Assembly (NCBI RefSeq): GCF_001650725.1
Contig: NZ_LXVX01000002.1
Span: forward strand, 186,001 to 250,000
DNA: 64,000 bases
DNA from: Sphingobium sp. TCM1
Lineage (GTDB): Bacteria; Pseudomonadota; Alphaproteobacteria; Sphingomonadales; Sphingomonadaceae
Direction: 5' to 3'
Below are positions 1 to 64,000 of this stretch, piece by piece. Position numbers and translations under genes: made by a program. Each line of letters starts with the position of its first letter. Within the stretch, counting starts at the first letter, position 1. Under the pieces are notes generated by a model that did not search any database, was not told the origin of the DNA, and saw only the letters and a program-made list of their open reading frames with translations.

Positions 1-1
1 G

Positions 2-766
2 ATGGGCGGGGTGACGATCCGCTACGTCCCCGCCGGCCATGTGCTGGGGTCTGCTCAGATATGGCTCGAACATGCGGGCGAGCGGGTGGTCGTGACCGGC
101 GATTACAAACGCCGGCCCGATCCCACCTGCCTGCCCTTCGAGCCGGTGCCCTGCGATATTTTCGTGACGGAGGCGACCTTCGGCCTCCCCGTCTTCCGCC
201 ATCCCGACACCGGCAGCGAAATGGACCGGCTGCTCGCCGCGCTCCACGCCCACCCCGATCGCTGCGTGCTGGTCGGCGCCTACGCGCTGGGCAAGGCGCA
301 GCGGGTGATCTGCGAACTCAGGGCGCGCGGTCATCATGATGCCATCTATATCCATGGCGCACTGGAGCGGATGTGCGCCCTCTATGCGGACTTCGGTGTC
401 GAACTGGGCGAACTGCGTCCCGCGACGGGCGTGCCCGCAAAGGAGATGCGCGGCCACATCGTCGTCTCCCCACCCTCCGCGCTCAACGATCGCTGGAGCC
501 GCCGCCTGCCCGATCCCATCACCGCGATGGCGTCCGGCTGGATGCGGGTGCGCCAGCGCGCGCGGCAGAAGAATGTAGAACTGCCCCTCGTCATTTCCGA
601 CCATGCCGACTGGGACGAATTGACCGACACGATACGCGAAGTCGCGCCGGCCGAAACCTGGATCACCCATGGGCGCGAGGAGGCGCTGCTCCACTGGTGC
701 ATGACCCACCAGATCCGCGCCCGCGCGCTGGCGCTGGTGGGGCGCGAAGACGAGGATGAAGGGTGA
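2..766 (+). CDS. Ligase-associated DNA exonuclease (metallo-beta-lactamase fold), 5' end outside window
   Basis: This is the C-terminal 254 residues of a metallo-beta-lactamase/beta-CASP nuclease of the DNA-ligase-associated exonuclease family. Visible features are GHVLGSAQ near residue 13, the metal-ligand segment TGDYK near 33, and a late DHADWDEL motif near 200 that supplies further metal ligands. The family is usually about 330 residues, so roughly 80 N-terminal residues with the HxHxDH motif lie before base 1. The ATP-dependent ligase follows about 100 bases downstream, the usual partner in this repair cluster (with an Lhr-type helicase and a phosphoesterase, neither visible here). The role is inferred to be DNA end processing before ligation. 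The true start cannot be seen. Confidence 0.9.
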   Translation: MGGVTIRYVPAGHVLGSAQIWLEHAGERVVVTGDYKRRPDPTCLPFEPVPCDIFVTEATFGLPVFRHPDTGSEMDRLLAALHAHPDRCVLVGAYALGKAQRVICELRARGHHDAIYIHGALERMCALYADFGVELGELRPATGVPAKEMRGHIVVSPPSALNDRWSRRLPDPITAMASGWMRVRQRARQKNVELPLVISDHADWDELTDTIREVAPAETWITHGREEALLHWCMTHQIRARALALVGREDEDEG

Positions 767-784
767 TGGACAAACGCACAGCAT

Positions 785-858
785 CCGTTCGTTTCGAGCG
801 CAGTCGAGAAGCGGATAGGGTGGTTACAGCGTTTCTCGACTGCGCTCGAAACGAACGG
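785..858. repeat. Perfect 26-bp inverted repeat (REP-like palindrome) between nuclease and ligase genes
   Basis: Bases 785-810 and 833-858 are exact reverse complements, separated by 22 bases. The arm begins CCGTTCGTTTCGAGCG. The element fills nearly all of the gap between the exonuclease stop and the ligase ribosome binding site (GGAGG at 857-861), so the right arm runs into that site. From memory, palindromes with a TTTCTCGACTGCGCTCGAAAC core recur widely in sphingomonad genomes. Its transcript would form a very stable stem-loop. There is no T-run, so it is not a classical terminator. It may stabilise the upstream mRNA or damp ligase translation. Confidence 0.85.
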
Positions 859-867
859 AGGTAGGTG

Positions 868-2451
868 ATGCGCGCCTTCTCTCAACTCCTCGACGGCCTG
901 GTCTACACTCGTTCGCGCAACGGCAAGCTGGACCTGATCGCCGCCTATATGCGCGACGCGCCCGATCCCGACCGGGGCTGGGCGCTGGCGGCGCTGACCG
1001 GCAATCTCGACCTCAAAGCCGTCAAATCCTCCGCCATCGGCGAGATGATCCGCGCCCGCACCGATCCGGTCCTTTATGAAATGAGCCGCGACTATGTCGG
1101 CGACCTTGCCGAAACCGTCGCCCTGCTCTGGCCGAAGAGAGAGGACCAACCCGCCGAACTGGATGACGGGTCGCTCAGCCTCTCGGCCGTGATCGAGCGC
1201 CTGCACGGCGTCAGCCGCGCCGCCGCACCCGATGCGCTGGCGCAGATGATGGACCATCTCGACGCCTCGGGCCGCTTCGCGCTGCTGAAACTTGCCACCG
1301 GCGGGCTTCGGGTGGGCATTTCCGCCCGCCTCGCCAAGACCGGCTTCGCCCAGGGCTTCGGCCTTGACGTCGATGATGTCGAACAGGTCTGGCACGCCCT
1401 CGCCCCGCCCTATGCCGCGCTGTTCGACTGGGCCGAAGGGCGCAGCGGCCGGCCGGATCCGGAAGGCACACCCTATTTCCGTCCCTTCATGCTCGCCCAC
1501 CCGCTGGAGGCCGAGAGCGTCGATCTCGCTGACTATGCCGCCGAATGGAAATGGGACGGCATCCGCATCCAGATCGTCGGTACGGGTGGCGAAACCCGCC
1601 TCTACAGCCGCGCGGGCGACGATATTTCAGGCAGCTTCCCGGAGATCGCGGCGGCCTTCACCGGCCATGCCGTGCTGGACGGCGAACTGCTGGTGAAGGG
1701 CGCGTTTCAGGGCGGGGAAGCCGCCAGCTTCAACGCCCTGCAACAAAGGCTCGGCCGCAAGGCGGTCAGCGCGAAGATGATGGACGACTATCCCGCCTTC
1801 GTCCGCCTCTATGATCTGCTGATCGAACGCGACACCGACCTGCGCGCCCTCCCCTGGCACCAACGGCGCGCCCGGCTCGAAGCCTATATGCCCCAGCTTC
1901 CGCCGGATCGTTTCGATCTCTCCGCCATCATCGACGCGCCGGATTTCGATGCTCTGGCCGACATCCGCGCCGGCGCCCGCGACGCCGCGATCGAAGGGGT
2001 CATGCTCAAGCGCCGTGACAGCCCCTATGTCGCCGGGCGCAAGGCGGCGCTCTGGTATAAATGGAAACGCGACCCCCTGACCGCCGACTGCGTCATGATG
2101 TACGCCCAGCGCGGCCACGGCAAACGCTCCTCCTTCTATTCGGACTATACGTTCGGCTGCTGGACCGAAGATGGCGAATTGCTGCCGGTGGGCAAGGCCT
2201 ATAGCGGCTTCACCGACGAGGAACTCAAATGGCTCGACCGCTTCGTCCGCCAGAACACCCTCAACCGCTTCGGCCCGGTGCGGGAGGTCGAAAAGTCGCT
2301 CGTGCTGGAAGTTGCGTTCGACAGCATCCACGACAGCAAGCGCCACAAATCAGGCCTCGCCATGCGCTTCCCCCGCATCGCCCGCATCCGCAAGGACAAG
2401 CCCGCGCATGAGGCCGATACGGTCGAGGGGTTGAAGCAGCTGGTGAGCTGA
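868..2451 (+). CDS. ATP-dependent DNA ligase (cisplatin-damage-response / exonuclease-linked family)
   Basis: Joins DNA nicks using ATP through a lysyl-AMP intermediate. The 527-residue protein has an N-terminal helical DNA-binding domain (about 1-200), then the nucleotidyltransferase core with KWDG at about residue 228 (adenylated Lys), EGVMLK near 378 and WYKWKRD near 398 (motifs IV-V), then an OB-fold. ATG at 868 is chosen over GTG at 865 because GGAGG at 857-861 is then 6 bases away instead of 3. The preceding nuclease gene is the typical partner. The family has been tied to survival of DNA cross-link damage, and it is distinct from the essential NAD-dependent LigA. The gap to the nuclease gene holds a long palindrome. 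Confidence 0.95.
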   Translation: MRAFSQLLDGLVYTRSRNGKLDLIAAYMRDAPDPDRGWALAALTGNLDLKAVKSSAIGEMIRARTDPVLYEMSRDYVGDLAETVALLWPKREDQPAELDDGSLSLSAVIERLHGVSRAAAPDALAQMMDHLDASGRFALLKLATGGLRVGISARLAKTGFAQGFGLDVDDVEQVWHALAPPYAALFDWAEGRSGRPDPEGTPYFRPFMLAHPLEAESVDLADYAAEWKWDGIRIQIVGTGGETRLYSRAGDDISGSFPEIAAAFTGHAVLDGELLVKGAFQGGEAASFNALQQRLGRKAVSAKMMDDYPAFVRLYDLLIERDTDLRALPWHQRRARLEAYMPQLPPDRFDLSAIIDAPDFDALADIRAGARDAAIEGVMLKRRDSPYVAGRKAALWYKWKRDPLTADCVMMYAQRGHGKRSSFYSDYTFGCWTEDGELLPVGKAYSGFTDEELKWLDRFVRQNTLNRFGPVREVEKSLVLEVAFDSIHDSKRHKSGLAMRFPRIARIRKDKPAHEADTVEGLKQLVS

Positions 2452-2478
2452 CGCATAAAGATCAAAAGGAGAACGGAC

Positions 2479-2826
2479 ATGGCCTATACCGGAAGCTGCC
2501 ATTGCGGCGCCGTCACGTTCAGCGTCGCGACCGATGCTCCCGACGAGGGCATGACCTGCAACTGCTCCCATTGCAGCCGCAAGGGCTTTGTCCTGACCTT
2601 CGTCCCCGCCGACCGGTTTACGCTGGACAGCGGCGCGGATCATCTCACCGACTATCTTTTCTACCGGCACAATATCACGCATCAGTTCTGCAGGACCTGC
2701 GGGACGGAAGCTTTCGCCCTCGGCAAGTCGCCCGACGGTCCGATGCGCGCCATCAACCTCCGCTGTGTGCCCTCGGTCGACATCGACGCGCTCACGATCA
2801 CGAAGGTCGATGGGGCCAGCTTCTGA
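2479..2826 (+). CDS. GFA/CENP-V family zinc-binding protein
   Basis: A 115-residue protein of the glutathione-dependent formaldehyde-activating (GFA) fold. Zinc ligands are visible as C7 and C9 in SCHCGAV, a CNCSHC cluster at 27-32, and CRTCGTEAF further on. Length and motif spacing fit the small Mss4-like domain. The family name comes from Gfa of Paracoccus, but most members have no proven activity, so a formaldehyde role here is only possible. A clear site AAAAGGAG precedes the ATG. It lies 27 bases behind the ligase stop, so it may be co-transcribed, and it ends just before a strong hairpin. Confidence 0.9.
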   Translation: MAYTGSCHCGAVTFSVATDAPDEGMTCNCSHCSRKGFVLTFVPADRFTLDSGADHLTDYLFYRHNITHQFCRTCGTEAFALGKSPDGPMRAINLRCVPSVDIDALTITKVDGASF

Positions 2827-2831
2827 CATGC

Positions 2832-2866
2832 GAAACGGCCGGCCCGCTTACCCGACCGGCCGTTTC
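2832..2866. terminator. Hairpin terminator between convergent genes
   Basis: GAAACGGCCGG (2832-2842) pairs perfectly with CCGGCCGTTTC (2856-2866) around a 13-base loop. It sits between the stop of the GFA protein and the stop of the convergent fasciclin gene. The AAA/TTT at the stem base gives short T-runs both ways, so it could end both transcripts. Confidence 0.75.
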
Positions 2867-2887
2867 TTCCATGTCAGCGAGCGACGG

Positions 2888-3448
2888 TCAGGGCATCAGC
2901 ACAGTGTCGATGACATGGATCACGCCGTTCGACTGGTTGACGTCGGCGATCGTGACCTTTGACTTTCCGCCCTTGGCATCCTGCAGATAGACCGACGATC
3001 CTTCGACCCAGGCGGTCAGCGGTTCTCCCTGCACCGTGGTCAGCGTCGCCTTGCCTCCGCCGGCCTTGGCCTGTGCGATGAGGTCGGCGGCGCTCAGCTT
3101 GCCGGGCACCACATGATAGGTAAGGATGCCGGTCAGGGTCGCCTTGTTCTCGGGCTTCAGCAGCGTGTCCACCGTGCCGGCCGGAAGCTTGGCGAAGGCG
3201 GCATTTGTCGGCGCGAAGACGGTGAACGGACCGGCGCCCTTCAGCGTATCGACCAGACCTGCCGCCTTGACCGCAGCGACCAGCGTCGTGTGGTCTTTCG
3301 AATTGACGGCGTTGTCGACGATATCCTTGGTCGGGGACATCGCCGCGCCGCCCACCATCGGGTTCTTTTCATGATGATTGGCATAGGCCGTGCCACTGAC
3401 GGTCAACAGCGCGCTCGCCAGCGCCAACGACAGATGGGACTTCTTCAT
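2888..3448 (-). CDS. Secreted fasciclin (FAS1) domain protein
   Basis: A 186-residue exported protein. It has a signal peptide ([15 protein letters not shown], probable cleavage after TAYA at about residue 23), a short linker, and one FAS1 domain. FAS1 hallmarks visible are [28 protein letters not shown] and a C-terminal [13 protein letters not shown]. The domain mediates adhesion or protein interaction at the cell surface or in the periplasm; the partner is unknown. The start at 3448 is preferred to the longer reading frame because the signal peptide begins there and AAGGA lies just upstream. It is divergent from the dehydrogenase gene at 3634, with about 185 bases between them. Confidence 0.95.
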
Positions 3449-3633
3449 GGAGGCTTCCTTCCCGATATTCTCTATCCCCTGATCCGGGGACACCGCCACT
3501 ACGCGCGGGCGACCGCGTGGATGCATGGCTGCCCCAAAAGACAGGGGCCAAGGCGCTGCGCGCGCATCTGACTTTGCGCTGTCACGGGCAGCCCCTATAT
3601 GGGCGCTTTCGCGCGGGGGCGCGCGGTCGATTT

Positions 3634-4863
3634 ATGGAGACGAAATTGAGCAAGGTTCTGGTCATCGGCGCAGGCGGCGTCGGGTCTGTCGCGGTCCACA
3701 AGATGGCGATGAATCCGGATATTTTCAGCCATATCACGCTCGCCAGTCGCCGGATCGTCAGTTGTGAGAAGGTCGCCGAATCGGTGAAGGCGCGCACCGG
3801 TGTCACCATCGACGTGGCGCAGGTCGATGCCGACAATGTCGCAGAGACGATCGCGCTGATCGAGAAGATCCAGCCCAAGCTCGTCGTGAACCTGGCCCTG
3901 CCCTATCAGGATCTGGCGATCATGGACGCCTGCCTCGCGACCCGGACCGACTATCTCGACACCGCCAATTACGAGCCGCGCGACACCGCGAAGTTCGAAT
4001 ATAGCTGGCAATGGGCCTATCAGGAGCGCTTCAAGGAAGCCGGCATCATGGCGCTGCTCGGATCAGGCTTCGACCCCGGCGTCACCAGCGTTTTCGCCAG
4101 CTACATCAAGAAGCACCTGCTCGACCGGATCGACACGCTCGACATTCTCGATTGCAATGGCGGCGACCATGGCCAGCATTTCGCCACCAACTTCAACCCG
4201 GAAATCAACATCCGCGAAGTGACCGCGCCGTCGCGCCACTGGGCCGATGGACAATGGGTCGAAGGCCCGGCGCTCAGCCACAAGCAGGAATTCGACTTCG
4301 ATCAGGTCGGACCGAAGAACATGTACCTCATGTATCATGAGGAACTGGAGTCGCTTGCCAAATTCTATCCCGAGATCAAGCGCATCCGCTTCTGGATGAC
4401 CTTCGGCGACGCCTATCTCAAACATCTGGAAGTGCTCCAGAATGTCGGCATGACCCGGATCGACCCGGTCATCTATAACGGGCAGGAGATCATCCCGCTC
4501 CAGTTCCTGAAAGCGGTCCTGCCCGAACCGTCGAGCCTGGGTTCGACCACCAAGGGCAAGACCAATATCGGCGACATCGCCACCGGCGAAAAGGACGGCC
4601 AGCAGAAGACCGTCTATGTCTACCAGGTCTGCGACCATGAGGAAGCCTATGCCGAAACCGGCAACCAGGCGGTCAGCTACACCACCGGCGTGCCCGCGAT
4701 GATCGGCGCCGCGCTGATGCTGACGGGCGCCTGGAAGGGCGCAAATGGAGAAGGCGGCGTGTTCAATATCGAACAGTTCGATCCCGATCCCTTCATGGAC
4801 ATGCTCAACGAGCATGGCCTGCCCTGGCAGGTGAAGGAACTCGACGCGCCGCTGGATTTTTAA
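3634..4863 (+). CDS. Saccharopine dehydrogenase-like carboxy(nor)spermidine dehydrogenase
   Basis: A reductase that joins aspartate semialdehyde to putrescine or diaminopropane to give carboxyspermidine or carboxynorspermidine. The Rossmann motif VLVIGAGGVGS lies at residues 8-18 and the saccharopine-dehydrogenase core follows (NLALPYQDLAIMDAC, GSGFDPGVTSVFA). The annotated ATG at 3634 has no clear binding site. A TTG at 3646 gives a protein starting LSKVLVIG, has GGAG 6 bases upstream and matches the usual N-terminus of the family, so it is a serious alternative. The matching decarboxylase follows at 4991 and ornithine decarboxylase at 6311, which supports a polyamine role over lysine metabolism. 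The true substrate (spermidine versus norspermidine or homospermidine) cannot be told from sequence. Confidence 0.93.
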   Translation: METKLSKVLVIGAGGVGSVAVHKMAMNPDIFSHITLASRRIVSCEKVAESVKARTGVTIDVAQVDADNVAETIALIEKIQPKLVVNLALPYQDLAIMDACLATRTDYLDTANYEPRDTAKFEYSWQWAYQERFKEAGIMALLGSGFDPGVTSVFASYIKKHLLDRIDTLDILDCNGGDHGQHFATNFNPEINIREVTAPSRHWADGQWVEGPALSHKQEFDFDQVGPKNMYLMYHEELESLAKFYPEIKRIRFWMTFGDAYLKHLEVLQNVGMTRIDPVIYNGQEIIPLQFLKAVLPEPSSLGSTTKGKTNIGDIATGEKDGQQKTVYVYQVCDHEEAYAETGNQAVSYTTGVPAMIGAALMLTGAWKGANGEGGVFNIEQFDPDPFMDMLNEHGLPWQVKELDAPLDF

Positions 4864-4880
4864 GCGCCGCTCGCGCTCTG

Positions 4881-4978
4881 ACGATCCCGCGCGGGATCGT
4901 CACCCCAGCGAAGGCTGGGATCTCATGCGGCGACGCCGTGCCCTCTCGCCTGAGACCCCGGCCTTTGCCGGGGTGACG
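4881..4978. repeat. Paired inverted REP elements between the two carboxyspermidine genes
   Basis: Three stem-loops fill the gap. 4881-4900 is a perfect 20-base palindrome (ACGATCCCGC and its complement). 4904-4919 is CCCAGC-GAAG-GCTGGG. 4955-4973 is CCCCGGC around a short loop with GCCGGGG. The block 4899-4925 and the reverse complement of 4951-4977 agree at about 22 of 27 positions, so this is an inverted pair of one repeat family, BIME-like. It separates two genes that act in one pathway. Confidence 0.75.
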
Positions 4979-4990
4979 GAGTATGTTGTT

Positions 4991-6163
4991 ATGGAAACCC
5001 GCGCCGGCCATCCTGCCGCCTTCGCCCGATTCGACCTCTACCGCGTTCCCTCGCCCGCCTTCGTGGTGGACGAGGCGGCGGTGCGGCGGAACCTTGCGGT
5101 CCTGCGCGACATCGGCGACCGAGCCGGGGTCAAGGTACTCGGTGCGCTCAAGGCCTTTTCCATGTGGTCGCTTGGGGGCGTGCTGGGGGAATATCTCGAC
5201 GGCGTCTGCGCGTCGGGCATCTATGAAGCACGCCTGGGGCGCGAGGAATATCAGGGCGAAGTCGCGACCTATTGCGCCGCCTACAAGCCCGACGACCTGG
5301 CCGAAATCCTCAAAATATCAGACCATGTCATCTTCAACAGCCCCGGCCAGATCGCGCGACTCAAACCCGTCATCGACGCAGCGCGCAGCGACGGTGTGAA
5401 CTTCGACATCGGCCTGCGCCTCAACCCGCTCCACCCGGAGGGGGAAGTGCCTAAATATGACCCGTCGCAACCGCACAGCCGCTTGGGCTTCCCGGTCGAC
5501 CAATTGCGCCCCGAACATCTGGAGGGCGTCGACGGCCTGCATGTCCATAATCTGTGCGAGCAGGATTTCCTGCCGCTGGAACGCACCTGGGCGGCGATTG
5601 AGGGCCATATCATGCCTCATGTCGCGAGCCTCAAATGGCTCAACTTCGGCGGCGGCCACCATGTCACCCGCGCCGACTACCAGATCGACGATCTCATCGC
5701 CTTCCTGACAAGGATCAAGGCGCAGACCGGTCTTGCCCTCTATATCGAACCCGGCGAGGCAATGGCGCTCGACGCTGGCATCTTGGTGGGCGAAATCCTC
5801 GACGTGATCGAAAACGGGATGCCCGTCGCCATCACCGACATCAGCGCCACCTGCCACATGCCCGACGTGATCGAGGCGCCCTATCGCCCCGCCATGCTCC
5901 ATGAGCCGGAAGAGGGACCGGTCACTCGACTCGGTGGCCCCTCCTGCTTGGCGGGCGACATCATCGGCGACTATCGAGTCCCCGGCGGCGCGGAACCGGG
6001 CGCGCGTATCGCCTTCCTCGACCAGGCGCACTATTCCATGGTGAAGACCAATACATTCAATGGGGTACCCCTGCCCGCCATCTGGTTATGGAACTCGGAA
6101 ACCGACGAACTCAAGGAAATCCGGGCCTTTTCCTATACCGATTTCAAGACCCGTCTCTCGTAA
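4991..6163 (+). CDS. nspC: Carboxynorspermidine/carboxyspermidine decarboxylase (fold-type III PLP enzyme)
   Basis: Decarboxylates the product of the preceding dehydrogenase to spermidine (or norspermidine). The 390-residue protein is an alanine-racemase-fold PLP enzyme. The PLP lysine is K54 in LGALKAFSMWS, HVHNLCEQDF and LNFGGGHH contribute to the active site and phosphate loop, and YIEPGEAMAL is the EPG(E/R) motif. ATG 4991 is chosen because the longer frame only adds repeat-encoded residues from the REP block at 4881-4978. The gene follows the dehydrogenase on the same strand and precedes ornithine decarboxylase, which gives a complete putrescine-to-spermidine route without S-adenosylmethionine decarboxylase. 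Confidence 0.95.
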   Translation: METRAGHPAAFARFDLYRVPSPAFVVDEAAVRRNLAVLRDIGDRAGVKVLGALKAFSMWSLGGVLGEYLDGVCASGIYEARLGREEYQGEVATYCAAYKPDDLAEILKISDHVIFNSPGQIARLKPVIDAARSDGVNFDIGLRLNPLHPEGEVPKYDPSQPHSRLGFPVDQLRPEHLEGVDGLHVHNLCEQDFLPLERTWAAIEGHIMPHVASLKWLNFGGGHHVTRADYQIDDLIAFLTRIKAQTGLALYIEPGEAMALDAGILVGEILDVIENGMPVAITDISATCHMPDVIEAPYRPAMLHEPEEGPVTRLGGPSCLAGDIIGDYRVPGGAEPGARIAFLDQAHYSMVKTNTFNGVPLPAIWLWNSETDELKEIRAFSYTDFKTRLS

Positions 6164-6216
6164 CGCACATTTCGTAGCGGACCGCGCAACAAAATTTTCA
6201 TATGCGCTTTACAGGG

Positions 6217-6305
6217 GGGACCCCTCCGCATATATCGGCCGTCCGCTGCCCCATGGGACTTCCACCGCAAGGCAGCTTTTCGCCCTGAACTACACTGGAG
6301 GTCCC
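6217..6305 (+). ncRNA. Structured leader of ornithine decarboxylase (speF-like riboregulator candidate)
   Basis: GGGAC (6217-6221) and CTCC (6224-6227) are complementary to GTCCC (6301-6305) and GGAG (6297-6300), giving a 9-bp closing helix with a 2-base bulge. That helix would bury the Shine-Dalgarno GGAGG of the decarboxylase. Inside, GCTGCC (6245-6250) pairs with GGCAGC (6271-6276), and alternatively GTCC (6241-6244) pairs with GGAC (6256-6259). Alphaproteobacterial ornithine decarboxylase genes are known to carry a conserved leader RNA called the speF motif. Position and layout fit, but I could not score it against the family model. Confidence 0.55.
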
Positions 6306-6310
6306 TTGAG

Positions 6311-7516
6311 TTGCACAAGCATCATAGCGCGCTGGGGGTAGCGACCGCCCTCACACCGGCAGCACCGGTAACGCTGATTCGTCCCGAAGCCGCGGCTCGG
6401 GCCGCCCGTTTCTTCGTTGAGAAGTTTCCGGGCCGATCGCTCTATGCGGTCAAGGCGAATCCGTCTCCCGACCTGATCCGCACGCTCTTTGCATCGGGCA
6501 TCACGCATTTCGATGTGGCCTCGATCGCTGAAGTGCGCCTGGTGGCCGAAACGCTGGCCGATGTCGCAGGCGACAAGGCGAAGCTCTGCTTCATGCACCC
6601 GGTCAAGGCCGAGGAAGCGATCGCTGAAGCCTACCACGTCCATGGCGTGCGAACCTTCTCGCTCGACACGATCGACGAGCTGGAAAAGATCATGCGCGCG
6701 ACCGGCGATGCGACCGATCTGGAACTGTGCGTCCGCCTGCGCGTGTCATCCGAACATTCGGAACTCAGCCTCGCGTCGAAGTTCGGCGTCGAACTGGGCG
6801 AAACCCGCGAACTGCTGATGGCGACCCGCCAGGCCGCCGATGCGCTGGGCATCTGTTTCCACGTCGGAAGCCAGGCCATGTCGCCGCAGGCCTATAGTGA
6901 TGCGATCGAGCGCGTGCGCGCCGCGATCGTCGATGCGGCGGTCACGGTCGACATCATCGATGTCGGCGGCGGCTTCCCTTCCATCTATCCGGGCATGGAG
7001 CCGGTGGCGCTCGAAAATTATTTCGAAGCGATCCATCGCGGCTTCGAAAGCCTGCCGGTCAGCTATTCGTCGGAACTGTGGTGCGAACCCGGCCGCGCGC
7101 TGTCGGCCGAATATAGCTCGATCATCGTGCGGGTGGAGCGCCGTCGCGGCACCGAACTCTACATCAACGACGGCGCCTATGGCGCGTTGTTCGATGCCGC
7201 GCATATCGGCTGGCGCTTCCCCGTGGCCTTGCTGCGCGAGGATGACAGCGAAGAAGAGCTGGAAGGCTTCTCCTTCTACGGCCCGACCTGCGACGACATG
7301 GACCATATGGTCGGCCCCTTCATGCTTCCTGCGGACGTGAAGACGGGCGACTATATCGAAATCGGAATGCTCGGCGCCTATGGCGCGGCAATGCGTACCG
7401 GTTTCAACGGCTTCACGTCGGAATCGACGATCGAGGTGGGGGATGAGCCGATGGCCAGCCTCTATGCCGAGACCGTCCAGCCGCGCCGTCGCGCAACCGT
7501 CATCAAGCTGGGCTGA
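6311..7516 (+). CDS. Ornithine decarboxylase, type III PLP-dependent
   Basis: Makes putrescine from ornithine (some relatives also accept lysine). It has 401 residues with the eukaryotic-type ODC fold. The PLP lysine is K48 in LYAVKANPSPDL, HVGSQ binds cofactor phosphate, the glycine loop is DVGGGFPS, WCEPGRALS follows, and the substrate-binding GPTCDDMDHM supplies the Cys-Asp pair from the partner subunit. The start is TTG 6311 with GGAGG 9 bases upstream; no ATG lies nearby in frame. The weak start and the leader hairpin that covers the binding site suggest translational control, probably by polyamine level. It closes the polyamine block and is followed by a clear terminator. Confidence 0.95.
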   Translation: MHKHHSALGVATALTPAAPVTLIRPEAAARAARFFVEKFPGRSLYAVKANPSPDLIRTLFASGITHFDVASIAEVRLVAETLADVAGDKAKLCFMHPVKAEEAIAEAYHVHGVRTFSLDTIDELEKIMRATGDATDLELCVRLRVSSEHSELSLASKFGVELGETRELLMATRQAADALGICFHVGSQAMSPQAYSDAIERVRAAIVDAAVTVDIIDVGGGFPSIYPGMEPVALENYFEAIHRGFESLPVSYSSELWCEPGRALSAEYSSIIVRVERRRGTELYINDGAYGALFDAAHIGWRFPVALLREDDSEEELEGFSFYGPTCDDMDHMVGPFMLPADVKTGDYIEIGMLGAYGAAMRTGFNGFTSESTIEVGDEPMASLYAETVQPRRRATVIKLG

Positions 7517-7540
7517 CCCGCCCCGCAAAATGATTTCCAT

Positions 7541-7575
7541 CCCTCGCCGCCTCCTTTGCGGCGAGGGATTTTTTA
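7541..7575 (+). terminator. Rho-independent terminator of the ornithine decarboxylase gene
   Basis: CCCTCGCCGC (7541-7550) pairs exactly with GCGGCGAGGG (7558-7567) over a 7-base loop, followed by ATTTTTT. The end of the T-run overlaps the stop codon of the convergent methyltransferase gene. Confidence 0.9.
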
Positions 7576-8778
7576 TCGCCGGAAGATGCCGACCAGTTCG
7601 ACATGAGTGGTCCAGCGGAACTGGCCAACCGGCTTGACGCTCTCAAGGACGTAGCCCGCCGCCACCAGATGCGCCGCATCCCGCGCAAAACTGGCAGGAT
7701 TGCAGGACACATAAGCGATCAGCGGCACAGCCGACTGCGCCAGTTGCAGCATCTGTTCGCGCGCGCCCGCGCGCGGTGGGTCCAGCACGACGGCAGCAAA
7801 GCGGTTCAATTCCTCCGGCGTCAGCGGTCGACGGAACAGGTCGCGATGGTCGGCCGCCAGCCGCCGCCGCGCCCGCGCCGCGCCGAGCTTGAGCGACAAC
7901 AGGACGTCCCGCGCACCCTCGGCCGCATAGACCGGCCGCGTCTCGCCCAATGCCAGAGCGAATGTACCAAGCCCGCAGAAGAGATCGGCGACCGCACCCG
8001 TCTCCGGTAGCGCATCGCGCACTGCGCCGACCAGCGCCGCCTCGCCATCCGGCGTGGCCTGAAGGAAGGAGAAAGGCGGAAAGCTGACCGGCACCCCGCC
8101 GAAGCTGACCGTCACCGCCTCCGGCTCCCAGCGTGTCTGCGGCCCGTCGCCTTCGTCGATGGCCAACCTGGCCAGGCCATGCTCGCGCGCAAAATCGCCC
8201 AGCGCCTCATCCACCGCCAGCCCCGCGACTTTCACGCCCTCCAGCAACAGGTCGACACCCTGATCAGTCAGCGACATGCGGACATGCGCCGCCCGCTTGT
8301 CCGGCACGATCAGCCCGAGCAGTTCCCGCAAGGGCGGCAGCAGCCCGAACAGCCTGGGATCGAGGACCGCGCACATCTGCAAGTCTATCAGCTTGTGGCT
8401 GCCCTCCTCCGCAAAGCCGATGGTGATCCGCCTGCCCGCCCGCGCCGCGCGCAGCGATGCGCGCCGCCGCGTCATCGGCGGCGAAATATGGGCCGGCAGC
8501 ACCGCGCCCGGCGTCACGCCCTGCCCGTCCAGCGCGCCTGTCACCCGCGCCGTGACGAATTCGGCATAGCTCGCCTCGTCCAGATGCTGGAGCTGACAAC
8601 CGCCGCAGGCCGGGAAATGGTCGCAGGGCGGCACCGCATGATGGACACCGAAGACGACACTTCCATCGGGAGCGACCCGATCGCCCGGCGCGGTCAGAGG
8701 GAAGTGCCGGCCATCGGCGGTGACGCCGTCGCCCTTGGCGGCGACGCGGATGATGATGTCTGTTTCGGTGTCGGTCAC
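7573..8778 (-). CDS. TrmA/RlmD-family RNA 5-methyluridine methyltransferase
   Basis: A SAM-dependent enzyme that methylates C5 of a uridine in rRNA or tRNA. The 401-residue protein has a TRAM-like N-terminus (1-45). An iron-sulfur cluster is indicated by C52, C58 and C61 in CDHFPACGGC plus C138 in LQMCAVLDPR. The SAM site is DLFCGLGTFAL, then VVLDPPRAG, and the catalytic cysteine sits in SCNPASFARD. The start overlaps the stop of nnr by 4 bases (ATGA), the last link of a seven-gene operon. Which base it modifies (RlmC, RlmD or TrmA type) cannot be decided here. Confidence 0.93.
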   Translation of the reverse strand: MTDTETDIIIRVAAKGDGVTADGRHFPLTAPGDRVAPDGSVVFGVHHAVPPCDHFPACGGCQLQHLDEASYAEFVTARVTGALDGQGVTPGAVLPAHISPPMTRRRASLRAARAGRRITIGFAEEGSHKLIDLQMCAVLDPRLFGLLPPLRELLGLIVPDKRAAHVRMSLTDQGVDLLLEGVKVAGLAVDEALGDFAREHGLARLAIDEGDGPQTRWEPEAVTVSFGGVPVSFPPFSFLQATPDGEAALVGAVRDALPETGAVADLFCGLGTFALALGETRPVYAAEGARDVLLSLKLGAARARRRLAADHRDLFRRPLTPEELNRFAAVVLDPPRAGAREQMLQLAQSAVPLIAYVSCNPASFARDAAHLVAAGYVLESVKPVGQFRWTTHVELVGIFRR

Positions 8779-10166
8779 AATCGCGCGGCGATAGCCGCTG
8801 GCAGCGTTCCAAGCAAATCATCCGCGACGAAGGCCGGCCCGGCCCGCCGCGCCGCATCGCCATGCAGCCACACCGCCTCGCACGCCGCGCGAAAGGAATC
8901 ACCCGTAACGGCGAGCCTTCCGGCGGCCAGCCCCGCAAGCACGTCGCCGGTTCCGGCGGTCGAAAGCCAGGGCGATGCCCCGCTGGCCACGGCCACCCTC
9001 CCGTCGGGCGCAGCGATCACGCTGTCCGCGCCCTTGTAGACGACGATCGCCCCCGACGCCTGCGCCGCCGCGAGCGCACGGTCGATCTTGCTGCCGGGCA
9101 GGTCGCCGAACAAGCGCTGAAACTCGCCTTCATGCGGGGTCAGGATCGCACCAGCCGGAATGGCGCGCGCGCCTTGCTCGCCCAACAGGGTCAGCGCGTC
9201 GGCGTCCAGCACCATGGGATGACCGGCATCCAGCGCGGCATCCAGCCGCGCTCGTCCGTCCGCCTCCAGGCCGAGGCCAGGCCCGACCAGCACGACGTTG
9301 ATCCGCTCATCCGCCAGCGCATCGGCAATGGCCTCGGGCCGTTCAGTCTGCCGGCTGACGATCGCGTGCGGTCCCGCCACCGGCCGATCCGCGGCGAAAC
9401 GCCGCACCGTTCCGGCCCCTGAATGCGCGGCGGCGATGCTGGCGAGCAGGCTCGCGCCGGCCATCCCGCCACCGACCACGGCCACCAGCCCTCGATTATA
9501 TTTATGCGCCTGCGCGACCGGCGCCTCCAGCAGCGGTGGCGCAAGCCGCTGCATGATGCCGGGCACCGCAATGCCTATGTCTGCCAGGATCAGGCGCTCT
9601 ATCCGCCCTGCCGCCGGATGCAGCAGATGCGCGGGCTTATATGCACCCAGCGCTATACAGATGCCGAAAATCGGCACTGCCGACAATAGCGCGCCGCTGT
9701 CCGTCTCCACCCCGCTTGGAAGGTCTACGGCATGGGTCAGAACGGCTGCCTCCGCCAGCGCGCAGAGACGGGATGCGACCGTCGCGTCCAGGCTGCGCGT
9801 CAGCCCCGTACCGAAGAGCGCGTCGATCAGTTGCGTCGCCGGCGCGGCGCTCATCATATCCTCGACCGGCCCACCCCAGGCTGCGCGCGCCCGCTGGCTT
9901 GATACCGTCCGGCTTTCGCCCAATGCCGCGACCCGCACAGCCACGCCGCGTGCCCGCAACAACCGCGCTATGACGAAGCCATCGCCGCCATTATTGCCCG
10001 GCCCGCACAGAACCAGCGCGTCGCGCCTGTGCCCCGCTCGCCAGATGATTCCCGCCGCCGCCGCGCCCGCCGTTTCCATCAGGCTATATTCGTCGACCCC
10101 GGCGTCAAAGGCGGCCTGTTCCGCTGCACGCATCTGCGCCGCCGTCAGGATCGCCCAGCCGGTCAT
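8775..10166 (-). CDS. nnr: Bifunctional NAD(P)H-hydrate epimerase / ADP-dependent dehydratase
   Basis: Repairs hydrated NADH and NADPH. The 463-residue protein is a fusion. The YjeF N-terminal epimerase domain (about 1-210) has GPGNNGGDGFVIARLL. The C-terminal ribokinase-like dehydratase (about 220-460) has VVGGGMAGASLLAS, VGPGLG, LTPHEGEFQRLFG, KGADSVIA and TAGTGDVLAGLAAG, the last holding the catalytic aspartate. Length fits the E. coli-type fusion. Start and stop overlap its neighbours by 4 bases each, so translation is probably coupled. The acting compartment is the cytosol. Confidence 0.95.
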   Translation of the reverse strand: MTGWAILTAAQMRAAEQAAFDAGVDEYSLMETAGAAAAGIIWRAGHRRDALVLCGPGNNGGDGFVIARLLRARGVAVRVAALGESRTVSSQRARAAWGGPVEDMMSAAPATQLIDALFGTGLTRSLDATVASRLCALAEAAVLTHAVDLPSGVETDSGALLSAVPIFGICIALGAYKPAHLLHPAAGRIERLILADIGIAVPGIMQRLAPPLLEAPVAQAHKYNRGLVAVVGGGMAGASLLASIAAAHSGAGTVRRFAADRPVAGPHAIVSRQTERPEAIADALADERINVVLVGPGLGLEADGRARLDAALDAGHPMVLDADALTLLGEQGARAIPAGAILTPHEGEFQRLFGDLPGSKIDRALAAAQASGAIVVYKGADSVIAAPDGRVAVASGASPWLSTAGTGDVLAGLAAGRLAVTGDSFRAACEAVWLHGDAARRAGPAFVADDLLGTLPAAIAARL

Positions 10167-10537
10167 TGCCCGGCAATCTGCGCGGGCAGGCGATAGCGCT
10201 CGCCGCCCGTCGCCACCTCGATCTGGCGCCGTCCGCTGATCTGCACGCTGGCCCGCTCCGCCCCATCGGCCGCTTCCAGCCCGCGTCCGTCAGCGAGCAA
10301 CCGGAAACGACGGAAGCCGCCATCGGGATGGCGGATCGTCAAGATATGGCCGTTTCGCTCGATCAGGCAGTCCCGCGCCCATTGTTCCGCATCGCCGGTG
10401 ATGCAATCCGCCTTGCCGTCATTGACCGGCGGCGCTTCGGCCTGTGCGGCAGAGCCATTACTCCCCGTCTTGGCCGCATCCCCGTTGCACCCGGTCAGCG
10501 CCAGCAATGCGGCCGCCGCGATCACGCCCCGCGTCAC
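10163..10537 (-). CDS. Small lipoprotein of unknown function
   Basis: A 124-residue protein with a lipoprotein signal: a hydrophobic stretch then LTGC, so Cys17 would be lipidated after cleavage. The mature part has two further cysteines (in ADCITG and ARDCLIERN) that could form a disulfide, and ends in a beta-rich segment (ILTIRHPDGGFRRFRLL and following). It overlaps both neighbours by 4 bases in the ETF-QO to methyltransferase operon. I do not recognise a named family. An envelope location is inferred from the lipobox. Confidence 0.8.
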   Translation of the reverse strand: MTRGVIAAAALLALTGCNGDAAKTGSNGSAAQAEAPPVNDGKADCITGDAEQWARDCLIERNGHILTIRHPDGGFRRFRLLADGRGLEAADGAERASVQISGRRQIEVATGGERYRLPAQIAGQ

Positions 10538-11250
10538 GCCAGCCTGCTCCGACAGTCCAGCGCGATCGGCCCGATTATCTCTGCAAAGCGCCTCTGTCCG
10601 GCAGCGTCGCTCACCAGATCCTGCCGCATCTCGATACCCAGATAGGGAATGCCATTGGCCTCGGCATGACGGTTCATCGTCGCGTTGAGCAGCTGTCCCG
10701 AATAGGGCAGTTGGTCGCCCACCTTCAGCCCCGCCGCCTCCAGCAGCGGAATGGCGATCCGGGCCGCGCGATCGTCCTGATTATAGAGTATCCCGATGTC
10801 CCAGGGGCGCTCCTGCTCCGGATCGCTCGCCAGCCGCGGCGTGAAGCTGTGGACGGAGAGGATGAACGGCGACGTCATCTCATCCAATATCCGCCCGAGC
10901 TGATGATGATAAGGATGATGGAAACGCAACATGCGCTCCGGCAGGTCGGCGTCGCGATTGCCGGGAATGGCATGGCCGTCACTCATGACCGGCAGCAGGC
11001 CCGGCGCGTCCTCTTCGCGATTGAGGTCGATCACCAGCCGCGACACAGCGCCCAATATGGCCGTGCAACCCAGTTGCGCCGCCAGCAGTCCGCTGACCTC
11101 CGCCACGCCGATGTCGATGGCAATATGCGCCTCGAGCAGCGCCGGGTCGATGCCTAGGTGGATGTCGCCCGGCACATGCGCTGAGGCATGATCGGCGACG
11201 ATCAGCAGGTCCAGATCCCCGCCGTCGATCCGGGTGAAGGCTTCGCTCAT
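10534..11250 (-). CDS. N-formylglutamate amidohydrolase family protein
   Basis: A 238-residue zinc hydrolase of the N-formylglutamate deformylase family. Visible blocks are LIVADHASAHVP near the N-terminus, a central SRLVIDLNRE, SVHSFTPRL and a C-terminal YLGIEMRQDL. N-formylglutamate is the last intermediate of one histidine breakdown route, but orphan members such as this one, with no hut genes nearby, are common and their substrate is uncertain. Start 11250 is preferred over the longer frame because it overlaps the ispE stop as ATGA, continuing the pattern of coupled starts in this operon. Confidence 0.9.
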   Translation of the reverse strand: MSEAFTRIDGGDLDLLIVADHASAHVPGDIHLGIDPALLEAHIAIDIGVAEVSGLLAAQLGCTAILGAVSRLVIDLNREEDAPGLLPVMSDGHAIPGNRDADLPERMLRFHHPYHHQLGRILDEMTSPFILSVHSFTPRLASDPEQERPWDIGILYNQDDRAARIAIPLLEAAGLKVGDQLPYSGQLLNATMNRHAEANGIPYLGIEMRQDLVSDAAGQRRFAEIIGPIALDCRSRLA

Positions 11251-12128
11251 GCCCCCTTGATCCTCGTTTCCATCACCCACCATCGGGGATATTGCGAGCG
11301 GATGGCATCCGCCGCCTCCGTCCTGGCCGCCTCATCGTCGAACAGCGCGAAGCAGGTCGCGCCCGATCCCGACATGCGTGTCAGTAGCACGCCAGGCGCA
11401 CGGCCAAGCACTGCCAACACCTCCGCGATCGCTGGCGCGACCGCAATGGCCGGCCGTTCCAGATCATTGCGGCCTGCCTTTATCAACGCATCAAGACTGC
11501 CGGCGTCCAGCGCGCCCCGGTCCACCCGATCCCACCCGGCAAAGATGCTGGCGGTCGAAACGCCGATTCCCGGATTGACCAGCAGCATCGACAGGCCCTC
11601 CAGCCCATCGACGTGATGCCGCGCCACATGCTCGCCACGTCCCGTCACCAGTTGCGTCACGCTCGCGAGGCAAGCGGGCACGTCCGACCCAAGGTCGAGG
11701 GCCAGTCCGGACAGTTCCTCAGTTTCGATCCGCACGTCCCACAGCCGCGCCAGCAAGCGCAGCGTCGCCGCCGCATCGGCCGATCCGCCACCGATCCCCG
11801 ACGCCACCGGCAGAATCTTGGTCAGCCGGATGGTCGCCCCGCGCTGCTCGCCCAGATAGGATTGCAGCGCCCGTGCGGCGCGTATCACGAGATTGCCCGG
11901 CCCCGCGTCCAGTCCGGCGCCGAACGGCCCGTCGACCTGAAAATCGATGGCGCCATCGTCCGTGGCCTGTCCCTCCACCCGGTCGCCATGCTCGGCGAAG
12001 ACGAACAGGCTTTCCAACGCATGATAGCCATCGTCGCGCCGCGCGCGCACATGCAGCGCGACATTCACTTTGGCATGGGCGGTCTCGGCAAGCGTTTCGG
12101 CGTCCGCCTCAACGTCAGGGTGCGGCAT
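11247..12128 (-). CDS. ispE: 4-(cytidine 5'-diphospho)-2-C-methyl-D-erythritol kinase
   Basis: Phosphorylates CDP-methylerythritol in the MEP route to isoprenoid precursors (carotenoids, ubiquinone and hopanoids in this group). A GHMP kinase of 293 residues. AKVNVALHV near residue 19 positions substrate, and the ATP loop LPVASGIGGGSADAA lies at 107-120. The C-terminal TRMSGSGATCFALF is the third GHMP motif. Its start lies inside the end of the TPR gene (14-base overlap) and its stop overlaps the next start, so it is embedded in the operon. Confidence 0.96.
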   Translation of the reverse strand: MPHPDVEADAETLAETAHAKVNVALHVRARRDDGYHALESLFVFAEHGDRVEGQATDDGAIDFQVDGPFGAGLDAGPGNLVIRAARALQSYLGEQRGATIRLTKILPVASGIGGGSADAAATLRLLARLWDVRIETEELSGLALDLGSDVPACLASVTQLVTGRGEHVARHHVDGLEGLSMLLVNPGIGVSTASIFAGWDRVDRGALDAGSLDALIKAGRNDLERPAIAVAPAIAEVLAVLGRAPGVLLTRMSGSGATCFALFDDEAARTEAADAIRSQYPRWWVMETRIKGA

Positions 12129-13737
12129 ATTCGGGCTTCAATCCTTCCTCGCTTTTCGCCGCCAGCCGCGCCGCGACATCCCCTTCGGCATAGACGGCCG
12201 CAGCGTTCCAGGCGTAGCGCGCCTCATAACGTCGCCCGGCGGTCCATAGCGCATCACCCAGATGCTCGTTGATCGTCGGATCGTCGGGCGCGCCCGCCGC
12301 CGCACGCTCCAGCACCGGCACGGCCGCCCGCACATCCCCGGTCACAAATTGCGCCCAGCCAAGCGAATCCGTGATCGATGCGTCCTGCGGCTTGAGCGCG
12401 CTCGCCCGCTTGAGCAGCAAGAGCGCCTGTTCGACATTCTGCCGCCGCTCGATCTGCGCATAGCCCAGATAGTTGAGGATAACCGGCTCGTGCGGAGCGA
12501 TCCTGGCCGCGCGTTCCAGCACGACCCGCGCCTCGTCCCAACGCTTGCCCTGCTCCAGCGCGCTGCCTTCGAAAAGGAGCAATGTCCAGGGCACGGAATC
12601 CTGCGGATAACCGGCCTGCGCCGCCTTGAACGCCGCTGCCGCCCCGGCGAAATCCCTCGCGTCAGCCAGCAGGCGACCGAGGCGGACATGGCGTTCTGGG
12701 TCTGCCCCTGGCTCGGCGACCAGCGTCCTTGCGAGCGTGATCGCGCCATCGCGGTCCCCTGTGCCCGCCATCGCACCGACCAGTTCGGCCTGCGCCAGCC
12801 CGGCATACCAGCCCCTGGCCGAAACATTGGCGGCTTCGGCAGCCGCAAAGGCGGGATAGCCTGCGGCCGTCAGCAGCCTGGCCGCAACGATATGGGCTTC
12901 AGGGTCGTGCGGGTCCGCAAATGTCGCAATGCGCGCGAGACGCACGGCCAGCACGAGGCCGGCATCATCCGAAGCGATATCCGCAGCCAGCCGCGTAAGA
13001 AGCCGCGCAAAGCCCTGAGCCGGGGTCAACAGCGCCTTTCGCCCCTTGCTGCCTTTGCCTCGCGCGATATCGGCCCGCGCCAATGCGAAATTCGCGTCAT
13101 CGGCGGGCAACAGGGCCAGTGCCTCCGCCTTTGCGCCCCGCGCCGCCAATTGGCGTGCAAAACCCAGGCGCAGCATCGCCCCGTCGCTGACGCGCAGACC
13201 GATCGCCCGGCGGATCGCTGGCAAGGCTGCCGCGAGGTCATCACGCCCGATCGCCTGGAGCGCCATATGCTCATCCAGATAACGCTGGGCGAGCGTCGCG
13301 AACTGCTCCTTGCCCTCAATGACGGGCGCGGCATAATGTCCCTCGCCCAGCGAGATCCAGCTACGGACGATCGGCGCGAGAAAGGCGAAATTGCCCTCTT
13401 CCACGATCCGGTCGAGCAAGAGCCGGGCGCCCACCCAGTCCTTCCGAACCAGCGCATCACTGATCCGCAACAGGGCGCCGTCGCGCGGCAACATGCCCTG
13501 CGCGTCGAGCAGGACCGCCGAACGCATCGCCAGCGCCTGATCCCCGCTCTCCAGCGCCTGGGCGTAGGAGCGCCGCGCAATCTCCGCGCTGCCGGGATCG
13601 AGAGCGAGTGCGGCGCGATAATTGGCCACGGCGCTTCCAAGCGCGCCATTCCCGTCGGCCAGTCGCGCGCGCGCATAGGCGTGCAGCGCGCTGCCGGGAT
13701 CGACCGACGCCCCGGCCGCAGCCGGGATCGTCAGCAT
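12115..13737 (-). CDS. Tetratricopeptide-repeat protein, probably exported
   Basis: About 540 residues rich in Ala and Leu, with paired helices typical of TPR. The clearest repeats lie in the C-terminal third, around HEPVILNYLGYAQIERRQN and ASITDSLGWAQFVTGDV. TPRs act as protein-binding scaffolds, often in the cell envelope. The start is uncertain. ATG 13737 begins MLTIPAAAGA, but in-frame residues just upstream (CKRLIPIL) would complete a good signal peptide, and no ATG, GTG or TTG is available there without running into ETF-QO. A rare start codon coupled to the ETF-QO stop 20 bases upstream is possible. It overlaps ispE by 14 bases. Confidence 0.85.
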   Translation of the reverse strand: MLTIPAAAGASVDPGSALHAYARARLADGNGALGSAVANYRAALALDPGSAEIARRSYAQALESGDQALAMRSAVLLDAQGMLPRDGALLRISDALVRKDWVGARLLLDRIVEEGNFAFLAPIVRSWISLGEGHYAAPVIEGKEQFATLAQRYLDEHMALQAIGRDDLAAALPAIRRAIGLRVSDGAMLRLGFARQLAARGAKAEALALLPADDANFALARADIARGKGSKGRKALLTPAQGFARLLTRLAADIASDDAGLVLAVRLARIATFADPHDPEAHIVAARLLTAAGYPAFAAAEAANVSARGWYAGLAQAELVGAMAGTGDRDGAITLARTLVAEPGADPERHVRLGRLLADARDFAGAAAAFKAAQAGYPQDSVPWTLLLFEGSALEQGKRWDEARVVLERAARIAPHEPVILNYLGYAQIERRQNVEQALLLLKRASALKPQDASITDSLGWAQFVTGDVRAAVPVLERAAAGAPDDPTINEHLGDALWTAGRRYEARYAWNAAAVYAEGDVAARLAAKSEEGLKPEYAAP

Positions 13738-13756
13738 CAGGATCGGGATCAGGCGC

Positions 13757-15409
13757 TTACATATTGGGATAATTTGGTCCTCCGCCGCCTTCCGGAACGA
13801 CCCAGTTGATATTCTGGGTCGGATCCTTGATGTCGCACGTCTTGCAGTGGACGCAATTCTGCGCGTTGATCTGGAAGCGGGGCTCGCCCTCATCCTGACC
13901 CACCACTTCGTAGACGCCCGCAGGACAGTAACGCTGTGCCGGCTCGTCATAAAGGGGAAGATTGTAGCCGATCGGAATCGATGGGTCCTTCAACTGAAGA
14001 TGGACCGGCTGGTCCTCCTCATGATTGGTGTTCGACAGGAACACCGACGACAACCGATCGAAGCTGATTATGCCATCGGGCTTGGGATAGACGATCTTCT
14101 CGCACTGTTCCTGGCGCCAGATCTTCTCGTTATCGGGCTTGTGTTTCATCGTGAAGGGCAGTCCGATCTTGAGCGTCCGCATCCACATGTCGATGCCAGC
14201 CAGAAGGGTGCCGATCGTGTTGCCGAACTTCGCCAGCAGCGGCTCGGCATTCTTCACCAGTTGCAGTTCGGTCGCGATCCAACTGGAACGCACCCGATCT
14301 TCATAATCATGCAGCACGTCGCGCGAGCGTTCGTCCAAAATCGCCTCGAACGCCGCCTCGGCGGCCAACATGCCCGACTTCATCGCCGTGTGCGTGCCCT
14401 TGATGCGCGGCACGTTCACGAAGCCCGCCGAACAACCGATCAGGGCGCCACCGGGGAATACGAGCTTGGGGATGGACTGCCAGCCGCCCTCGTTGATGAC
14501 GCGCGCGCCGTAGGAGACGCGACGCCCCCCTTCCAGGAACCGGCGAATTTCCGGATGCTGCTTCCAGCGCTGAAATTCCTCGAACGGATAAAGATGCGGG
14601 TTGCGATAGCCCAGCCCGACGACGAAGCCGAGCGCAACCTGCCCGTTGGCCTGGTGATAGAGAAAGCCGCCGCCATAGGCGTCGGTCAGCGGCCAGCCCT
14701 GACTGTGGATCACCAGACCTGGCTGGTGCCTGGCAGGATCGACGTCCCACAATTCCTTCATGCCGATGCCATAGACCTGCGGCTCGCAATCCGCGTCGAG
14801 CGCGAACTGGCGCTTCAATATCTTGGTCAGGTGGCCGCGCGCGCCTTCGGCGAAAAACGTGTATTTGGCATGAAGTTCGAGACCCGGCTGATAATCCGGC
14901 TTTCGCTCGCCATCGCGACCGATACCCATGTCGCCTGTGGCCACGCCCTTCACGCTGCCGTCCTCATTATAGAGGATTTCCGCAGCGGCAAAGCCGGGGA
15001 AGATTTCGACGCCCAGCCCTTCGGCCTGCTCTGCCAGCCAGCGGCACAGATTGCCCAGCGACCCGGTGTAGGTGCCCTTGTTGTGCATCCAGCCTGGCGT
15101 CATGATGTGCGGCATGGACATCTTGCCGCCCTTGGTCAGCCACCAATGCTGGTTGTCGGTAACGGGCACGTCTGCCAGCGAGCAGCCCATGTCGCGCCAG
15201 TCGGGCAGCAATTCATCCAGCGCCTTGGGATCGATCACCGCGCCGGACAGGATGTGGGCGCCTATCTCCGACCCCTTCTCCAACACACACACCGCGAGTT
15301 CCTGACCGGCTTCGTTGGCCAGCTGCTTCAGCCGGATCGCCGCCGACAGGCCAGCCGGTCCCCCACCCACAATAACGATGTCATAAGGCATCGATTCCCG
15401 TTCGCTCAT
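13757..15409 (-). CDS. Electron-transfer flavoprotein-ubiquinone oxidoreductase
   Basis: Passes electrons from reduced ETF (fatty-acid, amino-acid and choline oxidation) to ubiquinone at the inner membrane. The 550-residue protein has the FAD-binding VIVGGGPAG at 12-20. The central ubiquinone-binding part holds GCSAGFVNVPRIKGTHTAMKS. The C-terminal ferredoxin-like domain has 4Fe-4S cysteines C495, C519, C522 and C525 (CPAGVYEVV and NCVHCKTCD). It is the first gene of the minus-strand operon, divergent from the UDG-like gene with 130 bases between. The etfA and etfB genes are not in the window. Confidence 0.97.
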   Translation of the reverse strand: MSERESMPYDIVIVGGGPAGLSAAIRLKQLANEAGQELAVCVLEKGSEIGAHILSGAVIDPKALDELLPDWRDMGCSLADVPVTDNQHWWLTKGGKMSMPHIMTPGWMHNKGTYTGSLGNLCRWLAEQAEGLGVEIFPGFAAAEILYNEDGSVKGVATGDMGIGRDGERKPDYQPGLELHAKYTFFAEGARGHLTKILKRQFALDADCEPQVYGIGMKELWDVDPARHQPGLVIHSQGWPLTDAYGGGFLYHQANGQVALGFVVGLGYRNPHLYPFEEFQRWKQHPEIRRFLEGGRRVSYGARVINEGGWQSIPKLVFPGGALIGCSAGFVNVPRIKGTHTAMKSGMLAAEAAFEAILDERSRDVLHDYEDRVRSSWIATELQLVKNAEPLLAKFGNTIGTLLAGIDMWMRTLKIGLPFTMKHKPDNEKIWRQEQCEKIVYPKPDGIISFDRLSSVFLSNTNHEEDQPVHLQLKDPSIPIGYNLPLYDEPAQRYCPAGVYEVVGQDEGEPRFQINAQNCVHCKTCDIKDPTQNINWVVPEGGGGPNYPNM

Positions 15410-15539
15410 TCATCCCTCCTCCTGGCGATCAGCAGGCTGCACCCTGTGTTTCCAACCGCCGCATTACTCCAACACTTTGCCATCGAAGGCGATGAAGCAG
15501 CTTGACCCGATCGTCAACCTCTGGCCCTAGTTGTTTGCG

Positions 15540-16271
15540 ATGCGGGGATTAGTGCAGGACAATGCGGCACTGGCCGCCGACGCCTATATGGCGTGGTGGC
15601 AGTTGGCCGGCGTGGAGAGCGCCGTAGCGGAGGTGCCGCATCATTGGCTGCGCCCTGCCCCTCCGGCCGTTTCGACGTTCCAGCCTTCCCCGATGACCGA
15701 CATCGCGCCGCAGGCCAAGGCCCGCGACCTCAAAGCCTTTCATCTGTGGCTGGAATCCGAATCGGGGCATCCCGAACGTCGCTGGCCGTCGCGACCCATC
15801 TATCCCGCCGGCGCCGCCGACACGCCGTTGATGGTCATTACCGATATGCCCGATCCCGCTGATCTTGATGCGGGCACCTTGCTGGTGGACCGGGCCGGCG
15901 CACTGTTCGACGCCATGCTCGGCGCGATCGGCCTGGACCGTTCGCGGACCTATATCGCCTCTCTGTTTTTTGCTCGCCCTCCCGGCGGCATGGTGGAAGC
16001 GGCCGATCTGGCCAATGCCGCCGCGCGGATGCGTACCCATGTCCATCTTGCCCGCCCTCGCCGGCTTCTGCTCCTGGGGGACAGGACGATACGCGCATTA
16101 TTGCCTACAGACGGTCAGGCATCGACGAATAGTTTACGTAATTTTAATCATGATGGCGGCATCCTTCCCGCCGTCGCCACATTCCATCCGCGCCTGCTGC
16201 TCAGCCAGCCCGCGGCGAAGGCGGAATGCTGGCGCGCCCTGCAAAGCCTGATCGAGGAAGACCGTCCGTGA
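15540..16271 (+). CDS. Uracil-DNA glycosylase-superfamily protein, diverged and lacking Fe-S cysteines
   Basis: A 243-residue protein whose layout follows family-4 uracil-DNA glycosylases. There is a motif A region (ITDMPDPADLD, then LLVDRAGALFDAMLGAIGL), then TYIASLFFARPPGG, RRLLLLGDRTIRALL, and the motif B-like ATFHPRLLLSQPAAK. The four cysteines that hold the 4Fe-4S cluster in family 4 are absent, and GEAPG of motif A is replaced by TDMPD. Glycosylase activity is therefore doubtful, and a DNA-binding or altered role is possible. ATG 15540 is used; TTG 15531 is an alternative. Its stop overlaps the GTG of the next gene, so the two are coupled. Confidence 0.8.
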   Translation: MRGLVQDNAALAADAYMAWWQLAGVESAVAEVPHHWLRPAPPAVSTFQPSPMTDIAPQAKARDLKAFHLWLESESGHPERRWPSRPIYPAGAADTPLMVITDMPDPADLDAGTLLVDRAGALFDAMLGAIGLDRSRTYIASLFFARPPGGMVEAADLANAAARMRTHVHLARPRRLLLLGDRTIRALLPTDGQASTNSLRNFNHDGGILPAVATFHPRLLLSQPAAKAECWRALQSLIEEDRP

Positions 16272-18055
16272 TTCGTGCCGCGACCCGCTTGTCCATGCTG
16301 GCCATGCTGGCCATGGGAACCGCTGCCGTCACCCAGGCCGCCGCCGAGACCGCCGAAACATTGCCGGCCCTGCCCAGCCTCAAGTCAGACGCCTCTCCGC
16401 TCGACCTGAGCGACGGCGACAAGGCGCGCTACAATGCCGTCTTCGCTGCACTGCGCGCGGAAAAATGGGCCGATGCCAGGGCGATGATCCAGACGCTCGA
16501 CACGCAGGATGCCATGCGTTCCGTCGCGCTCGCCGAACTCTATCTGGCCCGCAATTCGCCCAGGGTCGAACTGTTCGACCTGCTGGACCTAGTCAACAGG
16601 GCGCCCTGGCTGCCCAAGGCCGACCAGTTGTCCCGCCTCGCGCAGAAACGTGGCGCGACGATGCTGCCCAGCCTGCCGCAGATCCAGAAGATGGTCTGGC
16701 TAGGCTCGGCCCCGCGTCGCCAATATGTCGCGGCCACCAGGACGGATGTGCTCGCCCAGACGCTGGCCGGGCAGATCCAGACCTATGTCAAGAATGACGA
16801 TCCGATCGGTGCCGAAGGACTGCTTGCCGCCGGCGAAGCGGGCCTGACGCCCGAAGGCCTGACCGAAGTGCGCCAGCGCGTCGCCTGGGCCTATTATATC
16901 GAAAATGACGACGCCAATGCCCGCCGAATGGCGGCCCGGGCGCTGGACGCCCGAGCCGGAGGCGACTGGACGGTCCAGGCGCATTGGACGACGGGACTTG
17001 CATCCTGGCGCCAGAATGATTGCCGCGCGGCTGCGCCGGCCTTTGCCAATGTCGCCGCGTTGGCCACGGATGCCGACATGCGCTCGGCGGGCGCCTATTG
17101 GGCGTCGCGGGCCTATATGGTTTGCGGCGAAGCGGACAAAGTCTCGAATTACCTGAAGCTTGCCGCGCGTTCCGATGAGACTTTCTACGGCCTGCTCGCC
17201 AAGGAATCATTGGGGCTGCCGCTGGGTGGCGCGCCCGTGGCGAGCCGCTTCGGCGCGCTGGAATGGCAGAAGCTGAAGGACAGTCCCAATGCTCGCGCCG
17301 CCATCGCCCTCTCGGCGATCGGTGAAAATGGCAAGGCCGACGAACTTCTGCGTTATCAGGCGAAGATCGGTGGAAGCGAGCAATATGACGCATTGCTGCG
17401 GCTCGCCAGCGCGCTCAACCTGCCCGCGACCCAACTCTATCTCGCCCATAACGGGCCGGCCGGAACCCAGCCGGGCCGTTTCGCCCGCTTCCCCGCGCCC
17501 GACTGGCGGCCCGATGGCGGCTGGCGCGTCGATCCTTCACTGATCTTTGCCCATACGCTTCAGGAATCGGGCTTCCGCACCGATGTCGTCAGCAGTGCGG
17601 GTGCTCGCGGCCTGATGCAGGTTCGCCCCGGTACCGGCAGCGACATGGGCCTGGCGTCGGCGGCGCAATTGTTCGTACCGTCGACCAACATGGAATTTGG
17701 CCAGCGCTATCTGGAGGCCTTGCGCGACATGAGCGCCACTGGCGGCCTGCTGCCCAAGGTAATGGCGGCCTATAATGCCGGGCCACTGCCTGTCGAACGC
17801 TGGAATAGCCAGGTCAAGGACAAGGGCGACCCGCTGCTCTTCATGGAGTCGCTGCCCTATTATGAAACCCGCGCTTATGTGAACATCGTCATGCGCAATT
17901 ACTGGATGTACCAGATCCAGGCAAAGGGCAGCGCGGACTGCCTGACCGGCATGGCACAGGGCTTGTGGCCGACCTTTCCCAATGCAAAGGGCGTGAAGCT
18001 GGTGCGCCTGAGCAAGGCCGACGGCCGCGCCTCCATGGGTGGCGGCTCCGACTGA
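16268..18055 (+). CDS. slt: Soluble lytic murein transglycosylase (Slt70-like)
   Basis: Periplasmic enzyme that cleaves peptidoglycan glycan strands, forming 1,6-anhydro ends. It has 595 residues, beginning with a signal peptide ([17 protein letters not shown]). A long alpha-superhelical domain (about 40-400) precedes the lysozyme-like SLT domain. The catalytic Glu is residue 433 in [10 protein letters not shown], followed by [19 protein letters not shown] and AAYNAGP. GTG 16268 overlaps the preceding stop (GTGA), and choosing it gives a proper signal peptide; the longer frame does not. The stop shares a base with the moaB start. Confidence 0.95.
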
Positions 18056-18582
18056 TGCCCGTCGATGAAAGCCGGACCTTTCTTCCCGTCCGGATCGCGC
18101 TCCTCACCGTTTCCGATACGCGCGGCCTGGCCGAGGATCGTTCCGGTGATGCACTGGTCGAGCGGCTCGAAGGCGCGGGTCATATTCTCGCCGCGCGCCA
18201 TATCGAAAGGGACGACAAGCCCGCCATCGTCGCCCGGCTGCACGCCTGGATCGACGATCCGCAGATCGACGTCATTCTGACCACCGGCGGCACCGGCGTG
18301 ACCGGCCGCGACGTGACTCCCGAAGCGCTGGCCCAGGTGCAGGACAAGGAGATCCCCGGTTTCGGCGAGCTGTTCCGCTGGCTCAGCTATCAGAACATCG
18401 GCACGTCGACGATCCAGTCCCGCGCCACCGCCTGCGTCGCGCGCGGCACCTATATCTTCGCCCTGCCCGGTTCGACCGGCGCGGTAAAGGACGCTTGGGA
18501 CGGCATTCTCGTTTCCCAGCTCGACAGCCGTTTCCGGCCCTGCAATTTCGTCGAATTGATGCCGCGCCTCACCGAACGCTGA
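18055..18582 (+). CDS. moaB: Molybdenum cofactor biosynthesis protein MoaB
   Basis: A 175-residue MogA/MoaB-fold protein expected to adenylate molybdopterin before metal insertion. The diagnostic motifs are VSDTRG near residue 19, [16 protein letters not shown], and [16 protein letters not shown], which builds the pterin-binding pocket. The start at 18055 overlaps the slt stop by one base (TGATG), so the gene is translationally coupled. No other moa or moe gene lies nearby. Confidence 0.94.
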
Positions 18583-18660
18583 CGGTTGCGCCCCTGCGGG
18601 GATGACAAAGCCGTGCTGCTCTGGCATCGCGCCCGCCATCATATTGGGATAGCCAGCATC

Positions 18661-19425
18661 ATGACCAACATCGGGATATTCGGAGCCGCCGGCCGCATGG
18701 GCCGAGCCATCGCAAGCGTCGCGGCAGACGCCGGCATGGGTATAGCGGGCGGCACGGGTCGTGACGGAAGCGGCGAAATCGCGCCGGGTGTCGCCATCTC
18801 CGCCGATCCCCTGGCGCTCGCCCAAGCAAGCGACGTGCTCATCGACTTCTCTGTTCCGGGCGCGCTCTCCGCCCATCTCGACGCCTGCATCGCGGCGCGG
18901 AAGCCTATCCTGGTCGGCACGACGGGGCTGGAGCCGGTTCACCATGCGCTGATTGACGAGGCGGCCAGGATCATTCCGGTGCTCCAGACCGGCAATACAT
19001 CGCTGGGCGTCAATTTGCTGGCGGCGCTCGTGGAGAAGGCGGCAGCCGGCCTTGGCGACGACTGGGACATCGAGATTGTCGAAATGCACCACCGGCACAA
19101 GGTGGACGCGCCGTCAGGCACGGCCCTGCTGCTGGGCGAAGCCGCAGCACGCGGCCGTGGTATCAACCTTTCCGAAAAGAGCGAGCGAGGTCGCGACGGC
19201 ATCACCGGCGCGCGCGCGAAGGGCGCGATCGGCTTTGCGGCGCTGCGCGGCGGATCCGTCGCAGGCGACCATCAGTTGATCTTCGCGACCGAAGGCGAAC
19301 GGATCGAACTCGGCCATCGCGCGGAAAACCGGACTATTTTTGCCCGTGGCGCGATCAAGGGTGCACAATGGCTGGCGGCTCAGGACGCGGGCAGATACGA
19401 TATGAAGGGCGTGCTGGGCCTCTGA
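18661..19425 (+). CDS. dapB: 4-hydroxy-tetrahydrodipicolinate reductase
   Basis: NAD(P)H-dependent reductase of the diaminopimelate/lysine route. It has 254 residues. The dinucleotide-binding GAAGRMGR is near the N-terminus, TTGLEPVHHALIDEA follows, and the active-site signature EMHHRHKVDAPSGTA contains the catalytic His and Lys. ATG 18661 is chosen over the longer frame because the Rossmann strand begins directly after it. It ends 5 bases before the nth start, so the two probably share a transcript. Confidence 0.97.
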   Translation: MTNIGIFGAAGRMGRAIASVAADAGMGIAGGTGRDGSGEIAPGVAISADPLALAQASDVLIDFSVPGALSAHLDACIAARKPILVGTTGLEPVHHALIDEAARIIPVLQTGNTSLGVNLLAALVEKAAAGLGDDWDIEIVEMHHRHKVDAPSGTALLLGEAAARGRGINLSEKSERGRDGITGARAKGAIGFAALRGGSVAGDHQLIFATEGERIELGHRAENRTIFARGAIKGAQWLAAQDAGRYDMKGVLGL

Positions 19426-19430
19426 CGCGC

Positions 19431-20078
19431 ATGAACAAGGCCCAGATATTCGATTTTTTCAGCCGCCTGGCGGAGGCCAACCCCGCCCCGCGGACCGAGC
19501 TCGAATATGGCAACGACTATCAGTTGCTCGTCGCGGTCGTGCTGTCCGCGCAAGCCACCGATGTCGGCGTCAACAAGGCGACGCGCGCGCTGTTCCGGGA
19601 AGTCGAAACGCCGCAGCAGATGGTCGATCTGGGCGAAGAAGGCCTCAAGCAGCACATCAAGACGATCGGCCTGTTCAACGCAAAGGCGAAAAATGTCATC
19701 GCCTTGTCCGAGATACTGGTGCGGGATTTCGCCGGCGAGGTGCCACAGGATCGCGACACGCTGACCACCCTGCCCGGCGTCGGGCGCAAGACCGCCAATG
19801 TCGTGGTCAACACCGCCTTCGGACAGGAGGCGTTCGCGGTCGATACCCATATCTTCCGCGTCGGCAACCGAACCGGTCTGGCGCCGGGCAAGACGGTGCT
19901 GGCCGTCGAGCAGAAGCTGGACAAGCGCGTACCGGGACCGTTCCGCCGCGACGCCCATCACTGGCTGATCCTGCACGGCCGCTATGTGTGCAAGGCGCGC
20001 CGCCCCGAATGCTGGCGCTGTATCGTTGCGGACCTGTGCCGCTACAAGACCAAGACTCCCGCTCCCAAGACGGCCTGA
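19431..20078 (+). CDS. nth: Endonuclease III (base-excision DNA glycosylase/AP lyase)
   Basis: Removes oxidised pyrimidines and nicks at abasic sites. It has 215 residues. The helix-hairpin-helix LPGVGRKTANVV holds the catalytic K120, and VDTHIFRV holds D138. The C-terminal 4Fe-4S cluster ligands are C187, C194, C197 and C203. All key residues are present and the length is standard. The start at 19431 excludes 21 residues read from the end of dapB. Confidence 0.97.
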   Translation: MNKAQIFDFFSRLAEANPAPRTELEYGNDYQLLVAVVLSAQATDVGVNKATRALFREVETPQQMVDLGEEGLKQHIKTIGLFNAKAKNVIALSEILVRDFAGEVPQDRDTLTTLPGVGRKTANVVVNTAFGQEAFAVDTHIFRVGNRTGLAPGKTVLAVEQKLDKRVPGPFRRDAHHWLILHGRYVCKARRPECWRCIVADLCRYKTKTPAPKTA

Positions 20079-20178
20079 AGCCCCTCCGTTATCGCCCGGT
20101 TCAGCCGCACCATGTTAGGGACGAGACGGAATTTGGCGCTCCATGTCGTCGAGTCGGCATATCATGAGGAGAGAAATC

Positions 20179-20565
20179 ATGTCTGTCCGCACCCCGGCCC
20201 GCTTGGCCTTGGGCGTTGCCTTGACCCTCAGTGTCGCGCCGGCCGTCGCCAAGGACGCGCCCGATCCCTATGTAGCCAAGGGCGAAGCCACCAACTGCAT
20301 TCCGATCCGCTCGATCCGGTCCACCAATGTGCGCGACGACCGGACGATCGACTTCGTCATGAACAGCCGCAAAATCTATCGCAACACGCTGCCGAGCAGC
20401 TGCCCCAGTCTGGGCTTCGAAAAGCGCTTTTCCTACCGAACCAGCCTGTCCCAGCTCTGTTCGGTCGATATCATCACGGTCCTGTGGAACGCCGGCCCTG
20501 GTTTGCAGCCCGGAGCCAGTTGCGGGCTGGGCAAATTCCAGCCGATGGAAAAGGCTGCGAAATAA
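20179..20565 (+). CDS. Exported DUF6491-like protein
   Basis: A 128-residue protein with a signal peptide (LALGVALTLSVAPAVA, cleavage near residue 25). The mature part has cysteines in ATNCIPI, SSCPSLG, LCSVDI and SCGLG, likely forming two disulfides in the periplasm, and a TIDFVMNSRKIYRNTLP core. This pattern resembles the DUF6491 family, whose function is unknown. GAGGAGAG about 10 bases before ATG 20179 decides the start. It lies 100 bases after nth and 74 bases before tRNA-Arg. Confidence 0.82.
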   Translation: MSVRTPARLALGVALTLSVAPAVAKDAPDPYVAKGEATNCIPIRSIRSTNVRDDRTIDFVMNSRKIYRNTLPSSCPSLGFEKRFSYRTSLSQLCSVDIITVLWNAGPGLQPGASCGLGKFQPMEKAAK

Positions 20566-20639
20566 GATCATCGTCAGATGATTTTGGTGCTGGCGCAGTC
20601 CGATGGACTTTGCTAACCGCCCCTTCTGACCCGCGTCAC

Positions 20640-20716
20640 GCACCCATAGCTCAGCTGGATAGAGCGTTGCCCTCCGAAGGCAAAGGCCAGAGGTTCGAAT
20701 CCTCTTGGGTGCGCCA
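20640..20716 (+). tRNA. tRNA-Arg (anticodon CCG)
   Basis: A full cloverleaf of 77 nt with encoded CCA. The acceptor GCACCCA pairs with TGGGTGC. The anticodon arm is TTGCC-CTCCGAA-GGCAA with anticodon CCG at 20674-20676, and the T arm is GAGG-TTCGAAT-CCTC. It reads CGG codons. It is followed by a stretch with no sound gene, and tRNA 3' ends are frequent integration sites. Confidence 0.97.
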
Positions 20717-20724
20717 TTTTCCAA

Positions 20725-21217
20725 TTACTTAGCTACTCCCGTGTGAGCCAGAAAATGGCCGGCATGTGCGGCTATGTGTAGCCTGCGCTCAATTTCTACG
20801 GTTGAAAGCCACCAATGTCTCGCCTTGGAAATAGGGTTGATGATGCGCGTCAAGCTCGATGGTTCCCGCCTCCACTTTTGCGCGAACCATGTCCGCAGAT
20901 GCGGGGTATGACCCCGGCCAGACTTACGTTCCTGTAGCTTGTTCCGAACTTCCGCAATTGCCATCGTCAATGTCGATGATGCGCCGTCCCTTGTCGTCGA
21001 TAACGAACCCTACATCGCTGCGCTGGCCGCGCCGCTTGCCGGTCTTTGAGGTGGCCCTTGTCGTTGCGGCCTCGAGGGTCGCCATCAAATCGTCGACATC
21101 GAAGATGCGCCAAATCGCGCCGATATGACTGACATTCATGCCCTGAGAAGCAATGGATATCTTACCCGCCGCAAACTGACAGACCGGACGCACCGGCATC
21201 GGAGCAGGTGGCTTCAT
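20725..21217 (-). pseudogene. Possible frameshifted gene relic in a 576-base gene-poor stretch behind tRNA-Arg
   Basis: Between the tRNA (20716) and the transporter stop (21293) there is no convincing gene. On the minus strand, two short open frames overlap in different phases. One, 21217 to 20924, contains NVSHIGAIWRIFDVDDLM and DVGFVIDDKGRRIIDID. The other, 20970 to 20725, contains TRIINPISKARHWWLS. Their order and overlap would fit one decayed gene of about 160 residues with a frameshift near 20950. I do not recognise the family. The stretch looks poorer in GC than its surroundings and lies at a tRNA 3' end, a typical position for a lost integrated element. It could equally be non-coding. 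Confidence 0.25.
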
Positions 21218-21292
21218 GGCCGGATTTGGCTATCAGATCCTTATCGATACAAGCATGATCGGTCGCCCAGCCGCCTCGAACCGCCCGCACCT

Positions 21293-22183
21293 CTATTGCG
21301 GCGCATCCTCGATCACCGGCTTGTGCCCGGCGGTCAGAGCGCTGCCCGCCGAAGCAGCCATTACGCAGACGATAGCGGCCCACTGCAAGGGCGTCAGCCG
21401 CTCGCCCAGGACGATGAAGCCCGCAAGCGCGCCCACGGCCGGCGCCGAACTCAACAGCAGGCCGAATACCGGCGCAGACAAACGGCGCATCGCCTCCATC
21501 TCCAGCGAATAGGGCAAGGCGCTCGACAGCAGGGCGACGGCGAGGGCGACCATCAGCACCCAGGGGGAAAGCAACCCCGCGCCTGCATCGACCAGGCCGA
21601 CCGGCATGACGAGGATCGCGGCAACCAGCATCCCCCAGGCGACCGCGTCGCCGCCCAGCGCCCCCGAGACTCGCTTGCCGGTCAGGATATACAGAGCCCA
21701 GCAGACCGCCGCGCCGCAGGCGAAGCCGACACCCAGCGGATCGAGGGGCGCATCTGTTCGCAGCGGCAGCAACAGCAGAAGCCCGGTCACTGCCGCGCCA
21801 AGCCAGAGAAAATCGCGAGGCCGGCGCGATCCGAACAGGACGATCGCCAGCGGGCCGGTCACTTCGATCGCGATGGCGATACCCAGTGGAATGCGCGCGA
21901 AAGCCTGATAGATCAGAAGGTTCATCAGACCCAGAGTGGCGCCATAAGCGATCAGCGGCCAGCGCGCTTCGCGGGGAATGGGCCGACCCCAGGGACGGCG
22001 AAAGAGCAAGAGCAGGATCGCGGCAAGTCCGATGCGCAGCCCCGCGACGCCTTTAGCGCCGACTAGCGGGAACAATGTCTTGGCAAAGGCAGCGCCCAGA
22101 CTCATCGAAAAGAGCGAGAGCAGCACCGCTCCGGTTCCCGCCAGCGCGGCGGCGCGCGCCCGGTTGCCATCGTCCCCTGTCAT
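21293..22183 (-). CDS. EamA/DMT-superfamily permease (RhtA-like exporter)
   Basis: A 296-residue inner-membrane protein with about ten hydrophobic helices arranged as two EamA repeats, for example LSLFSMSLGAAFAKTLFPLVG at the start of the first and VCWALYILTGKRVSGALGG at the start of the second. Relatives export amino acids or other metabolites (RhtA exports threonine and homoserine); the substrate here is unknown. ATG 22183 is chosen because the longer frame runs through the promoter region of the divergent MFS gene. It ends in a short polar tail. Confidence 0.9.
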   Translation of the reverse strand: MTGDDGNRARAAALAGTGAVLLSLFSMSLGAAFAKTLFPLVGAKGVAGLRIGLAAILLLLFRRPWGRPIPREARWPLIAYGATLGLMNLLIYQAFARIPLGIAIAIEVTGPLAIVLFGSRRPRDFLWLGAAVTGLLLLLPLRTDAPLDPLGVGFACGAAVCWALYILTGKRVSGALGGDAVAWGMLVAAILVMPVGLVDAGAGLLSPWVLMVALAVALLSSALPYSLEMEAMRRLSAPVFGLLLSSAPAVGALAGFIVLGERLTPLQWAAIVCVMAASAGSALTAGHKPVIEDAPQ

Positions 22184-22349
22184 AATCGGAGCGCTATAGC
22201 CGATCCGCCCGCGAGTGCGAAACCCTTCCGGTTGCATAGCGCGCGAACGCACTTGCAGGAATCTCATACGAATGCAGGGTTGACCAACGTTGTCATGCGG
22301 CCCATCTGCGGAACTTCCGCATATTTTGCATTGCAGCATGGAGCTTGCC

Positions 22350-23546
22350 ATGGGTGTCCAGCCCCGGAACGCGCATCCCGCGCTTGTCCTGTTCGCCCTC
22401 TCGGTCGGCGCCTTCGCGATCGGCACGACCGAATTCGCGGCGATGAGCCTGCTGCCTTTCTTCGCGCGTGACCTGGGCATCGACGTGCCGACCGCCGGTC
22501 ATGCGATCAGCGCCTATGCGCTGGGAGTGGTTGCGGGCGCGCCGGTGATTGCCGCCTTCGCCGCGCGGTTGCCGCGCCGGACACTGCTGATCGGCCTGAT
22601 GGCGATGTTCGCCGTCGCCAATGCGCTTTCGGCACTGTCGCCCAGCTATTCCTGGATGCTGTTGTTCCGTTTTCTGTCCGGCGTTCCGCATGGCGCCTAT
22701 TTTGGCGTCGCGGCGCTGGTTGCCGCCAGCCTGGTGCCGATCGAAAAGAGGACGCTGGCGATGGCCAAGGTCATGTCCGGCCTGACCGTCGCCACCGTGC
22801 TGGGCGTGCCGGTGGCCAACTGGATGGGGCAGGTGCTGGGCTGGCGATCGGGCTTTTTCGTGGTCGCCGCCCTGGCGGTAGCGACGGTGACTTTGGTCGG
22901 ACTCTATGCGCCGCGCGATGCGGGCGATCCCAAGGCCAGCCCGATGCGCGAATTGACCGCGCTGGGCAAGTCGCAGGTCTGGCTGACCTTGCTGACCGGC
23001 GCGATCGGCTTTGGCGGCATGTTCGCCGTCTACACCTATGTCGCCTCGACCATGATCGAAGTGACGCGTGTTCCCGAAAGCTACGTGCCGCTGATCCTCA
23101 TCATCTTCGGCATCGGCATGACGCTGGGCAATCTGGCCGCAGCCTGGCTGGCCGATCGCGCGCAGAGCCGCACCGTCATCGGCGTGCTGTTGTGGAGCGC
23201 GGCGTCGCTGGCCCTGTTTCCGCTGATGGCCGGCAATATCTGGACGCTCAGCCTGATCGTCTTCCTGATCGGCATCGGCGGCGGCCTGGGCACGCCCTTG
23301 CAGGCCCGACTGATGGATGTCGCCGGGGACGCGCAGACGCTCGCCGCCGCGCTCCATCACAGCGCCTTCAATGTCGCCAATGCGATCGGACCATGGTTGG
23401 GCGGCCTGTCGATCGCTGCCGGCTACGGGCTGGTGTCGACCGGCTGGATCGGCAGCGCGCTGGCGCTGGGCGGGCTGGCCGTCTTCCTCCTCGCCATTGC
23501 GCTGGAGCGGCGGAACGGCGCCATGATACCCGCTGCCGCCGAATAA
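22350..23546 (+). CDS. Major facilitator superfamily (DHA1, AraJ-like) efflux transporter
   Basis: A 398-residue protein with twelve predicted membrane helices. The N-terminal helix FALSVGAFAIGTTEF and the loop motif AARLPRRTLLIGLM are typical of the drug:H+ antiporter-1 family that includes sugar/arabinose efflux proteins. The substrate is unknown. ATG 22350 is used because GGAG at 22340-22343 has good spacing; ATG 22338 is an alternative. It is divergent from the EamA permease, with 166 bases between. The long open frame on its opposite strand is a coding shadow. Confidence 0.92.
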   Translation: MGVQPRNAHPALVLFALSVGAFAIGTTEFAAMSLLPFFARDLGIDVPTAGHAISAYALGVVAGAPVIAAFAARLPRRTLLIGLMAMFAVANALSALSPSYSWMLLFRFLSGVPHGAYFGVAALVAASLVPIEKRTLAMAKVMSGLTVATVLGVPVANWMGQVLGWRSGFFVVAALAVATVTLVGLYAPRDAGDPKASPMRELTALGKSQVWLTLLTGAIGFGGMFAVYTYVASTMIEVTRVPESYVPLILIIFGIGMTLGNLAAAWLADRAQSRTVIGVLLWSAASLALFPLMAGNIWTLSLIVFLIGIGGGLGTPLQARLMDVAGDAQTLAAALHHSAFNVANAIGPWLGGLSIAAGYGLVSTGWIGSALALGGLAVFLLAIALERRNGAMIPAAAE

Positions 23547-23586
23547 GCCGCTTTCGCGCCGCCGCGGCGCCGGATAAGGCAGGGGC

Positions 23587-24726
23587 ATGAACGACCAGGC
23601 AAGAGAGACGATGCTGGCCGACGCGGCAGTGGCTGCCCTGCGCCGCGGCGATGCGCCGGTGGCGCTGGCGACTTTGCGCGAGATGGCGGACCCGCCGGCG
23701 ATGCTGCTGGCACAGGCGTGCAACCGCAGCGGCGATCTGGACGGCGAAGCGGACGCGTTGCGGCGCATCCTCGACGGCGACATGCGCAACCTCCCCGCGC
23801 TGCTCGCGATGGGCCAGAACATGCTGCGCCGTGGCGACGAACGGGGATCGATCAGCTGGTTCCGCGCCGCCCTGGCGCAGGCCGCCGCGACTGGCGCGCC
23901 GCCCCCGATTCAGCCCCTGCTGCGACAGGCTCAGGCCAGCCTGGCCCAGTCGAGCCGGCGGTTCGAGGATCATCTGACCACAGCGATCCGCGACCTGCCG
24001 CCCCTGCCGCGGATCGCCCACGCCACCGATCTGCTGCTGGGCAAGCGCGACCTCTACCTCCAGCAACCGAGCATGTTCTATTTCCCCGGCCTGCCCCAGC
24101 GCGCCTTCTACGAGCGGGAAGAGTTCGGCTGGGTCGCCCCGATGGAGGCGATGACCGACGCCATCGTCCGGGAACTGGAGGCGGTGCGCGCGCAGGACGC
24201 CGAGTTCGCCCCCTATGTCCAGACATCCGCCGGCCGTCCCGCGCCCAATAATCCGCTGCGCGACGATCCTAGCTGGGGGGCGCTCTATTTCTGGCAGGGC
24301 GGCGCGCCGGTAGAGGAAAATGCCCGACGCTGCCCATCGGTGATGGCGGCGCTAGCCCATGCGCCGATACCGGTGATCGGCGGCCGTTCTCCCATGGCGC
24401 TCTGGTCGTTGCTCAGGCCCGGCACCCATATCCAGCCGCATCATGGGCTGCTCAATACCCGCCTCATCTGCCACCTGCCGTTGCTGGCGCCGGACGATTG
24501 CGCACTGCGGGTCGGCGCCGAAACAAGGGCGTGGCGCAAGGGCAAGATGCTGCTGTTCGACGACAGCATCGAGCATGAAGCCTGGAACCGCAGCGGCGAA
24601 ACGCGCGTCGTACTGCTGTTCGAAGTGTGGCGGCCGGAGATCGACGCGGAGGAGCGCGAGGCGCTGACCCGGTTGTTCCAGGCGATCGACGCCTTCGGGC
24701 CGGCGCAGGTCGATACCGGGGGCTGA
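23587..24726 (+). CDS. TPR-linked aspartyl/asparaginyl beta-hydroxylase domain protein
   Basis: A 379-residue protein in two parts. The N-terminal 130 residues form TPR-like helical pairs (DAAVAALRRGDAPVALATL, LLAMGQNMLRRGDERGSISW). The C-terminal 2-oxoglutarate/Fe(II) dioxygenase domain has the metal-ligand region GTHIQPHHGLLNTRLICHLPL and a second His in DDSIEHEAWNRSGETRVVLLF with the oxoglutarate-binding Arg. It resembles mammalian aspartyl beta-hydroxylase and LpxO-like enzymes. Bacterial targets of the TPR-fused kind are mostly unknown. No signal peptide is seen, so it is probably cytosolic. Confidence 0.88.
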   Translation: MNDQARETMLADAAVAALRRGDAPVALATLREMADPPAMLLAQACNRSGDLDGEADALRRILDGDMRNLPALLAMGQNMLRRGDERGSISWFRAALAQAAATGAPPPIQPLLRQAQASLAQSSRRFEDHLTTAIRDLPPLPRIAHATDLLLGKRDLYLQQPSMFYFPGLPQRAFYEREEFGWVAPMEAMTDAIVRELEAVRAQDAEFAPYVQTSAGRPAPNNPLRDDPSWGALYFWQGGAPVEENARRCPSVMAALAHAPIPVIGGRSPMALWSLLRPGTHIQPHHGLLNTRLICHLPLLAPDDCALRVGAETRAWRKGKMLLFDDSIEHEAWNRSGETRVVLLFEVWRPEIDAEEREALTRLFQAIDAFGPAQVDTGG

Positions 24727-24750
24727 GCCTCTTTCCAGAAGCTCGTAATG

Positions 24751-24780
24751 TTGTTATTAGCGCACGTAACAAAATAACAA
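24751..24780. other. AT-rich inverted repeat upstream of the YitT-like gene
   Basis: TTGTTATT (24751-24758) and AATAACAA (24773-24780) are exact reverse complements with a 14-base spacer, about 40 bases before the ATG of the next gene. An AT-only palindrome is unusual in this GC-rich sequence. It could be an operator or a weak terminator for the hydroxylase gene. Confidence 0.4.
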
Positions 24781-24819
24781 GAGGATGGCCGGGGCGTTCC
24801 CGCTTCACGGACTCCGCCA

Positions 24820-25446
24820 ATGCCTCCTGTCGTGCCTTCACAGACACCCTCTGCCCGTCCCCACAGCCTGGCCGAGGATGGCTATGCCATCGCGATCGGC
24901 TGCGCCTTTATCGCCATGGGCATCATGCTGTTGAAGGAAGCAAGCCTGGTGACGGGCGGGATCGCCGGCATCGCGCTGCTCCTGTCCTATATCATTGCCT
25001 GGTCGCCCGCCGCGCTGTTCATCCTCATCAACATCCCCTTCTTCCTGGTAGCGGGCAGGACCATGGGACCAGCCTTCGGCGTCAAGACGCTGGCCACCAA
25101 CATCGCGATCATGGCACTGGGGCTGGCCATGCCCTGGGCGATGCAGATCGCCAGCGTCAGCCCGCTCTTCGCCGCCCTGTTCGGCGGATCGATCATCGGG
25201 TTCGGCATTCTTGCCATCGCCCGCCATGGCGCAGGCGTTGGCGGCGTCGGCGTGGTCGCGTTGATCCTGCAAAAGTCGCGCGGCTGGAATGCCGGGCGCA
25301 CGCAGATGCTCTGCGACATGGTCATCCTGCTGCTGTCGCTCCCGCTGCTCAGCCCCGACCGGTTCGGCCTTTCGATCCTGTCAGCCGCCGCGATGAATGC
25401 CGTACTGGTCGTGAATCATCGCCCAGGCCGCTATATCGGCTATTAG
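24820..25446 (+). CDS. YitT-family membrane protein
   Basis: A 208-residue integral membrane protein with five or six helices (AIAIGCAFIAMGIMLLKEASL, GGIAGIALLLSYII, ALFILINIPFFLV and others). The pattern of a glycine-rich VTGGIAGIALLLSY near residue 45 and GAGVGGVGVVALILQ in the middle marks the YitT/DUF161 family, whose transport role is unproven. It lacks the extra C-terminal DUF2179 domain of Gram-positive members. Its TAG stop overlaps the TAA stop of the convergent lipoprotein gene. Confidence 0.85.
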   Translation: MPPVVPSQTPSARPHSLAEDGYAIAIGCAFIAMGIMLLKEASLVTGGIAGIALLLSYIIAWSPAALFILINIPFFLVAGRTMGPAFGVKTLATNIAIMALGLAMPWAMQIASVSPLFAALFGGSIIGFGILAIARHGAGVGGVGVVALILQKSRGWNAGRTQMLCDMVILLLSLPLLSPDRFGLSILSAAAMNAVLVVNHRPGRYIGY

Positions 25447-25973
25447 CTCTCGCAGAGCGGCGTGTTGCCGCGATCGCGCGCTCGCAGGGCGCTGGCGGCG
25501 TCATTGGCGACGCGCGGGAAGCTGACGCCTTCCAGCGAGCCGCGCCCTTCGCACAGGTCCGCGCAGGCCATGTCGACCACACCGGGCAAGGCAACCTGAT
25601 CGCCATCATATTGGGCGACGATGATGCAGCGGTCCCCGCCCCTGAAGCTCAAGATCAGCTTGTCACCGGTCCGGCGCGCGGTGCCATGGCCACGACAACT
25701 GGGCTCCTCGCCGAACACCGCTTCCAGCCCGAAGCGGAACTGCCCGTCCTGACCGGGAATGACGCAGAGCGAGTCGCGTCCGGCCTCATGGGCGCGCTGG
25801 AACAGGCCCACCGGCGAAATCCTGCTGGCGTCGGCGATGGCGCCGGTCTCGATCGCCGCCCGCTCCAGCCCGGAGACGGACGCGCGCCCGCCATCCGGGC
25901 CGGCATCACCGCGCTCCGGAGGTCGCTGGCAGGCCGCCAACAGGATGAGGAGCGCCAGGCTAGTCCGCCGCAT
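25443..25973 (-). CDS. Lipoprotein of unknown function
   Basis: A 176-residue protein with a short signal ending in LLAAC (lipid-modified Cys15), then a charged linker. The mature part has five cysteines ([30 protein letters not shown]), suggesting disulfides in the envelope, and the C-terminus has one more (PLCES). I do not recognise a family. It overlaps the hisI stop by 14 bases, so the two are probably co-transcribed. Confidence 0.78.
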
Positions 25974-26331
25974 CGACGCTGCTGAGACCCTCCGGCCCGA
26001 CCCGGCGAAAGAAGCAGGACCGCGCGCCGGTGTGGCAGGTCGGTCCGGCCGGCACCGCCTTCACCCACACCGCATCCTGATCGCAATCTATGCGAAGGTC
26101 GCGCACCTGGAGCATATGCCCGGACGTCTCGCCCTTCTTCCACAACGCCTGCCGGCTGCGCGACCAGAAATGAGCGAGGCCCGTCTCGACCGTCAGCGCC
26201 AGGGCCTTTGCATTCATATGCGCGACCATCAACACGTCGCCGCTGGCGTCATCGGTCACGACGGCCGTGATCAGCCCGTCGCGGTCATATTTCGGATTGA
26301 GGGTCAGTCCCCTGTCGCGCGCATCGTCCAT
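25960..26331 (-). CDS. hisI: Phosphoribosyl-AMP cyclohydrolase
   Basis: Third step of histidine biosynthesis, opening the purine ring of phosphoribosyl-AMP. It has 123 residues. Signature segments are [33 protein letters not shown], and zinc/metal-binding Cys and Asp in RIDCDQDAV with [11 protein letters not shown] at the end. It is monofunctional, with no HisE domain. The other his genes are not in the window. It is followed by a lipoprotein gene that overlaps its end. Confidence 0.97.
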
Positions 26332-26565
26332 GGCGGGGATATAGAGGGCGGAACGCGCGCTGCGAAGCCTTTTTACGGCGCGCCTCCCGGCCGGGGACCG
26401 GGTGCCGACATGTCACTTTCTGTCAGGATCGTTGCATATTTGCGACAGATTAGCGTCGTGCTTCCTTGCCCCCCGCAGCAAGCGCGCATAGCGTCGCGCG
26501 CACAACCCGAACACGGGACTCCGCAGGGAGCGGGATGCAAGGCCAGGGTTAAAAGGGGCCTCACC

Positions 26566-28842
26566 ATGTCATCATTGCCGATCTTCACCACCATATCGCG
26601 CGGCGCGCTTGCGATTTCGCTTGCCGCTGCCCTGGCGCCAATCGGCGCCGCTCATGCCCAGACCGATCCTGCGGCGGCCGCCGAACAGGGGCTCGGCGAA
26701 ATCGTCGTAACCGCTTCGCGCCGCGAGGAAAATGCCAAGGACGTGCCCGTCGCCGTCACCGCGATCGGCGGCGAAAAGCTGGACGCGCTCAACAGCAGCG
26801 GCCTCGACATCCGCTTCCTGTCGGCGCGCACGCCCAGCCTTCAGATCGAAAGCTCGTTCGGCCGCACCTTCCCGCGCTTCTACATCCGCGGTCTGGGCAA
26901 CACCGATTTCGATCCGAACGCGGCCCAGCCGGTATCGGTCGTCTATGACGATGTCGCGCTGGAAAATCCGATGCTGAAAAGCTTTCCGGTGTTCGACCTG
27001 GCCAGCGTCGAAGTGCTGCGCGGACCACAGGGCACGCTGTTCGGCCGCAATACCCCGGCGGGCGTGGTCAAACTGACCTCGGCCGCGCCGACCGACCATT
27101 ATACCGGCTATGCGAGCGCATCCTGGGCAACGTACAATACCGTCAATGCGGAGGGCGCGATCAGCGGCCCGATCGCCGATGGTCTCAGCTTCCGACTGTC
27201 CGGCCTGCTCCAGCGCCGCGACGACTGGGTGAAGAACGACAATCAGGGCGGCAATGCCAACGCGGAACTGGAAGGTTATCGCGACATCGCCGGCCGCCTC
27301 CAGATCGCTTATGAATCGGGCGACTTCAAGGCGGTGCTGAGCGGCCATTATCGTGACCTCGACGGCAGCCCCCGGGTGTTCCGCGCCAATATCTTCCAGC
27401 CGGGCAGCAATCATTTCGTCGACGGCTTCGACAAGGATCATGTGAACCTGGACGGCTATACCAGCCAGTCGATGAAGCAGGGCGGCGGCAATCTGCGTAT
27501 GCAGGTCCATCTGGACGGCGTCGGCACCTTCTTCTCCACGACAGGCTTTGAAAAGGCGCGGGTCGAGAGCACCGGGGATATCGATGGCGGCGGCTGCTAT
27601 CCCTATACCGGCTGCACTTTCGGCAACCTTGGCGTCGGAACCTTCGATTCCAACACCGGCGGCATTACCCGGCCGGAGGAATTCAGCCAGGAATTCCGCT
27701 TCGCAACCGATGACATGAACGGCATCCGTTTGCAGGCGGGCACGTATTTCTTCCATCAGCGCCTGAAGTACAGCGAATATGCCTATGATCTGGCAGGCGC
27801 GCGGGTCAGCAATATCCTGCACAACAACACCAACGAGAATATCGGCCTGTTCGCGTCCGGCGAGGCGCGTGTGACGCCCGCGCTGACGCTCCGCGGCGGT
27901 CTGCGCTATTCTCGCGACAACAAGCGCGACACGATCACGCTCGACCCGGCGCTAGCCGCAAGCAGCATCGCCAGCCAACTGATCGCCGTCGACCTGCCGC
28001 TCAGCAATACCGCGCGCGGCAAGAACCTGTCCTGGGACGTCAGCGCCACCTATGCGGTCAGTCCGGACGTCAACCTTTATGCCCGCGTCGCGACCGGCTA
28101 TCAGGGTCCGGCGATCCAGGATCGCGTTACCTTCTTCAGCGTGCCGTCGGTCGCCAGGAAGCAGACGACCCTCTCCTATGAAGGCGGCGTCAAGGGCGCG
28201 ATCGGCAACAGCCTGCGCTTCGACCTGTCGGCCTATTACTGGAACACGGACGACCTGCAACTGACGGCCGTGGGCGGCGCCGGGAATTCGGCGCGCCTCA
28301 TCAACGTCAACAAGGCGGTGGGCTACGGCGTCGAGGCAAATGTCGAGGCTCAGCCGATCCCCAATCTGACGTTGACCGTGGGCGGCAGCTACAACTTCAC
28401 CGAAATTCGCGACGATGCCGCTTTCGTGGCGATCTGCGGGTCGGGCATGTGCACGCCGACGGGCCGCACCTTCGTCGACGGCGGCACGACCTACAGCTAT
28501 CTGGACGGCAACGACCTGCCCCAGGCGCCGCGCTATATCGCCAATGCAACGCTGCGCTACGGCATCCCCGTGGGCACGGGCGAAGTGTTCGCCTATACCG
28601 ACTGGGCTTATCGCAGCAGCGTGAACTATTTCCTCTATTCGGCGGCCGAGTTCCGGGGACGCTCCCTTATCGAGGGAGGCCTCAAGATCGGCTACAAGTC
28701 CGACCATGGCTATGAGGTCGCGGCCTTCGCCCGCAACATCACCAACCAGATCCGGGCGGTCAGCGCGATCGATTTCAACAATCTGACCGGCATGATCAAC
28801 GAGCCGCGTGTCATCGGCGGCATGATCAAGGCCGGCTTCTGA
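26566..28842 (+). CDS. TonB-dependent outer-membrane receptor
   Basis: A 758-residue outer-membrane transporter. The signal peptide ends AHA-Q at about 31. A TonB-box-like EIVVTASR at 45-52 is followed by the plug domain (RFYIRGLGN, VEVLRGPQGTLFGRNTPAGVV) and a 22-strand barrel ending in the C-terminal Phe of IKAGF. The substrate could be a siderophore, vitamin, sugar or aromatic compound, and nothing beside it decides this. ATG 26566 is chosen over the much longer frame because the signal peptide starts there with AAGGGG upstream. The 234 bases upstream to hisI hold its promoter region; I saw no clear Fur-type box. A hairpin terminator follows. Confidence 0.95.
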   Translation: MSSLPIFTTISRGALAISLAAALAPIGAAHAQTDPAAAAEQGLGEIVVTASRREENAKDVPVAVTAIGGEKLDALNSSGLDIRFLSARTPSLQIESSFGRTFPRFYIRGLGNTDFDPNAAQPVSVVYDDVALENPMLKSFPVFDLASVEVLRGPQGTLFGRNTPAGVVKLTSAAPTDHYTGYASASWATYNTVNAEGAISGPIADGLSFRLSGLLQRRDDWVKNDNQGGNANAELEGYRDIAGRLQIAYESGDFKAVLSGHYRDLDGSPRVFRANIFQPGSNHFVDGFDKDHVNLDGYTSQSMKQGGGNLRMQVHLDGVGTFFSTTGFEKARVESTGDIDGGGCYPYTGCTFGNLGVGTFDSNTGGITRPEEFSQEFRFATDDMNGIRLQAGTYFFHQRLKYSEYAYDLAGARVSNILHNNTNENIGLFASGEARVTPALTLRGGLRYSRDNKRDTITLDPALAASSIASQLIAVDLPLSNTARGKNLSWDVSATYAVSPDVNLYARVATGYQGPAIQDRVTFFSVPSVARKQTTLSYEGGVKGAIGNSLRFDLSAYYWNTDDLQLTAVGGAGNSARLINVNKAVGYGVEANVEAQPIPNLTLTVGGSYNFTEIRDDAAFVAICGSGMCTPTGRTFVDGGTTYSYLDGNDLPQAPRYIANATLRYGIPVGTGEVFAYTDWAYRSSVNYFLYSAAEFRGRSLIEGGLKIGYKSDHGYEVAAFARNITNQIRAVSAIDFNNLTGMINEPRVIGGMIKAGF

Positions 28843-28868
28843 TCGCTTGCGCCATGGCGCAATGACGG

Positions 28869-28896
28869 AGGGCGTCCCGCAAGGGGCGCCCTTTTT
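28869..28896 (+). terminator. Rho-independent terminator of the TonB receptor gene
   Basis: AGGGCG (28869-28874) pairs with CGCCCT (28887-28892), with a further CCC/GGG pair inside and a GCAA loop, followed by TTTTT. Confidence 0.85.
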
Positions 28897-28974
28897 CGTT
28901 GGCGCGACGAACGGGAAACGCGCCTGCAAGCCTTCGCTCACATGCGCGTCATCTTCTCGATACAAGGGAGAAAA

Positions 28975-29052
28975 TGGGGCGATCGACGGGATCCGAACCC
29001 GCGACCTCTGGTACCACAAACCAGCGCTCTAACCAACTGAGCTACGATCGCC
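28975..29052 (-). tRNA. tRNA-His (anticodon GTG)
   Basis: A 78-nt cloverleaf with encoded CCA. The anticodon loop is TTGTGGT with anticodon GTG. The acceptor stem GCGATCG/CGATCGC is preceded by an encoded extra G (position -1) facing C73, the identity feature of histidine tRNA. The D arm reads GCTCAGTTGGTTAGAGC. Confidence 0.97.
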
Positions 29053-29140
29053 ATGGGGGCCATCGGCCCCGCGAGAAGGGCCACATATGCGGCCCATCCC
29101 CACCCGTCAAGCGAACAAAATCACCGACGTGCAATTTCTG

Positions 29141-29701
29141 TCAGCGCCCCGCATCCCGAAGCTGCGCGCGAAGATTGGCAAGCGCACCCGCCGGAAGGCC
29201 GGGGCGCTCCCGCGCCGGCTTGCCCTTGCGCAAGCGGGCGCGATCCTTTTCCGCCGGATCGACCACCCGCACCCGCACCGCCGCATGGCCCAGCGCGCGC
29301 ATCCCCAGTTGCTCCGCCGCCCCGCGCGACAGGTCGATGATCCGTCCGCGCCCGGCAAAAGGGCCGCGATCATTGATCCGGACCAGGATGGTCCGCCCGG
29401 TTTCCAGCGACGTCACCTCGACATAGCTCGGCAAAGGCAGGCTGACATGCGCGGCGGTGATCCACCTGGCCCGGAACCTTTCGCCATTGGCGGTGCGATT
29501 GCCCGATTCCGAACCATACCAGCTGGCGTAGCCGAGCATGTCATAGCCAGGATCGGCGGTCGGCACATAGGTGACGCCCCGCACCGTATAGGGCGGCCCG
29601 ATCCGCACGGGGCTGTCGCTGACGGGGCGGAAATCGCCCCCGGCACAGGCCGCAAGCGCCAGAGCCGGGACTGCCCATGCCATTCTGGTCGAGAAGCGCA
29701 T
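29141..29701 (-). CDS. rlpA: RlpA-family septal-ring lytic transglycosylase / lipoprotein
   Basis: A 186-residue lipoprotein. The signal is MRFSTRMAWAVPALALAAC with lipid-modified Cys near 19. A double-psi beta-barrel follows, with GYASWYGSESGNRTANGERF at its start and VRINDRGPFAGRGRIIDLS at its core, where the Asp is the expected catalytic residue. RlpA proteins act on peptidoglycan at the septum. This one lacks a C-terminal SPOR domain, so septal targeting would need another signal. Start 29701 is chosen from the signal peptide. The upstream HU transcript is stopped by a terminator at 29752-29787, so rlpA needs its own promoter. Confidence 0.9.
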   Translation of the reverse strand: MRFSTRMAWAVPALALAACAGGDFRPVSDSPVRIGPPYTVRGVTYVPTADPGYDMLGYASWYGSESGNRTANGERFRARWITAAHVSLPLPSYVEVTSLETGRTILVRINDRGPFAGRGRIIDLSRGAAEQLGMRALGHAAVRVRVVDPAEKDRARLRKGKPARERPGLPAGALANLRAQLRDAGR

Positions 29702-29751
29702 ATCGCTTTCCCTACAGCCCCCTCGCCCGCGCGTCGAGGCTGCGCGCCATG

Positions 29752-29787
29752 AAAAAAGGGGCGAAGGCGCGCTGACGCCTTCACCCC
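29752..29787 (-). terminator. Rho-independent terminator downstream of HU
   Basis: Read on the minus strand, GGGGTGAAGGCG pairs with CGCCTTCGCCCC (one mismatch) around a 6-base loop and runs into TTTTTT. It lies between the HU stop and the rlpA start. A second stem, GCGTCTGC/GCAGACGC, sits just after the HU stop near 29889-29909 but has no T-run. Confidence 0.8.
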
Positions 29788-29913
29788 TTCCTTTCGGCAC
29801 TCCGCGCCCGTCGGGTGATCCCCTCAAGGCCGCGTCACTCTCCTGAAAACTTCCGACCGCGACGCCGGTAATTTGGTCAGAGCGAGCGTCTGCGCGAGGC
29901 AGACGCGAAACCC

Positions 29914-30186
29914 TTAGTTGACCGAGTCCTTCAGACCCTTGCCAGCCTTGAACTTCGGCTGGGCCGAAGCCTTGATGGTCATCGTTTCGCCGGTACGCGG
30001 ATTGCGACCGGTGGAAGCCTTGCGCTGCGAAACCGAGAAAGTACCGAAACCGACCAGGCGCACTTCGTCGCCCTTCTTCAGAGCGCCGGTAATGGCGTCG
30101 AACACGCCCTCGACCGCCTTGGTCGCGTCATTCTTGCTGAGGCCGCTGCTTTCAGCAACCGCGCTGATCAGATCCTGCTTGTTCAT
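29914..30186 (-). CDS. HU-type nucleoid DNA-binding protein
   Basis: A 90-residue histone-like protein that bends and compacts DNA. It has the N-terminal MNKQDLISAVAE, the GFGTFSVSQR strand, and the DNA-binding beta-arm with TGRNPRTGE (the proline that intercalates between base pairs is present). Length and sequence fit HU, not IHF. It is a single gene with its own strong promoter candidate at 30244-30272 and its own terminator. It lies downstream of lon on the same strand, as in many proteobacteria. Confidence 0.97.
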   Translation of the reverse strand: MNKQDLISAVAESSGLSKNDATKAVEGVFDAITGALKKGDEVRLVGFGTFSVSQRKASTGRNPRTGETMTIKASAQPKFKAGKGLKDSVN

Positions 30187-30243
30187 GCCTTGGGAACCCC
30201 CTTGTGCTGTTGGTTAGTTTAGGAATCGCGGCGTAGGCGCGGC

Positions 30244-30272
30244 AATAAGGCGCGGATTCAAGCGCCTGTCAA
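30244..30272 (-). promoter_or_regulatory. Probable housekeeping promoter of the HU gene
   Basis: On the minus strand a perfect TTGACA (30267-30272) and a weaker CTTATT (30244-30249) are spaced by 17 bases, about 50 bases before the HU start. Confidence 0.6.
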
Positions 30273-30365
30273 AGGGAAAGCGACGAACCTCCCTGCTCTG
30301 AACCAATTTTGCACTGTGTCGCGCATATCAGCCCAAAGCCAAGGAGTTCCGCCATTTATACCAGA

Positions 30366-32762
30366 TCAGTGCCGAAGCGTGGGATCGCTATCACGGCCGG
30401 CAGGCGCCGAAGGCTGCGCGGCGAGGTCATCCTCCTCGGTCCAGGCGATCGCCTCCGGTTTCGAGACGAGCGCGCGGGCCAGCACTTCATCCACATGGGA
30501 CACCGGAACGATCTCCAGACCCTCGCGGATGTTGGCCGGAATTTCCGCTAGGTCTTTCTCGTTTTCTTGCGGGATCAGCACCGTCTTGATGCCGCCGCGC
30601 AGAGCCGCCAGCAGCTTTTCCTTGAGACCGCCGATCGGCAGCACGCGACCGCGCAGGGTCACCTCGCCGGTCATCGCCACATCCTTGTGGACGGGGATGC
30701 CGGTCAGGGTCGACACGATCGTCGTCACCATGCCGATGCCGGCCGAAGGACCGTCCTTGGGCACCGCGCCTTCGGGCAGGTGGATATGGATGTCCTTGCG
30801 GTTGAAGAGGCTGGGCTTGATGCCATAGCCGGGCGATCGCGCCCGCACATAGGAGAAAGCGGCCTGCACCGATTCGGTCATCACTTCGCCGAGCTTGCCG
30901 GTGGTCTTGATCGCGCCCTTGCCGGGCACGGTGACCGCCTCGATAGTCAGCAGTTCGCCGCCGACCTCGGTCCAGGCAAGGCCCGTCACCGCTCCAATCT
31001 GGTGCTCCTCCTCGCCTACGCCATGGCGGAACTTCCGCACGCCGGCATAGTCGGCCAGGTTTTCGGGCGTGATGACGACCTTGTCATATTCGCCTTCCAG
31101 AATCTTGCGCAGCGCCTTGCGGGCGAGACGCGCCATCTCGCGCTCCAGCGTGCGAACGCCAGCCTCCCGCGTATAATAGCGGATTAGGTCGCGGATCGCC
31201 GGTTCAGTCACGGTCACCTCACCGTCCTTGAGGCCGTGGGCGTCGATCTGCTTGGGCAGAAGATGCCGCTCGGCGATCTCGACCTTCTCGTCCTCGGTAT
31301 AGCCTTCGAGCCGGATGATCTCCATGCGGTCCAGCAAGGGCTGCGGCAAATTCAGGGAGTTGGCCGTCGTTACGAACATGATGTCCGAGAGATCGACGTC
31401 GATTTCCAGATAATGATCCTGGAACTTGCTATTCTGTTCGGGGTCCAGCACTTCGAGCAGCGCGGATGCGGGGTCGCCCCGGAAATCCTGGCCCAGCTTG
31501 TCGATCTCGTCGAGCAGGAAGAGCGGGTTCATCGTCCCCGCCTTTTTCAGGTTCGACACGATCTTGCCCGGCAGCGAGCCGATATAGGTCCGGCGGTGGC
31601 CGCGGATCTCGGCCTCGTCCCGCACGCCGCCCAGCGACTGCCGCACGAACTCGCGTCCGGTCGCCTTGGCGATCGAGCGGCCCAATGACGTCTTGCCGAC
31701 GCCCGGCGGGCCGACGAGGCACAGGATCGGCCCCTTCAGCTTGTTGGTGCGCGCCTGCACGGCCAGATATTCGATGATCCGGTCCTTGACCTTCTCCAGC
31801 GCGAAATGATCCTCGTCGAGGATCGCCTGCGCCTTCTTGAGATCGGTCTTGACCTTGCCCTTCTTGCCCCAGGGCAAACCGAGCAGCACATCGAGATAGT
31901 TGCGCACGACCGTTGCTTCAGCCGACATGGGCTGCATACCCTTGAGCTTCTTCAGCTCCGCAGTCGCTTTCGCCCGTGCTTCCTTGCTCAGCTTGGTCTT
32001 GGCGATCTTTTCGGTCAGTTCAGCAAGCTCATCGCCTTCCTCACCCTCGCCATTGCCCAGTTCGCGCTGGATCGCCTTCAGCTGCTCGTTCAGATAATAT
32101 TCGCGCTGGGTCTTCTCCATCTGCCGCTTCACGCGGCCGCGAATCTTCTTCTCGACCTGGAGTACGCCCAGTTCGCCCTCCATGAAGGCGAAGACCATCT
32201 CCAGCCGCTTGACCGGATCGGCCTCGACCAGCAGCGACTGCTTGTCGGAGACCTTCACGTTGATGTTGGCGGCGACGGCATCTGCCAGGCGCCCGGCATC
32301 CTCAATCTCGCGCAGCTGGACCGGCGTCTCGGCCGGCAGCTTCTTGTTGAGCTTCGCGTAATTCTCGAACTGCTCGGCGACCGAGCGCATCAGCGCAGCC
32401 GCCTCCGGCCCTTCGGCTACGATCTCCTCGACCGTCGCGACATCGGCGACGAGATAGGTCTCGCGCGCATCCATCTGTTGCAGCTGTGCGCGGTGCTTGC
32501 CTTCCACCAGCACGCGGACGGTGCCGTCGGGCAGCTTGAGCAGCTGGAGCACGACGGCGACGACGCCCGTGTCATAGAGCGAGTCGCGGCCCGGATCATC
32601 CTCGGCAGGGTCGAGCTGCGAGACGAGGAAGATTTCCTTATTGCCTTCCATCGCTGCTTCGAGCGCCGCAACGCTCTTGTCGCGGCCCACGAAGAGCGGG
32701 ACGATCATCTGCGGGAAGACGACGATGTCGCGCAGCGGCAGAAGGGGATATTGCGTAGTCAT
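30366..32762 (-). CDS. lon: ATP-dependent protease Lon
   Basis: Degrades misfolded and regulatory proteins in the cytosol. It has 798 residues. The N-terminal substrate-binding domain is 1-205 with a coiled-coil region to about 300. The AAA+ module has Walker [10 protein letters not shown] at 351-359 and Walker B FLLDEID at 415-421. The C-terminal protease has catalytic Ser673 in [10 protein letters not shown] and Lys716 in [10 protein letters not shown]. All catalytic residues are intact. A sigma-32-like promoter lies 46 bases upstream, and the sigma-32 gene rpoH is itself in this window at 54813. The HU gene follows. Confidence 0.98.
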
Positions 32763-32810
32763 TCACTCTCCGGGGCCAGCCTGTAGCCCATCCATGCGTT
32801 CATCGCCTTT

Positions 32811-32833
32811 ATGGGGATGCCCGTCGCGTCAAT
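32811..32833 (-). promoter_or_regulatory. Probable sigma-32 (heat-shock) promoter of lon
   Basis: On the minus strand, ATTGAC (32828-32833, matching the TTGA core of the sigma-32 -35 element) is separated by 11 bases from CCCCAT (32811-32816), followed by AAA. The -10 is a full match to the core CCCCAT. The start site would be about 40 bases before the lon ATG. Confidence 0.55.
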
Positions 32834-32898
32834 CAATCAGCACTGGTCATATCATAGCAACAATGAACCGCGAGTGATCGTACAGCCGCCATTTCCGA

Positions 32899-33222
32899 TC
32901 AAAAAGGCAGCTTGAAGCCGGGAGGCAGCGGGAGGCCCGCGGTCATCTTGCCCATTTCAGCGCTGGACACCTCATCAGCCTTCTTCCGGGCGTCGTTGAA
33001 CGCGGCGGCGACCAGATCCTCCAGCATCTGCTTTTCCGAAGGTGCGAGCAGGCTCTCGTCGATCGTTACGCCCATGATCCGGCCCTTGGCCGAAGCGCGC
33101 ACCTTGACCAGGCCACCGCCGGCCGCACCCTCGACCTCCAGCTTGTCGAGATTGTCCTGCGCCCGTTGCAATTCTTCCTGAACACGGCTCGCCATGCCCA
33201 GGATTTCGTTCAAGTCCTTCAT
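32899..33222 (-). CDS. YbaB/EbfC nucleoid-associated protein
   Basis: A 107-residue dimeric DNA-binding protein with N-terminal helix (LNEILGMASRVQEELQRAQDNLDKL), a beta-sheet centre (VKVRASAKGRIMGVTID) and C-terminal helix (LEDLVAAAFNDARKKADE). It overlaps the dnaX stop by 4 bases (ATGA), the dnaX-ybaB pair being one of the most conserved bacterial gene pairs. In other bacteria recR often follows; here it does not. Confidence 0.95.
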   Translation of the reverse strand: MKDLNEILGMASRVQEELQRAQDNLDKLEVEGAAGGGLVKVRASAKGRIMGVTIDESLLAPSEKQMLEDLVAAAFNDARKKADEVSSAEMGKMTAGLPLPPGFKLPF

Positions 33223-34832
33223 GCTTCAGCACTCCATTGTTCGAGCCTGTCATCCAGCTCGGCATCGGGGAAGGCGGCCATCGCCGCCTTGACCACCGGG
33301 GTTTCCAATATCTCGGCGCGGGCGTCCGCCGCCTTGCGCTGCTCCTGTTCCAGCAAGGTCGGCTCGGCCGACCCGTCACTCTGCGCCACCTGCCAGGGGG
33401 TACCGGTGACTTCGCGCAACGCAGGCAGCAGGCGCGCCATGAAATCGGCGGGCAGTTGCGACGTCGGGCGATAGTCGAACTGGGGCGGCGCATAGCGCAC
33501 GACGCCCACGCAATCATGAAGTTCCTGTGCCAGTTGCCCCTTGCCCCGCTGCCAGAAGGCTTCGATCAGGTCGACAAAGGTGGCTGGCAGGCGCGCCGCG
33601 GGCGCGGACGAAGACGCAGCGGATGCACCATTGGCTGCGGCCGGAGCCGCCACCGGACCGCCCTCGCGCAGCATCCGCGCAATCTCGCTCGGATCGGGCA
33701 TGGTCGCCGCGTGCATGACGCGCAGCAGCGCCATTTCGCAGCTTTCGATCGGCAGGATCGCGCTCGCTACCTCGTCATGCCCCTTGAGCAGCAATTGCCA
33801 GAGCCGATGCAGCGGCGCGAAACCGAGCTGCGACGCCCAATCCGACAAGGCTTCACGTTCTTCGGCCGACTGGCCGGGGCTGCCAATGTCGCGCCCGGCC
33901 TTCACCAGGGTCACGGCATGAACCAACTCCAGCAGACCGCGCATCAGGGCCAGCGGCTCGACGCCCAGCGCATATTGGTCGCGGACAGCGCCCAGCAGAG
34001 CGCCCGTATCATCTTCCAGCAGCAGGCCGAGGAGGCGGCGCACGGACCCGCGATCGGACAGGCCCAGCATGTCGCGCACCTGGGCGGCGGTGACGAGCGG
34101 CGCCCCTTCCCCCATCTCGGCGTGCGCAATCGCCTGGTCCAATATGGACAGGCCGTCGCGGGCGGAACCTTCCGCTGCCTGCGCGATCAGCGCCAGCGCA
34201 TCGGGCTCGGCCGCCACATTCTCCGCTTCCACCACATGGGAGAAATGGCCGGCCAGCAGTTCGGCCGGGATTCTGCGCAGGTCGAAGCGCTGGCAGCGCG
34301 ACAACACCGTCACCGGCACCTTGTTAACCTCGGTCGTGGCGAACAGGAATTTTACATGGGCGGGCGGCTCCTCCAGCGTCTTCAGCAACGCGTTGAAGGC
34401 GTTTTTGGAGAGCATGTGGACTTCGTCGATGATGTAGATCTTGTAGCGCGCCGACACGGCGGCATAGCGCACCGCCTCGATGATCTCGCGCACGTCGTCA
34501 ACGCCGGTATGGCTGGCGGCGTCCATCTCCACCACGTCGATATGGCGGCCTTCGGCGATCGCCAGACAGGGTTCGCACAGGCCGCAGGGGTCGATGGTCG
34601 GACCGCCCTGCCCGTCCGGCCCTATGCAATTGAGCGCCTTGGCAATCAGTCGCGCGGTGGAAGTCTTGCCCACCCCGCGCACGCCCGTCATCAGAAAGGC
34701 ATGGGCCAGCCGCCCGCGCTTGATCGCATTGCCCAGCGTCTGGACCATCGCGTCCTGGCCGATCAGCTCATGAAAGCTGCGCGGTCGATATTTGCGCGCG
34801 AGGACGCGATAGGGCTGCGGGGAATCGGACAT
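33219..34832 (-). CDS. dnaX: DNA polymerase III subunit gamma/tau
   Basis: Clamp-loader motor of the replicative polymerase. It has 537 residues. The AAA+ domain has Walker A TGVRGVGKTS at 49-58, zinc cysteines C69, C83, C86 and C89 (CGLCEPC) and Walker B IIDEVHM at 134-140. Sensor ATTEVNKVP and the clamp-loader collar (about 230-360) follow, then a linker rich in Ala, Pro and Ser near 390-410 and a tau-like C-terminal domain. I saw no A-rich slippery heptamer of the E. coli type, so only the full-length form is supported. The SRP RNA gene lies just upstream on the same strand. Confidence 0.96.
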   Translation of the reverse strand: MSDSPQPYRVLARKYRPRSFHELIGQDAMVQTLGNAIKRGRLAHAFLMTGVRGVGKTSTARLIAKALNCIGPDGQGGPTIDPCGLCEPCLAIAEGRHIDVVEMDAASHTGVDDVREIIEAVRYAAVSARYKIYIIDEVHMLSKNAFNALLKTLEEPPAHVKFLFATTEVNKVPVTVLSRCQRFDLRRIPAELLAGHFSHVVEAENVAAEPDALALIAQAAEGSARDGLSILDQAIAHAEMGEGAPLVTAAQVRDMLGLSDRGSVRRLLGLLLEDDTGALLGAVRDQYALGVEPLALMRGLLELVHAVTLVKAGRDIGSPGQSAEEREALSDWASQLGFAPLHRLWQLLLKGHDEVASAILPIESCEMALLRVMHAATMPDPSEIARMLREGGPVAAPAAANGASAASSSAPAARLPATFVDLIEAFWQRGKGQLAQELHDCVGVVRYAPPQFDYRPTSQLPADFMARLLPALREVTGTPWQVAQSDGSAEPTLLEQEQRKAADARAEILETPVVKAAMAAFPDAELDDRLEQWSAEA

Positions 34833-34887
34833 GCCTCTGTCCTAGCCGCTCGGACGGCCATTGTCGAAGATGGATGATGACTGGAGG

Positions 34888-34980
34888 GTGGGAGCCGGAA
34901 CGACCCGTGACGAAATCACTGTGGCTGCTTCCGTCAGGACCTGACCAGGTTCGCAACGGTCACGCCCGCCCGACTCCCGC
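34888..34980 (-). ncRNA. ffs: Signal recognition particle RNA (bacterial small, 4.5S type)
   Basis: The minus strand carries the universal SRP domain IV signature: ACCTGGTCAGGTC followed by GGAAGCAGCC, the apical loop and Ffh-binding asymmetric loop. The ends GGGAGTCGG and CCGGCTCCC are complementary and close a long hairpin of about 93 nt. It guides nascent membrane proteins with Ffh. Exact ends are estimates from the pairing. Placement directly upstream of dnaX is common in alphaproteobacteria. Confidence 0.9.
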
Positions 34981-35058
34981 GCCGGCATATGGCGAAGTGA
35001 GGCGGGCTTGGCAAGGGGTTCACCTTCTCGCCACCATGGCAGGGAGAGATCGGCCCGC

Positions 35059-36036
35059 TTACTCCAGCCCGCTCTTCTGTGCCTTGCTGACGAAATCGAG
35101 CGCCGCGCGCGCGGTTTCGGCGATGGCCGCCTCCGCCTTGCCCGCATCGACCGTGGGCCGGTCCAGATAGATGGCCAGGATATATTCGTCGCCCGCCGCA
35201 GACTTGACCAGCGCCACGTCATTATAGGCGGTGCCACATGTGCCGGTCTTGCTACCCGACGTCCACCCTTCGGGCAGGCCCGCCTTGATGCGATGGTCGC
35301 CGGTGCTACTGGCGTTGAACCAGGCGCGCAGCCTGTCGGCGCTCTCCGGCTTCATGTCCCGGAAGAAAAGCCGCCCCATCAGCCCCGCCATCGCTGCGGG
35401 AGACGTCGTGTCGCGCTCGTCCCCCTCGGCATTCTCGTTGAGAGCGGGCTCGTTGCGGTCGAGCCGGGTCACGCGGTCGCCATGGGCGCGCATGAAGGCG
35501 GTGAGGCCCGGCGGGCCGCCCAGCATCGGCAGCAACAGATTGGCCGCGCTGTTGTCGCTCACCTCCACCGCCGCCTGCGCCAGTTCGCCCATGCTCATGC
35601 GGCCGCGCTTGCGGTTCTTCTTCACGACCGGGGCGTAATCGAGAATATCGTCCTTGCCGAAGGATATCTCCCCCTCCAGCCCGAACTTGCCGGCTTCGGC
35701 GCCCAGAAGCACGGCAGCGGCCAGCGGCCCCTTGAAGGTCGAACAGAGGGCGAAACGCTCGTCGCGGTTGAAGCCAAGCAGAAGCGCCCCGCTCCTGTCG
35801 ACCAGCGCGACCCCCAGCCGTCCGCCGGTTTCCTTCTCGATCTCGGCGGGATTGCGAAGGGATGTCAGCGCCGATTGCGGCACCAGATAACGCGGCGCGA
35901 CCGGCATCAGTGAATCGAGCCGCCCAGTCGGAACCGGCTCTCTGGCGGGCGCCTTCTTCCGGTCGGCAGCCTGACCGGGAACGGCGATCAGCGCCAGGGC
36001 GGCCAGAAGGGTCAGCCTCTTCATGGATCGGATCAC
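35059..36036 (-). CDS. Class A beta-lactamase with C69/C238 cysteine pair
   Basis: A periplasmic serine beta-lactamase of 325 residues. The signal peptide ends near GQA (23), followed by an unusually long linker to about residue 70. Class A motifs are complete: S99-T-F-K102 (Ambler S70-K73), S160-D-N (130 loop), RNEPALN with E196 (E166) and N200 (N170), and K263-T-G (K234). C98 and C267 fall at Ambler 69 and 238, the positions joined by a disulfide in KPC, SME, IMI and GES-type enzymes, and Thr at 237 is shared with them. GTG 36036 overlaps the ferredoxin stop (GTGA); ATG 36024 is an alternative. A sphingomonad class A enzyme, SGM-1, is known; I cannot tell how close this one is. Confidence 0.93.
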   Translation of the reverse strand: MIRSMKRLTLLAALALIAVPGQAADRKKAPAREPVPTGRLDSLMPVAPRYLVPQSALTSLRNPAEIEKETGGRLGVALVDRSGALLLGFNRDERFALCSTFKGPLAAAVLLGAEAGKFGLEGEISFGKDDILDYAPVVKKNRKRGRMSMGELAQAAVEVSDNSAANLLLPMLGGPPGLTAFMRAHGDRVTRLDRNEPALNENAEGDERDTTSPAAMAGLMGRLFFRDMKPESADRLRAWFNASSTGDHRIKAGLPEGWTSGSKTGTCGTAYNDVALVKSAAGDEYILAIYLDRPTVDAGKAEAAIAETARAALDFVSKAQKSGLE

Positions 36037-36368
36037 ATGCCCTGCATATTATTGGATTCGTTCGGGATGCGGACGGTCAGTCGCTCCATTCCGGCGTCCA
36101 GCACTATCTGGCAGGACAAGCGGCTGGTGCGCGTCGCGGCGGCGGCCAGGTCGAGCATATCCTCCTCATCCTCGCTGGCGCGGGGCAGACGGACGAAATC
36201 CTCGGCATCGACGATGACATGGCAGGTCGAGCAGGCCATCTGTCCCTCGCAGCTTCCTTCCAGCGGCTGGCCGGCGGCCTGCGCAATGTCCAGCAGCAGC
36301 GATCCGGCAGGCGCGTCGACCTCCTGCCGCCGCTCGCCGTCAGCGCTGATAAAGGTGACCCTGGTCAT
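36033..36368 (-). CDS. 2Fe-2S ferredoxin (adrenodoxin/Isc type)
   Basis: A 111-residue electron carrier. Cluster ligands lie in CEGQMACSTCHV and the late RLSCQIV, in the vertebrate-adrenodoxin spacing C-x5-C-x2-C then about 36-37 residues to C. The acidic surface helix ASEDEEDMLDLA is the usual partner-docking patch. It lies 18 bases behind the cysteine desulfurase, which suggests a role as electron donor in iron-sulfur cluster assembly, though Isc scaffold genes are not here. It could also serve cytochrome P450 systems. Confidence 0.93.
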   Translation of the reverse strand: MTRVTFISADGERRQEVDAPAGSLLLDIAQAAGQPLEGSCEGQMACSTCHVIVDAEDFVRLPRASEDEEDMLDLAAAATRTSRLSCQIVLDAGMERLTVRIPNESNNMQGM

Positions 36369-36386
36369 TGGTGCGACGCTCCCTTG

Positions 36387-37475
36387 TCACGGCGCCGCTT
36401 GTGCGGCTGCCGCTTCATTCAACACTGTTGCAGCCCTCTCCAGTTCCGCCGGCGTCGTGTAGCGGCCGAAGCCGATCCGCACCGATCCGCGCGCCTGGCC
36501 ATCCGTCAGCCCCAGCGCGCGCAGCACATGGCTAGGCCGCCCGGACCCGCTTGCGCAAGCACTTCCCAACGAAAAAGCAACATTGCGGCAATGGGACAAC
36601 AGCCGCGCGCCATCAATGCCCTCGCGCCGCAGGTTGAGATTGCCGGCGTAGCGCTGCGCCATGCTACCGTTCAGCGTCCAATCATCGAACAGACTGCGGG
36701 CCGCAGCCGCCAGCTTTTCGACATGCACGCGATCCATGTCCGCCCGCTCTCGCATCAGCCGCGCGGCGACCCCGAAGCCCGCGCAGAGCGCCGGGGAGAG
36801 CGTGCCGGACCGCAGCCCCCCTTCCTGCCCGCCACCATGAATGAGCGGCGCGGGCTTCACCCCGTCGCGCAGCCAGAGCGCACCTACGCCTTTGGGGCCG
36901 TGAATCTTGTGTGCACTGATCGCGACCATGTCGCAGCCCTGCGGGATCGGAACCCGGCCATAGCCCTGCACCGCATCGCACAGGAACAACGCGCCAGCCT
37001 CATGCGCCATGGTCGCCAGCATCTCGACCGGCTGGATCACGCCGATCTCGTTGTTGACCAGCATCGCGACAACGAGTGCGACACCTGGAACGATTGCTTC
37101 CCGTGCAGCGTCCGGATCGACGATGCCGTCCGGGCCGACCGGCAGGACGGTCACGTCACGGCCGGCCCGGCGCATGGCGTCCGCCGTGTCGAGCACGGCG
37201 GCATGTTCGGTCGCGATCGTAACGATGGCGCCCGCCGGCGCGCCCTGGATCGCGATGTTGAGCGCCTCGGTCGCGCCGGAGGTGAAGAGGGTTCGCCCCC
37301 CCGAGGGCAGCAGCTTGCCGATCTCCTCGCGCGCGACCTCCACCTGCGCGGCGGCGGCGCGACCCGGGCGATGAGCGCTGTGCGGATTGGCGAACTGGTC
37401 GCGCAGCAGCGGGACCATCGCGTCAAACGCCTCCGGCGCGAGCGGCGTCGTAGCCTGATAATCAAGATATATCAT
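36387..37475 (-). CDS. Cysteine desulfurase (NifS/IscS family), second of a tandem pair
   Basis: A PLP enzyme of 362 residues that takes sulfur from cysteine. PLP lysine K190 is in ISAHKIHGPKG, and the sulfur-accepting C307 in LGSACASGSGRPSH lies in an IscS-like extended loop. It has a compact N-terminus (MIYLDYQATTPL). Its start overlaps the stop of the upstream paralogue by 4 bases, and a ferredoxin gene follows, so sulfur transfer for Fe-S clusters or tRNA thiolation is likely. The longer frame running into the first paralogue is not used. Confidence 0.94.
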   Translation of the reverse strand: MIYLDYQATTPLAPEAFDAMVPLLRDQFANPHSAHRPGRAAAAQVEVAREEIGKLLPSGGRTLFTSGATEALNIAIQGAPAGAIVTIATEHAAVLDTADAMRRAGRDVTVLPVGPDGIVDPDAAREAIVPGVALVVAMLVNNEIGVIQPVEMLATMAHEAGALFLCDAVQGYGRVPIPQGCDMVAISAHKIHGPKGVGALWLRDGVKPAPLIHGGGQEGGLRSGTLSPALCAGFGVAARLMRERADMDRVHVEKLAAAARSLFDDWTLNGSMAQRYAGNLNLRREGIDGARLLSHCRNVAFSLGSACASGSGRPSHVLRALGLTDGQARGSVRIGFGRYTTPAELERAATVLNEAAAAQAAP

Positions 37476-38548
37476 ATCTTTAACTGTCCAGCCGCTCTTT
37501 CCGCCATGGCTGTCCAGACGGCGAGGAAACTGTCCATGTCGCTGTCGGACGTTTGCGGGCCGAAGCTCACGCGCACCACTTCGGACGCCGCCGCCTCGTC
37601 CCAGCCCATTGCGCCCAGCACATGGCTGGTCTTGAGCGATCCGGACGAACAGGCGCTGCCCGCCGACACCGAAATGCCCCTGAGATCGAACTGGATCAGT
37701 TGCGCGCGGGCGGACAAGCCCGGCATCCGGTAGCTGGCGATGGCGGGGATACGCGGCGCGTCCCGCGCGACGATCACGCCGCCCGCCGCCTCGATCCCCG
37801 CGTCCAACCGGGCGCGCAGTTCCGCCGCCTTGGCCAGCCAGTCGCCGCGCGAGTCCAGCGCCGCGGCCATGGCAAGGATCGCGGGGAGATTTTCGGTACC
37901 CGGACGATAGCCCTGCTCCTGACCGCCGCTCGGCTCGATCAGGGCAAGGTCGCGGATCAGCAGCGCGCCGATGCCGGGCGGGCCGCCGAACTTGTGGGCG
38001 CTGACAGCGATCATGTCGGCATCCGGCAGCGACAGCTTGCCCGCGCTCTGGGCGCAATCGGCAAACAGGATCGCCCCATCGCGCTCGATCCGGTCGAGCG
38101 GCTGGATCACGCCGGTTTCGTTATTGACGTGCTGGACGGCGAGAAGGATTCGTTCGTCCGATCGCAATACCCGATCGGAAGTCAGGCAGACACACCCATC
38201 AGACGTTACCGGCAGCCGATCGGCGCCCTTCGTCACGCGCAGTACGGCGTCATGCTCGACCGGCGACGTGACGACCCGCGCCGCCCTCACCCGCGTCAGC
38301 GCGATGGCGATCGCCTCGGTCGCGCCGGACGTGAAGATCACATGCCCGCTCCAGCCCAGCGCCACGGCGATCCGGGCGCGCGCCTCCTCCAGCGCCGCGC
38401 GCGCGGCGCGGCCGTCGGCATGGGGGCTGGACGGGTTGGCCCAATCCTCCATCGCCGTCGCCATCGCCGCGCGCGCAGCGGGCAGCATCGGGGTGGTCGC
38501 GGCATGATCCAGATAAAGACGGTCGGCGGCCAAGCGGGCATTACTCAT
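37472..38548 (-). CDS. Cysteine desulfurase (NifS/IscS family), first of a tandem pair
   Basis: A 358-residue paralogue of the next gene, clearly diverged from it. PLP lysine K186 is in VSAHKFGGPPG and the active-site C300 in AGSACSSGSLKTSH. Residues HAATTP, FTSGATEAI and HVNNETGVIQP are the standard PLP-pocket blocks. Two intact, translationally coupled desulfurases suggest a heteromeric or divided role. It is divergent from the alpha/beta hydrolase at 38700, so the promoter lies in the 150 bases between. Confidence 0.93.
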   Translation of the reverse strand: MSNARLAADRLYLDHAATTPMLPAARAAMATAMEDWANPSSPHADGRAARAALEEARARIAVALGWSGHVIFTSGATEAIAIALTRVRAARVVTSPVEHDAVLRVTKGADRLPVTSDGCVCLTSDRVLRSDERILLAVQHVNNETGVIQPLDRIERDGAILFADCAQSAGKLSLPDADMIAVSAHKFGGPPGIGALLIRDLALIEPSGGQEQGYRPGTENLPAILAMAAALDSRGDWLAKAAELRARLDAGIEAAGGVIVARDAPRIPAIASYRMPGLSARAQLIQFDLRGISVSAGSACSSGSLKTSHVLGAMGWDEAAASEVVRVSFGPQTSDSDMDSFLAVWTAMAERAAGQLKI

Positions 38549-38699
38549 TGATTGCGGAAATGGCGGCGGCTTCTATATAGGCGGATTGCCGCGCGGCGCC
38601 AGCGCCTTGCCCCAGGCATCGCATGACGCGCGCGATCCGGACCCATTAGCCGCTTGCCTCCTCGTCTGGAGTGGGCGGCCCAGAACCATAACAGGTGCC

Positions 38700-39356
38700 A
38701 TGCCCGACGTCATTTTCCCCGGACCCGAAGGCCGCCTCGAAGGCCGTTTCAGCCCCCCGCCCCGCCCGCGTGCGCCGGTCGCCATGATCCTGCACCCGCA
38801 TCCGCAGGGCGGCGGCACGATGAACGACCGCATCACCCAGGCGCTCTACAAGACCTTCGTGAAGCGGGGCTTTGCCGTGCTGCGCTTCAACTTCCGGGGC
38901 GTAGGTCGCAGCCAGGGCACGTTCGACAATGGCATCGGCGAACTCAGCGATGCCGCCGCCGCGCTCGATTGGGTGCAGAGCTTCCATCCCGAAGCGCAGA
39001 CCACCTGGATCGCCGGCTTCTCCTTTGGCGCGTGGATCGGAATGCAGTTGCTGATGCGTCGCCCGGAAATCCGGGGCTTCATCTCGGTCGCGCCGCCCGC
39101 CAACATGTATGACTTCTCCTTCCTCGCCCCCTGCCCCTCGTCGGGCATCATCGTGCAGGGCACGGCGGACGAGGTGGTGACGGCAAGCGCGGTCCAGAAG
39201 CTGGTCGACAAGCTGCGCACCCAGAAGGGCATCACCATCCATCATGACGAAATCCGGGGCGCAAACCATTTCTTCGAGCATGAACTCGATCAACTGATGA
39301 AGTCGGTCGACAATTATCTCGACATGCGCCTGTCGCCCGACTCGCCCATCCGCTGA
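38700..39356 (+). CDS. Alpha/beta hydrolase (dienelactone-hydrolase/CocE-like fold)
   Basis: A 218-residue cytosolic hydrolase. There is an oxyanion region HPHPQGGGTMND, then FNFRGVGRSQG, the nucleophile S108 in GFSFGAW, Asp in GTADEVV and His in GANHFFEHEL. Small members of this type sit beside desulfurase and suf genes in many alphaproteobacteria, but the substrate is unknown. ATG 38700 has ACAGG upstream; the longer frame would run through the divergent promoter region. A strong terminator follows. Confidence 0.92.
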   Translation: MPDVIFPGPEGRLEGRFSPPPRPRAPVAMILHPHPQGGGTMNDRITQALYKTFVKRGFAVLRFNFRGVGRSQGTFDNGIGELSDAAAALDWVQSFHPEAQTTWIAGFSFGAWIGMQLLMRRPEIRGFISVAPPANMYDFSFLAPCPSSGIIVQGTADEVVTASAVQKLVDKLRTQKGITIHHDEIRGANHFFEHELDQLMKSVDNYLDMRLSPDSPIR

Positions 39357-39381
39357 AATGTGAGTTCGAGCGGGTCATGAA

Positions 39382-39412
39382 GGGGCCGCCCGACCGGGCA
39401 GCCCCGTTTTTC
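39382..39412 (+). terminator. Rho-independent terminator of the alpha/beta hydrolase gene
   Basis: GGGGC-CGCCCG pairs with CGGGCAGCCCC with a tiny loop (39382-39405), followed by GTTTTT. Confidence 0.85.
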
Positions 39413-39431
39413 ATGCCCGCCCCACCCATGC

Positions 39432-39472
39432 AAAGGGGCGCGATCGGCCTGATGCCATCGCGCCCCTTTTTG
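39432..39472. terminator. Bidirectional hairpin terminator between convergent genes
   Basis: AAAGGGGCGCGAT (39432-39444) pairs with ATCGCGCCCCTTT (39457-39469) and is flanked by A- and T-runs. It faces the stop of the minus-strand gene at 39509, so it probably serves that gene and backs up the previous terminator. Confidence 0.85.
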
Positions 39473-39508
39473 CCGGCCATCCTCCCCCGCGGAGAATGGG
39501 CTTGCGGT

Positions 39509-40057
39509 TCAGTTCGCCTTGCTCATGTCGACCTTCTCGACCCATTCAGGATAGAAGGTCGGCTCGCGGTTGGACCAGCCGACCGCCGTCGCCGCTGCCT
39601 CGCTGATCGATTGGAGCAGCGCGCGACGCTTGTCGGGATGGAGATGCGGCAGGCTCGCCGCCGCGCAGAAGGCGCCCGGCAACCAAGGCCGCGCACCGGC
39701 GCCCAGCAAGCGTTCATAGAGGAAGCGATAGGCGGAGAAACTGCCAAGACGGTCCTGCCCCAGGTCGAAGGCGGAAATGGTCACGAGCGGCGCCATGAAC
39801 GGCTCCACCTGCTCCAGGCCGCTGTCGTCGGGCACCCGCGCCTTGATCTCGTCGAGCCGGCCGTAAATCCGCGCCTGCGCCCGAATCGAGGCCTCCTCCA
39901 CCATGTCGCGCGACCACAGCTTCATCGCGTCGCGGCGATGCAGCCCGATGTCCAGCGATCTGCGGATATAGCGTTGGGTAGCGGACGGGAAGCTTGCGAA
40001 TTCACGCAACTCCGCCAGGGTGACAGCCCCATCCGCCGGTCTTGCACTCGTGCCCAT
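39509..40057 (-). CDS. Hypothetical protein, helical, about 180 residues
   Basis: A 182-residue protein I cannot place in a family. It is predicted mostly alpha-helical, with no signal peptide or membrane segment. Notable stretches are ATQRYIRRSLDIGLHRRDAMKLW and SISEAAATAVGWSNREPTFYPEW at the C-terminus. ATG 40057 is chosen because GGAGG and AAGGA precede it. It stands alone, with a terminator downstream and 158 bases to the next gene. Coding is supported by length and base-position bias, not by homology. Confidence 0.75.
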   Translation of the reverse strand: MGTSARPADGAVTLAELREFASFPSATQRYIRRSLDIGLHRRDAMKLWSRDMVEEASIRAQARIYGRLDEIKARVPDDSGLEQVEPFMAPLVTISAFDLGQDRLGSFSAYRFLYERLLGAGARPWLPGAFCAAASLPHLHPDKRRALLQSISEAAATAVGWSNREPTFYPEWVEKVDMSKAN

Positions 40058-40215
40058 ATCCTTGCCCTCCGACTTCAAGTCGTGCGACAGAACATGCGCT
40101 CATCATGGTTACTGAAGGCTTAAGCGCCTGTTCCACCGTCATTCACAACGGACCAGATTTCTTTGTGCAGCGCAACATGAAAATCATCCTTTGTGCGACA
40201 GGATGATGACAGAAA

Positions 40216-40596
40216 TCAGGCCGGGACGCACCTGTCTTCCGTCAGCCATGCCAACGCGGCGTCAGCGCTGTCGAAAATCCGGAGATAGGACTGCGTCATC
40301 TCGCGCCGGACCTGCAACCGGGCGATAGCGCTCGACGTGACAACGGCGATCCGGCGAGCGCGCGGAAATCCATCAAAATGCGTGCGGAACATGGCCAGTG
40401 CGTCTTGCGGCTGGACCGCGCTGTCGCTCATGTCCATGCGCAGCAAATAGCCGGGCTGGAAACCTTCGGCCCCGAATCGAGCCTTGCAGGCCTCGGCATA
40501 GGGACCGACATCCTCTGCCGAAAAATAGCGATGCCAGGCGACATCCATCAGGCCGAAGTCGTGATCGAAGTGGATGCTGTAATAGGCATTAGGCAT
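40216..40596 (-). CDS. Small SpoIIAA/STAS-like domain protein
   Basis: A 126-residue protein with alternating strands and helices. An N-terminal YYSIHFDHDFGLMDVAWHRYFS, a central GYLLRMDMSDSAVQPQDALAMF and a late YLRIFDSADAALAWL ending resemble STAS/SEC14-like (SpoIIAA-like) proteins, in which the last helix follows an xxxFDDxxxALAWL pattern. The function of such stand-alone proteins is unknown. ATG 40596 has GGAGG well placed upstream. The extra N-terminal residues of the longer frame are not used. Confidence 0.78.
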   Translation of the reverse strand: MPNAYYSIHFDHDFGLMDVAWHRYFSAEDVGPYAEACKARFGAEGFQPGYLLRMDMSDSAVQPQDALAMFRTHFDGFPRARRIAVVTSSAIARLQVRREMTQSYLRIFDSADAALAWLTEDRCVPA

Positions 40597-40648
40597 GGGG
40601 AGGACCTCCGGTCCGCATCCCGATGCCCTGAAATGGTTAGAGAAACCC

Positions 40649-40903
40649 TTACGCCCCGGTTCGCCGGTCGAGCACAGCACCGATCATGCTGCGCCATACG
40701 GCGACATCACCGGCCTGCGCCATCTGGGCATCAGGTTCGCGCAAGGTGTGAAGGATGGCATACGCGTCGTCCACATGGTTGCGCCAGGCCGCATCGACGG
40801 CCCCGGCCGCATGGGGATCGCTGCCCTCGCCGTTCAGGCTTAACTGGCGCCCGGCAAGCACGCGAGCGATGCGTTCGACGGCGGGGGTGCAGGATGTGGG
40901 CAT
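40649..40903 (-). CDS. Hypothetical small soluble protein
   Basis: An 84-residue protein, MPTSCTPAVERIARVLAG at the start, WRNHVDDAYAILHTLREP in the middle and WRSMIGAVLDRRTG at the end. It is mostly helical with conserved-looking Trp positions. GGAG lies about 10 bases before ATG 40903. I do not recognise it. It sits in a run of small minus-strand genes, the first of which has a stress-type promoter. Confidence 0.6.
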   Translation of the reverse strand: MPTSCTPAVERIARVLAGRQLSLNGEGSDPHAAGAVDAAWRNHVDDAYAILHTLREPDAQMAQAGDVAVWRSMIGAVLDRRTGA

Positions 40904-40984
40904 GGATGTGTCGCTCCTCTCTCGTGCGGCGGCCAGTTCGCTCTTCCGCCTTGGCAAATTAGCATGATTTGCACGCTGGAGCCA

Positions 40985-41194
40985 TCAATCCCGTGGCGTG
41001 TAGCCCGACGAGGGCACCGGATCGCCATGATCGCCCGGCTTGGTCGTCGATGGCGGGTCGGATGCGTCCATCGAATCCTTGAGACCTTCTTCCAGCTTCT
41101 CCTCCCGGCTGACGGCATGGTCCTGCCGGTCGGTCTCCCGTTCGTCGCCGGCTTCCTCACGGCTGTGCGGGCGGATGTCGGTCTTGTCGTTCAT
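40985..41194 (-). CDS. Small, highly charged hydrophilic protein, probably stress-induced
   Basis: A 69-residue protein with almost no hydrophobic residues. MNDKTDIRPHSREEAGDE, then EKLEEGLKDSMDASDPP and a Gly/Pro-rich tail. Composition suggests an intrinsically disordered protein, like small stress proteins. GGAGAG precedes ATG 41194. An EcfG-type promoter lies 41 bases upstream (41235-41259), so control by the general stress response is likely. No known family. Confidence 0.65.
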   Translation of the reverse strand: MNDKTDIRPHSREEAGDERETDRQDHAVSREEKLEEGLKDSMDASDPPSTTKPGDHGDPVPSSGYTPRD

Positions 41195-41234
41195 CGGTCT
41201 CTCCTGCCACGCCATGGAAATGGCGCACCCGATC

Positions 41235-41259
41235 AACGGACGGACGTCAGGCCGGTTCC
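41235..41259 (-). promoter_or_regulatory. EcfG-type general stress promoter (GGAAC-N16-CGTT)
   Basis: On the minus strand, GGAAC (41255-41259) and CGTT (41235-41238) are spaced by exactly 16 bases, the consensus for the alphaproteobacterial general-stress sigma factor EcfG. The predicted start site is about 35 bases before the small charged protein. Confidence 0.6.
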
Positions 41260-41349
41260 GCCCTGGCCGTTCGACCAACATGCGGAGCGGTTCGACCAGC
41301 TACCGGCAGACGGGGCGACAAGCGCCGCGCAGGCGGTTAGACAGGAATC

Positions 41350-42459
41350 ATGATAGTGACTTCCGAAGATGGTGAACGCGGCGTCTCCCCCGCGATCGCG
41401 CTCTATTCCATCCTGGGTTTCTGGCTGTTCTACACATTGATTGTGAGCCTGCGCGCGCTGGTCGTCGGCTTCGATGCGCAGATGGAGATGGCCGCGCGCC
41501 GTATGGTGGTCGCGGTCATAGGGATCATCGTGACCTGGATCCTCTACCTCGCGCTTCGCCGTTTCGACCGGAAGCCGTTGCTGATCCGGGTCATCGCCGC
41601 CTTCTCGCTCGCCATACCCTTCGCCTTCGCCATGGCGGCTGCCAACTACTACATGTTCAACGTCTATGACCCCATGTCGCTCTTTACCGACATGGACATG
41701 CACAAGAAGGCCGAGGAAAATTACGTGCTGATCGGCATCGTCGAGGATGCGATGAGCCGCTTCTTCTTCCTGTCGGCCTGGGCGGGCCTCTATCTCGCCC
41801 TCTCCTACGCAGCCGAAGCGCGCAGCACCGAACGCCGCGCCGCCCGGCTGGAGCAGGCGGCGCAGCAGGCCGAGCTACGATCGCTGCGCTATCAGGTGAA
41901 CCCGCATTTCCTGTTCAACACGCTCAATTCGCTGTCGACGCTCGTCATGCGCAACCGCCCGGACGAGGCCGAGCAGATGATCATGTCGCTATCCAACTTC
42001 TACCGCACCAGCCTGACCGGCGACCCGCTGGACGATGTCCCGCTGGAAGAGGAAGTGCATCTCCAGAAACTCTATCTGGATATCGAGGCGGTGCGCTTCC
42101 CCGAACGGCTCACCACCGTCATCGACATCCCGCCGTCCTTGCTGAGCGCCTGCGTCCCCGGCCTTATCCTTCAGCCGGTGGTGGAAAATGCGATCAAATA
42201 TGGCGTCTCCCGCACGTCCAGTCCGGTGGAGATCCGCATCACCGCGCGCGAGGACGGCGACCTGATGCACATCAACGTCACCGACAACGGACCCAACCCG
42301 CCAAGCGCGGCGGATCGCGGCAGCGGCATCGGCCTCGCCAATGTGCGGGACCGGCTCACCGCACGTTTTGGCGATCGGGGCCGCATCGTTTATGGTCTGC
42401 GCGAGGCGGGCGGCTTTTCCGTCCTCCTTACCCTACCCATCATCCGCCGGGGTTGCTGA
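41350..42459 (+). CDS. LytS/YehU-type sensor histidine kinase
   Basis: A 369-residue membrane sensor. There are four hydrophobic segments (about 15-40, 50-70, 78-100 and 136-155), then a coiled coil (EARSTERRAARLEQAAQQAEL) and the phospho-acceptor H186 in QVNPHFLFNTLNSLS, followed by an HATPase with VVENAIKYGV and GSGIGLANVRDRL. The periplasmic loops are short, so it probably senses the membrane or an intramembrane signal. The response regulator starts 6 bases downstream, as a dedicated pair. Confidence 0.94.
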   Translation: MIVTSEDGERGVSPAIALYSILGFWLFYTLIVSLRALVVGFDAQMEMAARRMVVAVIGIIVTWILYLALRRFDRKPLLIRVIAAFSLAIPFAFAMAAANYYMFNVYDPMSLFTDMDMHKKAEENYVLIGIVEDAMSRFFFLSAWAGLYLALSYAAEARSTERRAARLEQAAQQAELRSLRYQVNPHFLFNTLNSLSTLVMRNRPDEAEQMIMSLSNFYRTSLTGDPLDDVPLEEEVHLQKLYLDIEAVRFPERLTTVIDIPPSLLSACVPGLILQPVVENAIKYGVSRTSSPVEIRITAREDGDLMHINVTDNGPNPPSAADRGSGIGLANVRDRLTARFGDRGRIVYGLREAGGFSVLLTLPIIRRGC

Positions 42460-42465
42460 CCGCCC

Positions 42466-43209
42466 ATGTCCATCCGCACCATGATCGTCGATGACGAGCC
42501 GCTCGCGATCGAGCGCCTCCAGATGCTCTGCGCCCGCGAACCACGCATCGCGCTGGTCGGCACCGCCACCGATGGCGAGGCGGCGTTGCGCCTGATCGAG
42601 GGACTGAAGCCCGATCTGGTCATGCTCGACATCGCCATGCCGCTGCTCGACGGCATCGGCGTAGCGCGCGCCGTGGGGCGGCTCGGTATCCGCCCGGCTG
42701 TGATCTTCGTCACCGCCTTCGAAGGCTTCGCGGTCGAAGCATTCGACCTGGCAGCGGTCGACTATATGCTCAAGCCCGTCGCGCACGACCGGCTGACCCG
42801 CGCGATCGACCGGGTGGAGGTCGCGTTGCGCAACCAGTTGCCCGACACCGCCGCCGTCTCCAGCGAACCGCAGCCCGAATGGGCCGAGGAATTCTGGGTG
42901 CCGCACCGTTCGGAACTGATCCGCATCGCCACCGACCAGATCGACCGGATCGAGGCTGAGCGCGACTATATGCGCCTGCATGTCGGCCAGCACAGCTATC
43001 TGCTGCACCAGACGATCAGTTCGCTGGAGGAGCGGCTCGATCCGCAGCAGTTCGTCCGGCTGCATCGCTCGCACATCGTCCGCCGCGATCATATCGCCCG
43101 GTTGCGCCACGATGGCAGCGGTGTGTGGTTCGCCGCGCTGGCCGACGGCGGCGAAATCCGCATCGGTCGCACTTTCCTGGCCAATGCGCGGGCGATGACC
43201 GGGCGATAG
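42466..43209 (+). CDS. LytTR-family response regulator
   Basis: A 247-residue two-domain regulator. The receiver (1-120) has acidic pair DD at 9-10, phospho-acceptor D55 in VMLDIAMP, Thr in FVTAFEGFAV and Lys in DYMLKPV. The LytTR DNA-binding domain (about 140-247) has DQIDRIEAERDYMRLHV and FVRLHRSHIVRRDHIARL. It is expected to bind direct repeats upstream of targets. The partner kinase precedes it; the HPP-CBS membrane protein 68 bases downstream is a candidate target or co-member. Confidence 0.95.
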   Translation: MSIRTMIVDDEPLAIERLQMLCAREPRIALVGTATDGEAALRLIEGLKPDLVMLDIAMPLLDGIGVARAVGRLGIRPAVIFVTAFEGFAVEAFDLAAVDYMLKPVAHDRLTRAIDRVEVALRNQLPDTAAVSSEPQPEWAEEFWVPHRSELIRIATDQIDRIEAERDYMRLHVGQHSYLLHQTISSLEERLDPQQFVRLHRSHIVRRDHIARLRHDGSGVWFAALADGGEIRIGRTFLANARAMTGR

Positions 43210-43276
43210 GTCGGCTTGAACGGGACGAGGATTTTCGCGCTTGGCCGGGCGGGTTCGCGCGGTTAGCGCAGCACCC

Positions 43277-44410
43277 ATGTCCGACGCCCCCGAAAAAGAC
43301 GTCCGCCTGATCTGGAGCCGCTATTACAGCGCCTTCGTCCCTGCTCCGCCCGGCCCAGGCCTTCTCGATCGGCTGAAGGCCGCGAGCGGCGCGATCGGCG
43401 GCATCGCCATCACCGGCCTGCTTTGCGGGCTGATGCTGGGCAATGGCCTTGCCCACCCGCTGCTGGTCGCGCCGATGGGCGCGTCCGCCGTGTTGCTGTT
43501 CGCCGTGCCCGCCAGCCCCCTCGCCCAGCCGTGGCCAGTGCTTGGCGGCAATGTCATTTCCGCCCTGGTCGGCATCGCCGTGGCCAAGGCCATCGCCGAC
43601 CCCACGCTGGCCGCCGCGCTGGCGGTTGGCGCGGCGATCGCGGTCATGTCGCTGCTGCGCTGCCTCCACCCGCCCGGCGGCGCGGTGGCCCTGTCGGCCG
43701 TCCTGGGGGCGAAGGGCGCGGCGGGCAGCTATATGTTCGCGCTGGTGCCCGTCGGCGTGAACACACTATTGCTGCTGACCGTCGCCATCCTCTTCCACCG
43801 GCTGGCCGGTCATAATTATCCCCATGTCGCGCCCAGGACGCCCGCGCCCCATGGCACGAGTGACCCGGCACCGATGCTGCGCGCCGGGCCGTCGGGACAG
43901 GATCTCGCCGATGCGATGCAGGACTTCGGCGACACGCTGGACGTGGATGAGGCCGACCTGCGCCAGCTTTTCGCCGACGCCGAATTGCGCGCCGCCGAGC
44001 GGCTGCACGGCACGGTGCCCTGCGCCGAAATCATGTCGCGCGACGTGATCCATGTCGCCGCGCAGGAGCCGATCGGACAGGTCCGCATCCTTATGCAGGA
44101 GCGCGGTCTTCTCTCGCTGCCCGTGCTGGACGATGCCGGGCGCGTCCAGGGCATCATCGGCGCTCTCGATCTGGGCCAGGAGGGCGCGCAAGCCGGCGAC
44201 ATCGCCCGCCGCCCCTTGCTGGTCCATGCCGACACGCCGGTAGCCCGCCTGATCGGCCCGCTGAGCAGCGGCACCCGCCGCGCGGCCATCGTGGTCGATG
44301 CCGACCATCGGTTGCAGGGCCTTATCACCCAGACGGACTTGCTCGCGTCGCTGGCACTGAGGCCTATCGCTGTTCCAGCACCGGCAGATCCGGCCCCGGT
44401 ATCGCGGTAA
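43277..44410 (+). CDS. HPP-family membrane protein with C-terminal CBS pair
   Basis: A 377-residue protein. The HPP domain (about 25-165) has four membrane helices and the family signature LHPPGGAVALSAVLG. A linker leads to two CBS motifs (about 240-370) with CAEIMSRDVIHVAAQEPIG and a final QTDLLASLALRP. CBS pairs usually sense adenine nucleotides. HPP proteins have been linked to nitrite transport in cyanobacteria and chloroplasts, but other roles are open. ATG 43277 is chosen from the family N-terminus. The last 47 bases overlap the small gene on the other strand. Confidence 0.9.
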   Translation: MSDAPEKDVRLIWSRYYSAFVPAPPGPGLLDRLKAASGAIGGIAITGLLCGLMLGNGLAHPLLVAPMGASAVLLFAVPASPLAQPWPVLGGNVISALVGIAVAKAIADPTLAAALAVGAAIAVMSLLRCLHPPGGAVALSAVLGAKGAAGSYMFALVPVGVNTLLLLTVAILFHRLAGHNYPHVAPRTPAPHGTSDPAPMLRAGPSGQDLADAMQDFGDTLDVDEADLRQLFADAELRAAERLHGTVPCAEIMSRDVIHVAAQEPIGQVRILMQERGLLSLPVLDDAGRVQGIIGALDLGQEGAQAGDIARRPLLVHADTPVARLIGPLSSGTRRAAIVVDADHRLQGLITQTDLLASLALRPIAVPAPADPAPVSR

Positions 44411-44555
44411 TGGCGACATTGGCGAACATCACCAGCCCCGCAAGGATCATCAGCACCCCGCGCTTCCGGTCGCGCCTCTTCAGGAGCGTGTAAATGCCGC
44501 CGCCGGTCAGCAGCGCGCCCGCGAGCATGAGGATGGATAAGATCGTTCCAGCCAT
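44364..44555 (-). CDS. Small two-helix membrane protein
   Basis: A 63-residue protein with two hydrophobic segments (TILSILMLAGALLTGGGIY and GVLMILAGLVMFANVAITAI) joined by a short basic loop LKRRDRKR, which predicts a hairpin in the inner membrane. It overlaps the end of the convergent HPP-CBS gene by 47 bases. No family is recognised. ATG 44567 is an alternative start. The pattern of hydrophobicity with a positive loop argues for real coding. Confidence 0.6.
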   Translation of the reverse strand: MAGTILSILMLAGALLTGGGIYTLLKRRDRKRGVLMILAGLVMFANVAITAIPGPDLPVLEQR

Positions 44556-44659
44556 GCAGGATGCCATAGGGACCAAGCTGGACTGTGGCAATTGGCGTTC
44601 CTTGCCCCTATGAGGCGCGCAGAAACGAATCACCCTTTCGGTGAAGGGACGCTTCTCAC

Positions 44660-45097
44660 ATGAAAATCGCCATCGCATCCGATCATGCCGCCGTCGACTT
44701 GAAGGCGGAACTCGCCCAATGGCTGCGCGAGGAAGGGCATGACGTCGACGACCTGGGACCGGCCACCGCCGACCGAGTCGATTACCCCGATTTTGGTTAC
44801 AAGCTCGCGGCGGCCGTCGCATCGGGCGCGGCCGAGCGCGGCATCGCGCTCTGCGGGTCGGGCATCGGCATCTCGATCGCGGTCAACCGCAATCCGGCGT
44901 GCCGCTGCGCACTGGTAAGCGAACCGCTGTCGGCTGCGCTGTCGCGCGAGCATAACGACGCTAATGTCTTGGCGCTCGGCGCTCGTCTGACAGGTGAGGA
45001 CATGGCCAAGGCGTGCGTCTCCGCCTTTATCAACACCGAGTTCGGCGGCGGTCGCCATGCCGGCCGTGTCGAGAAACTATCCCAGCCCGCGCTCTGA
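44660..45097 (+). CDS. rpiB: Ribose-5-phosphate isomerase B
   Basis: Interconverts ribose 5-phosphate and ribulose 5-phosphate. It has 145 residues in the RpiB/LacAB fold. [11 protein letters not shown] is at the N-terminus, active-site C65 is in [12 protein letters not shown], then [24 protein letters not shown]. The catalytic cysteine and the DH pair are present. It precedes glyA by 11 bases, so they form an operon. Confidence 0.96.
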
Positions 45098-45108
45098 AAG
45101 GACTTGAG

Positions 45109-46428
45109 ATGAGCACCGACACCCTGACCCAGCCTGCTTTGTCGGACATCCGTTCGGAAGGCTATTTCACGCGCGGCCTGGCCGATGCGGATCCCGCCGT
45201 GTTCGGCGGCGTCCAGCAGGAACTGAAGCGCGAGCAGAACCAGATCGAACTGATCGCGTCGGAAAACATCGTGTCCAAGGCGGTGCTGGAAGCGCAGGGT
45301 AGCGTCTTCACCAACAAATATGCCGAGGGCTATCCGGGCAAGCGCTATTATCAGGGCTGCGCTCCGTCCGACGTCGTCGAACAGCTCGCCATCGACCGCG
45401 CCAAGCAGCTGTTCGGCTGCAACTTCGTCAACGTCCAGCCGCACTCGGGCGCACAGGCCAATGGCGGCGTGATGCTGGCGCTGGTCAAGCCCGGCGAGAC
45501 GATCATGGGCCTGTCGCTGGATGCCGGCGGCCACCTGACCCATGGGTCGAAGCCCAGCATGTCGGGCAAATGGTTCAACGCCGTGCAATATGGCGTTCGC
45601 GAAGACACCCACCTGATCGACTATGACGCGGTCGAGGCGCAGGCGATCGAATGCCAGCCCAAGCTGATCATCGCGGGCGGCAGCGCCTATCCGCGCCAGA
45701 TCGATTTCGCCCGCTTCCGTGCGATCGCGGACAAGGTCGGCGCGCTGTTCATGGTCGACATGGCGCACTTCGCGGGTCTGGTCGCCGGCGGCGCCCACCC
45801 CTCGCCCTTCGGCTATGCCGACGTGGTGACCACCACCACGCACAAGACCCTGCGCGGTCCGCGCGGCGGCATGATCCTGACCAATGACGAAGCGATCGCG
45901 AAGAAGATCAACTCGGCCATCTTCCCCGGCCTTCAGGGCGGCCCGCTGATGCACGTCATCGCCGCCAAGGCGGTGGCCTTCGGCGAAGCGCTCCAGCCGG
46001 AGTTCAAGACCTACGCCCAGGCGATCGTCAACAATGCCAAGGCGCTTGCCGGCAAGCTGGAGCAGCGCGGCCTGGCCGTCATCTCCGGCGGCACCGACAC
46101 CCATCTGGCGCTGATCGACCTGCGCCCCTACGGCATTTCGGGCAAGGATGCCGACGAGGCGCTGGAGCGTAGCTTCATCACCTGCAACAAGAATGGCGTG
46201 CCGGGCGACCCGCTGCCCCCGACCAAGACCAGCGGCATCCGCGTCGGATCGCCCGCCGGCACCACCCGCGGCTTCGGCGTGGCGGAGTTCGAGGCGATCG
46301 GCGACATGATCGCCGACGTGCTGGAAGGTTTGCGCGACAAGGGCGAACATGGCGATGCCGCCGTGGAAGCCAATGTCCGCGAACGCGTCACTGCGCTTTG
46401 CGCCCGCTTCCCCATCTACGAAGGGTAA
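45109..46428 (+). CDS. glyA: Serine hydroxymethyltransferase
   Basis: Converts serine and tetrahydrofolate to glycine and methylene-THF. It has 439 residues. [19 protein letters not shown] is in the N-terminus, [11 protein letters not shown] follows, and PLP lysine K246 is in [20 protein letters not shown] precedes ATG 45109; the longer frame reads through the end of rpiB and is not used. It is followed 6 bases on by nrdR, an arrangement common in alphaproteobacteria (glyA-nrdR). Confidence 0.98.
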
Positions 46429-46434
46429 GCCCGC

Positions 46435-46896
46435 TTGCGCTGCCCCTTTTGCGCCCATGAAGACAGTCAGGTGAAGGACAGCCGGCCGACGGAGGATGGT
46501 GCCGCCATCCGCCGTCGCCGCCAGTGCGAAGCCTGCGGGGCGCGCTTCACCACATTCGAGCGTATCCAGTTGCGTGACATCTGGGTCGTGAAGAGCGAGG
46601 GGCGCAAGGAAGCCTTCGACCGCGACAAGCTGGCCCGATCGATCGGCATCGCCTGCCGCAAGCGGCCGATTGATCCCAGCCGCATCGAAAAGCTGATCTC
46701 CGGCATCCAGCGCCAGCTGGAAACCAGCGGCGATGGCGAGGTCCCCGCCCGCGCCATCGGCGAAATGGTGATGGAGGGGCTGAAGCGCCTCGACAGCGTA
46801 GCCTATATCCGCTTCGCCAGCGTCTACAAGGACTTCACCGACGCGCGGGATTTCGAGGAATTTGCAGGAACCGTGAAGGAAGTCGGGCGGGAGTGA
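46435..46896 (+). CDS. nrdR: Transcriptional repressor NrdR
   Basis: Represses ribonucleotide reductase genes when dATP is high. It has 153 residues. The zinc ribbon has C3 and C6 (RCPFC) and C31/C34 (CEACGARF), followed by an ATP-cone domain. It starts with TTG at 46435, which gives the invariant N-terminus M-RCPFC; no ATG is possible there. Its stop overlaps a GTG of the next frame. Its targets (nrd genes with NrdR boxes) are not in the window. Confidence 0.96.
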
Positions 46897-46901
46897 ACGC
46901 T

Positions 46902-47618
46902 ATGAACAAGCCCCCCGTGATCGTCCTAGTCCGCCCGCAACTGGGCGAGAATATCGGCAAGGCCGCGCGCGCGATGCTGAATTTCGGTTTGACCGAGATG
47001 CGGCTCGTTTCCCCCCGCGACGGCTGGCCCAATCCCGACGCCGGCCCGGCCGCTGCGGGGGCCGATGTGGTGCTGGACGGCGCCCAGGTCCATGCGACGC
47101 TGGCCGACGCCGTGGCGGACTGCGCCCATGTCTATGCCACCACCGTGCGCAAGCGCGGCGTCACCAAGCCAGTGGTCACACCCGAAGAGGCCGCGCGTGA
47201 GATTCATGCGGCGCAAGGCCGCAGCGCCTTCGTCTTCGGACCCGAACGATCGGGCCTGGAAACCGACGATGTCGCGCTCGCGCGCAAGATCCTGACCGTG
47301 CCGATCAATCCGGAGTTCGGTTCGCTCAACCTCGCCCAGGCGGTAATCCTGTGCGCCTATGAATGGTCGAAACAGGCCCAGTTGGAACAGCCCACCGTCA
47401 CCGACCTGCTCGAACCGGCACCGCAGGTGGAACTGGAGGGCATGATCGTCCAGTTCGAGACGCTGCTGGACAATGCCGGCTATTTCTTCCCGCCCGACCG
47501 CGCGCCCGCGACCAAAAGGACGTTGCGCAACCTGCTGACCAAGCCGGGCTGGAACCATCTGGAGGTGCGTACCCTGCGTGGCGTGCTGTCAGCGCTCGCA
47601 ACGCCGCGAACGCGCTGA
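46902..47618 (+). CDS. trmJ: SPOUT-family RNA methyltransferase (TrmJ-like)
   Basis: Probably 2'-O-methylates position 32 of tRNAs. It has 238 residues. The SpoU/TrmD knot is visible as VLVRPQLGENIGKAARAM at the start, FVFGPERSGLETDD, and VPINPEFGSLNLAQAVIL at the SAM pocket. A C-terminal extension of about 70 residues is the dimer part seen in TrmJ. ATG 46902 is used; GTG 46893, which overlaps the nrdR stop as GTGA, would add three residues and may be the coupled start. Confidence 0.93.
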   Translation: MNKPPVIVLVRPQLGENIGKAARAMLNFGLTEMRLVSPRDGWPNPDAGPAAAGADVVLDGAQVHATLADAVADCAHVYATTVRKRGVTKPVVTPEEAAREIHAAQGRSAFVFGPERSGLETDDVALARKILTVPINPEFGSLNLAQAVILCAYEWSKQAQLEQPTVTDLLEPAPQVELEGMIVQFETLLDNAGYFFPPDRAPATKRTLRNLLTKPGWNHLEVRTLRGVLSALATPRTR

Positions 47619-47624
47619 CAGACC

Positions 47625-48386
47625 TCAGATCCCACCCGGATAGACTGTCCAGCCGCCCTGTTCCAGCGCTGCGGAAAGCGCCGCGACGCAGGCGTCGAGC
47701 GTGACCTGGCTGGTCGAACGCACCACGAAATTCGCTCCGGTGCGCCCTTCTCGGAAAAAGGGGTAGCTACCGATCTGGCAGCCTTCATGCGCGCGCTCGG
47801 TGGCGGCGAGCAGATCTGCGATCTCGCTTTCCGCAACCCAGCAGCCGATCGTCGCCGACAGCAGGGGCAATCCGCCCTCCAGCGTGCCGGTCAGGCTCTC
47901 CAGCATCCCCGCAGTGATATGGGGCACGCCCGCCATGATGAAGATATTGCCGTAGCGGATGCCCGGCGCCCCTGACATTCGATTCTCGATCAGGCTGGCT
48001 CCCGCGGGCACCCGCGCCATGCGCAACCGCGCTTCGGTCAGCCCGCCACGCGTCGCATAATAGGCCGACAGGACCGACCTTGCGCCCTCATGGACTTCCA
48101 CCTCCACGCCCAGCGCCGCCGCGATCGCATCGACGGTGATGTCGTCATGAGTCGGCCCGATGCCGCCGGTGGTGAAGAGATAGTCGTTCCGTGCCCGTAA
48201 CGCGTTCACCGCTTCGACGATCGCCCCCTCGTCATCGGCCACGACCCGCACCTCGCGCAGCCGGATGCCCTGGACATTCAGCCAGGTCGCGATCTGCGAC
48301 ACATTCTTGTCCTGTGTGCGGCCTGAGAGAATCTCGTCGCCGATCACGATCAGCGCTGCGGTCCATGTGCGGGTCGGATCGGCCAT
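47625..48386 (-). CDS. CinA-type MoCF/competence-damage domain protein (stand-alone N-terminal half)
   Basis: A 253-residue protein with the MoCF-biosynthesis fold of CinA. ALIVIGDEILSGRTQDKN is at the start, then FTTGGIGPTHDDITVDAIA, and the late MSGAPGIRYGNIFIMAGVPHI. In CinA this part is an ADP-ribose pyrophosphatase linked to NAD repair. The NMN-deamidase PncC half is absent, the usual split in alphaproteobacteria. Start 48386 is supported by the family N-terminus. It is convergent with trmJ and divergent from map. Confidence 0.92.
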   Translation of the reverse strand: MADPTRTWTAALIVIGDEILSGRTQDKNVSQIATWLNVQGIRLREVRVVADDEGAIVEAVNALRARNDYLFTTGGIGPTHDDITVDAIAAALGVEVEVHEGARSVLSAYYATRGGLTEARLRMARVPAGASLIENRMSGAPGIRYGNIFIMAGVPHITAGMLESLTGTLEGGLPLLSATIGCWVAESEIADLLAATERAHEGCQIGSYPFFREGRTGANFVVRSTSQVTLDACVAALSAALEQGGWTVYPGGI

Positions 48387-48465
48387 GCAGGGTCCATAGC
48401 CCGTGGCGCCGCTCATGCCTAGCGTCCCTCTCGCATTATGCCCGCCAAGCGCCTATAATCGCATC

Positions 48466-49296
48466 ATGACCGAATATATGACGATGACGGCGGATGCGCC
48501 GATCTCCCGCTCGACCGCAATCAAGCTGTATGACGAATCCGGTTTCGCCGGGATGCGCAAGGCCGGGCGCCTCGCCGCCGAAATCCTCGATGCGCTGGCG
48601 CCTCATGTGGTGCCCGGCGTGACCACTGGCGAACTGGACGACATCGTCCGCCGCATGACGCTCGAGGGCGGCGGCGTGCCCGCCACGCTGGGCTATCGGG
48701 GCTATACCCACAGCTGCTGCATCAGCCTCAACAATGTCATCTGCCACGGCATTCCGGGCGATTATAGACTCAGGGATGGTGACATCCTCAACATCGACGT
48801 GACGCCGCAGGTCGATGGCTGGCATGGCGACACCAGCCGCATGTACATCGCCGGCGAAGCCTCGATCAAGGCGCGCCGGCTGGTTGAAGTCACCTATGAA
48901 TGCCTGATGCTGGGCATTGAGCAGGCGAAGCCCGGCAATCATCTGGGCGACATCGGCCATGCCGTACAGCGCCACGCGGAAAAGCACCGCTATGGCGTCG
49001 TCCGCGATTTCTGCGGTCATGGCCTGGGCCGCGTCTTCCACGACAGCCCGGAGGTCGTCCATATCGGCCGCCCCGGGACTGGCCCCGAGCTGAAGCCCGG
49101 CATGTTCTTCACCATCGAACCGATGATCAACATCGGCAAGCCCGGCGTGAAGATGCTGGACGATGGCTGGACGGCGGTGACGCGCGACCGCACGCTTTCC
49201 GCCCAGTTCGAACATAGCATCGGAATCACCGAAACCGGCTGTGAGATCTTCACCAAAAGCCCGGCAGGCCTCGACTGCCCACCCTATGGCGCCTGA
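48466..49296 (+). CDS. map: Methionine aminopeptidase, type I
   Basis: Removes the initiator methionine. It has 276 residues. The pita-bread fold shows YTHSCCISLNNVICHGIPG, metal ligands in ILNIDVTPQVDGWHGDTSRMY (Asp pair), FCGHGLGRVFHDSPEVVH (His), FFTIEPMINIG (Glu) and AQFEHSIGITETGCEIF (Glu). It has an N-terminal tail of about 20 residues before the core. ATG 48466 is chosen; upstream in-frame codons extend into the divergent cinA region. Confidence 0.96.
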   Translation: MTEYMTMTADAPISRSTAIKLYDESGFAGMRKAGRLAAEILDALAPHVVPGVTTGELDDIVRRMTLEGGGVPATLGYRGYTHSCCISLNNVICHGIPGDYRLRDGDILNIDVTPQVDGWHGDTSRMYIAGEASIKARRLVEVTYECLMLGIEQAKPGNHLGDIGHAVQRHAEKHRYGVVRDFCGHGLGRVFHDSPEVVHIGRPGTGPELKPGMFFTIEPMINIGKPGVKMLDDGWTAVTRDRTLSAQFEHSIGITETGCEIFTKSPAGLDCPPYGA

Positions 49297-49337
49297 GCCT
49301 CAAAACGCTGCCCAAAAAACAGGCAATTGGACATGAA

Positions 49338-49358
49338 ATTGCCCGGATTCCGGGCAAT
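49338..49358. other. Perfect 21-base palindrome between map and glnB
   Basis: ATTGCCCGG (49338-49346) and CCGGGCAAT (49350-49358) are exact complements with a 3-base centre ATT. There is no T-run after it. It lies 42 bases behind map and about 180 bases before glnB, so it could be an operator for the nitrogen genes or part of the map 3' end. Confidence 0.4.
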
Positions 49359-49423
49359 ATGGACAAAGATTGCTGCATCGCCGAAAGCAGTCCTAGCGAT
49401 TCGCCATTTGGCACGGTAATTGA

Positions 49424-49876
<453 letters not shown>

Positions 49877-49967
49877 TCCGTTTTCTCCTGTCGTCCGTCG
49901 ATCGGCAGGCATTTTGGCATCCACAACCCCTTCGGGGGGGGTATTTCTGAAAGAAGGGCAATAGCAC

Positions 49968-51380
49968 ATGGCCAACACGCCAAAAGACATCCTGAAGATG
50001 ATCGAGGAAAAGGAGATCGAGTGGGTCGATGTCCGCTTCACCGATCCCAAGGGCAAGTGGCAGCACCTGACCATGGTTTCCAGCGTGCTTGGCGAAGATG
50101 AGCTGACCCAGGGCCTGATGTTCGACGGTTCGTCGATCGAAGGTTGGAAGGCGATCAACGAATCGGACATGATCCTCAAGCCCGACCTCGACGCCGTTTA
50201 CGTCGATCCGTTCAGCGCCACCCCGATGCTGATCATCTTCTGCGACATTGTCGAACCCGACACCGGCGAACTTTACAGCCGCGACCCGCGCTCCTGCGCG
50301 AAGCGCGCCGAGGCCTTCGTCAAGTCGGCCGGTTTTGGCGACACCATCTACGTCGGTCCGGAAGCCGAATTCTTCATGTTCGACGATGTGCGCTTCGAGA
50401 ATGACTATTCGCAGAGCTACTTCAAGATCGACGACATCGAACTGCCGACCAACACCGGCAAGGAATATGAAGGCGGCAACCTGGGCCACCGCCCGCGCGC
50501 CAAGGGCGGCTATTTCCCCGTCGCTCCGGTCGATCCCTGCACCGACATCCGCGCCGAAATGGTTTCGACCATGCTCGAAATGGGCCTGCCCTGCGACAAG
50601 CATCACCATGAAGTCGCCGCTGCCCAGCACGAACTGGGCCTGACCTTCGGCACGCTGGTCCAGACCGCCGACCGTATGCAGATCTACAAATATGTCGTGC
50701 AGATGGTTGCCCAGGCCTATGGCAAGACCGCGACCTTCATGCCGAAGCCGATCGCGCAGGACAATGGTTCGGGCATGCACACCCACATGTCGATCTGGGA
50801 AGGCGGCAAGCCGCTCTTCGCCGGTGACGGCTATGCCGGTCTGTCGGACACCTGCCTCTACTTCATCGGGGGCGTCATCAAGCACGCCAAGGCACTGAAC
50901 GCCTTCACCAACCCGACCACCAACAGCTACAAGCGCCTGGTGCCGGGCTTCGAAGCCCCCGTTCTGCTGGCATATTCGGCGCGCAACCGCTCGGCTTCCT
51001 GCCGTATTCCCTACGGCGCGGGCGCCAAGGCGAAGCGCGTGGAATTCCGCTTCCCGGACGCGATGGCCAACCCCTATCTGTGCTACGCCGCCCTGCTGAT
51101 GGCGGGCCTGGACGGCATCGAGAACAAGATCCATCCGGGCGCCGCGATGGACAAGAATCTCTACGACCTGCCGCCCGAAGAGCTGAGCCAGGTGCCGACC
51201 GTCTGCGGTTCGCTGCGTGAAGCCCTGAACAGCCTCGAAGCCGACTATGAGTTCCTGCTGAAGGGCGACGTCTTCACCAAGGATCAGATCGATGCCTATA
51301 TCGAACTGAAGTGGCCCGAAGTGTATCGCTGGGAAATGGCGCCTTCGCCGGTCGAATTCGACATGTATTACAGCGCCTGA
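49968..51380 (+). CDS. glnA: Glutamine synthetase, type I
   Basis: Makes glutamine from glutamate, ammonia and ATP; a dodecamer in the cytosol. It has 470 residues. The N-terminal beta-grasp domain is followed by metal ligands in [11 protein letters not shown], then [11 protein letters not shown], the ammonia/glutamate site [12 protein letters not shown] and the ATP region [13 protein letters not shown]. Tyr399 in MDKNLYDLP is the adenylylation site of the beta form, so control by GlnE is expected together with P-II. It starts with AGAAGGG upstream of ATG 49968. A strong terminator follows. Confidence 0.98.
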
Positions 51381-51404
51381 ACCCTTTCTCGGGAGCTGTG
51401 GAAG

Positions 51405-51436
51405 AGGCCCGGTCGCGCAAGCGGCCGGGCCTTTTT
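51405..51436 (+). terminator. Rho-independent terminator of the glnBA operon
   Basis: AGGCCCGG (51405-51412) pairs with CCGGGCCT (51425-51432) and is followed by TTTT. The loop is 12 bases. Confidence 0.88.
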
Positions 51437-51526
51437 CCATGGAGAGGCGATTGCGGCGGCAGGCGGCACGTTCCACATTGACGCCATGAACCCGCTCGAC
51501 TCGCTCGGCCTTTCATCCAGGCGCCG

Positions 51527-52534
51527 ATGGCGGGTGTTTCGACGCCCGCCATGGCCGCCGCAGTCAGCAACGCCGGCGGCCTCGGTTCCATCGCCGTAGG
51601 CGCGGTCGATGCGGCGACTGCACGCGAGATGATCGCCGCAGTCCGCGATCGCACGGACCGCCCTTTCAACGTCAACCTTTTCGTACATTCTCCGGCACGG
51701 TCCCGACCGGATATTGAAGCGCAGTGGCTGGTCGCGCTCGAACCGCTCTTCGGCCAGTTCGGCGGCAACTCGCCGGCATCATTGCGTGAAATATATCGCA
51801 GCTTCGCGGAGGACGACGCGATGCTCGCCATGCTAACCGCAACCCGCCCCGCCGTCGTCAGCTTCCATTTCGGCCTGCCTCAGCCGTGGCGGATCGCGAC
51901 ACTCAAGGCCGCCGGCTGCATCCTGCTCGCCAGCGTCACCAGCCTGGCCGAAGCGCTTGCGGCGCGCGCCGCAGGGGTGGACATGCTGGTCGCGCAGGGA
52001 TTCGAAGCTGGCGGCCACCGCGGCACCTTCGATCCCGATGCGCCGGACGACCGGCTGGGCGTCATGGCGCTCACTCGGCTGCTGGTCGAGCAGGCGGGAT
52101 TACCGGTCATTGCAGCGGGCGGCATCATGGACGGACGGGGCGTATGTGCGGCGCTCGATCTCGGCGCAGTTGCGGCGCAGCTCGGCACGGCGTTCATCGG
52201 CTGCCCGGAAAGCAGCGCCGATGCCGCCTATCGGGCCGCACTGTTCAGCCCCACCGCACATACGGTCATGACGCGCGCCATTTCCGGCCGCCCCGCCCGC
52301 TGCCTGGCCAACCGCTTCACCCGCTGGGGTGCCGACACCGCACGACCTCCACCCGATTATCCCATCGCCTATGATGCAGGAAAGGCGCTCAACCAATTGG
52401 CGAGGACGCATGGCGAAAGCGGTTATGGCGCGCATTGGGCCGGACAGGGGGTATCACTCGCTCGCGCACTTCCCGCAGCGCAGGTGGTCGCCACGATCGG
52501 AGTCGAGATGGAGCAGGCGTCAGCAGGTCATTGA
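51527..52534 (+). CDS. NAD(P)H-dependent flavin oxidoreductase (nitronate monooxygenase family), probable N-terminal frameshift
   Basis: A TIM-barrel FMN enzyme of the 2-nitropropane-dioxygenase family. It has 335 residues from ATG 51527, with MAGVSTPAMAAAVSNAGGLGSI, VSFHFGLP, LVAQGFEAGGHRGTF, AAGGIMDG and LGAVAAQLGTAFIGC in order. The first beta strand is missing. In this frame the bases before read FIQAPMAGV, the conserved start of the barrel, but have no start codon. ATG 51486 gives MNPLDSLG in another frame. One extra C in the CC at 51509-51510 would join them into MNPLDSLGPFIQAPMAGV. This is either a real frameshift, leaving a shortened protein, or a sequence error. Confidence 0.85.
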   Translation: MAGVSTPAMAAAVSNAGGLGSIAVGAVDAATAREMIAAVRDRTDRPFNVNLFVHSPARSRPDIEAQWLVALEPLFGQFGGNSPASLREIYRSFAEDDAMLAMLTATRPAVVSFHFGLPQPWRIATLKAAGCILLASVTSLAEALAARAAGVDMLVAQGFEAGGHRGTFDPDAPDDRLGVMALTRLLVEQAGLPVIAAGGIMDGRGVCAALDLGAVAAQLGTAFIGCPESSADAAYRAALFSPTAHTVMTRAISGRPARCLANRFTRWGADTARPPPDYPIAYDAGKALNQLARTHGESGYGAHWAGQGVSLARALPAAQVVATIGVEMEQASAGH

Positions 52535-52616
52535 CAGGTCAGTCTTACGACGGGTGTCGCGGCAACGACAGCGCTCGGCTCTTCCGACCGCGCGACAGAC
52601 GCGCCATCCCACAGGA

Positions 52617-53264
52617 TCAGCCCGGGATCGACGCCCCGAACAACAGCACGGGCTCACCCGGCGGCGACAGGACGATGTCGCCCCCCGCGCTCGCCACTAG
52701 CTGCCGGACCATCCAGGCGGCCGCCGTGCGCGACGCCAGCCCCTCGATCGGCAAGGTGCCCGCCAGCGCGGCACGCAGGTCCGGGTCCAGCACGACCTTC
52801 GGCCCTTCGGCCCGAACGACGATCTCGGTCACGCCCGGCCGACATTCGACGCCGATGTCCAGCTGGCCGCCGCGCACCAGCGCGTCGCCCGCGATCAGCG
52901 CCAGGTTCAGCAATATCTTGGCGGGCAGCTTGCCGAGCATCTGTTCCTCGACGATCCAGCCGACCTTCACCCGACCCGCGCCTGCGAACATGCCCTCGAT
53001 AGCGACGCGCGCTTCATGCGGCGGCACCGCATCGCCGAAGCCACCCGCCGAGCCGAAAGCCAGGCGGAAGAATTTCAGCTTGTTCGCCGACGTCCGCGCA
53101 CTGTCACCCAGCAGTTCCAGGCAACGCTCGCGCATTTCCGGGTCATTCTCGTCCGCCATCAGTTCAAGCCCATTATTGAGCGCGCCGACTGGGCTCAGCA
53201 GGTCATGGCACAGGCGCGAACAGAGCAGGCTGGCAAATTCGATGCTGTCGGTCGGATTGTTCAT
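52617..53264 (-). CDS. chpT: Histidine phosphotransferase ChpT
   Basis: Carries phosphate from the CckA hybrid kinase to CtrA (and CpdR) in the alphaproteobacterial cell-cycle and motility relay. It has 215 residues. The dimer helix is SLLCSRLCHDLLSPVGALNNGLEL with acceptor His20, followed by a degenerate kinase-like C-terminal domain without ATP site, and KLKFFRLAFGSAGG as the conserved linker. The acceptor His is present. It is a stand-alone gene between the flavin enzyme and the JAMM gene. cckA and ctrA are elsewhere. Confidence 0.93.
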   Translation of the reverse strand: MNNPTDSIEFASLLCSRLCHDLLSPVGALNNGLELMADENDPEMRERCLELLGDSARTSANKLKFFRLAFGSAGGFGDAVPPHEARVAIEGMFAGAGRVKVGWIVEEQMLGKLPAKILLNLALIAGDALVRGGQLDIGVECRPGVTEIVVRAEGPKVVLDPDLRAALAGTLPIEGLASRTAAAWMVRQLVASAGGDIVLSPPGEPVLLFGASIPG

Positions 53265-53362
53265 GCGGATGGGATCGCCGAATTAAAGGGGGAAAAGGAA
53301 GGCTGTATCCGGCTAATGCGCCCCCGCGCCCCCCGATGCAAGCCCGGCTCGCCGCCTTTCGA

Positions 53363-53764
53363 TCACCTTATGTCGAGCATCACCTCTACAAATTGAACAT
53401 TAACTATCGTACCCGGCCGAGCCCGCCAGAGTCGGGCCTTTTCACTGCCCAGGATCAGCCAGAGGCTGCCGTCCGGCGACGCGCAGGCGACATCGGTCAC
53501 CGAAGGAATGGCGACACCCGAAGGGTGCGAATGATAATGGCCGACGATGGCAGGACCACCTGTCCGGGCCGACCGATGCGCTGCGATCAATATAGCCGGG
53601 TCAAGTTCGAAATGCCGCGCCGGGTCGGGTGCCACATTGGCCGCCGGCTGGAACCCCTCTATCGTTCCCGCCCGACCGAGCAGCAAGCCGCAGACCTCAT
53701 CCCGGCTCGACCTGCCCAGGGCCACGATTTGTTCCAGCAGCCCCCTTGATATCGCAACCATCAT
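53363..53764 (-). CDS. JAMM/MPN (Mov34) metallopeptidase-like protein
   Basis: A 133-residue stand-alone MPN+ domain. E23 in EVCGLLLG and H78-x-H80-P with D91 in HYHSHPSGVAIPSVTD complete the zinc motif, so it is probably active. Bacterial members release sulfur-carrier or ubiquitin-like C-termini or cleave cysteine conjugates, but no ThiS/MoaD-like partner is seen here. It is divergent from the pseudouridine synthase, with only 17 bases between their starts, so promoters overlap the genes. Confidence 0.88.
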   Translation of the reverse strand: MMVAISRGLLEQIVALGRSSRDEVCGLLLGRAGTIEGFQPAANVAPDPARHFELDPAILIAAHRSARTGGPAIVGHYHSHPSGVAIPSVTDVACASPDGSLWLILGSEKARLWRARPGTIVNVQFVEVMLDIR

Positions 53765-53781
53765 TCCTACATCCCTACCCC

Positions 53782-54735
53782 ATGGTTCCGGGGGATTCCA
53801 TCATCGAAGCGGCTATCGGCGATGCCCAGCACGGGCTGCGCCTGGATCGTGCGCTCGCGGACCTGCTTCCCGATCTCTCGCGAGAACGGCTCAAGACTCT
53901 GATTGGCGAAGGACAGGTGCACGGCCCCCAGGCGGTGAAGATCAGCGCATCGACCAAGGTCGTCGCCGGACAGTTCTTCACCATTACCCTGCCGCCGCCG
54001 ACGCCGCTCGATACGGTGGCGCAGGCTATCCCGCTGGTGATCGTCCATGAGGATGCCGATCTGATCGTGGTGGATAAGCCTGCCGGCCTCGTCGTCCATC
54101 CCGCCGCCGGCAATCTGGACGGAACGCTGGTCAACGCCCTGCTCCATCATTGCGCCGGCCGGCTCTCCGGCATCGGGGGCGTGGCGCGCCCTGGCATAGT
54201 TCATCGCATCGACAAGGATACTTCCGGCCTGCTGGTCGTCGCAAAGACCGACAGGGCGCATGAAGGACTGGCCCGCCAATTCAAGGACCACAGTATCGAC
54301 AGGCTCTATGCCGCCATCGTCTACGGTGTTCCGACGCCGGGCAGTGGCACGGTCGACAGTTGGATCGGCCGATCCGACGCCGATCGAAAGAAGATGGCGG
54401 TTCATCGGGAAGGGCGCGGCAAACACGCCGTCACCCATTATCGTACTATAATGCGTCTAAGGGGCGCGACGATGGTGGAATGCAGGCTGGAAACCGGCCG
54501 CACCCATCAGGTTCGCGTTCACATGGCGCATCTTGGGCACCCCTTGATCGGCGACCCCGTTTACGGTAGAGAAAGAAAAGGTTTCAAATCAATACTGGAA
54601 ACGCTGGGTTTCAAAAGGCAGGCATTGCACGCCAAAACACTGGGGTTCATACATCCGGTAACGGACAAGCCCCTTCTGTTTCAAAGTGTGTTGCCAGCCG
54701 ACATGCAGGAACTGTTAAGCGAGCTTCACGTATAG
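53782..54735 (+). CDS. RluA-family 23S rRNA pseudouridine synthase (RluD-like)
   Basis: Isomerises uridines in rRNA. It has 317 residues. The N-terminal S4 RNA-binding domain (LRLDRALADLLPDLSRERLKTLI) is followed by the catalytic domain with D144 in GIVHRIDKDTSGLLVVAK, ending in GRTHQVRVHMAHLGHPL. The S4 domain plus length point to RluD (positions 1911, 1915 and 1917) rather than RluA. ATG 53782 is chosen over the longer frame, which runs antisense to the JAMM gene. rpoH follows 77 bases downstream. Confidence 0.93.
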   Translation: MVPGDSIIEAAIGDAQHGLRLDRALADLLPDLSRERLKTLIGEGQVHGPQAVKISASTKVVAGQFFTITLPPPTPLDTVAQAIPLVIVHEDADLIVVDKPAGLVVHPAAGNLDGTLVNALLHHCAGRLSGIGGVARPGIVHRIDKDTSGLLVVAKTDRAHEGLARQFKDHSIDRLYAAIVYGVPTPGSGTVDSWIGRSDADRKKMAVHREGRGKHAVTHYRTIMRLRGATMVECRLETGRTHQVRVHMAHLGHPLIGDPVYGRERKGFKSILETLGFKRQALHAKTLGFIHPVTDKPLLFQSVLPADMQELLSELHV

Positions 54736-54812
54736 GATTTGACAAGTTTTGCGACGGCGCCTGTGACGCCTCTTCTGGGTCCCGCCGCGCAATGAAAGGG
54801 AAAGGTGAAGAC

Positions 54813-55724
54813 ATGGCCAAGAGCAATGTCCCCGCGGTTCCGGCGCTGGGCGGTGAAGCCAGCCTCAACCGCTATCTGTCGGAAATTCGCAAGTTTCCGC
54901 TGCTCACCCCTGAGCAGGAATATATGCTGGCGAAGCGTTATGAAGAGCATCAGGATCCTGAGGCCGCGGCGCAGCTCGTGACGTCGCACCTGCGCCTGGT
55001 CGCCAAGATTGCCATGGGCTATCGCGGCTACGGCCTGCCGGTCAGCGAACTCATCAGCGAAGGCAATATCGGCCTGATGCAGGGCGTAAAGAAGTTCGAG
55101 GCCGATCGCGGCTTCCGCCTGGCGACCTATGCCATGTGGTGGATTCGTGCGTCGATCCAGGAATTCATCCTGCGGTCGTGGAGCCTCGTGAAGATGGGCA
55201 CCACCGCTGCGCAGAAGAAGCTTTTCTTCAACCTGCGCCGGATGAAGAACAATATCGAGGCGTTCGAGGATGGCGACCTGCGCCCCGAGGACGTTACCAA
55301 GATCGCGACCGACCTGGGCGTTACCGAGGAAGACGTGATCTCGATGAACCGGCGCATGGCGATGGGCGGCGACACGTCGCTGAACGTGCCCATGCGCGAG
55401 GATGGCGAGGGACAGTGGCAGGACTGGCTGGCCGACTCCGATCCGTTGCAGGATGAACGAGTCGCCGACGAGCAGGAGCGTGTGATGCGCCATGATATGC
55501 TGGTCGAGGCGATGGACGACCTCAATGATCGCGAGAAGCACATCCTTGCCGAACGCCGCCTCGCCGAGGAACCCAAGACGCTGGAGGAACTCTCCCAGGT
55601 CTATGGTGTCAGCCGCGAGCGCGTTCGTCAGATCGAGGTCCGCGCGTTCGAGAAGCTGCAAAAGGCGATGATGCGCATTGCGGGCGGTCGGCTGGAAAAG
55701 ATGGCCCGACTCGCCACGGCCTGA
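54813..55724 (+). CDS. rpoH: RNA polymerase heat-shock sigma factor (sigma-32)
   Basis: Directs transcription of heat-shock genes. It has 303 residues. Region 2 has LRLVAKIAMGYRGYGLPVSELI and the -10 recognition RLATYAMWWIRASIQEFI. The RpoH box is AQKKLFFNLRRMK, and region 4 has the helix-turn-helix TLEELSQVYGVSRERVRQIE. Length and box identify RpoH and not RpoD. AAAGG precedes ATG 54813. A likely target, lon, lies in this window with a matching promoter. A bidirectional terminator follows. Confidence 0.97.
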   Translation: MAKSNVPAVPALGGEASLNRYLSEIRKFPLLTPEQEYMLAKRYEEHQDPEAAAQLVTSHLRLVAKIAMGYRGYGLPVSELISEGNIGLMQGVKKFEADRGFRLATYAMWWIRASIQEFILRSWSLVKMGTTAAQKKLFFNLRRMKNNIEAFEDGDLRPEDVTKIATDLGVTEEDVISMNRRMAMGGDTSLNVPMREDGEGQWQDWLADSDPLQDERVADEQERVMRHDMLVEAMDDLNDREKHILAERRLAEEPKTLEELSQVYGVSRERVRQIEVRAFEKLQKAMMRIAGGRLEKMARLATA

Positions 55725-55740
55725 TCGGAGCAAAGGAAAA

Positions 55741-55776
55741 AGCAAAAAGCCCCGGAGCATTCCGGGGCTTTTTGCT
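55741..55776. terminator. Bidirectional terminator between rpoH and the Anbu gene
   Basis: A perfect 16-base stem AGCAAAAAGCCCCGGA (55741-55756) with its complement (55761-55776) and a GCAT loop. A-runs and T-runs flank it, so it can end both rpoH and the convergent four-gene Anbu cluster. Confidence 0.93.
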
Positions 55777-55811
55777 TTTGAGAGGAGATAAGCGGCTACT
55801 CGCGGCTCAAC

Positions 55812-56549
55812 TCAGTCGAGAACGTTCGGCAGATCCTCAAATCCCTTGCGCAATGCCGCACTCCAGCTCTGGGAAATCATCGCGAATTCCTCATTGTCCG
55901 CTTCGATGCGCGTGCGAACGCGAAAGTCGAACTTGTCGCGCTCGATCACCGTCAGGTCGAGCGGCATCCCGACAGACAGGTTGGAGCGCAAGGTCGAATC
56001 CATCGACACCAGCACCGCCTTGGTCGCATCCTCCAGCGTCGTCTCCCGCTTGATGATGCGATCCAGGATCGGCTTGCCATATTTATGCTCACCGATCTGG
56101 AAGAAGGGCGTATCTTCGGTCGCCTCGATGAAATTGCCGGCCGAATAGATCAGGTAAAGGCGTGGCTTTCCGCCCTTGCGCTGGCCAGCGACCATGATCG
56201 AGGCGCTGGAGCCGGAGCCGCCCATCTCGATATTCTCCCGATAGCGTTGCTGCATCTTCTGCATAGCCTCGCCCACGATCTGGGCCACGCGGTGCATCGA
56301 GTCGCAATTGCAGATGGTTTCGACATCCGGGTCTAGACGGGATTCCTTGATCGCCTTGCTCAGCACCGCCTTCACCCCCTGGGTGATGGACAGATTGCCC
56401 GAACACATCAGCGTGATCGCGCGCTCACCAGGGACATGATAGGTGAAGCTCTTTCGGAAGCGCGCGATATTGTCCATACCCGCATTGGTGCGGGTATCGG
56501 ACAGCATGACCAGTCCCTGGTCCACACGCACGGCCACACAATAAGTCAC
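55812..56549 (-). CDS. Anbu-type proteasome-like peptidase
   Basis: A 245-residue protein of the Anbu family (ancestral beta-subunit, an Ntn hydrolase related to HslV and proteasome beta). It starts with GTG and next to it a Thr (VTYCVAVRVDQG), so removal of Met exposes the catalytic Thr1. SDTRTNAG, CSGNLSITQGVKAVL and GSGSSASIMVAGQ follow. Related structures form open or helical assemblies, not closed rings. It is the last gene of a four-gene block with the ATP-grasp, alpha-E and transglutaminase-like proteins, the usual company of Anbu. GTG 56549 has GGAGG 10 bases upstream; the longer frame is an overlap shadow. Confidence 0.93.
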   Translation of the reverse strand: MTYCVAVRVDQGLVMLSDTRTNAGMDNIARFRKSFTYHVPGERAITLMCSGNLSITQGVKAVLSKAIKESRLDPDVETICNCDSMHRVAQIVGEAMQKMQQRYRENIEMGGSGSSASIMVAGQRKGGKPRLYLIYSAGNFIEATEDTPFFQIGEHKYGKPILDRIIKRETTLEDATKAVLVSMDSTLRSNLSVGMPLDLTVIERDKFDFRVRTRIEADNEEFAMISQSWSAALRKGFEDLPNVLD

Positions 56550-56619
56550 GGCCCCCCGGCCTCCTGCAATCTGTCTGTCGCGATCGATGAATATTGCATC
56601 CGACTCGCGATCGCTTGTT

Positions 56620-57492
56620 TCAACCCGTCGAGTCGGGTGGCGGGGTGCTTTGCTGCTGTTGCTTCTGCAACTGCCGTTCCTCGACTCCGTCCTCCGCCTG
56701 CGCGATCCGGACATCGGCGTCAATCCATATATCGCCCGCCACCGTGACCGAGCCACGGATCGGCGCGGCCTCGTCCGCATCCAGGCCGCTTGCCACGCGC
56801 ACATAACGTTCGGTTACACAGACGCGGTTCGATGGATCGAAACCGATCCAGCCGAGCGCTGGAACAAAGGCTTCCGCCCAGCCATGGGTCTCATGCAGCA
56901 AGTCTCCATCCCCGGCAAGCAGGTAGCCCGAGACATAGCGGGCGGGGATGCCAATCGAACGCGCCGCCGATATGAATATCTGGGCATGATCCTGACACAC
57001 GCCGGCACCCAGCGCGAAGGCTTCGGCGGCAGTCGTCTCGGACGTGGTGACACCGGCGCGATACTGCACCGCATCGCTGACTGCGGCCGACAAGGCATGG
57101 AGCGTCGCAAGCGGCCCATCTTCCTTCGGCACGTCGCGCGCCATCGCCACGATCCCCTCGGACGCACGAGTTAGGCGCGTATCGCGAAGGAAATAGCGCG
57201 AATCGACGCGACTGCGCAGATGCCCAACGACGCCATGGCTTTCGCGCGTCTCCACCAGCCCCTCCGCCACGATCACCGCATTGTCGAGCCGATCATGGCG
57301 GATCCAGATCGCTTCCTTCTCGCCATAGCTGTTGGGGCGGAAGCCGGTCAGCGGCTGGTCATTCACGCTGACCTGCCATTCCAGCACTTTCTGCGTCGGC
57401 GTATCGACCGGCATCAGCTTCAGCCGCATGGCCACCCGCCCCGCCGACGAAGCATAGCGATAGATCGTCTGGTGGCGGACGAGCAGCTTCAT
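56620..57492 (-). CDS. Transglutaminase-like cysteine protease (bacterial, with N-terminal domain)
   Basis: A 290-residue protein with the bacterial transglutaminase N-terminal domain (1-90, LLVRHQTIYRYASSAG) and the papain-like core. Catalytic C166 in GVCQDHAQIF, H203 in HGWAEAFV and D219 in GFDPSN make a complete triad. Bacterial enzymes of this type are mostly thought to be peptidases or amidases. It lies between alpha-E (22 bases away) and Anbu (70 bases away), so it belongs to the module. No signal peptide. Confidence 0.93.
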   Translation of the reverse strand: MKLLVRHQTIYRYASSAGRVAMRLKLMPVDTPTQKVLEWQVSVNDQPLTGFRPNSYGEKEAIWIRHDRLDNAVIVAEGLVETRESHGVVGHLRSRVDSRYFLRDTRLTRASEGIVAMARDVPKEDGPLATLHALSAAVSDAVQYRAGVTTSETTAAEAFALGAGVCQDHAQIFISAARSIGIPARYVSGYLLAGDGDLLHETHGWAEAFVPALGWIGFDPSNRVCVTERYVRVASGLDADEAAPIRGSVTVAGDIWIDADVRIAQAEDGVEERQLQKQQQQSTPPPDSTG

Positions 57493-57514
57493 GGCCCGAC
57501 TTCCCCTTCCCTCC

Positions 57515-58447
57515 TCAGCCGAAATGATAGGTCTGGGCGATCTCGGCGCCCAGTCGATTGGTCATCATCAAGCCGTTCTGCACAGTTTCGTGCAGGCCGC
57601 GCCGGAAAATCTCTCCGCTGTCCTGGCTTTCCAGACCCGCGACCAGTTCCTGCACCGTGTCATGGCAGGCCCCGCGCGCATCGTGCCAGCCGGCGAGACG
57701 ATTGAGCCGATAGGCGAGCTGGTCATAGCAATAGGCGACGCTGCGCGGGAACAGGCGGTTTAGCATCAGGAAGTCGGTGATCTGCCAAGGCGTATAAGTC
57801 CCGCCATAGACATGGTGATAGGCGCGCGCGCCAGACAGGGCGTACAGTACCGACGTCCATTGATAATGGTCGCGATTTCCGCCGATCACTTCGGTTTCGG
57901 GCAACAGCACATAATATTTGACGTCGAGCAGGCGCAGCGTCATCTGCGCCCGCTCCAGCGCGGAACCGGTGCGCAGGAAATCATGCCCTTCGTTGCGGAG
58001 CTGGCCGGAATGGGCGGCGCCGCGGAAGGTCATGACGCGGGTCTTGACCCAGTCGATCAGTGCCGGGAGCTGCTGCCGCGCTTCACTGACATCATAGCTG
58101 TCCAGCTTTCGCCAGCCTTCATTCAATGCCTCCCACATATCCTGGGTCAGCATCGTCCGCGCCGACTTGGCGTTGGCCCGCGCCTTCAGGAGGCAGGAGC
58201 GGATCGAGCTGGGGTTGTCTGCGTCGAGCATCAGGAACGATACCGCGTCGCTCTCCGTCACGATCGCGCCCTCCGGGAATTGATGTCCCGATCCCGTCGC
58301 GCGCACCACCGATCGCCATTCGTCACGATGATGCGCGCCCGGCAATATCGCCATGCGCTGTCCCATGGTCAGCAGCCGCGCTGTGGCTTCGGCGCGCTCC
58401 ATGTAGCGCGCCATCCAGAACAGATTTTCGGCGGTCCGGCTCAGCAT
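57515..58447 (-). CDS. Alpha-E domain protein
   Basis: A 310-residue all-helical protein of the alpha-E (DUF403) family. It opens MLSRTAENLFWMARYMERAE, with repeated conserved Glu-rich and Arg-rich helices. Function is unproven; the family is always linked to circularly permuted ATP-grasp enzymes and has been proposed to hold or help their substrate. ATG 58447 is chosen from the family start; the longer frame reads through a REP element. It sits 133 bases behind the ATP-grasp gene and just before the transglutaminase-like gene. Confidence 0.93.
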   Translation of the reverse strand: MLSRTAENLFWMARYMERAEATARLLTMGQRMAILPGAHHRDEWRSVVRATGSGHQFPEGAIVTESDAVSFLMLDADNPSSIRSCLLKARANAKSARTMLTQDMWEALNEGWRKLDSYDVSEARQQLPALIDWVKTRVMTFRGAAHSGQLRNEGHDFLRTGSALERAQMTLRLLDVKYYVLLPETEVIGGNRDHYQWTSVLYALSGARAYHHVYGGTYTPWQITDFLMLNRLFPRSVAYCYDQLAYRLNRLAGWHDARGACHDTVQELVAGLESQDSGEIFRRGLHETVQNGLMMTNRLGAEIAQTYHFG

Positions 58448-58464
58448 GGGATTGCCTCGATTTC

Positions 58465-58554
58465 CGTCATCCCTGCGGCGGGAGGGACAGATGTCCCGCT
58501 CCTTCCGCCTGGCGCAATGGCGGGAGATGGGTTCCCGCCAGCGCGGGAATGACG
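58465..58554. repeat. Paired inverted REP element inside the Anbu cluster
   Basis: CGTCATCCCTGCGGCGGGAG from 58465 and the block ending GCGCGGGAATGACG at 58554 are imperfect inverted copies of one repeat. They fill most of the 133-base gap between the alpha-E and ATP-grasp genes. The same kind of element occurs in the gap at 4881-4978. It may stabilise or split the operon transcript. Confidence 0.7.
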
Positions 58555-58580
58555 ATGAAAGGGGTGAGAGAGCGCGCGCA

Positions 58581-60029
58581 TCAATCCTGCAACACCCAGG
58601 TATCCTTGACTCCGCCACCCTGGCTGGAATTGACCACCAGCGACCCTTCGGTCAGGGCAACGCGGGTCAGGCCGCCCGGAACCAGGCGGATCTGCTTGCC
58701 CACCAGGCAATAGGGACGGAAATCGGCGTGGCGACCGACCACGGCCGCCGGCCCCAGCGTCGGCACGGTCGACAGGTCCAACGTCGGCTGGGCGATGAAC
58801 TCGCCGGGATTGGCCTTGATCCGCGCGGCATAGGCGGCAACTTCGTCCTTGGTCGATTTGGGGCCGATCAACATCCCGTAACCGCCCGATCCATGGACTT
58901 CCTTGGCCACCAGTTCGTGGAGATTTTCCAGCACATAGGCCAGTTCGTCTGGCTTGCCGCACTGCCAGGTCTGGATGTTGTCGAGGATCGGCTTTTCGCC
59001 CAGATAGAAGCGGATCATCTCGGGCACATAGATATAGACCGCCTTGTCGTCGGCGATGCCCGATCCGGGCGCCGACGCGAGCGTCACACCGCCATTGCGA
59101 TAGACGTTGAAAATGCCGGGCACGCCCAGCAGGCTGTCGGGCCGAAAGACGAGCGGATCGATATATTCATCGTCGATGCGGCGATAAATGACGTCGACCG
59201 CCTTGGGCCCAAGCGTGGTCTTCATCCACACCCGGTCATCGTCGACGAACAGGTCGGCCGGCTCGACCAGTTCGACGCCCATCAGGTCGGCAAGGAAACT
59301 ATGCTCATAATAGGCGCTGTTGAGCGAGCCGGGCGTAAGGACCACGACCACCGGGTCGCCCTTGCACGCAGGCGGCGCGACCTCCTTGAGGCTTTTCAGC
59401 AATTCGGCGGGATAGTCGTCGACCGGCGCCACCACCCCCTGCGCGAACAGTTCGGGGAACATGCGCGTCATGATCTCGCGATTTTCCAGCATGTAGGAGA
59501 CGCCGGAGGGCGTGCGGCAATTATCCTCCAGAACCTCGAAACTGCCGGGGCCAGTGCGGACGATGTCGATGCCCACGATATGGCTGTACACCTTCCCCGG
59601 TGGCGAGAAGTCCGCCATTTCGGCGAGATAGGCGCTGTTCTTGTAGATGATGTCGGCCGGCATGATGCCGGCCTTCACGATCTCGCCCCGATGATAGACG
59701 TCATGCAGGAAAGCGTTGAGCGCCCGCGCCCGCTGCCGGATGCCCTTGTCGAGGATGCGCCATTCCTGCGCGGTGAAGATGCGGGGCAGGAGGTCGAAGG
59801 GAATGAGCCGTTCGGGATCGCCGCCCTCGCCATAGACGGCGAAGGTAATGCCGATGCGGCGGAAGATCGCCTCGGCCTCATCCATGCGGCGATTGAGCCC
59901 GGCGATGCCCGTTCGTTCCACCCACTTCTGCACTTCGTCGTAACAGGGGCGTATCGAACCATCGGGTTCAAACATTTCATGGAAGGGCAAGTTGTCGATC
60001 CTCCCTCGGCCGGACGGCCGGTTGTGCAT
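58581..60029 (-). CDS. Circularly permuted type 2 ATP-grasp protein
   Basis: A 482-residue amidoligase-like enzyme expected to join an amino group to a carboxylate with ATP. The family blocks are visible: MHNRPSGRGRIDNLPFHEMF at the N-terminus, EVLEDNCRTPSGVSY, PGSGIADDKAVYIY in the centre and VHGSGGYGMLIGPKS near 370-385 for nucleotide binding. It is the first gene of the block on the minus strand (ATG 60029), followed by alpha-E, transglutaminase-like and Anbu. Natural substrate unknown. A tRNA-Met gene lies 234 bases upstream on the other strand. Confidence 0.95.
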   Translation of the reverse strand: MHNRPSGRGRIDNLPFHEMFEPDGSIRPCYDEVQKWVERTGIAGLNRRMDEAEAIFRRIGITFAVYGEGGDPERLIPFDLLPRIFTAQEWRILDKGIRQRARALNAFLHDVYHRGEIVKAGIMPADIIYKNSAYLAEMADFSPPGKVYSHIVGIDIVRTGPGSFEVLEDNCRTPSGVSYMLENREIMTRMFPELFAQGVVAPVDDYPAELLKSLKEVAPPACKGDPVVVVLTPGSLNSAYYEHSFLADLMGVELVEPADLFVDDDRVWMKTTLGPKAVDVIYRRIDDEYIDPLVFRPDSLLGVPGIFNVYRNGGVTLASAPGSGIADDKAVYIYVPEMIRFYLGEKPILDNIQTWQCGKPDELAYVLENLHELVAKEVHGSGGYGMLIGPKSTKDEVAAYAARIKANPGEFIAQPTLDLSTVPTLGPAAVVGRHADFRPYCLVGKQIRLVPGGLTRVALTEGSLVVNSSQGGGVKDTWVLQD

Positions 60030-60263
60030 TGCAATATTAGTGCGCCGCCCCGTGGCGATTGCAAGCCAAAAATGTCGGGATGGAAAAAGCTTTACCGCAG
60101 CTTTGCCATGTTGGCGGAAAAGCGCGCGCCCCTTCGTTTCTACACGCGGCAAGCAACCGCGAGGGCAGGGCGCCAAATTTTTCACGCGCCCCGTTGACCG
60201 CCCTGCATTGCCTGCGTATAGCGCCGCCTCACCGCAGGGCGAAGCGCCCGGCGAGGCCCATGG

Positions 60264-60340
60264 GGCGGAGTAGCTCAGCTGGTTAGAGCAGCGGAATCAT
60301 AATCCGCGTGTCGGGGGTTCAAGTCCCTCCTCCGCTACCA
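60264..60340 (+). tRNA. tRNA-Met (anticodon CAT, probably elongator)
   Basis: A 77-nt cloverleaf with encoded CCA. The acceptor is GGCGGAG/CTCCGCT, the anticodon arm GCGGA-ATCATAA-TCCGC and the T loop TTCAAGT. CAT is also the anticodon of tRNA-Ile2, but the body matches elongator tRNA-Met of alphaproteobacteria from memory. It lacks the three G-C pairs at the base of the anticodon stem (GGG/CCC) of an initiator. Confidence 0.9.
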
Positions 60341-60438
60341 TGATTAACACGCGATCCTTCAACATCCTTCTTGCGTCCCCCGGAAAAGCGCGCCAATCAG
60401 CGGCGCAAACGGGGCATCGCGAAGAGGATATCGGGCGG

Positions 60439-61665
60439 ATGAGCTATTATGACATTCTGATCGTGGGGGCCGGCCATGCGGGCGCGCAGGCGGCAATTTC
60501 GCTGCGACAGCAAGGCTTCGACGGCACGGTCGCCATGATCGGCGACGAGAAGGATCCGCCCTATGAGCGTCCGCCGCTGTCCAAGGAATATTTCGCCGGC
60601 GACAAGAGCTTCGACCGTATTCTGATCCGCCCAGCGTCCTTCTGGGACGAGCGCAAGATCGACATGCTGCTGGGCAAGCGAGTGAAGAGCGTCGATCCCG
60701 TAGGCAAATTCGTGACCGCAGGCGACGAGGAGATCGGTTATGGCAAGCTGATCTGGTGCACCGGCGGCAGCCCCCGGACTCTGACCTGCAATGGCGCGGA
60801 CGCGATCAATGTCCATGCGGTGCGCCGCCGCGCCGATGTCGATGCGATGATGGCGAAGATCGACTTGATCCACCATGTCACCATCATCGGCGGCGGCTAT
60901 ATCGGATTGGAGGCTGCCGCCGTCCTCTCCAAGTTCGGCAAGACCGTCGTGCTGCTCGAAGCGCTCGACCGGGTGCTGGCGCGCGTCGCGGGCGAGGAAC
61001 TGTCGCGCTTCTACGAGGCGGAGCATCGCGCTCATGGCGTCGACCTGCGCACCGGCGCGAAGATGGACTGCATCGAGGTGACGGACGGCAAGGCGACGGC
61101 CGTGCTGATGCAGGACGGCGAGCGGATCGCGACCGACATGGTAATCGTCGGCATCGGCATCATACCCGAGACCGGACCGCTGATCGCGGCCGGGGCGGCA
61201 GGCGGCAACGGGGTCGATGTCGATGAATATTGCCGCACGTCCCTGCCCGATATCTATGCGGTGGGCGATTGCGCCTCGCACGCCAACCGCTTCGCCGGCG
61301 GCGCCCAGATGCGACTGGAATCGGTGCAGAACGCCAATGATCAGGCGAAGGTGGCCGTAGCGCATATCCTGGGCAAGGAAGAAGCCTATGACGCCGTACC
61401 CTGGTTCTGGTCGAACCAATATGACCTGAAGCTCCAGACCGTCGGCCTGTCGACCGGCTTCGACCAGACCATTTTGCGCGGGGATCCCGCCAATCGCAGC
61501 TTCTCGGTCGTGTATCTGAAAGGCGGCAAGGTGATCGCGCTGGACTGCGTCAATGCGGTCAAGGATTATGTCCAGGGCCGCGCGCATGTCCTGTCCGGGG
61601 CTGCGCTCGACGTCGGGCAGCTGGCCGATGCCAGCGTGCCGCTCAAGGAGGTCGGACTAGCCTGA
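60439..61665 (+). CDS. FAD-dependent ferredoxin/rubredoxin reductase-type oxidoreductase
   Basis: A 408-residue NADH-dependent reductase of the putidaredoxin/rhodocoxin-reductase type. The first dinucleotide motif [10 protein letters not shown] is at 6-15, then [15 protein letters not shown]. The second Rossmann site is [16 protein letters not shown], and the FAD-binding YAVGDCASH follows. It passes electrons to a 2Fe-2S ferredoxin for P450s or oxygenases. No oxygenase is nearby, so the partner is unknown; the ferredoxin at 36033 is only a possibility. ATG 60439 is chosen because the FAD motif starts just after it. Confidence 0.93.
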
Positions 61666-61681
61666 CCTGACCGGTCCGCGT

Positions 61682-62239
61682 TCAGGACTTGCCCCTGAAC
61701 ATCGCCTTCATCGCCAGTTCCCAAGGCCCGCCGCGATAATGCCAGGCGGCGAGGCCGGCGATCGCAAGCGGGCGGACGCGGAAATCCCCGCGAAGCCGGG
61801 CGGCCAGCGCCTTCGCCTCCGCCGGCGTGACCTTGTTCTGGACGGTGATATGCAGGCGTGGCCGGGCCTGATCCTGCGGCGTCAACAACCCGGCAAAGGC
61901 GTCCGCCAGTTGTTCCCGCATTGCAAGCAGCACCGGACTTTCCACGCGATAGGCAACGCCCCGCCCGAGCAGCATCACCTCCGTCAACCACGCTGGAGGT
62001 GCAGCGCCGGCGCAAAGCTGCTTCAATCGCCCCGACAATTCCGCGAGAATTGTCGGGGGCAAATGATGAAAAAGTGTGAGATGGGCGGGCAGCCAATTGC
62101 GGTCCGGGGGAAAATATGTGCGGCGCAAACCGTCCGCCCAAGCAAAATCAGTCGCGCCCATCAGGGCGGTGACGATGATCGGCGCGGGGGCAGTCTGTCC
62201 AGCCGCCTTCTCCCGATACTCTCCACCCAAAATCACCAT
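61682..62239 (-). CDS. 2'-5' RNA ligase-superfamily (2H phosphoesterase) protein
   Basis: A 185-residue protein with the two HxTx motifs of the 2H family: HLTLF near residue 53 and HITVQ near 130. Such enzymes act on 2'-5' or cyclic phosphodiester bonds in RNA or nucleotides; the substrate is unknown. It is convergent with the FAD reductase and stands alone. A start at the second Met (ALMGATDF, residue 27) would give a shorter form; the annotated one is the first in frame. Confidence 0.85.
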   Translation of the reverse strand: MVILGGEYREKAAGQTAPAPIIVTALMGATDFAWADGLRRTYFPPDRNWLPAHLTLFHHLPPTILAELSGRLKQLCAGAAPPAWLTEVMLLGRGVAYRVESPVLLAMREQLADAFAGLLTPQDQARPRLHITVQNKVTPAEAKALAARLRGDFRVRPLAIAGLAAWHYRGGPWELAMKAMFRGKS

Positions 62240-62326
62240 CCTGCTATCCTGACGACGTTAAAAACTGTATGATGCCGCTAAGGCGGCCCGGCAAGCGCCG
62301 GGTGCCTTTCCTGGGGAGGGAACATC

Positions 62327-62749
62327 ATGCCTGCATCGCGCACCGGGTCGATCGTCGGCGTCCTGCTATTGCTGTGGAACCTGATGGGCGTTGCCGCCTT
62401 GTTCATGCAATATGGGCTCGATCCGGCCGAAATCGCCAAGACCGATCCCGCGGCCGCTCGCGCCTTCGCCGCCATGCCGGCCTGGCTGTGGGCGGTTTAT
62501 GCTCTCGCCGTAGGAGCGGGCACGCTGGGCGCCATATCGCTGCTCATGAAAAAGGCTCTCGCGGCCACCCTCTTTCTCGCTTCGCTGGTCGCCGTTCTGG
62601 TGCAGTTTGGCTACACGCTGGGCGCAACCGACCTGATCGCCGAGAAGGGACTGCTGGCTGCGGCCGGCTTCCCGACCCTTGTCATCCTGATCGCCGTCTT
62701 TCAGCTCTTCTATTCGCGGTCGCTGGTCGCCAAGGGCATGCTGCGCTAG
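62327..62749 (+). CDS. Four-helix membrane protein, sugar-transporter-like or hypothetical
   Basis: A 140-residue inner-membrane protein with four helices (SIVGVLLLLWNLMGVAALF, AWLWAVYALAVGAGTLG, LAATLFLASLVAVLVQFGY and GFPTLVILIAVFQLFY). It resembles small DoxX-less membrane proteins of unknown role. GGGAGGG before ATG 62327 decides the start. A hairpin (near 62280-62308, AAGGC with GCCTT) lies in its leader. It ends 3 bases before the convergent mltG stop. Confidence 0.78.
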   Translation: MPASRTGSIVGVLLLLWNLMGVAALFMQYGLDPAEIAKTDPAAARAFAAMPAWLWAVYALAVGAGTLGAISLLMKKALAATLFLASLVAVLVQFGYTLGATDLIAEKGLLAAAGFPTLVILIAVFQLFYSRSLVAKGMLR

Positions 62750-62752
62750 AGG

Positions 62753-63751
62753 TCAAAGTTCGCCGCGCGCTCGGCGGATTTCGAACCATTTGCGCACATT
62801 TTCATTATGCTGCTGATAGGTGTCGGCGAAGATGTGGCCACCCTTTCCGTCCGCCACGAAATAGAGCGCGTTGGTCTTTGCCGGATGCAGCACGGCGAGA
62901 ATCGAAAGCCGGCCGGGATTGGCGATCGGCCCCTTTGGCAGGCCGACCATGGCATAGGTGTTATAGTCGTTGACGGCCGCGATTTCCGATTTGCGGATAC
63001 GGCGCCCGAGGGGCTTGCCCTTTGTGATGGGATAGATGATCGTCGGGTCCGCCTGGAGCATCATATTCTTGCGCAGACGATTGCTGTAGACCCCAGCAAC
63101 CATTGGCCGTTCGGACGGGACACCGGTCTCCTTCTCCACAATGCTGGCAAGGATGATCGCCTCGCTCGGAGATCGGGCGATCGTGTCGGGCGCGCGTTCG
63201 GCCCAGAGCTGAGCGAGCGCCTTGTCCATAGCGCCCTGCATCCGCTTGAGGACAGCCGCACGCGACTCTCCCCTGTCGAAGGCATAGCTGTCGGGCATCA
63301 CGCTGCCTTCATCGGGCACCTGGATGTCGCCGGTCAGTTGATCGTTCGCCATCAGCCGCTCATAGACCAGTATGGAGGGCATTCCCTCCGGTATGGTGAT
63401 GAGGCGGGTTAGCGTCTTGCCACCCTGAAGGATGGAGAGGATGTCGCTGTTGCTGGCGCCGGCAGGGATAACGAATTCACCCGCCTTGATCGATTCGCCG
63501 CCGCCGAAGACTTTTGCTCGGGTCAGAAAGGCATCGGCGGATCGGACTGCGCCAGCCTGTTTCAGCAGCACCGCAGCCTCGGACAGGCTCGCCCCCTCCG
63601 GCACGGTAATGCTGATCTCCTGTTCAGCCGGCCCCTGCTCCGTCCAGCCATGGACGAAGCGAAAGGCGACGAAAGCCGCGACGGCAAGCCCGATCAGCAG
63701 GATGATGCCCGCGAGGCGGCCTGTGGGATTGTTTTTGTAACGTCGAGCCAT
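62753..63751 (-). CDS. mltG: Endolytic murein transglycosylase
   Basis: Cuts nascent glycan strands at the inner membrane and so sets strand length. It has 332 residues. There is one N-terminal membrane helix (LAGIILLIGLAVAAFVAFRF), a LysM-like region (about 40-110), and the YceG domain with catalytic Glu in ASIVEKETGVPSERP and the signature RLRKNMMLQADPT. fabF lies upstream on the same strand (see 63972). The fabF-mltG order is common in alphaproteobacteria. A REP-type element fills the gap. Confidence 0.96.
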   Translation of the reverse strand: MARRYKNNPTGRLAGIILLIGLAVAAFVAFRFVHGWTEQGPAEQEISITVPEGASLSEAAVLLKQAGAVRSADAFLTRAKVFGGGESIKAGEFVIPAGASNSDILSILQGGKTLTRLITIPEGMPSILVYERLMANDQLTGDIQVPDEGSVMPDSYAFDRGESRAAVLKRMQGAMDKALAQLWAERAPDTIARSPSEAIILASIVEKETGVPSERPMVAGVYSNRLRKNMMLQADPTIIYPITKGKPLGRRIRKSEIAAVNDYNTYAMVGLPKGPIANPGRLSILAVLHPAKTNALYFVADGKGGHIFADTYQQHNENVRKWFEIRRARGEL

Positions 63752-63805
63752 CGTCAGGTCAGCCTACCACACAGACAGAAAAGTTCATTCGGTGGCCGCC
63801 CCATA

Positions 63806-63930
63806 AATCTTCCCCCTGTAAGGGAGGTGGCAGCACGAAGTGCTGACGGAAGGGGGCATCCTATCGAGAAGGCGATCCCCCTCCACCACCGCCTTCGGCG
63901 GCCGTCCCCCTCCCCTTTCAGAGGAGGATT
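63806..63930. repeat. REP-like repeat between fabF and mltG
   Basis: The left half has CAGCAC-GAA-GTGCTG as a hairpin (63831-63845) next to a G-rich run. The right half (63876-63930) has CCGCC-TTC-GGCGG, C-rich flanks and CCTCCTCTGAAAGG read in reverse. Both halves are imperfect inverted copies (CCCCCT...AGGGAGGTGG against CCACC...AGGGGG in reverse). No gene fits in this 220-base gap. Confidence 0.6.
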
Positions 63931-63971
63931 TTCGTTAAGATATCCCCGTCGAGGGCTGCTTTCGCCGATCC

Positions 63972-64000
63972 TCAGATGGCCTTCATGATGAGCGAGGCGT
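63972..64000 (-). CDS. fabF: C-terminal end of beta-ketoacyl-ACP synthase II (partial)
   Basis: The minus strand reads ...ASLIMKAI-stop from the window edge to 63972. The terminal sequence N-ASLI-(F/M)K of FabF proteins matches, and mltG downstream is the usual neighbour. Only about nine residues are visible, so the call leans on context. Confidence 0.5.

Follow-up and report, generated by a model that had tools for sequence, protein, structure and literature searches.

A native chromosomal SGM-family class A beta-lactamase next to a ferredoxin gene in Sphingobium

The lactamase gene and its surroundings

The window, i.e. the whole stretch of 64,000 nucleotides that was analysed, contains a class A beta-lactamase gene set among housekeeping genes of the same strand, Table 1. 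The reading frame starts at a GTG, encodes 325 residues and has no internal stop. Directly upstream lies the ferredoxin gene recognised in the preliminary description, here supported by Pfam Fer2 (44.2 bits); its best NCBIfam model is fdx_isc, at 69.4 bits, under the cut-off of 132.1. Two cysteine desulfurase-like genes precede it as a tandem (36387-38548, minus strand) with a 4-base overlap, and both are conserved in related loci. On the other side, the small SRP RNA separates the lactamase from dnaX and a YbaB/EbfC family gene.

Table 1. Features of the lactamase locus, in window coordinates. Residues are counted from the GTG; motif names use Ambler numbers.
Feature	Position	Strand	Basis or remark
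YbaB/EbfC family gene	32899..33222	-	TIGR00103 80.6 bits, cut-off 49.45
dnaX, DNA polymerase III gamma/tau	33219..34832	-	NCBIfam NF006585 730.4 bits, cut-off 604
Small SRP RNA, between lactamase and dnaX	34884..34981	-	Rfam RF00169 50.6 bits, gathering 40
SGM-family class A beta-lactamase	35059..36036	-	325 aa from GTG; blaSGM 576.1 bits, cut-off 500
Lys234-Thr-Gly-Thr237-Cys238, residues 263-267	35236..35250	-	Alignment; turn after it shorter than in GES-1 and KPC-3
Glu166 to Asn170, residues 196-200	35437..35451	-	Alignment
Ser130-Asp-Asn132, residues 160-162	35551..35559	-	Alignment
Cys69-Ser70-Thr-Phe-Lys73, residues 98-102	35731..35745	-	Alignment
N-terminal linker ahead of the class A domain, residues 25-62	35851..35964	-	Second half within the SGM model
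Probable Sec signal peptide, residues 5-24	35965..36024	-	Sequence read by eye
Likelier start ATG	36024	-	321 aa product; in frame, 12 bases inside the GTG
2Fe-2S ferredoxin gene, directly upstream	36033..36368	-	Pfam Fer2 44.2 bits, cut-off 21
Second cysteine desulfurase-like gene, 362 aa	36387..37475	-	33-40% identical to the first in 12 related loci (tblastn)
First cysteine desulfurase-like gene	37472..38548	-	Pfam Aminotran_5 136.9 bits, cut-off 21.5; NCBIfam desulfurase models below cut-off

The GTG overlaps the ferredoxin stop by four bases (GTGA). This overlap had been described before as a coupling of the two genes, and it is real. The idea of a special coupling device is weakened, however, as tight spacing is general across the related loci and the overlap is not: of 70 loci, 40 have a start codon with the 4-base overlap and 50 have an ATG in frame no more than 40 bases from the ferredoxin stop. 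A ferredoxin ending of ATG-TGA, if the frame is right, automatically creates a GTG start. A TAA or TAG stop provides no such GTG, and in those loci the lactamase frame mostly has its first start codon 4-14 bases further on. The overlap is largely a by-product of the ferredoxin's ending, and because it stems from a Gly-Met-TGA terminus the ATG at 36024 is the likelier start of the lactamase.

The long N-terminal linker that was pointed out earlier is also found here. In the window protein the match to the general class A model begins at residue 64, compared with 33 in KPC-3, 28 in GES-1 and 26 in BEL-1, and the SGM model begins at residue 41, inside the linker. In an AlphaFold2 model residues 1-58 have a pLDDT below 50.

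Family and active site

The protein matches the NCBIfam blaSGM model (NF000512) over all its positions (1-285 of 285) with 576.1 bits, above the cut-off of 500, and three congeners obtain 544-602 bits. It also scores 256.5 bits with NF033103, the model for class A beta-lactamases (cut-off 200), and 147.3 bits with Pfam Beta-lactamase2 (cut-off 22). With the blaSGM and NF033103 scores, the first assignment as a chromosomal class A beta-lactamase holds. Alignment to class A families including KPC and GES was run, and the family found, SGM, is one that the preliminary description had named. The twelve relatives in named records come from Sphingobium (8), from metagenome-assembled genomes without a genus (3) and from a Parasphingopyxis metagenome-assembled genome (1), which puts the window in Sphingobium or very close to it. 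The window gene is a known, native chromosomal SGM-family enzyme, of a family already described; the likeness to SGM consists of the score above the cut-off over the whole model and the shared genus, as judged by relatives. SGM-1 was reportedly described from a Sphingobium sp. by Lamoureaux et al. in 2013 (AAC 57:3783), in a work whose title calls it an extended-spectrum beta-lactamase. In the accessible parts of the literature SGM-1 appears as reference-list mentions, one sentence and one survey table (PMC8300632, PMC3871716, PMC5744064, PMC5770381, PMC11939749), and there it is listed among natural chromosomal extended-spectrum enzymes that contribute little to phenotypic resistance (PMC8300632).

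For the active site, Ambler numbers were transferred from SHV-11 in an alignment with eight references (KPC-3, GES-1, CTX-M-15, CAE-1, BEL-1, SHV-11, PAU-1 and an Azospirillum enzyme). The class A signature motifs are all present (Ser70-X-X-Lys73, Ser130-Asp-Asn132, Glu166, Lys234-Thr/Ser-Gly). The preliminary description had called the catalytic motifs intact, and Ser70, Lys73, Ser130, Asn132, Glu166, Asn170 and Lys234-Thr-Gly236 are indeed found. It had also placed cysteines at Ambler 69 and 238 and a threonine at 237; the alignment with SHV-11, KPC-3 and GES-1 confirms that residues 98, 266 (Thr) and 267 fall at 69, 237 and 238. Cys69 and Cys238 are the only two cysteines of the whole window protein.

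We then compared the SGM genes of the genus, defined as those with at least 69% identity (65 genes, or 66 when the window gene is counted). Both cysteines are present in 65/65, and no further cysteine occurs in the class A domain of any of the 66. All 65 genes keep Ser70, Lys73, Ser130, Asn132, Glu166, Asn170, Thr216, Arg220 and Lys234, while position 237 is Thr in 27 and Ser in 38. Position 105 is Tyr in 52 and His in 13; KPC-3 and GES-1 have Trp there. Four more distant SGM-like genes (58-69% identity) carry both cysteines. Twelve non-SGM class A genes from the same genus (39-48%) have Cys69 in 12/12 and Cys238 in 0/12. Among the eight references both cysteines are found in KPC-3, GES-1 and BEL-1, the last two being named extended-spectrum enzymes. 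The pair most likely forms a disulfide in the window enzyme. Cys238 is separated from the next Asn-Asp by four residues in the window protein, five in GES-1 and BEL-1, and six in KPC-3.

The AlphaFold2 model, built with 13 sequences, has a mean pLDDT of 78.6 and shows a tight hairpin of strands 259-267 and 270-278. The fold is that of class A. The closest solved structures are BEL-1 entries (top 8joi_A, TM-score 0.91 over the target), followed by ancestral reconstructions, a Bordetella enzyme and GES.

The named enzymes that share the cysteine pair differ from the window protein in sequence and in family score. BEL-1, the top solved-fold match, is 42.7% identical in the matched stretch and its turn after Cys238 is one residue longer; the window protein obtains 205.2 bits with the BEL model (NF000398, cut-off 620), compared with 666.8 for BEL-1 itself. 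GES-1 and GES-5 share Cys69, Thr237 and Cys238, but GES-1 is only 36% identical, has Gly170 and Trp105 and, unlike the window gene, is mobile in a class 1 integron; the GES model (NF012103, cut-off 625) gives 178.3 bits for the window protein and 676.9 for GES-1. KPC shares Cys69, Asn170, Arg220, Thr237 and Cys238. However, its identity is 41%, it has Trp105, its turn is two residues longer, it groups with CTX-M-15 on the tree, and the KPC model gives the window protein 183.9 bits against a cut-off of 625.

The locus in the genus and in the family

Among 94 genomes of the genus, 66 have an SGM gene at 69% identity or more, four have a gene at 58-69% and one has a broken gene. Eleven carry only another class A gene, and twelve have no match better than 1e-10, although four of these twelve genomes are less than 82% complete. 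The lactamase is thus dispensable: 12/94 genomes lack it, and in 11 a different class A gene takes its place.

The pairing with a ferredoxin had been called an odd setting for a resistance gene. It is rather a conserved home: the ferredoxin lies directly upstream in 66/66 SGM genes. In 59 of the 66 loci dnaX lies downstream inside the fetched stretch; for the other seven it is about 1.5 kb off (G071, G051), on another contig (G039, G025, G001, G030) or about 90 kb away (G037). Across twelve loci with wide flanks, one of them from Parasphingopyxis, the order desulfurase-desulfurase-ferredoxin-lactamase-dnaX-ybaB is kept in eleven and the twelfth ends at a contig end.

Several loci depart from this arrangement. 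In L025, L029, L030, L031 and L033 (G039, G037, G025, G001 and G030, respectively) the ferredoxin-lactamase pair is split from dnaX, i.e. the lactamase stayed on the ferredoxin side. In G048 an SGM-like gene at the usual seat is broken into two pieces in different frames (L088, G048:C1:2358900-2361200). In G033 the SGM-like gene (64%) does not lie at the ferredoxin (L089, G033:C2:28000-33800), and the ferredoxin-dnaX interval contains no lactamase (L090, G033:C31:41200-42500), which could reflect a move or a separate copy. Seven hand-chosen intervals without the gene (L090, L103-L108) measure about 200-450 bases.

The gene has descended together with its neighbour. Pairwise identities of lactamase and ferredoxin correlate with r 0.946 over 86 loci, and for the first 160 residues of DnaX, which are far more conserved, r is 0.563; none of 1000 permutations was as high in either case. 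Compared with ten congeners, the window has a dN/dS of 0.12-0.22 in the lactamase and 0.08-0.19 in the ferredoxin; against a genome of the same species the value is 0.23, on very few changes. The lactamase gene is under purifying selection.

A search of 397 genomes of the family gave a class A relative at 1e-30 in 165, ten of them from the genus besides the window's own. From beyond the genus we analysed 80 loci, not sampled at random: 20 with scores near the top of the list and 60 with lower ones. In 42 of the 80 a neighbour on the same strand marks the locus, either a ferredoxin no more than 600 bases upstream or dnaX downstream, and the lactamases are 42-56% identical (20/20 of the top-scoring and 22/60 of the lower-scoring loci). 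These same-place lactamases belong to 14 other genera of the family, counted by genus code. At 25 places from other families, with flanks of 1.5 kb, neither a ferredoxin nor a dnaX neighbour was found. The same housekeeping seat in many related genera, at least 15 among the sampled members, is mildly new; the accessible parts of the literature on SGM-1, on class A beta-lactamases of Sphingobium and Sphingomonadaceae and on synteny gave no description of a family-wide fixed locus.

In a first tree (132 rows) Cys69 is present in 69/70 and Cys238 in 50/70 same-place rows, and Cys238 in 3/54 of the others; for a few rows whose turns are unusual, the residue assigned to 238 varies with the alignment. 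The same-place set, in which some members have Cys238 and others lack it, could serve to test the role of the disulfide outside clinical enzymes. A second tree, of 109 rows, unites 36 same-place rows with the displaced G033 gene, GES-1 and BEL-1 in one clade (99/94, bootstrap not settled). Six genes directly after a ferredoxin (L118, L123, L150, L154, L160, L167) nevertheless fall elsewhere on the trees, possibly by a second arrival or replacement at one site. A single clade of all same-place genes with GES and BEL is not rejected (AU p 0.233).

That GES and BEL derive from inside the SGM-type clade is a lead only. A tree with both outside the same-place clade is not rejected either (AU p 0.375), and once the Cys69 column and the KTG-to-ND block are removed they are placed next to the clade together with one other row, the clade node itself being unsupported (SH-aLRT 12). 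The best family match of GES-1, 223.2 bits, is hardly above the 214.7 bits from a phylum-wide sample. KPC-3 groups with CTX-M-15 and one further row (100/99), so its Cys238 most plausibly arose independently. A disulfide-bearing lineage may have entered the ferredoxin-SRP RNA interval a single time, in a common ancestor of a large part of Sphingomonadaceae, and the mobile GES and BEL families may have branched off from it or from its sister lineage, their cysteine pair then being inherited from sphingomonad-type chromosomal enzymes and of separate origin from that of KPC; we consider this scenario unlikely.

Proposed function and alternatives

We propose that the gene encodes a periplasmic SGM class A serine lactamase, resident in a desulfurase-ferredoxin operon, that would open penicillins and cephalosporins and is not expected to hydrolyse carbapenems efficiently. 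We give this reading a probability of about 0.8. The protein would be exported to the periplasm and act there. Acylation followed by deacylation is the standard route of class A serine lactamases: Ser70 would be acylated, a water activated by Glu166 with Asn170 would release the product, and Lys73, Ser130 and Lys234 would handle protons and the substrate carboxylate. The Cys69-Cys238 disulfide would most likely stiffen the pocket adjoining the oxyanion hole.

Expression is probably low and constitutive, from the desulfurase-ferredoxin operon and without a dedicated LysR regulator. A LysR gene adjoins each of CAE-1, PAU-1 and the Azospirillum gene; no LysR gene was found among the scanned neighbours of the window lactamase (NCBIfam and Pfam profiles). 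A scan for promoters and terminators gave no promoter-like site and one terminator of chance level, on the other strand. As these scans gave little, operon expression is something we infer.

The gene might instead encode a true class A carbapenemase, in which the disulfide together with Thr237, Asn170 and Arg220 gives useful imipenem hydrolysis as in KPC, SME and GES-5. The five positions shared with KPC-3 and the domain with exactly two cysteines speak for it; according to the accessible part of a review, class A carbapenemases other than SHV-38 carry just these two cysteines (PMC4463611), and simulations and mutants indicate that the pair matters for carbapenem turnover in SFC-1 and SME-1 (PMC9379904, in part). 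The pair is not specific, however, since GES-1 and BEL-1 have it and are named extended-spectrum enzymes, as is SGM-1 by its title, and the same source states that the disulfide alone does not give carbapenem hydrolysis to all class A enzymes. The two-cysteine set of the preliminary description therefore fits the carbapenemase pattern without being restricted to it, and its caution that the pair proves no carbapenem hydrolysis agrees with that source. The model for KPC, SME and IMI carbapenemases (NF000538) gives the window protein 205.9 bits, under the cut-off of 390, compared with 454 for KPC-3. GES-1 obtains 206.1 bits, i.e. the model does not cover GES, and because GES-1 fails it too, the low score leaves room for carbapenem hydrolysis. 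Further, position 105 is Tyr or His in 65/65 SGM genes where KPC-3 and GES-1 have Trp, and the turn after Cys238 is shorter. Taken together, a true carbapenemase is unlikely. The label carbapenemase-type is not earned, given the pair in GES-1 and BEL-1, the low NF000538 score and the Ser237 of 38/65 SGM genes, and the case illustrates once more that carbapenem hydrolysis does not follow from the cysteine pair. The expected substrates of the SGM enzyme are penicillins and cephalosporins, with at most weak carbapenem turnover.

Two other explanations concern the place of the gene. A mobile resistance gene inserted only recently next to the ferredoxin would agree with its absence from 12/94 genomes, its replacement in 11/94 and the copy elsewhere in G033. 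But the seat is the same in 66/66 SGM genes and in 42/80 family loci of 14 other genera, and the gene co-descends with the ferredoxin. In a search of 72,556 plasmid records, from which those of close genomes may be missing, no protein match exceeded 50.2% identity among the best 5000 records listed, and at the DNA level 26 plasmid records matched, none covering 80% of the gene. We reject recent mobile acquisition on these grounds, as extremely improbable; the gene has the look of a long-standing resident, and its retention within a single housekeeping interval illustrates well what old, non-mobile resistance can be. The other explanation is that resistance is not the main job and that the enzyme is tied to the Fe-S assembly operon, for cell-wall turnover or with its dose set by the Fe-S or oxidative state. 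The gene order kept in 11/12 loci, including Parasphingopyxis, agrees with this. So does CzoA of Comamonas testosteroni, a class A enzyme with an Fe-S connection, where IscR acts through a LysR regulator (PMC5744064, in part); compared by description, CzoA lies next to a LysR regulator that has an IscR site, whereas the window gene is only co-located with Fe-S genes. Co-location is not regulation, the lactamase-specific residues including Glu166 are invariant in 65/65, and the gene is missing in 12/94 genomes, so we regard this as very unlikely.

The genome of the window has five further places that match Beta-lactamase2 besides SGM. The strongest (L001:1381-2604, minus strand, G000:C40) reads as a 407-residue protein with SAYK, SDN and KTGS motifs, and adjoins a frame that appears to be uracil-DNA glycosylase-like, the names being given by eye.
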